A stretch of DNA of 35,715 nt. Source: Candidatus Omnitrophota bacterium (GTDB lineage Bacteria; Omnitrophota; Gorgyraeia; JABMRG01). The DNA is taken from positions 1 to 35,715 of the forward strand of contig JABMQS010000119.1 in NCBI GenBank assembly GCA_013202525.1, written 5' to 3'. A program made the translations under genes and the position numbers. Shown here piece by piece: positions 1 through 35,715 of this stretch (positions are counted from its first letter, which is position 1; each line of letters starts with the position of its first letter). The notes beneath the pieces are model-generated. The model was not told the DNA's origin. It did no database searches and was given only the letters and a program-made list of their open reading frames with translations.

Positions 1-681
1 AAGGTATCATTCAGCTTCTTTGATACGCAGACCGGGGGATACAAAACGATTACAAAGGGGCCTCTGCCGATCAAGGTAAACCCGCTTCCAAAAGGTGAGG
101 AGCTCAGGATCCTTGAATTACCCTCCACCGGCACCTCTGAACCTGCTAAGCGCAAGGAGATACTTGGCAGGGATATCCTATATATAAAGGATGCACCTGG
201 CAGGCTAAGGGAGAAGGGTGCGTTTTTGTGCAAAGATAAGATCTTTATTGCCTTACAGCTTATGCCGCTTTTGGCCGTTATCCTCACCCTGGTCTTCCAC
301 AGCAGGAGGCAAAGGCTCATGACAGACCTTGGTTACGCAAGGCGCCTTCAGGCCCCGCGCAAGGCAAAGAAAAACCTGGCTATGGCCCAGCGCCTGCTTA
401 AATCAAAAGAGGCAAATAAGTTTTATGATGCGGTATTCAAGACTATGCAGGAGTACCTTGGTGATAAGTTCCACCTGCCTACAGCAGGCCTGACCTCAGA
501 TGTGGTAGAAGAGCTCAGGCGTAAGGAGATAGACGAAGAGCTCCTTAAGAGAATAAGACAGTGCTTTGATGATTGTGACAGCGCACGCTATGCGCCTTCA
601 AGCATTACAAAGGAGCAGATGGCAAAGACATTTGATCTGCTTGCCGGTATTATAGCTGAGCTCGGGAGGATGAGGATATGA
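1..681 (+). CDS. BatD-like protein, C-terminal part (5' end outside window)
   Basis: Frame 1 is open from base 1 (KVSFSFFDTQTGGYKTITKGPLPIKV...), has a TM segment, and overlaps the next TPR/SH3 gene as in Bat operons. The provided ORF starts at an internal TTG. Confidence 0.7.
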   Translation, partial: KVSFSFFDTQTGGYKTITKGPLPIKVNPLPKGEELRILELPSTGTSEPAKRKEILGRDILYIKDAPGRLREKGAFLCKDKIFIALQLMPLLAVILTLVFHSRRQRLMTDLGYARRLQAPRKAKKNLAMAQRLLKSKEANKFYDAVFKTMQEYLGDKFHLPTAGLTSDVVEELRRKEIDEELLKRIRQCFDDCDSARYAPSSITKEQMAKTFDLLAGIIAELGRMRI

Positions 682-1448
682 AGACAATAATGGTTTTGCT
701 GATCTTTGTATCTTTGCTGATATTCGCGGGCCAGGCATATTGCGAGGATGGTGATTCCCAATCGCGCTTTCTATTCTTCCAGGCAGATAGTGATTATGGT
801 AAAGGCGATTTTGAAGAGGCGATCGCAGGCTACGAAAAGATCCTGACTCTTGGCCTTGAGAGCGGGCCGCTATATTATAATCTGGGAAATGCCTATTTTA
901 AATACGGCTCTCTGGGGAAGGCGATCTTAAATTACCTGCGCGCACAGACCCTTATGCCTGAAGACGCGGATCTGCTCTCAAACCTGGCATATGCCAGATC
1001 CAAGATAAAGGGCGGCATGATATCGCAAAAGAGAAACTGGTTTAAAGGTATATTTCTTGATATGGCTGCTTCACTTGGTCTGGATAAGCTTACACGCTAT
1101 ACCACGACTTTGTATTTTATCTTTTCAGGGCTTCTTATACTTATTATACTGGCAGCAAGGTTCAGAAGGCCCCTTATCTATATCAGTTTGCCAATCCTTG
1201 TGTTGTTGATTCTTTCCGCCTCGTTGTTTGCTGTTGAGTTTGATAAGATACTCATCCAGAAAGGGGCAGTCATTATAGCTGAGATGGCGGATTCCAAGTT
1301 TGAGCCCTTTGATGATGCGACTACATTTTTTACATTGAGGGAAGGCGAGAGCGTTGTTATTGTGGCAACCAAGAACGGTTGGGCAAAGGTCCGGCGCGTA
1401 GACGGCAAACAAGGCTGGATTCCCCGGCCCTCAATGGAACTGCTTTAA
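678..1448 (+). CDS. BatE-like TPR protein with C-terminal SH3-like domain
   Basis: Signal peptide, TPR region (GPLYYNLGNAYFKYGSLGKAILNYLRAQTLMPED), two TM segments and SH3-like end (VVIVATKNGWAKVRRVDGKQGWIP). ATGA-type overlap with the upstream gene. Confidence 0.8.
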   Translation: MKTIMVLLIFVSLLIFAGQAYCEDGDSQSRFLFFQADSDYGKGDFEEAIAGYEKILTLGLESGPLYYNLGNAYFKYGSLGKAILNYLRAQTLMPEDADLLSNLAYARSKIKGGMISQKRNWFKGIFLDMAASLGLDKLTRYTTTLYFIFSGLLILIILAARFRRPLIYISLPILVLLILSASLFAVEFDKILIQKGAVIIAEMADSKFEPFDDATTFFTLREGESVVIVATKNGWAKVRRVDGKQGWIPRPSMELL

Positions 1449-1492
1449 AGACAGTCTTTGAGCACGAAGCTCCCCGCACAAAGACAGTCTTT
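1447..1492. repeat. Two copies of the 13-bp palindrome AAAGACAGTCTTT (1447-1459, 1480-1492)
   Basis: Exact 13-mer repeated at 33-bp spacing. Each copy is an AAAGAC-A-GTCTTT inverted repeat. Confidence 0.8.
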
Positions 1493-1513
1493 GGAGCGCT
1501 TACTAAAAAGTCC

Positions 1514-1541
1514 TTGTGTTTTGATATTACTTTGCTATAAT
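1514..1541 (+). promoter_or_regulatory. Putative sigma70-type promoter of glnA
   Basis: TTGTGT (1514-1519), 16 bp, TATAAT (1536-1541), 32 bp before the glnA ATG. Confidence 0.55.
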
Positions 1542-1573
1542 TATAGTCTGCTCAAAAGCAAAAGGAGTATATA

Positions 1574-2896
1574 ATGACAAGACAAGAGATACTAAAGACC
1601 GTAAAGAGGAAGAAGGTGGCTTTTATCCGCCTCTGGTTTACGGATGTATTGGGTTTTTTAAAGAGCTTCGATATGCCTGTCGAGGAACTGCCTCATGCCT
1701 TAAGCGACGGAATGGGCTTTGACGGTTCATCCATAGAGGGCTTCTCCCGCATAGAAGAGTCTGATATGGTCGTTAAACCTGACATCAGTACATTCCAGAT
1801 CATGCCGTGGGTAGATGAAGAAGGCCCTGTCGCAAGGATGTTCTGCGATGTGGTTGAACCGGGCGGAAAGCCATTTGATGGCGACCCCCGGTATGTCTTA
1901 AAGAGAAACCTGGCCGAAGCAAAAAGAATGGGTTTTACAACCTTCAATGTAGGCCCGGAGCTTGAATACTTTTATTTCCGCAATGCAGGCGGCACAGAGA
2001 TCCTCGATAAGGGCGGCTACTTTGATCTGACTCCCATGGATATAGGCCAGGACTTAAGGAGAAAGACCGTCCTTATGCTCGAGAAGATGGGCATAAAAGT
2101 TGAGTACTGGCATCATGAGGTGGCTTCATCACAACACGAGATAGACCTGCGTTACAACGATGCCCTTACTATGGCTGATAATGTCATGACATACCGCGTG
2201 ATCGTTAAAGAGGTAGCTATGCAGAACAATCTCTATGCCACATTTATGCCAAAACCTATCTACGGTATAAGCGGAAGCGGTATGCATACGCACATGTCTC
2301 TTTTTAAAGGAAAAAAGAACGCGTTCTTTGAGAAGAAGGATAAGCTCCATCTTTCAAAGACAGCAAAATATTTTATCGCAGGCGTGCTTAAACATTCCAG
2401 GGAGATATGTTCAGTCTGCTGCCAATGGGTGAACTCCTACAAGAGGCTTGTGCCTGGTTATGAGGCGCCGGTCTATGTCTCCTGGGCACAAAGGAACCGC
2501 TCCGCACTGGTAAGGGTGCCTATGTATAAGCCCGGCAAAGAAAAGGCCACAAGGGTCGAGCTCAGAAATCCGGATCCGGCATGCAATCCGTATCTTGCCT
2601 TTTCTGTGATGCTGGCAGCCGGCTTAGAGGGCATAAAGAAGAAATATAAGCTTCCAGCGCAGGTAGCCAACAATATATATAGGATGACAGAGGAAGAGAG
2701 GAACGATGCAGGCATAGAGTCACTTCCTGATGACCTTTTTGATGCGATAAGGATCACCGAAAAAAGCTCACTCGTGAGAAAGGCCCTTGGTGATAAGGTC
2801 TTTGAGTATTTTATCCGCAATAAGAAGGATGAGTGGGATGACTATCGCAAACAGGTAACTAAGCACGAGATAGGCAAGTACCTGGCGATACTGTAA
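1574..2896 (+). CDS. glnA: Glutamine synthetase, type I
   Basis: FTDVLGFLKSFDMP, DGSSIEGFSRIEESDM, GSGMHTHMSL and NRSALVRVP motifs. RBS-like aaaggag upstream. Confidence 0.97.
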   Translation: MTRQEILKTVKRKKVAFIRLWFTDVLGFLKSFDMPVEELPHALSDGMGFDGSSIEGFSRIEESDMVVKPDISTFQIMPWVDEEGPVARMFCDVVEPGGKPFDGDPRYVLKRNLAEAKRMGFTTFNVGPELEYFYFRNAGGTEILDKGGYFDLTPMDIGQDLRRKTVLMLEKMGIKVEYWHHEVASSQHEIDLRYNDALTMADNVMTYRVIVKEVAMQNNLYATFMPKPIYGISGSGMHTHMSLFKGKKNAFFEKKDKLHLSKTAKYFIAGVLKHSREICSVCCQWVNSYKRLVPGYEAPVYVSWAQRNRSALVRVPMYKPGKEKATRVELRNPDPACNPYLAFSVMLAAGLEGIKKKYKLPAQVANNIYRMTEEERNDAGIESLPDDLFDAIRITEKSSLVRKALGDKVFEYFIRNKKDEWDDYRKQVTKHEIGKYLAIL

Positions 2897-2909
2897 AGGC
2901 AAAAGAGAT

Positions 2910-4091
2910 ATGATCGAGAAGGCAAAAGAAAAATTCGCTGCTATAGTCAAAGAGCAGATTGAGCGTGTTGAGCAGATGAAGAAAGGCGCAGAGAAGACTG
3001 ACTACGCCTCACTTAAGCCTATTATTATAGGAGTCTGCGGAGGCGATGGCATAGGTCCGTTTATCTCAAAGCATGCCGAGGCGGTCCTTGCGCATGCCTT
3101 GAAGGATGAGGCAGCCAGCGGCAAGGTGATATTCAAGCATATAGAAGGCCTTACCATTGAAAACAGGGCCAAGCACAAGAAGGCCATACCTGATGATGTG
3201 CTTACTGAGATAAAAGGCTGCCATGTCATATTAAAAGGACCCACCACGACACCGCAGGCAGGAGGCAAATGGCCAAATATAGAGAGCGCCAATGTAGCCA
3301 TGCGCCGCTATCTGGACCTGTTTGCAAATGTCAGGCCGGTGCGAGTTGCTTTAGAAGGCATAGACTGGTGCTTTTTCCGTGAGAACACAGAAGGTGCATA
3401 TATACTCGGTTCAAAAGGCTTTGATATAACAGAAGATATAAGCATAGACTTTAAGGTCATAACAGAGCAGGGCGCAGAGCGTATTATACGCATGGCCTTT
3501 GAATATGCCAAAGACAACAATATAGATAGGGTGACTGTGGTTACCAAATCCAATGTGGTAAAGACGACTGATGGCCGCTTTTCAAAGGTTGCATTTCGTA
3601 TAGCAGAGGAGTATCCCAACATAAAACTAGATGAGTGGTATATAGATATTATGACTGCCAAACTCCTTGATCCGGCACGCCGTAAGGACTTTAAGGTCTT
3701 TGTCCTGCCTAACCTGTATGGCGACATACTTACTGATGAGGCAGCACAAATACAAGGCGGTGTCGGTACAGCTGGAAGCGCTAATATAGGATGGCGCTGG
3801 GCCATGTTTGAGGCTATACATGGTAGTGCGCCGCGCATGGTAGAGGAGGACCGGGCAAAGTACGCAGATCCATCATCTATGATACGCGCAAGTGCGATGC
3901 TTTTGCGGCATATCGGCTTTGCCGAAAAAGCGAAAAAACTTGATATGGCGCTCGATCTCTGCGCGCAGGCTGAAAAGAAGGTATCTATAACCGGAAGAGA
4001 TAACGGTGCAACAGGTGATGAGTTTGTGAAATATCTTCTTTCATGTCTGGACAATGCAGAGCTTGATTCCCGCTGGGAGCAGGGCGTTTAG
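2910..4091 (+). CDS. Isocitrate/isopropylmalate dehydrogenase family protein (likely isocitrate dehydrogenase)
   Basis: GGDGIGPFI, ENTEGAY, ANVRPVRV, LPNLYGDILTDEAAQIQGGVGTAGSANIG and EAIHGSAPRM motifs. Confidence 0.88.
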   Translation: MIEKAKEKFAAIVKEQIERVEQMKKGAEKTDYASLKPIIIGVCGGDGIGPFISKHAEAVLAHALKDEAASGKVIFKHIEGLTIENRAKHKKAIPDDVLTEIKGCHVILKGPTTTPQAGGKWPNIESANVAMRRYLDLFANVRPVRVALEGIDWCFFRENTEGAYILGSKGFDITEDISIDFKVITEQGAERIIRMAFEYAKDNNIDRVTVVTKSNVVKTTDGRFSKVAFRIAEEYPNIKLDEWYIDIMTAKLLDPARRKDFKVFVLPNLYGDILTDEAAQIQGGVGTAGSANIGWRWAMFEAIHGSAPRMVEEDRAKYADPSSMIRASAMLLRHIGFAEKAKKLDMALDLCAQAEKKVSITGRDNGATGDEFVKYLLSCLDNAELDSRWEQGV

Positions 4092-4107
4092 AATTTTCAT
4101 GAATCCC

Positions 4108-4135
4108 TTGACTTTTTCAAGATTTGTGGTATACT
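4108..4135 (+). promoter_or_regulatory. Putative promoter P1 upstream of the NfnA-like gene
   Basis: TTGACT (4108-4113), 16 bp, TATACT (4130-4135). Confidence 0.5.
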
Positions 4136-4177
4136 TATAGTGACAATTAAGTACAGCGTATGTACAAAAAGCAAAGT

Positions 4178-4208
4178 GGCGTTCTTGAAAAAGGGCGTCT
4201 TTATTTTT
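4178..4208 (+). terminator. Putative intrinsic terminator T1 (weak, with G-U pairs)
   Basis: GGCGTTCTT-GAAA-AAGGGCGTC hairpin (GNRA-type loop) followed by TTTATTTTT. Confidence 0.5.
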
Positions 4209-4210
4209 GC

Positions 4211-4238
4211 TTGACAAATCTGATTATTTTGCTATGCT
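4211..4238 (+). promoter_or_regulatory. Putative promoter P2 upstream of the NfnA-like gene
   Basis: TTGACA (4211-4216), 16 bp, TATGCT (4233-4238). Confidence 0.6.
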
Positions 4239-4254
4239 ATTAGCTTAAGTGACA

Positions 4255-4295
4255 ATGGCGTCTTTCTTTTTAGGAAGAAATGACGCCATTTTTTT
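4255..4295 (+). terminator. Putative intrinsic terminator/attenuator T2 just before the NfnA-like gene
   Basis: ATGGCGTCTTTCTT-TTTAGG-AAGAAA-T-GACGCCAT (14 bp with one bulged T) followed by seven more T residues. Confidence 0.8.
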
Positions 4296-4316
4296 ATGCC
4301 CGCGGAGCAAACTACT

Positions 4317-5216
4317 ATGAAGATATTAGCCAAAGAAATTATAACCAAGACAGAAGACACGACCATTACACGGTTTAAGGTAAGTGCTCCTCTTATTGCC
4401 GTAAAGGCACAGCCGGGGCAATTTATCGTCGTTATGGTAAAGGAGGAGGGAGAGAGGATCCCCCTGACGGCCGTCGATAAGAATGAGAAAGAGGGTTCGA
4501 TCGTACTGGTTGTGCAGGAGATAGGTTTTAGTACGAAGCTCATGGGGACTTTAAATCCCGGCGATTCCTTGTATGCTATAGCCGGCCCGATGGGTCATGC
4601 CACTCCGATAGAGAACTACGGCAAGGTTATACTCGTAGGCGGCGGCGTGGGTATTGCCGAGATATATCCCCTGGCAAAGGCATTAAAGGAAGCCGGCAAC
4701 CAGGTTATCACTATATTAGGCGCAAGGACAAAGGAGCTTCTTATATTAGAGGATGAGATGAGGGCTGCATCGAGTGAAGTTCATATTACCACTGACGACG
4801 GCTCCTACGGCAAAAAAGGCTTTGTCACCGACATCCTCAAGGAATTGGTGTCTCCGAACTCTCCCTCACTTCGTTCGGGACCTCTCGCTGAGGGATCCCG
4901 AGCGAATGCGAGGGGCAAACTCCCAACTCCGAACTTAGTATACGCTGTCGGCCCTATCCCCATGATGGAAAGGGTTGCGGCTGTAACCAAAGACTCCGGC
5001 GTAAAGACCGTAGTCTCACTCAATGCGCTTATGGTCGATGCAAGCGGAATGTGCGGCGGCTGCCGTGTAAAGGTCAAGGATGAGGTGAAGTTTAGCTGTG
5101 TGGACGGCCCGGAATTCGATGGACATCTCGTGGACTGGGATGAGCTTAAGATGAGAAGCAAGGTATACGCTGACAAGGAAGAACATATCTGCAAGTTAAA
5201 TGAGCACATAACTTAG
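4317..5216 (+). CDS. NfnA/SudB-like FAD/NAD-binding, 2Fe-2S small subunit (sulfide dehydrogenase / ferredoxin-NADP oxidoreductase subunit alpha family)
   Basis: VGGGVGIAEIYPLAKAL, TDDGSYGKKGFVTD and MCGGCRVKVKDEVKFSCVDGPEFDGHLVDWDEL. ATG at 4317 preferred over 4296, which directly abuts the terminator U-tract. Confidence 0.85.
   Translation: MKILAKEIITKTEDTTITRFKVSAPLIAVKAQPGQFIVVMVKEEGERIPLTAVDKNEKEGSIVLVVQEIGFSTKLMGTLNPGDSLYAIAGPMGHATPIENYGKVILVGGGVGIAEIYPLAKALKEAGNQVITILGARTKELLILEDEMRAASSEVHITTDDGSYGKKGFVTDILKELVSPNSPSLRSGPLAEGSRANARGKLPTPNLVYAVGPIPMMERVAAVTKDSGVKTVVSLNALMVDASGMCGGCRVKVKDEVKFSCVDGPEFDGHLVDWDELKMRSKVYADKEEHICKLNEHIT
4861..4926 (+). mobile_element. 66-bp palindromic insertion inside the NfnA-like CDS
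   Basis: Imperfect inverted repeat CTCCCTCACTTCGTTCGGGA (4861-4880) / TCCCGAGCGAATGCGAGGGG (4896-4915). Flanked by direct repeat CTCCGAACT (4852-4860 and 4927-4935). Confidence 0.7.
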
Positions 5217-5239
5217 CGAACGTAGTGAAGCTAAGTTAT
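5208..5239. repeat. Hairpin overlapping the NfnA-like stop codon
   Basis: ATAACTTAGC ... GCTAAGTTAT, perfect 10-bp inverted repeat with a 12-nt loop. Confidence 0.7.
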
Positions 5240-5252
5240 AAGTGCGAATTTA

Positions 5253-5317
5253 ATCCCCGCGCAAGCGGGGATCTAAATAGGATGTAAGTATGGATTCCCG
5301 CTTTTGCGGGAATGACA
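5253..5317. repeat. Dispersed hairpin repeat, paired copies
   Basis: ATCCCCGCGCAAGCGGGGAT (5253-5272) and GGATTCCCGCTTTTGCGGGAATGACA (5292-5317). A further partial GGGAATGACA follows at about 5328-5337. Confidence 0.85.
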
Positions 5318-5340
5318 GGGCTTTTATGGGAATGACAAAG

Positions 5341-6762
5341 ATGAAGAAAGAACCAATACACCCAAGAGAATTAGATGCAGCCGAAAGGGCAAAAGGCTTT
5401 GATGAGGTCTGTTTGGTCTATACCGAAGAGCAGGCACTTCAAGAGGCAAGCCGCTGCATCCAGTGCAAGGACCCTGCATGCATAGCGGGCTGCCCTGTTG
5501 AGATAGATATAAAGAAGTTTATCGCCCAAATAGCAGATAAGGATTATAAGGGTGCATATTTTACCTTAAGGGAGAAGAACAACTTTCCGTCTATGTGCGG
5601 AAGAGTCTGCCCTGCGGAATATCAGTGCAGGAAGACATGTGTCTTTACAAAGAAGGATGCGCCTTTTGCCTCGGAGAAGGCGATAAATATACATTTCCTT
5701 GAGAGGTTTGTCGGCGACTACGGCATGAAAGAGAAACTTGAGACCCCGGCATATATAGATGAGAGACTCTCTAAATTTAAGATAGCAGTGGTCGGTTCAG
5801 GCCCTGCGGGCCTGTGCTGCGCAGGCGAGCTCGCCAGAAGGGGCGTAAAGGTCGTTGTCTATGAGACACTCCATAAGCCCGGTGGTGTATTGCGATACGG
5901 CATACCGCCCTTCAGGCTTCCGCAGGATGTGCTTGATGTTGAGATAGACTACCTTAAGAAGCTGGGGGTCGAGATCAGGCCTAATATAATTATAGGAAAG
6001 ACCAAGTCTTTGGATGAGCTCTTTGAGGAAGGTTTCTCCTGCGTATTTTTAGGGCTCGGCGCGGGAACACCATCCTTCATGGGAGTCGAAGGAGAGAACC
6101 TTTGCAATGTCTACTCTGCAAACGAGTTTTTGACCAGGGTCAATCTGATGAGCGCATACAAGTTTCCGGCCTACCATACACCGATAAATGTCGGTAAGCA
6201 TATAATGGTGATAGGCGGCGGCAATACGGCCATGGACGCTGCGAGAGTAGCATACAGGCTTCAGATGATAAAGGGTATTGAGCCCAGCGTCACCGTATTC
6301 TACAGGCGCACAGAGACAGAGATGCCGGCCAGGAGGCTTGAGATAGAGCACGCCAAGGAAGAAGGTATTAGTTTTGAATTTCTGGTGCAGCCCACAGGTT
6401 TTATCGGGGATGACAAAGGTTATGTGAAGAAGATAAAGGCCCTGCGTTGTGAACTCGGTGAACCCGATTCAAGCGGCAGGAGGAGGCCCGTTCCGATAAA
6501 GGGTAGTGAGTTTGAGGCGGATTGCGATGAGGCGATAATAGCGCTTGGCCTTAAGGCAAACCAGATCCTGATCGAGGCGACACCGGAGATCAAGACAGAT
6601 AAGTGGTCTGATATAATAGTTGATAAGGATACTATGGAGACCTCGATAAAGAAGGTCTACGCCGGCGGCGATATCGTAGGCGGCGAAGGTACAGTAATCG
6701 AAGCAATGGGGATGGCAAAGAAGGCCTCCCGCTCAATAATAGACTATCTTTTAAAACAATGA
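5341..6762 (+). CDS. NfnB/GltD-like NAD(P)- and FeS-binding large subunit (annotated in many genomes as NADPH-dependent glutamate synthase)
   Basis: CIQCKDPACIAGCPVEIDIKKFI, CGRVCPAEYQCRKTC, VVGSGPAGLCCAGELA, VIGGGNTAMDAARVA and YAGGDIVGGEGTVIEAMG. Start set at 5341 because the upstream in-frame codons come from the dispersed repeat. Confidence 0.9.
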   Translation: MKKEPIHPRELDAAERAKGFDEVCLVYTEEQALQEASRCIQCKDPACIAGCPVEIDIKKFIAQIADKDYKGAYFTLREKNNFPSMCGRVCPAEYQCRKTCVFTKKDAPFASEKAINIHFLERFVGDYGMKEKLETPAYIDERLSKFKIAVVGSGPAGLCCAGELARRGVKVVVYETLHKPGGVLRYGIPPFRLPQDVLDVEIDYLKKLGVEIRPNIIIGKTKSLDELFEEGFSCVFLGLGAGTPSFMGVEGENLCNVYSANEFLTRVNLMSAYKFPAYHTPINVGKHIMVIGGGNTAMDAARVAYRLQMIKGIEPSVTVFYRRTETEMPARRLEIEHAKEEGISFEFLVQPTGFIGDDKGYVKKIKALRCELGEPDSSGRRRPVPIKGSEFEADCDEAIIALGLKANQILIEATPEIKTDKWSDIIVDKDTMETSIKKVYAGGDIVGGEGTVIEAMGMAKKASRSIIDYLLKQ

Positions 6763-6806
6763 GGTTTTAAAGGCAGTAACCGGTAACTGTAAAAAAAAGG
6801 AGGTAA

Positions 6807-8162
<1,356 letters not shown>

Positions 8163-8164
8163 GG

Positions 8165-8199
8165 TGAAAAAAGAGGCGTCTCTGACGCCTCTTTTTTTT
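8165..8199. terminator. Intrinsic terminator, symmetric A/T tracts (possibly bidirectional)
   Basis: AAAAAAGAGGCGTC-TCT-GACGCCTCTTTTTTTT directly after gdhA. Confidence 0.9.
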
Positions 8200-8209
8200 G
8201 AGAGATAAT

Positions 8210-9319
8210 ATGGAAAAGACAGATGTGATCATAGTCGGGGCCGGTATTGTGGGGCTTGCTATAGCGACTGCTATAAGCAAAAACAGCAGGAGTGTCATCG
8301 TCGTAGAAAGAAACGAGACCTTTGGCCAGGAGACCTCGAGCCGCAACAGCGAGATCATTCATTCCGGGATCTATAGCCCAAAAGATTTTTTAAAGACGAA
8401 GCTTTGCCTGGAAGGAAGGCGCCTGCTCTATCAGTTTTGCGAGGAGCAGGATATTTCCCATAAGCGGTTGGGTAAGCTGATTGTCGCTACAGACAATGAC
8501 GAAGCCAGGGAGCTAGACCATCTTTTTGAAATAGGCAAGGATAACGGTGTAGAGGACTTGAGGCTTTTGAGCGGAAAAGAGGCCAAGGAGTTAGAGCCTG
8601 AGGTAAATGCGATCTGCGCTATAGAATCTCCATCGACCGGTATCGTTGACACACACCAGCTTATGAAGAGGCTTGAGTATCTCGCCACATCCAGAAAGGT
8701 CGTATTTGCCTACAGCTGTGAAGTTACAGGCATTGAGAAGAAGCAGGATGGCTATGGAGTGAGCATACGCGATATCGATGGCGAAACCATAGAGTTGTTC
8801 ACGCGGACTGTTATAAACAGTGCCGGGCTTGGTTCTGAAGCGATAGCGCGGATGGTTGGCATCGACGTTGAGAAGTATGGATATAAGCTCCACTACGCAA
8901 AGGGTGAGTATTTCCGCCTAAAGGCTTCCAAGGCCAAACTGCTTAATAGGCTGATATATCCTACGCCAAAACAAGAAAGCCTTGGAATTCACACGGTAAC
9001 CGATTCCGGAGGCCAGAGAAAACTTGGCCCCAACGCTTTTTATGTGGATAGGATCGACTATGATGTTGACCCTTCCCATAAGATGGAATTTTATGAGGCC
9101 GTAAGTAGATATCTACCTTTCCTGGAGAAGGATGACCTTACCCCCGACATGTCCGGAATAAGAGCAAAGCTTCAGGGACCGGGTGAGGCAGCCAGGGATT
9201 TTGTAATAACGGATGAGACGGATAAGGGCCTTCCGGGGTTTATAAATCTCATAGGCATTGAGTCACCGGGGTTAACATCATCTTTAGCTATTGCCAAACA
9301 TGTTGAGTGTATGATATAA
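8210..9319 (+). CDS. lhgO: L-2-hydroxyglutarate oxidase family FAD-dependent oxidoreductase
   Basis: VIIVGAGIVGLAIATAIS, SSRNSEIIHSGIYSP, KLCLEGRRLLYQFCEE, GIDVEKYGYKLHYAKGEYF and GIESPGLTSSLAIAKHV. ATG at 8210 preferred over TTG at 8198. Confidence 0.85.
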   Translation: MEKTDVIIVGAGIVGLAIATAISKNSRSVIVVERNETFGQETSSRNSEIIHSGIYSPKDFLKTKLCLEGRRLLYQFCEEQDISHKRLGKLIVATDNDEARELDHLFEIGKDNGVEDLRLLSGKEAKELEPEVNAICAIESPSTGIVDTHQLMKRLEYLATSRKVVFAYSCEVTGIEKKQDGYGVSIRDIDGETIELFTRTVINSAGLGSEAIARMVGIDVEKYGYKLHYAKGEYFRLKASKAKLLNRLIYPTPKQESLGIHTVTDSGGQRKLGPNAFYVDRIDYDVDPSHKMEFYEAVSRYLPFLEKDDLTPDMSGIRAKLQGPGEAARDFVITDETDKGLPGFINLIGIESPGLTSSLAIAKHVECMI

Positions 9320-9437
9320 TAGAATCCCAACAAGGTCACAAATCCAAATATAACCACATAATACTTGCCTTACTATAACTGCTTAGATGAGCTTATACTT
9401 TTAGGGTGAGCATAAGAAAGGAAGAGGTGCGTATAAT

Positions 9438-12400
9438 ATGCCCAGAAGAGATGACATCCATAAGATTTTGATCATAGGTTCAGGCCCCATAATAATAGGC
9501 CAGGCATGCGAGTTTGACTATTCAGGCACACAGGCATGCAGGGCGCTTAAGGAAGAAGGCTATGAGGTTGTGCTCGTAAATTCAAACCCGGCGACTATCA
9601 TGACAGATCCCGACACCGCAGATAAGACCTACATAGAGCCCCTTACAGTTGAGACTATCGAGAAGATCATTGAGATAGAAAAGCCTGACGGGCTCCTTCC
9701 AAATCTTGGCGGTCAGACAGGACTTAATCTCTCTTCCAGCCTCTACAAGAAGGGCATATTAAAGAAACACGGCGTTGAAATGATCGGTGTAAAAGCCGAT
9801 GCTATAGAACGCGGTGAAGACCGTATCATATTTAAGGATACCATGAAGAAGCTTGGTATTGAGATGGCAAAGTCCGCACCGTGTTATTCGGTCGAAGAGG
9901 CTGAGAAGATTGCCACGCAGCTTGGTTACCCGGTCGTGTTAAGGCCCGCATATACACTCGGTGGAACAGGCGGCGGTATAGCCTATAATGTAGAGGAGCT
10001 AAGGGTTATAGTCGCGCGCGGCCTTGCAGCAAGCCTTGTTCATCAGGTTTTGGTGGAGGAGTCTGTTTTAGGCTGGGAAGAACTTGAGCTCGAGGTTGTA
10101 AGGGATGCCAAGAACCAGAAGATCACGGTCTGCTTTATTGAGAATATAGATGCAATGGGCGTGCACACGGGGGATAGTTTCTGCTCAGCTCCTATGCTTA
10201 CAGTGCCTGAGGCCCTGCAAAAGAGGATGCAGGATATGTCCTATAAGATCGTAGATGCCATAGGCGTAATAGGCGGGACGAATATCCAGTTTGCGCACAA
10301 CCTTAAAGACGACAGGATCGTTGTTATAGAGATAAACCCCAGGACATCGCGTTCATCAGCCCTTGCTTCAAAGGCGACAGGTTTTCCTATAGCGCGCATC
10401 TCAACAAAACTTGCTGCCGGAAGGACCATGGATGAGATACCTTACTGGAGATTGGGTACCCTTGATAAGTATGAGCCATGGGGTGAGTATGTGGTTATCA
10501 AGTTTGCGCGTTGGGCATTCGAGAAGTTTCCGCAGGCAAAGGATATGTTGGGAACACAGATGAGGGCCGTCGGCGAGGTAATGAGTATAGGAAAGACCTT
10601 CAAGGAGGCATTCCAGAAGGCCATCAGGTCCCTTGAAATAAAGAGGTACGGCCTTGGCGGCGCCAAGAATTTTAAGGAGCTTTCGCTTGATAAGCTAAAA
10701 GAGAAACTGTCCATGCCCTCGAGCGAAAGAATATTCCTGATATATGAGGCACTGCGCAAGGGCATAGAGGTCGAAGAGCTTTATGAGATCACCCACATAG
10801 GACGGTATTTCCTCAAAGAGATGAAGGATCTTGTTGAATTTGAAGAAGAGCTGCTTAAGCACAGCTGGAAGGATCTCCCTGATGAGAAGCTCGCAAAGGC
10901 AAAGGAGTGGGGATTCGCAGACAAATATCTTGCAGCGCTCTTTGATGTAAAGGAAAAGGTTGTCAGGGAAAAGAGAATTGCCATTGGCAAGCACGAGAGG
11001 TATGAGGCCGTTCCTGTAAGCGGCGTCGAGAATGCCGCTTATTACTATTCGACCTATATAGCTGAGGATTCTGTACCGGTCTCTCCGAATAAGAAGGTAA
11101 TGATCTTAGGGGGCGGGCCCAATAGGATCGGACAGGGTATTGAGTTCGACTACACCTGTGTCCATGCGGCTTTTGCCCTGCGCGATGAAGGGCTTGAATC
11201 TGTTATGGTAAACTGCAATCCAGAGACCGTATCCACAGACTATGATACTTCAAATAAGCTATATTTTGAACCGCTGACCGTTGAGGATGTACTCTCAATA
11301 TATGAGAAAGAGAAGCCGGAGGGCGTAATCGTCCAGTTCGGCGGGCAGACGCCCCTGAACATAGCGCAGGAGCTGAAGGATAACGGCGTCAAGATACTGG
11401 GCACAAGCCCTGAGAGTATACACCTTGCGGAAGACAGGGAGCATTTCAGGCAGAGGATGATAAAGCTGAATGTCCTTCAGCCAGAGAGTGGAACAGCGCG
11501 CTCGCTGGATGAGGCATTGAAGATCGCAAGGAAGATCGGGTATCCGCTTATGGTAAGGCCTTCTTATGTCCTTGGCGGACGCGGCATGGAGGTCATCTAT
11601 GATGAAGAGCGGTTGATACAGTACGCTGAAAAGGCCATCCAGGTAAGCCCGGAACATCCAATGCTCATAGACAGGTTCCTCGAGTCTGCTACCGAAGTAG
11701 AGGTCGATGCGCTCTGTGACGGCACAGATACCTTTATCGCAGGCGTGATGGAGCATATTGAACTTGCGGGTATACACTCGGGTGATTCAGCATGCGCCAT
11801 ACCCACAAGGAGCATCAAAAAAGAACACCTGGAGACTATAAAGGAATATACGCAAAAGATAGGAAAGGAACTCAAGGTTGTGGGCCTTATGAATATACAG
11901 TACGCAATCTGTGATGATAAGGTCTATATCTTGGAGGCCAACCCACGCGCTTCAAGAACGGTTCCCGTCGTCTCCAAGGTGATGGCTATTCCCGTGGCCA
12001 GGATAGCAACACAGATAATGCTGGGCAAAAAGGTAAAGGACTTTCCTGAGCTAAGGGAAAAGAATATCCCGTATGTCGCAGTAAAAGAAGCAGTATTTCC
12101 GTTTAATATGTTCCCGGAGGTAGATCCTATACTGGGGCCTGAGATGAAGGCAACAGGGGAGGTCATGGGAATGGGTAAGACATTTGGCATTGCTTTCTAC
12201 AAGGCAGAGCAGGCCGCGAATTCACAGCTACCGCTGGAGGGAAAGGCTCTTCTGACCGTTGCGGATAAGGATAAGAAGGAGCTGGCTTCGATCGCTTCAG
12301 ACCTTAAGGAAGCAGGCTTAGAAATCTATGCGACAGAAGGCACAGCCAAGCTGCTTAAGGATAGTGGAATAGAAAGTACGTTTATCAAAAAGCTGCATGA

Positions 12401-12674
12401 GGGAAGGCCCAACATCAGTGATCTTATCAAAAACAGAGAGCTAAACCTCATCATCAACACACCAGCGGGCACCAGCAGCAAGTATGACGACAGCTATATC
12501 AGGAAGATGGCTATACAGTATAAGATCCCATACATCACTACCATTGCAGCTGCCAAGGCAAGTGCCGAAGGCATAAAAGCCGCTGCCACAGCGGATATCG
12601 CGCCCAAGGCGCTTCAGGATTATTACAAAGACCTGGAAAAGGCAGAAGCAGGAGTGGTTTCTAATACTGAATAG
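9438..12674 (+). CDS. carB: Carbamoyl-phosphate synthase large subunit
   Basis: IGSGPIIIGQACEFDYSGTQACRALKEEGYEVVLVNSNPATIMTDP, duplicated ATP-grasp halves, GGGPNRIGQGIEFDYTCVHAAFAL and C-terminal MGS-like domain. 1078 aa. Confidence 0.98.
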   Translation: MPRRDDIHKILIIGSGPIIIGQACEFDYSGTQACRALKEEGYEVVLVNSNPATIMTDPDTADKTYIEPLTVETIEKIIEIEKPDGLLPNLGGQTGLNLSSSLYKKGILKKHGVEMIGVKADAIERGEDRIIFKDTMKKLGIEMAKSAPCYSVEEAEKIATQLGYPVVLRPAYTLGGTGGGIAYNVEELRVIVARGLAASLVHQVLVEESVLGWEELELEVVRDAKNQKITVCFIENIDAMGVHTGDSFCSAPMLTVPEALQKRMQDMSYKIVDAIGVIGGTNIQFAHNLKDDRIVVIEINPRTSRSSALASKATGFPIARISTKLAAGRTMDEIPYWRLGTLDKYEPWGEYVVIKFARWAFEKFPQAKDMLGTQMRAVGEVMSIGKTFKEAFQKAIRSLEIKRYGLGGAKNFKELSLDKLKEKLSMPSSERIFLIYEALRKGIEVEELYEITHIGRYFLKEMKDLVEFEEELLKHSWKDLPDEKLAKAKEWGFADKYLAALFDVKEKVVREKRIAIGKHERYEAVPVSGVENAAYYYSTYIAEDSVPVSPNKKVMILGGGPNRIGQGIEFDYTCVHAAFALRDEGLESVMVNCNPETVSTDYDTSNKLYFEPLTVEDVLSIYEKEKPEGVIVQFGGQTPLNIAQELKDNGVKILGTSPESIHLAEDREHFRQRMIKLNVLQPESGTARSLDEALKIARKIGYPLMVRPSYVLGGRGMEVIYDEERLIQYAEKAIQVSPEHPMLIDRFLESATEVEVDALCDGTDTFIAGVMEHIELAGIHSGDSACAIPTRSIKKEHLETIKEYTQKIGKELKVVGLMNIQYAICDDKVYILEANPRASRTVPVVSKVMAIPVARIATQIMLGKKVKDFPELREKNIPYVAVKEAVFPFNMFPEVDPILGPEMKATGEVMGMGKTFGIAFYKAEQAANSQLPLEGKALLTVADKDKKELASIASDLKEAGLEIYATEGTAKLLKDSGIESTFIKKLHEGRPNISDLIKNRELNLIINTPAGTSSKYDDSYIRKMAIQYKIPYITTIAAAKASAEGIKAAATADIAPKALQDYYKDLEKAEAGVVSNTE

Positions 12675-12685
12675 CTTTTACGATT

Positions 12686-12713
12686 CCTGCCGGCAGATTT
12701 ACCTGCCAGCAGG
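12686..12713. repeat. Intergenic hairpin between carB and guaA
   Basis: CCTGC-C-GGCAG-ATTTAC-CTGCC-A-GCAGG inverted repeat with one mismatch. Confidence 0.7.
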
Positions 12714-12749
12714 CACGGCCCACTAGCAACGAAACGTTGAAAGTAAAGC

Positions 12750-14291
12750 ATGGCAAGAGATTGGATTGCGATCCTGGACTTTGGCTCCCAATATACCCAC
12801 CTTATTGCCCGCCGCATAAGGGAGTGCGGCGTGTACTCTGAGATAGTCCCGTACAACATAAAAGCCGAGAACCTATCCGCCAGGATGCCAAAGGCGATCG
12901 TGCTCTCTGGCGGACCTGCCAGCGTCACGTCTACAAAAAGCCCCTCTTGCGATAAGGATATCTTTAAGATAGGCCTCCCGATTTTGGGTATATGTTATGG
13001 TGCCCAACTTATGGCAAAGCTCTTGGGCGGGAAGGTCGCAAAGGCGAAGACAAGGGAGTATGGCAAGGCAATATTAAGGGCAAGATCCAGGAAAGATTTG
13101 CTCAAGGGATTATCTGCAAAAGAGCAGGTCTGGATGAGCCACGGAGATAAGATCACTAAGCTGCCGCGCGGATTTGACATAGTCGGCTCCACTGACAACG
13201 CCCGCATCGCAGCTATGGCAGATGAAAGAAGACGGCTCTATGGTGTTCAGTTTCATCCTGAGGTAGTGCATACGCCAAAGGGTAAGAGGATATTAAGAAA
13301 CTTTCTCATCAATATAGCAGGCTGCAGGGCCGATTGGTCCATGCATTCTTTTGTCAAGGCATCTGTCAGGGAACTTCGCGAAAGGATAGGCAGCGAGAAG
13401 GTCTTGTGCGCTCTGAGCGGTGGCGTAGATTCTTCGGTCCTGGCCCTCCTGCTCCACAAGGCGATCGGAAAGAATCTGATAGCAATTTTTGTAGATAACG
13501 GCCTCCTGCGCAAGGATGAGGCAAGATCTGTCAGGCAGAAGTTTAAGGGGCGCTACCATATAAACCTTAAAACAGTAGACGCAAGGGAAAAATTCTTAAA
13601 GGCCCTAAAGGGCGTGACAGACCCTGAGAAGAAGCGCAAGATAATAGGCAGGGTATTTATAGAGATATTTGAGAAGGAAGCAAAGAGATCAGGTAGAATA
13701 AGGTTTTTGGCACAAGGTACGCTCTACCCTGATGTAATAGAGTCAAGGTCCGCTTTTGGCGGCCCTTCGGCCACGATAAAGACGCACCACAATGTCGGCG
13801 GACTCCCGCGGCATCTGAAATTTGGTTTGATAGAACCACTTAGGGAGTTATTTAAGGACGAGGTAAGGCTTTTGGGCAAGGAGTTAGGCCTTTCCGCTGA
13901 GATGGTTCACAGGCAGCCTTTTCCGGGGCCTGGCCTTGCGGTCAGAATAATAGGTACCATAACAGAGGCAAGGCTCGATATCCTGCGCGAGGCAGACTGG
14001 GTCCTGATCGATGAGATCAAGCGCTCCGGGCTTTACCGTAAACTCTGGCAGTCATTCAGCGTGTTATTACCTGTAAGAACAGTCGGCGTTATGGGAGATG
14101 AGAGAACATATGAGAATGTTGTGGCCGTGAGAGCTGTCACTAGCAAAGACGCTATGACGGCGAATTGGGCGAAGCTGCCTTACGGTTTGTTAGAGAGCAT
14201 CTCCAGCCGCATAATAAATGAAGTAAGGGGGGTAAACCGCGTGGTTTATGATATCTCATCTAAGCCGCCAAGCACAATAGAGTGGGAGTAA
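12750..14291 (+). CDS. guaA: GMP synthase (glutamine-hydrolysing)
   Basis: [63 protein letters not shown] and C-terminal [27 protein letters not shown]. Confidence 0.98.
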
Positions 14292-14307
14292 AAAAAAGAA
14301 GGAGGAG

Positions 14308-16533
14308 ATGACAGTGGCAGTAAAAGTCGATATAAATCTTGCAAAGGAGATGGGTCTTACAGAGGAGGAATTTAACGAGATCAAGAAATTGATGGGTAGG
14401 GACCCCAATTTTACAGAACTCGGTGTATTCTCCGCTATGTGGTCCGAACACTGCAGTTACAAGAACTCAAGAAAGCAATTTGCCAAGTTTCCCACAAAGG
14501 GCAAGCAGGTCCTGGTAGGAGCAGGCGAAGAGAACTCAGGCATCGTTGATATCGGCGACGGCCAGGGCGTGGCCTTCAAGATAGAGTCCCACAACCACCC
14601 TTCGGCAGTAGAGCCTTTTGAGGCATCAGCAACAGGTATAGGGGGATGTTTGAGGGATATATTTACAACAGGCGCAAGGCCGGTTGCGGTATTGGGAGCC
14701 CTTCGTTTTGGAAGCCTCGATAACGATAAGGTCAAGTGGCTGTTCAAAGAGGTCATAAGAGGGCTTGCCCACTATGCCAATACAGCAGAGGTGGATGCCG
14801 TTGGAGGCGATACCTATTTTGATGAGAGCTACGAGGGAAATCCCCTGGTAAACGCCTTTGTGGCAGGTATTGTCAATAACAAGGATATAGTAAGGGGTAT
14901 TGCCGAAGGTAAGGACAACCCCGTCTATTATATCGGAGGCGATACAGGAAGGGACGGCGTAGGTGGCGCGAGCTTTGCCTCAAAGGAGATCACCGAAGAC
15001 TCTGCCGAAGATACAAGCACAGTTGCCATAGGTGATGCAGAGCTCGGCAAGCGCTTAAGAGAGGCATGCATTGAGCTTATAGAGAAGGGCCTGGTCGTCG
15101 GAATGCAGGATATGGGTGCTGCAGGCCTTACCTGTTCTTCATGCGAGACCGCTACAAGGAGTGGCACGGGTATCGAGATAGATGTTGCTCTTGTCCCGCA
15201 GAGAGAAGAGGGCATGACGCCGTATGAGATCCTTCTTTCCGAATCCCAGGAGAGGATGCTTGCGATATTAAAGGATGGCAAAGAGGACGAGGCACTTACC
15301 ATATTGAAGAAGTGGAAGATAAATGCGGTCAAGATAGGCAAGGTCACAGATGACAAAATCATGCGCGTCAAGGAGAACGGTACCGTGGTAGCAGAGGTCC
15401 CGGCCGAGGCACTAACAACAAAGGCCCCCCTCTGTGACAGAGAGTCAGAAGAGCCTGCATGGCTCAAGGATGCGCAGAATCTGGATCTGACTTCGGTCAA
15501 GGAGCCGGATGACCTCAGCAAGACATTGCTTCAGCTATTGGATTCACCGACTATTGCCAGCAAAGAGTCAGCATACAAGAACTTCACGGCCATAGATAAG
15601 GATGTAGTGATGGTTGGTGCCGGTTCAGACGCGGCTGTTATCAAGGTCAAGGGGACAAAGAAGGCCATAGCCATGAGCGTGGATTGTAATGGCAGATTCT
15701 GCTATCTAAATCCATACCACGGTGCTATGATGAATGTAGCGGAGGCAGCACGCAATATAGTCTGCTCGGGTGGAAGGCCGCTTGCTATCACCGATGGCCT
15801 GAATTTCGGAAGCCCCATGAAACCTGAGAACTACTGGCAGTTTGAGAAGTGCATAGATGGCTTGTCCGATGCCTGCAAGGAGCTCGATACCCCTGTTATA
15901 AGCGGTAACGTGAGCTTCTACAATGAGAATCCTAAAGGAGCCATAGACCCCTCACCGATGGTAGGTATGGTCGGGCTCATAGAGGATGCGGACAAGCACC
16001 TTACCCAGGGATTCAAGAATGAAGGTGATGCGATAGTCCTGCTTGGTGAAAATAGAGGCGATCTTTCAGGCAGTGAATATCTTTATTTGGTCCATAAGCA
16101 GAAGAAGGGTAACCCGCAGATCGATATGAAGAAAGAGAAGCAGCTTCATCAGGCTATTCTTTCAGCTATCGACTCAGGGCTCCTGAATTCCGCGCACGAT
16201 TGCTCTGAAGGCGGGCTGGCAGTTGCCATAGCCGAATCATGTGTTACGGATTCAGCCAGGATGTTGGGTGCTGAAATAGGCCTGACAGGCGGCGCAAGAA
16301 AGGATGAACTCCTTTTCGGCGAGGCGCCTTCAAGGGTGGTAGTTTCTCTTGGTAAGGATAATTTAAGCGCGCTCGAGGAGATAGCAAAGAAGCATTCAGT
16401 CCCCTACCAGGTGCTCGGCAACGTAGGCGGCGAAAAGCTCACGATAAAGACAGACGCCAAGCCTGTTGTAGAACTTGCGCTGAATGAGATAAGCGATACC
16501 TGGAGGAATGCGATTTCACGCAGACTGAAATAA
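14308..16533 (+). CDS. purL: Phosphoribosylformylglycinamidine synthase II
   Basis: FSAMWSEHCSYKNSRK, KIESHNHPSAVEPFEASATGIGGCLRDIFTTGARPVA and DMGAAGLTCSSCE. 741 aa. Confidence 0.97.
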   Translation: MTVAVKVDINLAKEMGLTEEEFNEIKKLMGRDPNFTELGVFSAMWSEHCSYKNSRKQFAKFPTKGKQVLVGAGEENSGIVDIGDGQGVAFKIESHNHPSAVEPFEASATGIGGCLRDIFTTGARPVAVLGALRFGSLDNDKVKWLFKEVIRGLAHYANTAEVDAVGGDTYFDESYEGNPLVNAFVAGIVNNKDIVRGIAEGKDNPVYYIGGDTGRDGVGGASFASKEITEDSAEDTSTVAIGDAELGKRLREACIELIEKGLVVGMQDMGAAGLTCSSCETATRSGTGIEIDVALVPQREEGMTPYEILLSESQERMLAILKDGKEDEALTILKKWKINAVKIGKVTDDKIMRVKENGTVVAEVPAEALTTKAPLCDRESEEPAWLKDAQNLDLTSVKEPDDLSKTLLQLLDSPTIASKESAYKNFTAIDKDVVMVGAGSDAAVIKVKGTKKAIAMSVDCNGRFCYLNPYHGAMMNVAEAARNIVCSGGRPLAITDGLNFGSPMKPENYWQFEKCIDGLSDACKELDTPVISGNVSFYNENPKGAIDPSPMVGMVGLIEDADKHLTQGFKNEGDAIVLLGENRGDLSGSEYLYLVHKQKKGNPQIDMKKEKQLHQAILSAIDSGLLNSAHDCSEGGLAVAIAESCVTDSARMLGAEIGLTGGARKDELLFGEAPSRVVVSLGKDNLSALEEIAKKHSVPYQVLGNVGGEKLTIKTDAKPVVELALNEISDTWRNAISRRLK

Positions 16534-16542
16534 CAACGCGTT

Positions 16543-16606
16543 TGTCATTCCCGCGCAAGCGGGAATCCAGTCGTTTGCCTGGACCCCCGTTTTCGCGGGG
16601 GTGACA
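16543..16606. repeat. Dispersed hairpin repeat, inverted pair with TGTCA...TGACA ends
   Basis: TGTCATTCCCGCGCAAGCGGGAATCCAG followed by CTGGACCCCCGTTTTCGCGGGGGTGACA. Confidence 0.9.
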
Positions 16607-16640
16607 GAAGCGGAAATATAATCGTTAGGATTGCGAACCC

Positions 16641-18017
16641 ATGTGCGGAATATTCGGTATATATGGTCACAAGGACGCTGCATTACTGACCTACCTTGGG
16701 CTTTATGCCTTACAGCATAGGGGCGAGGAGAGCGCCGGCATTGTAGCATACGACGGCAAAAAGGTAATGCAGCATAAGGGTATGGGGTTGGTCAGCGATT
16801 TATTTCGTGAGTCAGCCATAAGATCCCTGCATGGCAGTATCGCCATAGGCCACAACCGTTATTCCACCACAGGTTCAAGCAACGCAAAGAACGTGCAGCC
16901 CTTCCTGGTAGGCCATAAGGGCGCTCATATAGTAATAGCACACAATGGCAATCTCACCAATGCTGTGTTTCTGCGCCATAAGCTGGAGGAGGCGGGCTCT
17001 ATATTTCAGACCACCATGGATTCTGAGATAATCGCCCACCTCCTCGCACGCTCAAAGGGAAAGGCTTGCACGGAGAGCGTTTTGGAGTCGTTGTCGCAGC
17101 TCGAAGGCGCTTTTTCACTTGTAATGATGGTTGATGGCGTTCTTTTTGGAGCACGGGATCCCCTGGGCTTCAGGCCCTTATGCATAGGTAAGGTAGACGG
17201 TGCATATGTGTTGGCCAGTGAGACATGCGCGCTGGATCTTATCCGCGCAAAGTATGTGCGCGATGTCAAGCCCGGCGAAGTCGTCTTTATCGATAAAGGT
17301 GGATTAAGGTGCACCAGTCTTTCAAAGGCAAGGGTCAGCGCAAATTGTATATTTGAGTTCATATACTTTGCAAGGCCGGACAGCAACATATTTGGGGAGA
17401 ACGTATACCTGACACGTAAACGCCTGGGCAGGCAGATCGCGAAAGAATCCCCCGTGAAGTGTGATATTGTTATGCCGGTTCCTGATTCAGGCAATTCTGC
17501 TGCCCTGGGTTTTGCCGAGGAGTCCGGCATCCAGCTTGAGGCAGGCATAGTGCGTAACCACTATATCGGAAGGACATTCATACAGCCCTCTCAGCATATA
17601 AGGGATTTTAACGTCAGGATAAAGCTCAATCCTATTAAGGATGTATTAAAGGGCAAGCGTGTTGTAATTATCGAAGACTCCATTGTAAGGGGCACAACGA
17701 CCAAAAGCAGGGTCAGGACATTAAGGGAGGCCGGCGCAAAGGAGATACATATGAGGGTTACCTGTCCGCCTATCATATCCCCCTGCTACTACGGTATAGA
17801 TTTTCCGACTAAAAGAGAACTTATAGCATCAAATCAAACAATAAAGCAGGTCAGGGATTTTATTGGTCTGGACAGCCTGGAGTATTTGAGTCTGGAGGGC
17901 ATGCTCAAGGCCATGTCTTTGCCGGGCGGAAAATTTTGCACAGCATGTTTTACTGGTAACTACCCTGTTCCGCCACCGAAGAGATTCTCAAAGCGTGCAT
18001 TTGAAAAGAAGGGATAG
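16641..18017 (+). CDS. purF: Amidophosphoribosyltransferase
   Basis: MCGIFGIYGH, LQHRGEESAGI, GHNRYSTTGSS, MPVPDSGNSAALGFAEESG and VVIIEDSIVRGTTTKSRVRTLREAGAKEIHMRVTCPP. Confidence 0.98.
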   Translation: MCGIFGIYGHKDAALLTYLGLYALQHRGEESAGIVAYDGKKVMQHKGMGLVSDLFRESAIRSLHGSIAIGHNRYSTTGSSNAKNVQPFLVGHKGAHIVIAHNGNLTNAVFLRHKLEEAGSIFQTTMDSEIIAHLLARSKGKACTESVLESLSQLEGAFSLVMMVDGVLFGARDPLGFRPLCIGKVDGAYVLASETCALDLIRAKYVRDVKPGEVVFIDKGGLRCTSLSKARVSANCIFEFIYFARPDSNIFGENVYLTRKRLGRQIAKESPVKCDIVMPVPDSGNSAALGFAEESGIQLEAGIVRNHYIGRTFIQPSQHIRDFNVRIKLNPIKDVLKGKRVVIIEDSIVRGTTTKSRVRTLREAGAKEIHMRVTCPPIISPCYYGIDFPTKRELIASNQTIKQVRDFIGLDSLEYLSLEGMLKAMSLPGGKFCTACFTGNYPVPPPKRFSKRAFEKKG

Positions 18018-18022
18018 CTGTT

Positions 18023-19540
18023 ATGGGAAGAGGCATGGGTTTTGATAACGATAAATATCTGAAAGAACAGACGCAGGCGATACTGGAGAGGGTCAAGAAG
18101 TTCGACGGCAAACTATATCTTGAGTTTGGAGGAAAGCTTCTCTTTGATTACCATGCCGCAAGGGTCCTGCCCGGTTTTGACCCGAATGTAAAGATGAGGC
18201 TGCTTAAGAAACTGAAAGGCAAGGCGGATATCATACTCTGTATATACGCGGGGGATATAGAGAGGCGCAAGATAAGGGCGGATTTTGGTATTACCTATGA
18301 TGTAGCCGCCATGAAGCTTATAGATGAATTAAGAAGCTGGGGTATTGATATACTTGCGGTCGTGATAACACGTTTTAACGATCAGCCGCTGGCAAAGATA
18401 TTCAAGAATAAGCTGGAGCGCAGGGGCGTAAAGGTCTACACGCACAGTTTTACAAAGGGGTATCCTACGGATGTAGATATGATAGTAAGCGATAAAGGCT
18501 ACGGCGCAAACGAGCACATAAAGACCAAGAGCCCTCTTATCATAGTCACAGGCCCGGGACCGGGCAGCGGTAAACTGGCAACATGCCTTTCGCAGCTATA
18601 CCATGACCACAAGAAAGGCACAAGGTCCGGATACGCGAAATTCGAGACCTTTCCCATCTGGAACCTGCCTGTCAAGCATCCGGTGAATATGGCTTATGAG
18701 GCCGCGACCGCCGATCTTAGAGATTTTAACCTTATAGATCCTTTTCATCTTGAGGCATACGCCAAGACAGCAGTCAACTACAACCGTGACGTAGAGGTAT
18801 TCCCTGTTTTAAAGAGGATATTGGAGAGGATAACGCAGGCTGAATCACCCTATAAATCCCCTACGGACATGGGCGTAAACTGTGCGGGATTTGGGATAGT
18901 AGATGATAAGGTAGTGCGTGAAGCCGCCAAACAGGAGATCATACGCAGGTACTTCAGGTGTTCCTGTGAATATATTATGGGTGTTGTAGACGAAGAAGCT
19001 GTGCGCAAGACCGAGCTTCTGATGGAAGAGCTTGATGTTAAACCGGAAGACAGAAAGGTCGTCAAGCCCGCGCGCAAGGCCGCGGCGGAAGCGGACAAGA
19101 AGAAGAAGGGCCACGAGGGCATCTACTGCGGTGCGGCCATGGAGCTTCAGGATGGCTCTATTATCACAGGCAAAAACTCACCCATTATGCATGCTGCCTC
19201 AAGTCTGGTCTTGAATGCGGCAAAAAAGCTGGCAGAGGTTCCTGACAAGATACACCTGCTCTCCCCAAATATCCTGGATTCTATCGTCAAACTCAAGAAG
19301 AACGTATCAGGCACAAAGGCAGCGAGCCTAAATCTCGACGAAGCCCTTATAGCGCTTAGTATAAGTGCCGCGACCAACCCGACCTCTCAATTGGCGATGG
19401 AGAAGCTTAAAGAACTCCAGGGCTGTGAGATCCACATGACACACATTCCTACCCCCGGTGATGAGACAGGCTTAAGAAGGTTGGGTGTAAATCTGACCAG
19501 TGAACCGAACTTCTCCACAAAGTCACTCTTTATTGCTTAA
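18023..19540 (+). CDS. DUF1846 domain-containing protein
   Basis: MGFDNDKYLKEQTQAILERVKKFDGKLYLEFGGKLLFDYHAARVLPGFDPNVK... matches the DUF1846 family from memory. Confidence 0.85.
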   Translation: MGRGMGFDNDKYLKEQTQAILERVKKFDGKLYLEFGGKLLFDYHAARVLPGFDPNVKMRLLKKLKGKADIILCIYAGDIERRKIRADFGITYDVAAMKLIDELRSWGIDILAVVITRFNDQPLAKIFKNKLERRGVKVYTHSFTKGYPTDVDMIVSDKGYGANEHIKTKSPLIIVTGPGPGSGKLATCLSQLYHDHKKGTRSGYAKFETFPIWNLPVKHPVNMAYEAATADLRDFNLIDPFHLEAYAKTAVNYNRDVEVFPVLKRILERITQAESPYKSPTDMGVNCAGFGIVDDKVVREAAKQEIIRRYFRCSCEYIMGVVDEEAVRKTELLMEELDVKPEDRKVVKPARKAAAEADKKKKGHEGIYCGAAMELQDGSIITGKNSPIMHAASSLVLNAAKKLAEVPDKIHLLSPNILDSIVKLKKNVSGTKAASLNLDEALIALSISAATNPTSQLAMEKLKELQGCEIHMTHIPTPGDETGLRRLGVNLTSEPNFSTKSLFIA

Positions 19541-19541
19541 G

Positions 19542-20318
19542 ATGAAAAAAATCCTATATGCGATAACTATAGTGTTTATCCTGCAGCAGACTGCCTATGC
19601 CGCGTATGTAGGCAACCCATCGCGCGTATTCACATTTGAGGATGAGAAAAAGACCTTTTCTGTCTTTGGGGATGTGATAGCAGACATGACATATGATAGA
19701 AAGGGCAAGCACCAGGCAGAGGGTGCGAAGGTGGACTTTTATGAAGCGACGGCCGGATTTGTTTATAAGAACATGGTAGCTGCCTACGCCGGCGCCGGGG
19801 CCTCGGAGATAAAAGAGGTATATGATTTTATGGGTTCGAGGGTCGAGTGGAGCTCCGATTATGTCCCTGCCTTCCTGGTCGGAGGGAGGTTTAAGCTGTA
19901 TAAGAAACAGCTTAAGAGCCCGAATAAGGCCAGGCTTATGTGCGACATTGATATACAGTGGCGCAGTGCAAGCCTGGAGCCGGATACGATAAAGATAGGT
20001 TCTACTGAATACAGCATACCGAGCGCTGATATAGAATACTCCGCCATGCAGTACAATGATTGGCATGTCGCGTTGACCTGTGAATTGAATATCGGACGCT
20101 TCTCGCCTTATGCCGGGTTAAAATATTCCGATTTTGAATCGTGCCTGCGTGTCAGGAGAGACGGCATTATGTATGAGAAGGATAATGTCGAGGCCTCCGA
20201 CAACTTCGGTATCTTTATGGGCGGCAGTTTTAGATTTACCGATTATCTGTGTATGGGCGTAGAGGCGAGTTTTATAGACGAAGAGGCCGTCAGCGGCTCT
20301 CTATCCTGGAGGTTTTAG
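19542..20318 (+). CDS. Secreted outer-membrane beta-barrel-like protein
   Basis: ATG at 19542 gives signal peptide MKKILYAITIVFILQQTAYAA; alternating strand-like repeats; C-terminal SGSLSWRF. Confidence 0.65.
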   Translation: MKKILYAITIVFILQQTAYAAYVGNPSRVFTFEDEKKTFSVFGDVIADMTYDRKGKHQAEGAKVDFYEATAGFVYKNMVAAYAGAGASEIKEVYDFMGSRVEWSSDYVPAFLVGGRFKLYKKQLKSPNKARLMCDIDIQWRSASLEPDTIKIGSTEYSIPSADIEYSAMQYNDWHVALTCELNIGRFSPYAGLKYSDFESCLRVRRDGIMYEKDNVEASDNFGIFMGGSFRFTDYLCMGVEASFIDEEAVSGSLSWRF

Positions 20319-20319
20319 C

Positions 20320-20733
20320 TTGAGGCTGTGCAGCGGGTGCCTCTTGGGCATAAGGTGCAGATATGACGGAAAGAGCAAGCCGCACAAGAAGGTCATCGAG
20401 CTATCTAAAAAAGAGACGCTCGTTCCGGTATGCCCGGAACAGTCAGGGGGCCTCCCCACCCCCAGAGAGCAGTCCGAACTCAAAGGCACAAAGGTTATAA
20501 CCAGATCCGGTAATGATGTTACCGGATATTTTGGCAAAGGGGCTAAAGAGGTCTTGAAGATAGCGAGGTTGCTTGGCGTAAAAGAGGCTATCTTAAAGCA
20601 GAGAAGCGGGGCGTGCGGAAGCGGCCAGATTTACGACGGGACCTTTTCCGGCAAGGTCGTAGCAGGCGACGGCATTACAGCAGCGCTCTTAAAACAGAAC
20701 GGCATAGCGGTTATCTCAGAAGAGGAGCTCTAG
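20320..20733 (+). CDS. DUF523 family protein
   Basis: CSGCLLGIRCRYDGKSK, VPVCPEQSGGLPTPRE, KEAILKQRSGACGSGQIYDGTFSG; TTG start. Confidence 0.9.
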   Translation: MRLCSGCLLGIRCRYDGKSKPHKKVIELSKKETLVPVCPEQSGGLPTPREQSELKGTKVITRSGNDVTGYFGKGAKEVLKIARLLGVKEAILKQRSGACGSGQIYDGTFSGKVVAGDGITAALLKQNGIAVISEEEL

Positions 20734-20736
20734 GAT

Positions 20737-21183
20737 ATGTTTCCCAGCAGACACGTCATAGTATCCCTTTCAGCAGGCGCGGCATTTGCATTTTTTACAA
20801 AGTCCTTTTATGCCGGGGCTGTTTGCTTCTTTGCCGGCGTTCTATCGGATATAGACCATATTATCGAGTATATCATCCACCATGGTTTTAAAGGGGTCTC
20901 TATTGCCAAGGTCTATGAGGCGTCCCTGCATACTATGAAGCAGGAGGGGGATCGCAAATACAACAAGGTATACCTGATCTTCCATGCAATCGAATTTGTT
21001 CTCCTTCTGTGGATAATAGCCCTCCTTACCGGCAATATTTATCTTATAGCAGCAGCCCTGGGATATTCTCTCCATATAGGGATGGACTGCGTGGGAAATC
21101 CTATGCGCGTTTGTTCCTATCTTATAACGTGGCGTGCAATCAATGACTTTGATGTCCAACGGCTTTTCAGGAAAATATCTTAA
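20737..21183 (+). CDS. Membrane protein, possibly membrane-bound metal-dependent hydrolase-like
   Basis: Multiple TM segments with histidine/aspartate motifs (VLSDIDHIIEYIIHHG; ALGYSLHIGMDCVGNP). Confidence 0.5.
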   Translation: MFPSRHVIVSLSAGAAFAFFTKSFYAGAVCFFAGVLSDIDHIIEYIIHHGFKGVSIAKVYEASLHTMKQEGDRKYNKVYLIFHAIEFVLLLWIIALLTGNIYLIAAALGYSLHIGMDCVGNPMRVCSYLITWRAINDFDVQRLFRKIS

Positions 21184-21257
21184 TAATACAGATAATCTGT
21201 GGCAAAGCCCGCCTTTTTTTTATATAATAACTTATAGCTTAATATAAAGGACGCAGT

Positions 21258-21674
21258 ATGAGAAAGATACTATTGCTGTTGATGATAATTATGCTATTTC
21301 CTGCATGGGCCCTTGCGGGAAGTGGAGTTTTTTATGAGAGTGCCTTTGGCGGATATGTGCCCGCGCCGAGAATAATCAAGCCTGCCAGCGAAGAGGTAGA
21401 CCTGACCGGGAAGAAGACCCTTGAGTTTAAATGGAGCCGGCACGAGGGCAGCAGCGTATACAGGAAGTACTACGATTTTAGGCTATACGATGGCTATAAG
21501 ATGGTCGAGTCAACATTGATATTAAAGAAGCGCGTAGACCCCAGCCTGGACCATGTTGACCTGGATGCCGCACTTTTTAAAACCGGCAATGTGTATACGT
21601 GGGGTTTGAGGCAGGTCTACAGGGGCAATAAGAGCAGGCAGGTCCACTACCCGTTTAAGGTGATAAGGAAATGA
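21258..21674 (+). CDS. Small secreted protein of unknown function
   Basis: Signal peptide MRKILLLLMIIMLFPAWALAG; Fn3-like sequence (LEFKWSRHEGSSVYRKYYDFRLYDG ... YTWGLRQVYRG). Confidence 0.6.
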   Translation: MRKILLLLMIIMLFPAWALAGSGVFYESAFGGYVPAPRIIKPASEEVDLTGKKTLEFKWSRHEGSSVYRKYYDFRLYDGYKMVESTLILKKRVDPSLDHVDLDAALFKTGNVYTWGLRQVYRGNKSRQVHYPFKVIRK

Positions 21675-23533
21675 GCCAGAATCTAAAGAGAGAACTGAGC
21701 CTGATAGATGTATTCTGCATTGCGTCAGGCGCGATGATAAGTTCAGGCCTGTTTATATTGCCCGGTATAGCCTTTGCCAAGGCCGGCCCGGCCGCGATAT
21801 TCTCGTATATGCTGGCAGGCATTCTTATACTGCCGGCGGTTCTCTCCAAGGCAGAGCTTGCGACTGCCATGCCCAAAGCAGGGGGGACTTACTTTTTTAT
21901 TGAAAGAAGCATGGGGGCCCTGCCCGGTACCATAGGCGGCCTTGCCAGCTGGTTTTCTCTGAGCTTTAAGAGTGCCTTTGCGTTGGTCGGTATTGGCATA
22001 TTTGCTACTCTCATAAACCCGGCCATTACCCAGGTGCAGATAAAGTTTATTGCAGTGGCATTCTGCCTCTTCTTTATGTTCTTGAATATAGCAGGCGTGA
22101 AGGAGGTCGGAAGATTCCAGGTTTGGACGGTTGCAGTACTTATCTGCATACTCCTTTTCTATGTCTTTCGCGGTTTTTTCCATGTCCAGCCGGAGAGGTT
22201 TGTGCCGTTTATGCCTTTTGGCGCGGGTTCGGTCCTTGCGACAGCGGGTCTTGTCTTTGTATCATTCGGAGGCCTTACCAAGGTATGTTGTGTCGCCGAG
22301 GAGGTCAAGAACCCGGGACGCAATATACCTCTGGGCATGTTTCTTGCGCTCGCCGTTGTGGTGGCCCTGTATGCAGCAACGGTCTTTGTTACGGTGGGCC
22401 TGCTTAATTCAGCACAGCTTTCATCTTCGCTGACGCCGATCTCAACAGGGGCCGGAAGCTTCATGGGCAGATTGGGTATTATTGTAATGGCAGGGGCAGC
22501 CCTTCTGGCTTTTGTCTCCACGGCAAACGCGGGCATATTGACCGCATCGCGTGACTCCATGGCCATGAGCCGAGACAGCCTCCTGCCGGGGATTTTCCAC
22601 CGCATACATAAGAGATTCAAGACACCATCTGTCTCCATAGTCTTTACAGCGGCCTTTATGATAATGGTCATATTATTCTTAAGTCTGGAGGATCTGGTCA
22701 AGACAGCATCCGCGCTTATGCTCCTTTTATTCCTGCTTGTCAATGTCTCCTTGATCGTGATGCGTGAAAGCAGGATACAGAATTATAAGCCCAAGTTCCA
22801 CTGCCCTCTATACCCCTGGATCCAGATCGCGGGTATTGCCGGTTATAGCTTTCTTATATTTATGATGGGGAAGAAGCCCCTTATAATAACGAGTCTTTTC
22901 GTTCTGGGTGCAACGGTCTGGTATTTTATCTACGCAAAGAAAAGGGTCAGGCGTCAGGCAGCTTTAGTCCATGTGGTCGAAAGGCTCACAGCCAAGGAGC
23001 TTATCGATGCCACCCTTCCCGATGAGCTTAGAGAGATCGTCATAGAACGCGATGAGATCATAGAGGATAGGTTTGATCAGCTTATCAGCAACAGCCAGAT
23101 ATTGGATCTAAGGGGCTCGATGACTATGGAGGAGTTCTTCAAAAAGGCATCTGAGTCGCTTGGGCAGACAATGGCTGTTGACCCCGCTTCTGTAAAAGAG
23201 CTATTGGAAAAAAGAGAGAAGGAGTCGAGCACAGTCCTTAGAGAAGGCCTGGCCATACCACACATTATTGTTGAAGGAAACGGAAAGTTTAAGATACTCC
23301 TTGCGCGGTGCAAAGACGGGGTTGAATTTCCAGGCATTAAAACAAAAGTGCATGTTATATTTATACTTGCCGGTTCAAAGGATGAGAGGAATCTTCATCT
23401 AAGAGTCCTTGCGGCGATAGCCGAGATCGTCCAGGCAAAGGATTTTGATAAGAAGTGGTTAAGCGCGCGCAACACAGAAGAGCTGCGCCACCTTATCCTG
23501 CTTGCCGAAAGAAAGCGTTTCTTCGGTAAGTAG
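21671..23533 (+). CDS. APC-family amino acid permease with C-terminal PTS EIIA type-2-like domain
   Basis: N-terminus: FCIASGAMISSGLFILPGIAFAKAGPAAIFSYMLAGILILPAVLSKAELATAMPKAGGTYFFIERSMG. C-terminus: LLEKREKESSTVLREGLAIPHIIVEGNGKFKILLARCKDGVEFPG...VHVIFILAGSKDERNLHLRVLAAIAEIV. Confidence 0.88.
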   Translation: MSQNLKRELSLIDVFCIASGAMISSGLFILPGIAFAKAGPAAIFSYMLAGILILPAVLSKAELATAMPKAGGTYFFIERSMGALPGTIGGLASWFSLSFKSAFALVGIGIFATLINPAITQVQIKFIAVAFCLFFMFLNIAGVKEVGRFQVWTVAVLICILLFYVFRGFFHVQPERFVPFMPFGAGSVLATAGLVFVSFGGLTKVCCVAEEVKNPGRNIPLGMFLALAVVVALYAATVFVTVGLLNSAQLSSSLTPISTGAGSFMGRLGIIVMAGAALLAFVSTANAGILTASRDSMAMSRDSLLPGIFHRIHKRFKTPSVSIVFTAAFMIMVILFLSLEDLVKTASALMLLLFLLVNVSLIVMRESRIQNYKPKFHCPLYPWIQIAGIAGYSFLIFMMGKKPLIITSLFVLGATVWYFIYAKKRVRRQAALVHVVERLTAKELIDATLPDELREIVIERDEIIEDRFDQLISNSQILDLRGSMTMEEFFKKASESLGQTMAVDPASVKELLEKREKESSTVLREGLAIPHIIVEGNGKFKILLARCKDGVEFPGIKTKVHVIFILAGSKDERNLHLRVLAAIAEIVQAKDFDKKWLSARNTEELRHLILLAERKRFFGK

Positions 23534-23585
23534 CATATTCCCCACCAGTTACTCTTTATATTTTCTACTTGAAGAAATTATAGAG

Positions 23586-23622
23586 ATCCTTCGGAGACTC
23601 CCATTTGTCGTCTCCTCAGGAT
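23586..23622. repeat. Hairpin downstream of the APC-EIIA gene
   Basis: ATCCT-tc-GGAGAC ... GTCTCC-tc-AGGAT. Confidence 0.7.
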
Positions 23623-23680
23623 AAAATCTCCACTATAAAATTTACACTCCCTTCGGTCACGTAAATTTTGTGGAGATTTT
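23623..23680. repeat. Large hairpin upstream of fur
   Basis: AAAATCTCCAC-TAT-AAAATTTAC / GTAAATTTTGTGGAGATTTT: 20 paired bases with a 3-nt bulge and 15-nt loop. Confidence 0.85.
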
Positions 23681-23682
23681 AC

Positions 23683-23710
23683 TTGACATATCCGAAATAA
23701 CCCTTATAAT
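23683..23710 (+). promoter_or_regulatory. Putative promoter of the fur-feo operon
   Basis: TTGACA (23683-23688), 16 bp, TATAAT (23705-23710). Confidence 0.8.
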
Positions 23711-23728
23711 TGAGAATAAGTCTCAATT
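23708..23728. promoter_or_regulatory. Putative Fur-family operator (Fur box-like)
   Basis: Perfect palindromic arms AATTGAGA-ATAAG-TCTCAATT overlapping the -10. Confidence 0.75.
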
Positions 23729-23752
23729 ACAATAATTATTACAGGAAGAGCT

Positions 23753-24187
23753 ATGGAAGATAATAAGGATATATTCAAGAGCTTCTTGAAGAAGAGGGGC
23801 AGTAAGTGGACCCCGGAGAGAAAGGCCATATTCGATGTGGTCCGTTCTATGCGCTTCCATTTTGAGGCAGATGAATTATTCTTCAGGCTCAGACAGCGTA
23901 AGAGCAAGATCTCAAAAGGCTCTGTATACCGCACCATAAAGCTTTTGGAGGCGGCGGATATCATAAGGCCGGTGATCTTTACCGAAAGACACACGCATTA
24001 TGAGAATATCCTGGGGCGTAAGCACCATAGCCACCTCATCTGCAGGAAGTGTGGCAGGATAATAGAGTTTTTCAGGCCCGAGATATCCGACGGCCTGAAG
24101 AAGGCCTACAGAGAATACGGTTTTAAGGAGATAGACCATAAGGTGGAAGCCACAGGTCTTTGCAGGAAATGTCAAAAGAAAAAATAA
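23753..24187 (+). CDS. fur: Fur family transcriptional regulator
   Basis: KWTPERKAIFDVVRSMRFHFEADELFFRLRQRKSKISKGSVYRTIKLLEAADII and HHSHLICRKCGRIIEF ... GLCRKCQKKK. Confidence 0.92.
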   Translation: MEDNKDIFKSFLKKRGSKWTPERKAIFDVVRSMRFHFEADELFFRLRQRKSKISKGSVYRTIKLLEAADIIRPVIFTERHTHYENILGRKHHSHLICRKCGRIIEFFRPEISDGLKKAYREYGFKEIDHKVEATGLCRKCQKKK

Positions 24188-24417
24188 AGACGATTGCGGA
24201 TATGATGCCCAAAGAGAAGGGCAGGGTGCTTAAGATCTCAGGTAAGGCACAGCTGCGCAGGAGACTGCTCGATATGGGTATCCTGCCCGGAGCATTAGTT
24301 GAGATGGTTAGGCACGCGCCTTTAGGCGACCCAATAGATTTAAAGATAAAGGGGTATCACCTCTCTTTAAGGAAATCCGAGGCAGCGCACATTACCATAA
24401 AGAAGGCAGGATCATAG
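24169..24417 (+). CDS. feoA: FeoA domain protein
   Basis: RRRLLDMGILPGALVEMVRHAPLGDPIDLKIKGYHLSLRKSEAAHI. Start overlaps the fur stop. Confidence 0.9.
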   Translation: MSKEKIKTIADMMPKEKGRVLKISGKAQLRRRLLDMGILPGALVEMVRHAPLGDPIDLKIKGYHLSLRKSEAAHITIKKAGS

Positions 24418-24420
24418 GCA

Positions 24421-26718
24421 ATGGCTCGAAAAAGAATAAGGCTTACTGAGGCAGACCCGGGCGCAGAGCTTCTTTTAGTTTCAATAGAAGGCGGGCAAGG
24501 CCTTGCCAAGAAGCTTACCGATATGGGCCTTATACCGGGTGAAAGAATAAGGAAGCTCGAACATTCCGGAAAAGGCCCTGTCATGCTGATTGTAAAAGGC
24601 TCAAAGCTTGCCCTTGGGCGCGGCATGGCAGATAAGGTGATAGTGGCAGAAGAGTATATTAAGAAGACCATTACTGTAGCCATAGCCGGCAATCCCAATG
24701 CCGGAAAGACCAGTATCTTCAACAACCTTACCGGCGCAAGACAGCATGTAGGTAATTATCCCGGCGTCACAGTCGAAAGGAAAGAGGGCATAGCCTCTTA
24801 TAAGGATTATGAGATAAAGGTCGTGGATCTGCCCGGGGCATACAGCCTTACCGCCTATTCACTCGATGAGATGGTGGCGCGCAAGTTTGTGATAGAGGAA
24901 AAGCCCGACCTGATCGTCGATATAGTAGATGCCTCAAACCTTGAGCGAAACCTCTACCTTGCAACACAGTTTATGGAGCTTGAGCTGCCCATGGTCCTGG
25001 TGCTCAATATGAGTGATGTTGCCAAGAACATTGGCCAGGATATAGACGAGAAGGCGCTCTCCGAGCTTCTTGGCATGAGAGTGGTTTCGACCGTTGGCAA
25101 CAAAAACATCGGCACAACCCAACTGCTTGAGACAATAGTCCAGGCCTACGAGAACAGGACCAGGCACAGGAGGGTTGCGGTCAACTACGGAAGAGAGGTA
25201 GAAGAAGAGATAACAAAGATCCACAACCTGTTGGCTGAAGAGACAGAGGTTTATCAGCGCTACCCCCTTAGATGGCTTGTGCTTAAGCTTCTTGAAGAGG
25301 ACAGGGAGGTGCATGAATATATTAAGGGCCTGCCGGATTCAGAGAAGATCATCGGACAGACAGAGAAGAGCAGGGCTCACCTGAAGAGTATCTTTGCTGA
25401 TGAGACGGAGACGGTCCTTGCGGACAGGCGTTATGGTTTTATAAGCGGCACACTGAAGGAGACGGTAGGCCATACTGCAGAGGCGCATATCAGGCTCTCC
25501 GATAAGATAGACAAGGTTGTGGCAAACAGGGTGGCCGGCATCCCTATATTTCTTGGTATTATGTGGCTTATGTTCAAGGCGATATTTACACTCAGTGAGC
25601 CGATGATGGCCTGGATAGAGAAGGCCCAGAGCTGGCTGGCTGTTACTGCAACGTCTGTCTTGCCGCAAGATAGTATTTTAGAAGGGCTTGTTGTGGACGG
25701 TATCATAGGAGGCGTTGGAAGCGTCCTTGTCTTTGTGCCTATAATATTCCTTCTGTTTTTCTGTATATCGCTGCTTGAAGACTCCGGCTACATGGCGCGC
25801 ATTGCATTCATAGTCGACAGGTTTATGCACAAGATAGGCCTGCACGGCAGAAGCTTTATACCCATGCTCCTTGGCTTTGGCTGTAATGTTCCGGCCATAA
25901 TGGCAACAAGGGTCATAGAGTCCAGAAAAGATAGGCTCACCACGATACTGATAAACCCGTTTATGAGCTGCGGGGCAAGGCTTCCGGTCTATGTGCTTTT
26001 TATAGGCGCTTTTTTCAGGAAAGAGATCGCCGGCAATGTCTTATTCTCCATATATCTGGTGGGTTTTGTTATGGCGGTGATCGTAGCAAAACTCCTGAGA
26101 AGGTTTGTATTTACCGGGCCTTCTGCCCCTTTTGTTATGGAGCTGCCGCCTTACAGGATGCCTACCATAAAGGCCCTCTTTATACACGTGTGGGAGAGGG
26201 GCTGGCTCTATCTAAAGAAGGCAGGCACGGTTATATTCATAGGCTGCCTCATAGTCTGGTTTTTGAGTAGTTTTCCCCTGAGCGCAGAGGGAGATTTAAA
26301 TAAGAGTTATGTGGCAAAGATAGGAAAGACCATAGAGCCCATTGTAAGGCCTTTGGGTTTTGACTGGAAGGTGGCAACAGCGCTTGTCAGCGGTGTAGTG
26401 GCAAAGGAGATCGTGGTTGGGACACTCGGTGTCTTATATAAGACAGAAGAGCAGGAGAAGGGAGAGGAGTCTGTAGGCTTAAGAAAGGCATTACAGCAGG
26501 ACAGCTATCCCGACGGCAGCAAGGTCTTTAGTCCGCTTATGGCATATGCCCTTATGCTCTTTGTGCTTTTATATATTCCATGCTTAGCCACATTTGCAGT
26601 GATACGGAAAGAGGCAGGCTCATGGGGTTGGGCCTTCTTCAGTCTGGGCTATTCGACTGCCCTGGCCTGGTCTGTCGCCTTTGTAGTCTATCAAGGCGGC
26701 AGACTGCTCGGGTTGTAG
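24421..26718 (+). CDS. feoB: Ferrous iron transporter FeoB with N-terminal FeoA domain
   Basis: N-terminal FeoA-like KKLTDMGLIPGERIRKLEH, then GNPNAGKTSIFNNLTGARQHVGNYPGVTVERKEG, DLPGAYSL, GFGCNVPAIMATRVIESRKDRL and NPFMSCGARLPVYVLF. Confidence 0.95.
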   Translation: MARKRIRLTEADPGAELLLVSIEGGQGLAKKLTDMGLIPGERIRKLEHSGKGPVMLIVKGSKLALGRGMADKVIVAEEYIKKTITVAIAGNPNAGKTSIFNNLTGARQHVGNYPGVTVERKEGIASYKDYEIKVVDLPGAYSLTAYSLDEMVARKFVIEEKPDLIVDIVDASNLERNLYLATQFMELELPMVLVLNMSDVAKNIGQDIDEKALSELLGMRVVSTVGNKNIGTTQLLETIVQAYENRTRHRRVAVNYGREVEEEITKIHNLLAEETEVYQRYPLRWLVLKLLEEDREVHEYIKGLPDSEKIIGQTEKSRAHLKSIFADETETVLADRRYGFISGTLKETVGHTAEAHIRLSDKIDKVVANRVAGIPIFLGIMWLMFKAIFTLSEPMMAWIEKAQSWLAVTATSVLPQDSILEGLVVDGIIGGVGSVLVFVPIIFLLFFCISLLEDSGYMARIAFIVDRFMHKIGLHGRSFIPMLLGFGCNVPAIMATRVIESRKDRLTTILINPFMSCGARLPVYVLFIGAFFRKEIAGNVLFSIYLVGFVMAVIVAKLLRRFVFTGPSAPFVMELPPYRMPTIKALFIHVWERGWLYLKKAGTVIFIGCLIVWFLSSFPLSAEGDLNKSYVAKIGKTIEPIVRPLGFDWKVATALVSGVVAKEIVVGTLGVLYKTEEQEKGEESVGLRKALQQDSYPDGSKVFSPLMAYALMLFVLLYIPCLATFAVIRKEAGSWGWAFFSLGYSTALAWSVAFVVYQGGRLLGL

Positions 26719-26813
26719 GAGCCGCCTCCGGCGGCGAACAAATAGTTTACTACCTGGATAGGCGGGACTTTCCAGTCCCGCATACCGAAGCAATCCAGAA
26801 AGAGAGGTTACGC

Positions 26814-26963
26814 ATGAAGGAGAAGATTCAGGTATTTAAGATGAAAAACAGAAAAGGTTACGCTGCTATATGCTGCAGCCACCTGACAGAGGGCAAGACC
26901 CCTCAGCTGGCACGTGACAGGATGGAAAAGGCCCTGCGCAGAAAGCGTAAGAGGAAGGCTTAA
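26814..26963 (+). CDS. Small basic protein, 49 aa, unknown function
   Basis: MKEKIQVFKMKNRKGYAAICCSHLTEGKTPQLARDRMEKALRRKRKRKA with agagagg upstream. The longer ORF from 26580 overlaps feoB. Confidence 0.5.
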   Translation: MKEKIQVFKMKNRKGYAAICCSHLTEGKTPQLARDRMEKALRRKRKRKA

Positions 26964-27090
26964 CCCGTTATTAGCTAAAGAAGAAAAAATCTTACAAAAA
27001 ACACCCTCCCGCCCTTGAAAATCCCTGATTATAGGGCATACTTATATTACTATCCCTACTGCCAAATACACGTTTATCTAAAGGTGGAGT

Positions 27091-28038
27091 ATGTTTAAAA
27101 GACTACTAACACTAATAATTAGCGTTAATCTACTTATAACTAGTGCAGGGGTCTACCCTGCGTCCTCAGTGAAGGAGTCTGCCTAAAGGCCTTTGGCAAC
27201 AGGCCTGATGGACAAAGACGAACTCGCATTGAACATGCTCACCTATGGCAAGAGCCAAGGAGAAGCCAACGAAGCGGGAAAAGAATATGCTCAAAGCCAG
27301 CGCCTTCTTGCTGCAATATGCAGCTATTGCAACATAGTTTATAACGTACAACGGGATACAGGAACTTCTGGCTTGTCACATGGCATATGTGCTAAATGTT
27401 TTATAGAAATGATGGGAGAAGACAAAGCGCTGAAGTTTGCAAGTAGGGAAGAGATTAACGAGCAGGCAAGAAAGAGAGCCTTTATCGAAGCACTCATGGG
27501 CAGTAGGCCCTCTGATGCGGTTTCTTCAGATACCCCATCTGCCCCCAAGGCACATTCTAGCGGAAATCAAGATTTAGCAGATGAAAAAGCTGCAGAGCTA
27601 GCTTCAGGCCTGATAGATAAACATGAGATCGCCCTAATCAAGCTAACCTATAGCATGGATGGAGCAGAGTCGAACAAGGTGGTAAAAGAATATGCCAAGG
27701 AGCATAAGCTTCTTATTCAAAAGTGCAGTACATGCAACATGATTTTAGGAATAGACTATGATGCTGAAGCCTCGGTGGGCGCGTCGCATGGCACTTGCTT
27801 AAAGTGCTTATCAAAGCAACTGCCATGGGAAACGATCTTAAAACATTACAGCGCAGAAGAGATCGAGGATCAGGAAAGAAAGAGAGCCTTTATCGAAGCA
27901 TTCATGGGCAGCAGGCCTGACGGCAAATCACCGCCTTCAAAGGCCGCTTCTACAGGCGCAGAAACTCAAACCGCACCAGTATCAGCAGAATATGGAGAGC
28001 AGGTACTCTGCCAGAAGGCAATAGACTTTTCCGCTTAA
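27091..28038 (+). pseudogene. Secreted two-repeat cysteine-motif protein interrupted by an in-frame TAA (27184-27186)
   Basis: ATG at 27091 with RBS ggtggag encodes MFKRLLTLIISVNLLITSAGVYPASSVKESA, then TAA, then the open frame continues in phase through two homologous repeats (CSYCNIVY...SHGICAKC and CSTCNMIL...SHGTCLKC). Confidence 0.65.
27468..27917. repeat. Internal direct duplication in the cysteine-motif gene
   Basis: AAGAAAGAGAGCCTTTATCGAAGCA(c/t)TCATGGGCAG(t/c)AGGCC at 27468-27509 and 27876-27917, 408 nt (136 codons) apart. Confidence 0.85.
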
Positions 28039-28117
28039 TATACCCACCAATCATTACCTTTTTACCTTGAAAACACCCCCTCTATAGGCGTAGAATAGGT
28101 GTAAATAGGAGGAGGAA

Positions 28118-28408
28118 ATGAGGAAGCTGTTTATTATTACCATTTTAACCGGTGTATTTCTTATGGCATTCACGAACTGTTCTTATTCCGAAGATATCAG
28201 CCCACGCGATGAAAAGATATTGCAAAAATGGGAACAGCAGCAGGAAAGATTCGATAAGATTTTGACTAAATGGGAACAGCAACAAGAGCAATATGATGAA
28301 ATATTGAAAGAATCACAGAGGCAGCAGGAAGAATTTAACAAACAACAGGCAGAATCCCAGGAAAAATATGATGAGTTGCTAAAGCAGAGTAGCCTGCTCA
28401 AAGATTAA
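28118..28408 (+). CDS. Small secreted/lipoprotein-like coiled-coil protein with 14-residue repeats
   Basis: Signal peptide ending near FTNC; KILQKWEQQQERFD / KILTKWEQQQEQYD / EILKESQRQQEEFN repeats. RBS aggaggagg. Confidence 0.7.
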   Translation: MRKLFIITILTGVFLMAFTNCSYSEDISPRDEKILQKWEQQQERFDKILTKWEQQQEQYDEILKESQRQQEEFNKQQAESQEKYDELLKQSSLLKD

Positions 28409-28464
28409 AGAATGGGTTCAAGCGGACGCCAAAAGCAGACATAAGAAGAGAGCCAAGCATACAG

Positions 28465-28490
28465 CCCCAGCTTAACCGCTGGGGTTTTTT
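28465..28490 (+). terminator. Intrinsic terminator
   Basis: CCCCAGC-ttaacc-GCTGGGG-TTTTTT. Confidence 0.9.
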
Positions 28491-28510
28491 AGCAAAGCTT
28501 GAAAAATTAC

Positions 28511-28560
28511 TTGACATGCAGATGTATAGGTTGTATATTGTATATACAATAATATATACA
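28511..28560 (+). promoter_or_regulatory. Toxin-antitoxin promoter and palindromic operator
   Basis: TTGACA (28511-28516), 17 bp, TATATT (28534-28539). Perfect 14-bp palindrome ATTGTATATACAAT (28537-28550) and a further TATATACA half-site. Confidence 0.75.
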
Positions 28561-28570
28561 AATTAATACT

Positions 28571-28831
28571 ATGAAAGATATTAAGTGGAATATAGTCAAA
28601 AGCGAGAGGTTAAAAAGAGCAAGAGGGGTGTCTTTCGAGGAAATTCTATCAGGAACTCTTGTCGCAGTTAAGAAACACCCAAAAAGAAAGAATCAAGACA
28701 TAATGATTATCAGATATAAACGGTACTTGTGGATAGTGCCATACATAGAGGATAAAGATTATATATTTTTAAAGACATTGTATCCAAGCAGGAAGTATAC
28801 TAAGATCTATAAGGAGGATCTATTGAAATGA
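28571..28831 (+). CDS. BrnT-like (RelE-superfamily-type) toxin
   Basis: MKDIKWNIVKSERLKRARGVSFEEILSGTLVAVKKHPKRKNQDIMIIRYKRYLWIVPYIEDKDYIFLKTLYPSRKYTKIY. Overlaps a small antitoxin gene by 4 nt. Confidence 0.75.
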   Translation: MKDIKWNIVKSERLKRARGVSFEEILSGTLVAVKKHPKRKNQDIMIIRYKRYLWIVPYIEDKDYIFLKTLYPSRKYTKIYKEDLLK

Positions 28832-29079
28832 AGAGGATAAAGCTTACCAGGCAGGAGAAGGTTATTGAAAACAGTTTGCTGAAGCAGGAATATGCGAATG
28901 TATCGAAAAAAGAGTTTGATTCTATCGCAGAGTCAATAGTCGCTAGAAAAAAAGACGCGGTATTGAACATAAGGGTTAACAGCAGGGACCTGTCGAGCAT
29001 TAAGCAAAAAGCAAAGAAATTTGGTGTAAAGTATCAGACCTTTATATCGGAGTTGCTGCATAAAGTAGCACAGGCCTAG
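28828..29079 (+). CDS. Ribbon-helix-helix-type antitoxin (BrnA/CopG-like)
   Basis: C-terminal LNIRVNSRDLSSIKQKAKKFGVKYQTFISELLHKVAQA; overlaps the toxin ORF. Confidence 0.75.
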   Translation: MKRIKLTRQEKVIENSLLKQEYANVSKKEFDSIAESIVARKKDAVLNIRVNSRDLSSIKQKAKKFGVKYQTFISELLHKVAQA

Positions 29080-29175
29080 AATGTAACCCCGCTGGTATTT
29101 TTGTTTGCTCTAGGGGTATTTTTTCTGGTATAATACGTGACGCTATTATAGAGATTGCTTTGTTTAGACTTGTCT

Positions 29176-29201
29176 GGATTCCCGCTTTCGCGGGAATGAC
29201 A
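29176..29201. repeat. Dispersed hairpin repeat, single copy upstream of tRNA-Arg
   Basis: GGATTCCCGCTTTCGCGGGAATGACA. Confidence 0.85.
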
Positions 29202-29205
29202 TAGT

Positions 29206-29282
29206 GCGGCTGTAGCTCAGTGGATTAGAGCACTAGTCTACGGAACTAGGTGTCGCAGGTTCGAATCCTGCCAGCCGCGCCA
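29206..29282 (+). tRNA. tRNA-Arg (anticodon ACG), CCA encoded
   Basis: Acceptor GCGGCTG/CAGCCGC, anticodon arm CTAGT-CTACGGA-ACTAG, T arm GCAGG-TTCGAAT-CCTGC, 3' GCCA. Confidence 0.95.
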
Positions 29283-29330
29283 TCCTACGCCTCGAAATGT
29301 AAGAAGTTCATGGAAGAAGGCTACGGATGG
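29280..29330. repeat. Inverted-repeat structure directly after tRNA-Arg
   Basis: CCATCC-TAC-GCC ... GGC-TAC-GGATGG. Confidence 0.6.
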
Positions 29331-29355
29331 TAAACCAGCCTAGTGATATAATAAT

Positions 29356-29802
29356 ATGGATGATGCGGTATATATGAAAGAGGCGCTGAAAGAGGCGCAG
29401 AAGGCGTTTGATGAGGATGAGGTGCCTGTGGGTTGTGTCATTGTGCACGATGGCAAGATCATCGCACGGGCCCATAACCAGATAGAGACGCTAAAAGACC
29501 CCACTGCCCACGCTGAGATGATAGCTTTGACCCAGGCTGCCTCAGCATTAGAAACTAAATGGTTGAATGGCTCTACTGCCTATGTTACAATTGAGCCATG
29601 CCTTATGTGTGCCGGTGCTTTTGTATTGGCACGCATAAAGAAGTTGGTATTTGGAGCAGAGGACCCGAAGACAGGCGCATTTGGTTCAGCGCACGACATC
29701 CTTAAGAGTGAAAAGCTTAATCATAGATTTGAAGTCTCATCTGGTGTGCTAAAGCCAGACTGTTCTTTTATAATATCGGAGTTTTTTAAGAAGAAGAGAT
29801 GA
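29356..29802 (+). CDS. tadA: tRNA adenosine(34) deaminase
   Basis: MKEALKEAQKAFDEDEVPVGCVIVHDGKIIARAHNQIE, DPTAHAEMIAL, EPCLMCAGAFVLARIKKLVFGAEDPKTGAFGS. Confidence 0.95.
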   Translation: MDDAVYMKEALKEAQKAFDEDEVPVGCVIVHDGKIIARAHNQIETLKDPTAHAEMIALTQAASALETKWLNGSTAYVTIEPCLMCAGAFVLARIKKLVFGAEDPKTGAFGSAHDILKSEKLNHRFEVSSGVLKPDCSFIISEFFKKKR

Positions 29803-29803
29803 T

Positions 29804-29894
29804 GGAGAGGTGGCTGAGCGGCTGAAAGCGGCTCCCTGCTAAGGAGTCGGCCCTATTGCTGGGCCCCTGGGTTCAAATCCCAGCCTCTCCGCCA
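29804..29894 (+). tRNA. tRNA-Ser (anticodon GCT), CCA encoded
   Basis: Acceptor GGAGAGG/CCTCTCC, anticodon loop CTGCTAA, long variable arm GGCCCTATTGCTGGGCC, 3' GCCA. Confidence 0.95.
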
Positions 29895-30273
29895 TCAGCC
29901 TTCGCTTTTATGACACGTAGACAACTTGAAAGCTACGGCTGATTTTTAAATGACATGTATTACGTATACATATTGAGAAGTAAGAAAGATAGAGACCGAT
30001 TCTATATCGGCTATACAACCGATTTGGATCGCAGGCTAAGGGAGCATAACGAGAGCAGATCCTTGTATACTAAGCGGCATGCTCCTTGGTGCGTAGAAAC
30101 GTACATTTCTTTTAGTAGCAAAGAGTTAGCTAAAGATTTTGAAAGATACCTTAAAAGTGGCTCAGGTAAGACCTTTGTTAAACGAAGGCTGATGGCGGCC
30201 TTGCGATAGGGCACCGTAGGCTGCAATTAGCTTACGTGTAATAAAGCCGAAGGCGGCCCAGCCTCTCCGCCAT
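29879..30273. mobile_element. Candidate tRNA-Ser-associated mini-element with GIY-YIG ORF
   Basis: 17-bp direct repeat CCCAGCCTCTCCGCCAT (29879-29895, 30257-30273). Inverted repeats 29898-29938 / 30214-30254 (31/41 matches by hand) enclose the ORF. Confidence 0.75.
29955..30209 (+). CDS. GIY-YIG nuclease domain protein (single domain)
   Basis: MYYVYILRSKKDRDRFYIGYTTDLDRRLREHN ... KELAKDFERYLKSGSGKTFVKRRL. Confidence 0.92.
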   Translation: MYYVYILRSKKDRDRFYIGYTTDLDRRLREHNESRSLYTKRHAPWCVETYISFSSKELAKDFERYLKSGSGKTFVKRRLMAALR

Positions 30274-30312
30274 TCTGTTTCGCCCTTCAGGTTAAGCAGT
30301 TAAAGAAGTAGA

Positions 30313-30350
30313 AAAAAAGAGCGGCTCATATTAAACGAGCCGCTCTTTTT
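30313..30350. terminator. Terminator of the - strand operon (symmetric, may work on both strands)
   Basis: AAAAAGAGCGGCTC-atattaaac-GAGCCGCTCTTTTT. Confidence 0.9.
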
Positions 30351-30361
30351 ATGATTATGTC

Positions 30362-31765
30362 TTAGAAGCCGATATGTCCTCTGAGGCCAAGTATCGTGAT
30401 GGCGCTATTTCTTTTTTCACCGCTCACAACATAGTCATCGCCAAAGGGGTTCCATACTACCTGCAGATCCGGCGAAACAAAGAGCATATCATTTACAGCC
30501 CATGAGTAGTATATTTCAAAGTGGCCTTCGTCTTTTGCCTCCAGGTTTGAGCCGCCATATTCTTTATACTTATCGCTTGGCATCACCCAACCGACAGCAC
30601 AGCCAATATTGTCTTTTTCCCTTCCCCAGGGCTTGCCGGTCACCTGGAAGCCCGCCGACCACGTCTGCTCCAATGATATGACGGTGCCTGCCGAGGAGAT
30701 ATTATCCGGGTCATAGACATCAGGGTTTTCCCAGCCATATCGGCCGAATACGCCGATAATATCGGTGATCTCCTGGTCTATTGTTACACCAAAGCCGTAG
30801 CCATGTTCTTTGGTCTTTGATCTATCGCTCCATTGCGTATAGTATGTATTCCTGAGCCAGCCGTATACCCTGTAGTTTCCGGTGCGTCCGCTTATGGTCG
30901 GCTTTATATTGAGCTCAGGTGTTATCTCCATGTGGTCTAATATATTATCCCAGCTGCCGTCGCCTGTAAATGCCTGCACCATAAACTCAAACCATGGCGT
31001 TTCATGCGGCTGTACATTTATCATGGCGCCGGGCGCCTTACTCGGCACATCCCATGTGGGGGCATTGTTGAATATGCTCCCCAGGAACTGCATACTGTCA
31101 TTATTGGCGTAGGCGTTTGTATCTACATAATCGGTCGGGTCCCATTTACCGATGGTCAGGGCGAGCTGCCTGTCGAGGAATTTCTGCTGATACCAGAATT
31201 TTGTCAGCCAGGCCCTGTTGTCTGTGTCATCGTTGTTATTATCCACGTTTGAGAATACTTCAAGGTCAGGTATTACGCTCAGGCCGTCGCCGCATTCCAG
31301 CTGTGCAAAGGCATGGCCGAATTCACCGATATCTCTGTCGAGCATTATGTCTATCTGGTAGCTACCGGCGGTTTTATTTTCCTTGTTATTTGGGGTGCGG
31401 TTTGCATCAATGGCATTCTGCACGATCATGGTGGCACAGGCGCCGATGTCCAGCTTTTCCAATTCATCCTTAACCTTTGCCGCAACATCGCGTTTTGCAG
31501 GCGGTTTTTTCTTAACAGCTTCTTTTACAGGAGGTTTTACCGGCTTTCCCTCAAGTTTATCCACCTTGGCTGCCAGCGCAGAGACCTGTGCCTGGAGCTT
31601 TTTTATGTATTCCATGAGCTGGGACTTCGAGGGTTCATTACCTTCGGAAAACCCCGCGTAGATGCTGCCGTCTGTATCCAGGGGCCTATCCCTGTCAGCA
31701 ATCTCCGCATAGGATGTACCGGCTATAAGAGAAAAGACCAGTACTAAAAGGATGCATCTTTTCAT
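30362..31765 (-). CDS. Porin, likely carbohydrate-selective OprB-type
   Basis: Signal peptide; coiled coil SQLMEYIKKLQAQVSALAAKVDKLEG; beta-rich barrel (LTIGKWDPTDYVDTNAYANND, WSAGFQVTGKPWGREKDNIGCAVGWVMPSD, FEIYYSWAVNDMLFVSPDLQVVWNPFGDD) ending in F. Confidence 0.82.
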   Translation of the reverse strand: MKRCILLVLVFSLIAGTSYAEIADRDRPLDTDGSIYAGFSEGNEPSKSQLMEYIKKLQAQVSALAAKVDKLEGKPVKPPVKEAVKKKPPAKRDVAAKVKDELEKLDIGACATMIVQNAIDANRTPNNKENKTAGSYQIDIMLDRDIGEFGHAFAQLECGDGLSVIPDLEVFSNVDNNNDDTDNRAWLTKFWYQQKFLDRQLALTIGKWDPTDYVDTNAYANNDSMQFLGSIFNNAPTWDVPSKAPGAMINVQPHETPWFEFMVQAFTGDGSWDNILDHMEITPELNIKPTISGRTGNYRVYGWLRNTYYTQWSDRSKTKEHGYGFGVTIDQEITDIIGVFGRYGWENPDVYDPDNISSAGTVISLEQTWSAGFQVTGKPWGREKDNIGCAVGWVMPSDKYKEYGGSNLEAKDEGHFEIYYSWAVNDMLFVSPDLQVVWNPFGDDYVVSGEKRNSAITILGLRGHIGF

Positions 31766-32649
31766 CTGCTTCCTCCTTTTTTATTTTCGGTTATATTGGA
31801 AAGGCAGACAGCTGCAGCACCGAGTATGGGTGCGTATTTTGTCTGCTGTGAGAATTCGATCTTTAACCTCTGCACCGATTTAGTAAAGGTGAAAGTCTTT
31901 ATCTGTTTCCACATGCTATCTTTAAAGAATTGTTTTGATGCCGCGATGGAGCCGCCTATGATTATAGCCTCCGGGTCCACGGCACACATTATCGTCTTTA
32001 CGATATTACCCAGGTGAAAGCCGAACTCCTCAAAGACCTTGAGGGCGGCCTTGTTGCCGCTTTTTGCCTTATCATAAAGCTTTCTGCCGTCTATATTGTG
32101 CATCCTGCTGAAGAAGAGGCTGCCGCAGTAGTCCTCGTAGCGTTTGTCTTTATAGAGTACCTCGCCGAATTCACCCGAGCCGCAGTTTGCATCTTCAAGA
32201 AGCCTGCCCCTGTTTATTATGCCGCCGCCTATACCGGTGCCGATAGCAAGGCCTACAAAATTCTCATATCTTTTGCCCTTGCCGTAGAGTTTCTCTCCGA
32301 TGGCAAAGCAGTTTGCGTCATTGTCGACAAAGGCCGGCACCTTAAACCTCTTCTCAAGCATAGATTTTAAAGGCACCCTCTTCCACGCCGGTATATTTAC
32401 GACATCATAGACTATGCCTTTTTTTCTGTCGACGACACTGGGCACACCCACGCCTATACCTTTTACCCTGCTGCTGAATATGGGGTCTATGGTACTCAGC
32501 AGCGCCTTCATTACTTTTTTGGCATCCCAGAGATCCTTTTTCCTGAGAAAGACGTTTTGGTATTTTGTTACTTTTGAGCCGGCGACCAATCCGGAGGCGA
32601 TCTTCGTCCCGCCCATGTCTATGCCTATGATGTGTGGACTATTCGGCAT
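31762..32649 (-). CDS. ROK family sugar kinase
   Basis: IGIDMGGTKIASGLV, VDNDANCFAIGE, GLAIGTGIGGGIINRGRLLEDANCGSGEFGEV. Overlaps the porin start by 4 nt. Confidence 0.9.
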   Translation of the reverse strand: MPNSPHIIGIDMGGTKIASGLVAGSKVTKYQNVFLRKKDLWDAKKVMKALLSTIDPIFSSRVKGIGVGVPSVVDRKKGIVYDVVNIPAWKRVPLKSMLEKRFKVPAFVDNDANCFAIGEKLYGKGKRYENFVGLAIGTGIGGGIINRGRLLEDANCGSGEFGEVLYKDKRYEDYCGSLFFSRMHNIDGRKLYDKAKSGNKAALKVFEEFGFHLGNIVKTIMCAVDPEAIIIGGSIAASKQFFKDSMWKQIKTFTFTKSVQRLKIEFSQQTKYAPILGAAAVCLSNITENKKGGSR

Positions 32650-32661
32650 ATCTAAATCTCC

Positions 32662-33933
32662 TTATTCTTTCGCAGTGCTAAAGATGGTTTCATTTTGGAC
32701 AAGGGGTTTGGCAAAGACAGCGATAGAGAACATGTAGAGCAGTGTTATGTAGAGAACGCTCATCGCTGTTTTAAGGCCCAGTGCATCGCCCAGGGCCCCT
32801 ATTATAAGCGGTACTACCGCCCCTCCCATGATAGCCGCGCAGAGTATACCAGCGAATGTGCCGTGATGGGACGGCAGGGAGTTTAAGCCCAGAGAGAAGA
32901 TGCTCGGATACATGACCGACAGCATAAACCCGCAGGCAGGAAAGGCAATAAGGGCGACCTTGCCGGACCCAAAGAGGGCAAACGAAAGAGCGACAAAGGT
33001 CAGTAGCAAAGAGCCCCCGAAGACCTTTTTAACATCAAATAGTTTAAGCAGTGCCAGACCCAGCAGTCCGCCGACGGTCATCATGAGCCAAAAGTAAGAC
33101 AAGGTTTGCGCCCCGACGGTATCGGGGTCATAACCATGGTAGGTTTCCAGGAATTTGGATATCCAGTTACTAAACCCCTGCTCCGTCCCGACATAGGCAA
33201 AGATCCCGAAGAAGAAGAATATGACCGTCTTGTTTGAAAGCAAGCTAAGGAGCACGCTTTTGCCTTCGATCTTCTCATCCTCCTTGGCCTTGACTACAGG
33301 AAACTTTAAGAAGCAGAGCGCTATGACCATAAGCACAGATATGAGTGTCGATACCCAGTATATAGAGACCCACGGCAGGCCGGCCGGAACTACCCTGTTT
33401 AAGAAAGCAAGTACAGGGTTTGAGATATCGGCCTTTTGAAGGTGGACTACCAGGTATGAAAATGCGACAGGGCTTACAAAGGATGCCAGGCCGAAGATGA
33501 GCTGGGCCAGCACGCTGTTAAAGGAGTAGTGCTCTTCGCCGCCGGCAGTCCTGAGCAAGGGGTTTATGACGACCTGCAGCATCGCCATTCCGCATCCCAC
33601 CAGAAACAGTGATGGCAGGAAGGTATAAAATGTAGGAAAGAGCACAAACAGAAAGTTTGCAATCGCCGCCAATACGAAAGCTGCGATCATTACCTTCTTT
33701 TCCCGGTACTTCTCCACCAGGTATCCTGCCGGTATGGACATAATACCGTATGCTATAAAGAATGCAAACGGCAGTATGCCGGCCATAGTAAGGGTCAATC
33801 CCAGTTCCTTCTCTGCATCGGGCAGGATAGGGCCTATTATGTTTGTCAGGAATGATATAACGAAAAAGGTAAACATAACCAGCCATACCATCACAAGACT
33901 TCTGTTGGCATTCTTGGCTTTTGCTTGAGCCAT
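32662..33933 (-). CDS. MFS sugar transporter (FucP/glucose-galactose-type)
   Basis: 12-TM-like; FFIAYGIMSIPAGYLVEKYREKKVM, GCGMAMLQVVINPLLRTAGGEEHYSFNSVLAQLIFGLASFVSP. Confidence 0.85.
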   Translation of the reverse strand: MAQAKAKNANRSLVMVWLVMFTFFVISFLTNIIGPILPDAEKELGLTLTMAGILPFAFFIAYGIMSIPAGYLVEKYREKKVMIAAFVLAAIANFLFVLFPTFYTFLPSLFLVGCGMAMLQVVINPLLRTAGGEEHYSFNSVLAQLIFGLASFVSPVAFSYLVVHLQKADISNPVLAFLNRVVPAGLPWVSIYWVSTLISVLMVIALCFLKFPVVKAKEDEKIEGKSVLLSLLSNKTVIFFFFGIFAYVGTEQGFSNWISKFLETYHGYDPDTVGAQTLSYFWLMMTVGGLLGLALLKLFDVKKVFGGSLLLTFVALSFALFGSGKVALIAFPACGFMLSVMYPSIFSLGLNSLPSHHGTFAGILCAAIMGGAVVPLIIGALGDALGLKTAMSVLYITLLYMFSIAVFAKPLVQNETIFSTAKE

Positions 33934-33948
33934 TATCTCCTCCTTCGG

Positions 33949-35019
33949 CTAAAAGGTTTCGGTTATCTTTTTAAGATTCTCCGGAGCATCGGGATTGCAA
34001 CCGCGCCTTACGGCAAGCTGCGCGACCATAAGATAGAAGGCCTGGATTATCATCAACGGGTCGCATAGTTTGTGGACACTTTTAGGAAGGGGCAGGTTCA
34101 GGGAAGATATCTCCTTTAACATCTTCTTTGGTATCTCATCCTTAGGAGAGGCAAGAAGTGTCCTGGCGCCCAGGTTCTTCATCTTTCTGGCTAAGTCTAT
34201 AATGCCCTTGAGCGAGTCATCGTCTTCTGTAAAGATAAGTACAGGATAGTCCTTCTTTATAAGCGCAAAGGGTCCGTGGAGCACTTCTGCTCCGCTGAAT
34301 GCCTCTGCATGTATAGAGCAGGTCTCCTTGAATTTCAGGGCAGCCTCCTGCGCTATCGGAAAACAGTATCCCCTTGCGATAACCAGTGTGTCTTGTATAT
34401 CTTTCAGGATATCTATCGCAGGCGACCAGTCCATGGAGAGGGCCTTCTCGAGAGAATCAGGCAGCTGCTTAAGGCCTTTGACAAGGCCGGAATCACCGGA
34501 GGAGAGAGCGGTCATGTGCAGCAGTGCGGTGAGCGTGGTTATGTAGCTTTTTGTCGCGGCAATGGCATTTTCCGGGCCGGCGCACAATGGTACTACATAT
34601 TCGCTCTCTTTGGCCAGGCGTGATTCAGGGTGATTTACAAGGCTGACGGTGATTGCACCGGCCTTTTTTGCCTGGGCCATTACCTCACATATATCCGGGC
34701 TTTCCCCTGATTGCGAGAGGCCTATGGCAAGTGCCCCCTTAAGACGCATTTTCGCTTTATAGAGTGTTAAGACAGAAGGCGCTGCCGAGGATGTAACGAG
34801 TCCAAATTTGGTCTCGATAAGATACTTGGCAAATGTCGCTGCATGGTCAGAGCTTCCCCTTGCGATAGTCACAGCAAATGGCGGGGGAGATTTCTTTAAG
34901 CGTTTGGCGAGGTCGGCGAGAATAGGTCCTGTTTTTTTGATCTGCTGCGCAACGAGTCCTGGGGTTTGCCTGGCTTCCTTTTCCATTAACGTCATCTTTG
35001 ACATGCGTATCTCCCCCAT
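33949..35019 (-). CDS. SIS domain protein, GlmS isomerase-like / NagB-II-type glucosamine-6-phosphate deaminase candidate
   Basis: MEKEARQTPGLVAQQIKK, IARGSSDHAATFAKYLIETKFGLV, IGLSQSGESPDICEVMAQAKKAGAITVSLVNHPESRLAKESEYVVPLCAGPENAIAATKSY, IARGYCFPIAQEAALKFKETCSIHAEAFSGAEVLHGP. Confidence 0.9.
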   Translation of the reverse strand: MGEIRMSKMTLMEKEARQTPGLVAQQIKKTGPILADLAKRLKKSPPPFAVTIARGSSDHAATFAKYLIETKFGLVTSSAAPSVLTLYKAKMRLKGALAIGLSQSGESPDICEVMAQAKKAGAITVSLVNHPESRLAKESEYVVPLCAGPENAIAATKSYITTLTALLHMTALSSGDSGLVKGLKQLPDSLEKALSMDWSPAIDILKDIQDTLVIARGYCFPIAQEAALKFKETCSIHAEAFSGAEVLHGPFALIKKDYPVLIFTEDDDSLKGIIDLARKMKNLGARTLLASPKDEIPKKMLKEISSLNLPLPKSVHKLCDPLMIIQAFYLMVAQLAVRRGCNPDAPENLKKITETF

Positions 35020-35044
35020 TTCATTTTATGTACCTATATAATAA

Positions 35045-35073
35045 ATTATACATTTAAACAGAAATAGGCGCAA
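35045..35073 (-). promoter_or_regulatory. Putative promoter of the - strand operon
   Basis: On the - strand: TTGCGC, 17 bp, TATAAT. Confidence 0.5.
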
Positions 35074-35195
35074 CAAAAATTCGCTTGGATAAACTAATAA
35101 TATTTCCTGATATGATTTTACCATTTGAAATGATGCCAAAGGGTGCTAAAATATATATCAGAGAGGTATGTTGTCAGGAGAAAGGAAGGGGAGGG

Positions 35196-35715
35196 ATGAG
35201 CAAAGACACTTTTAATAAGCTCGATAATGAAAGGCAGCAGGTTTTTGCTGTCCAGATATCTATATGGATAAGGTTCGCCCTGTTTTTCTTATCGCTTATC
35301 GTAGGTATGGCGGTAGACTCCATAGCGCTGATTTTAGATGCCTCCTGCAGCGCGGCGATGCTCTTCGGAGCATACTTTGCCCGCATGGCTATCAAGAAGC
35401 TGAACAAGCCTCCGGATGAGCATTACCATTTTGGCTATGGGAAATACGAACCCCTTAGTGTAGCAATCCAGAATATTGTCATAATCGTAACCTGCGTTGT
35501 AGGCATAAAATTTGCTATCCAGGATATAATACATGCTGAGAGCGTCAATCGTTTTGATATCCCGTCAGTAGCTGCCCTAATCGCCGGGGTCGTAGGATTG
35601 GCCACAGCCGCCTATTTGAAAAGGGTATCCAGGCGGACTCGTTCTCCGATAATGAAGGCTACAAGCACCCAGTGGTATATTGACGGGGCACTCGCATTAT
35701 GTATATGTGTAGGGT
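35196..35715 (+). CDS. Cation diffusion facilitator family transporter (3' end outside window)
   Basis: FALFFLSLIVGMAVDSIALILDASCSAAMLFGAYFARMAIKKLNKPPDEHYHFGYGKYEPLSVAIQNIVII; frame open to window end. Confidence 0.85.
   Translation, partial: MSKDTFNKLDNERQQVFAVQISIWIRFALFFLSLIVGMAVDSIALILDASCSAAMLFGAYFARMAIKKLNKPPDEHYHFGYGKYEPLSVAIQNIVIIVTCVVGIKFAIQDIIHAESVNRFDIPSVAALIAGVVGLATAAYLKRVSRRTRSPIMKATSTQWYIDGALALCICVG

Follow-up and report, generated by a model that had tools for sequence, protein, structure and literature searches.

A 54-bp hairpin-forming repeat, very probably inserted into a heptamer array, in an NfnA loop of an Omnitrophota bacterium

Rickettsia palindromic elements (RPEs), as outlined in PMC10969869 (after Ogata et al. 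2000, 2002), are dispersed palindromes of ~150 bp that lie in frame in conserved genes. REPs within genes are likewise established, and different REPs have been found near one recB site in two Xanthomonas species (PMC3733652). Heptamer repeats have been described as GGGAATC in Xanthomonas and Nostoc (PMC4692102) and as TAACTGA in Beggiatoaceae (PMC4679880). Our literature search on such repeats in Omnitrophota found no paper. Here we analyzed a 35,715-nucleotide stretch (the window) from a Candidatus Omnitrophota bacterium whose genome is a 1.64-Mb draft in 149 contigs, 93% complete. We find that its nfnA-like gene very probably carries one copy of a 54-bp nonautonomous, hairpin-forming repeat, cleanly inserted into a preexisting heptamer array in a tolerant loop. 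The features of the locus are as follows:

4317 to 5216, forward strand: nfnA-like gene (FAD/NAD-binding subunit), assigned by Pfam and NCBIfam NF004862
4852 to 4861, forward strand: heptamer array to the left of the element, CTCCGAACTC
4862 to 4915, forward strand: 54-bp palindromic element, TCCCTCAC...GCGAGGGG, coding 18 residues; defined by nine genomic copies, borders from copies and empty sites, and the hairpin
4916 to 4937, forward strand: heptamer array to the right of the element, CAAACTCCCAACTCCGAACTTA; the sister genus G003 has a matching array
5290 to 6762, forward strand: nfnB-like partner (glutamate synthase small-subunit family), assigned by Pfam and NCBIfam

The nfnA-like reading frame, which adjoins nfnB, is open from 4296, with ATG 4317 as the likely start by comparison with homologs, and it continues uninterrupted across the whole palindrome insert. 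Hairpin pairing covers 4862 to 4915, the unit ends in TCCCTC and GAGGGG, and the RNA fold of the palindrome has an energy of -35.6 kcal/mol against a shuffle mean of -23.1 (z = -4.3; 0 of 200 shuffles as good). The initial annotation had described a 66-bp imperfect palindrome between two copies of CTCCGAACT, at 4852 to 4860 and 4927 to 4935, that added 25 residues to the protein. Both nine-base repeats, spaced 75 nt apart, and a strong, imperfect palindrome between them are indeed present; its length, however, is 54 bp, as in the complete, uninterrupted copies C17, C144, C109, and C110, and the insert codes 18 residues. The 54 nt make 18 whole codons, none of them a stop, so NfnA gains these residues with the gene intact. 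A known RNA family was rejected as the identity of the palindrome, since the Rfam matches in the window are two tRNAs and nothing else. The window holds other repeats as well: a different dispersed palindrome, GGATTCCCGCTTTTGCGGGAATGACA, lies intergenically at 5288 to 5317, 16543 to 16606, and 29172 to 29201 (at L012, the loop of a palindrome of this type contains a CCCTCGCTTTCGCTCGGGA unit), and the small-ORF region before the tRNA genes contains three 42-nt tandem units (28211 to 28336) and a duplicated stretch (27200 to 27290 and 27605 to 27695, ~405 nt spacing).

Searching the window's genome with an 84-mer query recovered nine copies of the element: one inside nfnA, one at the 3' end of murD, and seven between genes, whose neighbors, as judged by their translations, include truA-, rubrerythrin-, coaD-, epimerase-, tsaD-, and aroE-like genes. 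Where flanks were compared, the repeat measures exactly 54 bp in nfnA, C17, C144, C109, and C110; the C48 copy is 52 bp, the C53 copy is cut by a contig end, and the C49 and murD copies hold additional inserts of 15 and 30 nt, respectively. The insert nested in the murD copy (L002 1501-1620) is itself palindromic, CCCTCCGTAGCTTCAGCGAAGGAGGG. This copy forms the C-terminal tail of MurD, whose model stops at residue 444 of 495. It is read in the same frame as the nfnA copy, and the two have GPLAEGSRANARGKL in common; since four of the six frames of the 84-bp composite are open throughout, the common frame is unremarkable by itself. The initial annotation's view of a small dispersed palindrome, placed in frame within a loop of a conserved gene in the manner of RPEs, is upheld by these nine copies, two of them coding, and by an alignment of NfnA homologs in which relatives are without the element at this site. 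A copy number as low as nine nevertheless counts against a mobile repeat. Among 78 other genomes, matches to the element were weak or partial at most (best E value, 1.5e-5), and its core pattern occurs in one other metagenome-assembled genome in GTDB r220, in a scan that may omit records of the window's own genome. The core had no match in the viral contigs searched, and a viral carrier was rejected on these grounds.

When exactly 4862 to 4915 is removed, the rejoined DNA reads CTCCGAA CTCCAAA CTCCCAA CTCCGAA CTTAG, a heptamer array with 18 of 21 period-7 matches (equaled in 0 of 20000 shuffles). It codes VSPNSKLPTPN, and the loop then equals in length those of G001, G002, and G003, the remaining genera of the family that were compared. 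The loops of these genera match this empty form, VSPNSKLPTPN-LVY, in length, and KELVSPNLVYAVG, previously put forward as the usual sequence, is not that of close relatives. The empty nfnA site is a reconstruction from the flanks in one strain only. At the homologous place G003 has AAACTAA CAACTAC GAACTAATA, matching AAACTCC CAACTCC GAACTTAGTA in the window, and is without the palindrome. This matching array in the sister genus indicates that the heptamer array at nfnA most likely predates the palindrome.

Other copies of the element have empty counterparts within the same genome. At C110 it interrupts a unit from a different palindrome family, between GGATAGCCGGGATATT and CTTGTCCCGG, and the empty form, CGGGACATTCTTGTCCCG, is found elsewhere in the genome; at C144 and C109 it separates GGGGTTTT from CTAACCCC and GGGGTTTT from TAACCCC, with the empty forms GGCGGGGTTTTCTAACCCCGC and GGCGGGGTTTTTAACCCCGC also found. 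The 54-bp insertion is therefore precise and free of duplication in three kinds of context, two of which are the loop of another hairpin. The outer palindrome, of the GGATAGGCGGGAC family, flanks on both sides a RAYT gene, L068, which scores 107.7 bits against the NCBIfam model for REP-associated tyrosine transposases (cutoff, 80). Two further RAYT-type genes, L066 and L067, have different flanking sequences, and in this 93%-complete draft the 54-bp family lies beside none of the three. The RAYT-type genes at L067 and L068 each have palindromes of their own on either side (L067 1250-1305 and 1880-1930; L068 1330-1400 and 1880-1945), with sequences GGGGTCAGGCCCTGAGCACGAA... and GCGGGGTT...AACCCCGCCTATCC.

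The recipient loop was compared across 46 NfnA homologs of the class. It is bounded by a helix that ends in TDxLKELL and by the strand LVYAVGP and ranges from 5 to 34 residues. Its position was fixed by alignment to the solved NfnA structures 5jca_S and 4ylf_A, which breaks at about query residues 187 to 212, where those structures have only a short link; within the NAD-binding domain, the loop thus connects helix to strand. The expectation of a surface loop holds as far as the loop is concerned, and exposure at the surface would follow from the fold. Among the 32 loops long enough for a periodicity test, nine (G000, the window's genome, and G002, G003, G008, G011, G092, G108, G256, and G280) have at least 11 of 14 period-7 matches, compared with a single loop for nine other periods combined. 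The heptamers themselves vary and include ACACCGA, AAACTAA, CCACGAA, CTTAAAA, GCTTAAA, and ACTATGG, among others. Palindromes occupy 5 of the 46 loops (the window, G070, G034, G186, and G173), and one loop has both palindrome and array. The G034 palindrome has a 14-bp stem and is unique in its genome; those of G186 and G173 are of the CGTCATTGCGAG...GCGAAGCAATCTC type, and the exact 13-mer GCGAAGCAATCTC occurs once more in G173 and has seven copies in G000. The G173 gene (L178) has a further insertion-like segment, SASLAKGGQGGSASGGKNE, in a different loop, after AKAL. On an NfnA tree with few well-supported branches, so that change counts are indicative only, the minimum is eight changes for repeat-bearing loops, six for heptamers, and five for palindromes. 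The presence of other repeats at this spot in related bacteria suggests that small repetitive DNA can land safely, and has done so repeatedly, in this one flexible loop. The initial annotation had noted neither this reuse of the loop nor the heptamer array that received the element.

The G070 genome, a single contig of 1.43 Mb, offers a parallel case. Its nfnA loop holds a palindrome with a 26-bp stem built of GTTCGAGGTTCGACCTC, a sequence with 41 exact occurrences in the genome, and copies of the palindrome lie on both sides of a RAYT-like gene that is above the Pfam PF01797 cutoff and below that of NCBIfam (42.5 bits versus 80). A second copy is in frame in nfnB (L177 3-716), where it codes nearly the same peptide as in nfnA, RGSTS(S/G)GGRTSN. 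Because G045, of the same genus, has a short, five-residue NfnA loop, the G070 insertion is probably recent on the scale of the genus.

Heptamer arrays also occur outside nfnA, and their genome-wide statistics are based on sampled stretches. A 362-kb sample of the window's genome contained ten period-7 arrays, of which nine are intergenic; each of the other periods between 4 and 16 gave 0 to 3 arrays. Three heptamer arrays were found in a 41-kb sample of G280; a 299-kb sample of G002 had none beyond the nfnA array, and samples of G070, G256, G003, and G011 had none. As most samples are without arrays, genome-wide heptamer abundance was rejected as the sole cause of the loop arrays. In-frame arrays lie in loops of LolD, LysS, and RimO of G280 (L187 3556-3587, L187 5283-5326, and L191 5989-6028) and of PrmC of the window's genome (L077 15130-15166). 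Intergenic heptamer arrays include (AGTTGGG)n followed in inverted orientation by (ACTCCNA)n, a pair from which a hairpin is possible (L081 1418-1490), and (NTTAGGT)n repeats resembling the telomere type (L077 14582-14620, L078 31-66, and L082 9032-9078).

The order of events that best accommodates these data would begin with a heptamer array occupying the insertion-tolerant NfnA loop, into which the 54-bp palindrome would then have inserted cleanly, without target duplication. Clean insertion in hairpin loops, together with a RAYT gene beside the outer palindrome, points to movement as single-stranded hairpin DNA, for which a RAYT-type (HUH, Y1) transposase could act in trans. Retention of the insert would be explained by the loop's tolerance and by its length in whole codons, and since the loop is permissive we infer that retention was near neutral rather than adaptive. 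The mobile unit could instead be the whole 84- to 87-bp composite of heptamers, palindrome, and heptamers, copied as a block between nfnA and murD. In keeping with this, both copies are preceded by CTCCGAACTC and followed by CAAACTCC.AACTCCGAACTTA, beyond which their sequences differ, and with heptamer flanks in common at least one of the two may have moved as a larger block. Yet seven other copies have the 54-bp core without heptamers, and G003 nfnA has the array without the palindrome, so the nfnA array need not have arrived with the palindrome. Block copying may explain the murD copy; as a general account of the element we consider it unlikely.

The initial annotation's proposal of an RPE-like element of ~66 bp with a 9-bp target duplication drew on the presence of CTCCGAACT on either side of the palindrome. 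These nine bases prove to be part of the (AACTCCN) heptamer array, and the palindrome in murD is bordered on both sides by the same nine bases, so they are not the duplicated target of the nfnA insertion. Removal of 54 bp restores the array, and C110, C144, and C109 are without any duplication. A target-site duplication was accordingly rejected on the murD copy and the empty sites, and the borders, whose empty sites are precise in all three types of context, also lack the duplication of a MITE of a DDE transposon; we regard this proposal as highly improbable. An origin without mobility, in which polymerase slippage and template switching made array and hairpin locally, would fit the differences in heptamers among genera, some unique in their genome, and slippage has been proposed for bacterial heptamer overabundance (PMC4692102). 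It fails on the nine dispersed 54-bp copies and on the 41 exact half-arm occurrences in G070 and is similarly hard to credit for the element, although these processes are still the most likely source of the arrays of heptamers and may also have produced the G034 hairpin. An assembly or binning artifact could be suspected in a draft of this many contigs, with certain copies at contig ends. The nfnA copy, however, is internal to a 35.7-kb contig, short, and in frame, its flanks match the sister genus, and an analogous insert is present in the single-contig genome of G070, which leaves an artifact with the slimmest of chances. The preferred reading remains a mobile 54-bp palindrome inserted into an older array.

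More speculatively, heptamer arrays in permissive loops of Omnitrophota housekeeping enzymes might serve as landing pads for hairpin-borne palindromes mobilized by RAYTs, with one NfnA loop used repeatedly and independently and peptide gained in two steps, array and then palindrome; we offer this broader scheme as a tentative one, and doubtful at present. With this locus, the range of in-frame palindrome insertion comes to include Omnitrophota, and the evidence is unusually clean, namely, precise empty sites and a matching recipient array in a sister genus. The filling of one enzyme loop by unrelated repeats in many genera is a natural experiment in how selfish DNA builds protein segments, and the same loop lets one ask whether insertion favors hairpin loops and heptamer arrays.

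REPs within genes and RPEs are already known; the new elements here are the precise empty sites, the insertion into heptamer arrays, and the reuse of one protein loop. Like RPEs as outlined in PMC10969869, the element is a dispersed palindrome found in frame in conserved genes, here inside nfnA and at the C terminus of murD, with the protein apparently still functional. It differs in measuring 54 bp versus ~150 bp in that account, in having only one or two of its nine copies in genes, in having a heptamer array as recipient, and in the precision of its empty sites. Like intragenic and RAYT-linked REPs (PMC3733652), it is a short palindrome found mostly between genes (7 of 9 copies) and occasionally within them; palindrome-flanked RAYT genes are present in both the window's genome and G070, and the recB site of Xanthomonas provides a precedent for site reuse. 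Unlike REPs, the 54-bp unit carries no GTAG or CGTC tag at one end and does not flank a RAYT gene, as the outer GGATAGGCGGGAC family and the G070 family do; it is nested in the loops of other hairpins and in heptamer arrays, and a single loop of one gene is used across several genera. The arrays, for their part, resemble bacterial heptamer repeats (PMC4692102, PMC4679880) in having few tandem units that are mainly intergenic, sometimes inverted, and occasionally within genes, and differ from them in that many heptamers are involved, the loops belong to conserved enzymes (NfnA, LysS, RimO, LolD, and PrmC), and the same NfnA loop is occupied in several genera.

Follow-up and report, generated by a model that had tools for sequence, protein, structure and literature searches.

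A probable minimal mobile element with a single-domain GIY-YIG gene behind bacterial tRNA genes

A tRNA-Ser(GCT) gene in an Omnitrophota genome is followed by a short segment that encodes one small protein, and the question raised by this locus is whether the segment is a mobile element that inserts behind tRNA genes and, if so, whether its GIY-YIG protein is what moves it. The segment lies in the window, i.e., the whole 35,715-nt stretch of DNA that was analyzed, which comes from a fragmented MAG with an assembly of 1.64 Mb. The parts of the locus are as follows.

29804–29894, plus strand: tRNA-Ser(GCT), the host and target gene, with CCA encoded (ARAGORN, Rfam RF00005)
29879–29895, plus strand: first copy of the tRNA tail, 16 nt that begin with the 3′ strand of the T-stem and end in CCA, plus T
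29895–29942, plus strand: left end, an imperfect hairpin made of box A, a loop and box B
29895–29905, plus strand: box A, TCAGCCTTCGC, within the left end
29932–29942, plus strand: box B, GCTACGGCTGA, within the left end
29955–30209, plus strand: gene for an 84-aa single-domain putative GIY-YIG nuclease (PF01541, E 1.2e-15)
30183–30198, minus strand: box A′, an exact inverted copy of 29889–29904 that overlaps the 3′ end of the ORF
30214–30254, plus strand: right inverted repeat, terminating in GCCGAAGGC, with 31/41 matches to 29898–29938
30257–30273, plus strand: second copy of the tRNA tail, CCCAGCCTCTCCGCCA plus T
30273–30283, plus strand: TTCTGTTTCGC, an apparent left-box remnant of an older element (TTCTRCTTCGC with one change)

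An earlier note on this DNA had described an exact copy of the tRNA tail, 41-nt inverted repeats and an 84-aa single-domain GIY-YIG protein, and had seen no integrase. These descriptions are borne out. The window has just two exact copies of CCCAGCCTCTCCGCCAT, at 29879 and 30257, and the 1.64-Mb assembly contains no further copy of the 16-nt core; a 17-mer would match by chance within 1 kb with a probability of ~1e-7. The inverted repeats share 31 of 41 positions, where the best of 300 shuffles reaches 23. The ORF matches a single GIY-YIG domain in Pfam and is the sole gene inside the element, with no integrase seen in it or around it. A feature absent from the earlier note is the inverted copy of CCGCCATCAGCCTTCG (29889–29904), which joins the last six bases of the tRNA to the first ten bases of the element; the copy at 30183–30198 is exact over 16/16 nt, and the longest in 1000 shuffles is 11. 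The first base of the element is the base that follows CCA. The left end (29895–29942) folds as DNA with −8.4 kcal/mol (z −2.4), and its A/B/A′ plan is also found in relatives. The tail duplication starts immediately 3′ of GTTCAAAT. Behind the second tail copy stands TTCTGTTTCGC, the left-end box of the element family, so the end of an older element seems to lie behind the same tail.

The neighbors of the window element are tadA and an OprB porin gene. Elsewhere in the window, at 28571–29079, two short overlapping genes lie beside tRNA-Arg(ACG). The second is weakly similar to CopG antitoxins, below the cutoff, and the two are likely a toxin-antitoxin pair.

In an alignment of 16 A1 members of the protein, V4-Y5, Y17, G19 and E63 are invariant and R27 is nearly so; the conserved residues are those of active GIY-YIG nucleases. 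The dN/dS ratio between copies is 0.04–0.14, which shows purifying selection on the coding sequence. In-frame stops are present in some copies, as is expected of decaying elements. An NCBIfam search gave no family for the 84-aa protein. The nearest solved structures by profile comparison are UPF0213 (1zg2, E 5e-11) and SLX1 (E ~1e-6).

A search with the 84-aa protein gave matches in 79 of 99 genomes, nearly all of the same class, and 90 loci from same-class genomes were oriented on the ORF and scored for tRNA positions. An intact tRNA is present within 300 bp in 48 of the 90 loci, as against ~2–3% expected from tRNA density (a rough estimate), and all 48 are on the ORF strand. Pieces of tRNA in the same orientation are found at several more. 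A scan of genomes with the class 1 alignment gave 80 loci chosen by protein similarity alone, and here a same-strand tRNA lies at most 330 bp upstream in 56, with an opposite-strand tRNA nearby in two. The other 24, some of which are contig ends, show no intact tRNA upstream. The 56 tRNA-linked loci belong to Pseudomonadota (28, nearly all Alphaproteobacteria, such as Rhizobium, Mesorhizobium and Bradyrhizobium), Omnitrophota (13), Verrucomicrobiota (6), Elusimicrobiota (3), Acidobacteriota (2), Saccharimonadota (1) and unranked bacteria (3). Linkage to tRNA genes thus spans at least six bacterial phyla, and 15 tRNA isotypes are used when both sets of loci are taken together. The proposal that the element sits behind tRNA 3′ ends holds for its relatives in several phyla. 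A phage or plasmid origin was considered and rejected: 50,697 phage and 72,556 plasmid records contain no match, and the two viral contigs that match the protein do so without a tRNA.

Small GIY-YIG ORFs are also seen near group I introns, at L020:2196–2405, L028:1776–2012 and L079:957–1160. In L028 the intron seems to split a tRNA, with a tRNA-like 5′ piece lying upstream of the ORF. At the window element and L241, Rfam searches at gathering and relaxed thresholds gave tRNA as the only credible match, with tRNA alone above threshold, and a group I intron or other Rfam RNA is rejected there.

The left junction is precise. When anchored on CCA, the left-end motif CCATTCTRCTTCGC has 67 matches in the 99 genomes versus 2 for the reversed control; when shifted one base after CCA, it has 1 match versus 3 in controls. 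The motif coincides with the tRNA end called by ARAGORN in 21 of 30 fetched loci. Similarly, CTTCG, CTACG or CTCCG is found within 14 nt of the tRNA end in 72 of 85 tRNAs upstream of a GIY-YIG ORF and in 4 of 43 other tRNAs. The left end of the element therefore abuts CCA and starts at the next base. It should be noted that box TTCTGCTTCGC is specific only when anchored on CCA; taken alone, with one mismatch allowed in the window genome, it was rejected as a marker since it is uninformative (50 matches versus 33 in the control).

The variants of box A found directly 3′ of the tRNA include TTCTGCTTCGC, TCCTGCTTCGC, GCCTTCGC and TACTTCGC. Box B resembles GCTTCGCAGGA and pairs with A around a TTC/TTC mismatch, with a loop between the two. 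Box B is followed by a linker or the ORF, then by A′ (the reverse complement of A) and the complement of the last bases of the tRNA, and then by a second hairpin, which in Alphaproteobacteria has the form GCCCTCCGAAGC..GCGTAGGAGGGC. The whole plan of A, B, A′ and hairpin is built on GCGAAGC/GCTTCGC, and GCGAAGC is an extraordinarily stable DNA mini-hairpin. Families with short boxes were misaligned by MAFFT in an alignment of 25 sequences, and a direct test for reverse-complement boxes was used to assess pairing instead. In 55 of 85 loci, the first ten bases recur downstream as their reverse complement, versus 2.8% of shuffled boxes; the inverted-repeat design, to be looked for in relatives according to the earlier note, is common among them.

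The bases after A′ are mostly TG where the tRNA terminates in CA. Several loci with other tRNA 3′ ends show the corresponding complement, e.g., ACTG behind a tRNA-Gln ending in CAGT and ACG behind an end in CCGT, and in L222 a 14-nt inverted tRNA tail follows A′. The ORF lies between B and A′ in the Omnitrophota copies in which it is nearest the tRNA, including that of the window. Other copies have the ORF after the second hairpin, where, judged by eye, the GGAGGG arm forms the Shine-Dalgarno sequence just before the start codon; in the Alphaproteobacteria copies this sequence, again by eye, is held in the hairpin. The full structure is also found without an ORF in five loci (L158, L164, L173, L180 and L183).

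Filled and empty sites, which the earlier note had proposed to look for, are both found. The neighborhood from tadA to tRNA-Ser(GCT) is kept across the class of the window genome. The element is present there in the window and L134, and box motifs without an ORF lie behind the tRNA in L127 and L149. Other GIY-YIG insertions at this locus are behind the tRNA in L136 and L137 and between tadA and the tRNA in L147. The site is empty in ~20 genomes, including two from the family of the window genome (L124, L126). The tRNA-Ser(GCT) locus of Mesorhizobium was fetched from 30 genomes, in 29 of which the tRNA is identical over 91 nt. An element of family A starts at the base after CCA in five (L294, L300, L308, L310, L312), family B is present in eight (L298, L301, L303, L304, L307, L311, L318, L319), decayed ends are seen in six (L296, L297, L302, L305, L309, L322), and nine show no recognizable element (L295, L306, L313, L314, L316, L317, L320, L321, L323). 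The start of the downstream gene is the same behind filled (L294, L300) and empty (L314) sites. In addition, one genome, G001, has two related copies behind tRNA-Ser(CGA) and tRNA-Asp. Their strong similarity begins at the end of the tRNA and ceases ~25 nt downstream of the stop codon of the ORF, and the flanks are unrelated. Mobility is thus displayed as gain or loss at a fixed site and as related copies behind different tRNAs, and it is very likely that this is a mobile element of tRNA ends.

The right side is less regular. Most copies have the precise left end but a right side without a repeat, a duplication or a clean end. The duplicated tRNA tail, which the earlier note had made part of the element, stands for the window, L009, L024 and L193, with a T-arm copy in L102, and is lacking in most of the ~85 loci. 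As it is rare (4–5 of ~85), it is rejected as a general hallmark. The comparison of the two G001 copies shows no duplication; inverted repeats are common among the loci (55/85). L102 lies on contig 86 of the window genome, with the GIY-YIG ORF ~240 bp behind tRNA-Lys and the second T-arm copy just upstream of the ORF. In L024 and L193 the tail and the element start are repeated behind the ORF, which suggests that the element is in tandem or circular form; an assembly artefact is possible in both, L024 being at the end of a contig and L193 having Ns.

Sister clades of the element seem to have taken the same course at the 5′ ends of tRNA genes and at operon junctions. A protein tree with 86 members, built from few columns by a quick method, has a clade with the tRNA upstream (17/21 rows, SH-aLRT 96), one with the tRNA downstream (20/26) and one with short TIRs (16/17). 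Insertion type groups by protein clade, with fewer label changes than in every shuffle, as is expected if the protein sets the target. In class 2, the ORF ends 0–54 bp (a few up to ~140) before an intact tRNA. Most of these ORFs follow a copy of the 5′ part of that tRNA whose D-arm region is split by a GC-rich palindrome such as CCTGCCTGCCGGCAGGCAGG (class 2 loci include L022, L076, L081, L082, L100, L105, L106, L108, L114, L116 and L121). Subclades of the class 2 protein match tRNA species (Asn, Arg-TCT, Pro, Ser). Class 3 has TIRs of 12–19 nt (ACCCCGCACCTTC, ACCCAGCCCCTCC, ACCCCGTTAGAGAT) and is found at operon junctions (L065, L093, L097, L101, L067, L078, L107, L113), L101 being on contig 82 of the window genome. 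Several class 3 elements lie at ATGA overlaps, where, by eye, the TGA stop of the upstream gene is kept and the downstream gene acquires GTG as its start. In L021, palindromes without an ORF, ACCCCGCACCTTTT..AAGGTGCGGGGT, lie upstream of the ORF and carry the TIR of the adjacent GIY-YIG element; these are MITE-like relatives of class 3.

From these sequence comparisons, we consider it probable that the ~360-bp segment is a minimal selfish element specialized in tRNA 3′ ends, with the GIY-YIG protein as its mobility nuclease. The single-domain protein would recognize tRNA genes at the T-arm and acceptor end, by sequence or by hairpin shape, and break them, and host repair of the broken gene would copy the element in. 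The tRNA would supply the shared end for repair, from which the exact left junction would follow; the right end may be joined by micro-homology, or by the tRNA tail where that is duplicated. The tRNA would stay intact after insertion behind CCA, and the cleavage site may thereby be lost. The GCGAAGC/GCTTCGC boxes probably serve for recognition or as end structures. Cleavage by GIY-YIG enzymes often results in 2-nt 3′ overhangs, and it may be speculated that the recurrent TG after A′, the complement of the terminal CA, would fit such overhangs; any particular cut position is doubtful. Cutting of the tRNA end and autonomy of the element are plausible by analogy to SegB (PMC13096335).

It should be considered whether these are non-autonomous elements moved by an unlinked enzyme, either a tyrosine integrase or a RAYT/IS200-type HUH transposase acting on hairpins, with the GIY-YIG protein as a passenger or accessory. 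The tail duplications at the window, L009, L024 and L193 look like attL/attR pairs, and the hairpin ends and ORF-less copies resemble REP and MITE elements. However, tail duplications are rare, the insertion class tracks the GIY-YIG clade, the same protein family and the same architecture are together in six phyla, and the low dN/dS is that of a gene kept by selection; movement by an unlinked enzyme is therefore unlikely. Less probable still is a resident, non-mobile unit, in which a structured 3′ trailer and a nuclease serve tRNA maturation or sensing and are inherited vertically with frequent loss. Such a unit would account for the strict co-orientation with the tRNA, the conserved foldable sequence directly after CCA and the Shine-Dalgarno sequence seen by eye in the Alphaproteobacteria hairpin, but not for the uneven occurrence at a single locus of one genus, where two element families are found, the use of any of 15 isotypes, the copies behind different tRNAs in one genome, or the ORF-less and decayed copies. 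Least probable are remnants of ordinary tRNA-integrating elements (prophages or ICEs) that lost their middle and kept a short cargo gene between att-like repeats: duplication of the tRNA 3′ tail, present in the window, is classical for integrases, but size and gene content are alike everywhere, the window element has no integrase, and the phage and plasmid records hold no close relative, the two viral-contig matches being without tRNA.

The selfish element with its own GIY-YIG mobility nuclease can be tentatively extended to an undescribed class of transposable elements in many phyla, in which a single GIY-YIG protein might act on DNA hairpins (boxes of the GCGAAGC type and the cloverleafs of tRNA genes), with clades for tRNA 3′ ends, tRNA 5′ ends and stop/start overlaps. 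If the proposed mechanism is true, the element, with one 80-aa domain in ~350 bp and found in many phyla, would rank with the smallest known autonomous mobile elements; its tiny gene in the shadow of tRNA genes would explain why it has been overlooked. It would make small orphan GIY-YIG genes explicable in a testable way, would provide a compact nuclease whose unusual target is the tRNA 3′ end, and would extend tRNA homing of the SegB type from phages to bacterial chromosomes. Since filled and empty Mesorhizobium sites are at hand, the element is directly testable.

Several known systems share parts of this design. REP/RAYT and MITE repeats have hairpin ends, small size and ORF-less copies, but the nuclease of the element is GIY-YIG and not HUH, and the target is the CCA end of a tRNA. 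Elements with tyrosine integrases also target tRNA 3′ ends, and a duplicated tail is found here in a minority of loci; unlike them, the element has no integrase, is ~0.36 kb long and does not have duplication as the rule. UPF0213 (e.g., BH0048) and Slx1 have a small GIY-YIG domain with the closest profiles among solved structures, and by sequence profile the element protein is nearer to these than to SegB. Slx1 has an additional domain and a partner. It is a structure-specific nuclease according to the molecule name of the solved structure. In the literature searched, UPF0213 and Slx1 are not described as mobile or tRNA-linked, and no description of chromosomal tRNA-linked GIY-YIG elements was found (preprints and most subscription papers lie outside that literature); the consulted part of the nuclease survey PMC1564403 has no such tRNA-linked context.

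The nearest parallel in way of life is SegB of phages T4 and T6, a free-standing homing endonuclease (Brok-Volchanskaya 2008, cited in PMC13096335). According to PMC13096335, SegB cuts inside tRNA genes at the motif RAWTSGAAC, is linked to tRNAs without isotype preference, and drives tandem amplification via micro-homology. The tandem-like L024 and L193 resemble such amplification. By our own reading, GTTCSAWTY, the complement of the motif, fits the T-arm consensus of tRNAs. Both systems have a GIY-YIG gene without an intron beside same-strand tRNA genes, and the T4 layout is close to classes 1 and 2, segB being 5 nt from tRNA-Arg and 41 nt from tRNA-Ile on the same strand (L324, phage T4 68500–74500). 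In contrast, SegB is phage-borne, with 221 aa and a C-terminal region beyond the GIY-YIG domain, whereas the element protein is a single domain of 84 aa; and neither A-B-A′ boxes nor an exact CCA junction is described for SegB in the consulted passages of PMC13096335. BLASTP between the two proteins gives no significant match (E 0.079), and they share a PHROG only at E 4e-4, so that by sequence the element protein is not recognizably a close homolog of SegB. The element described here is probably a new variant of the free-standing homing elements.
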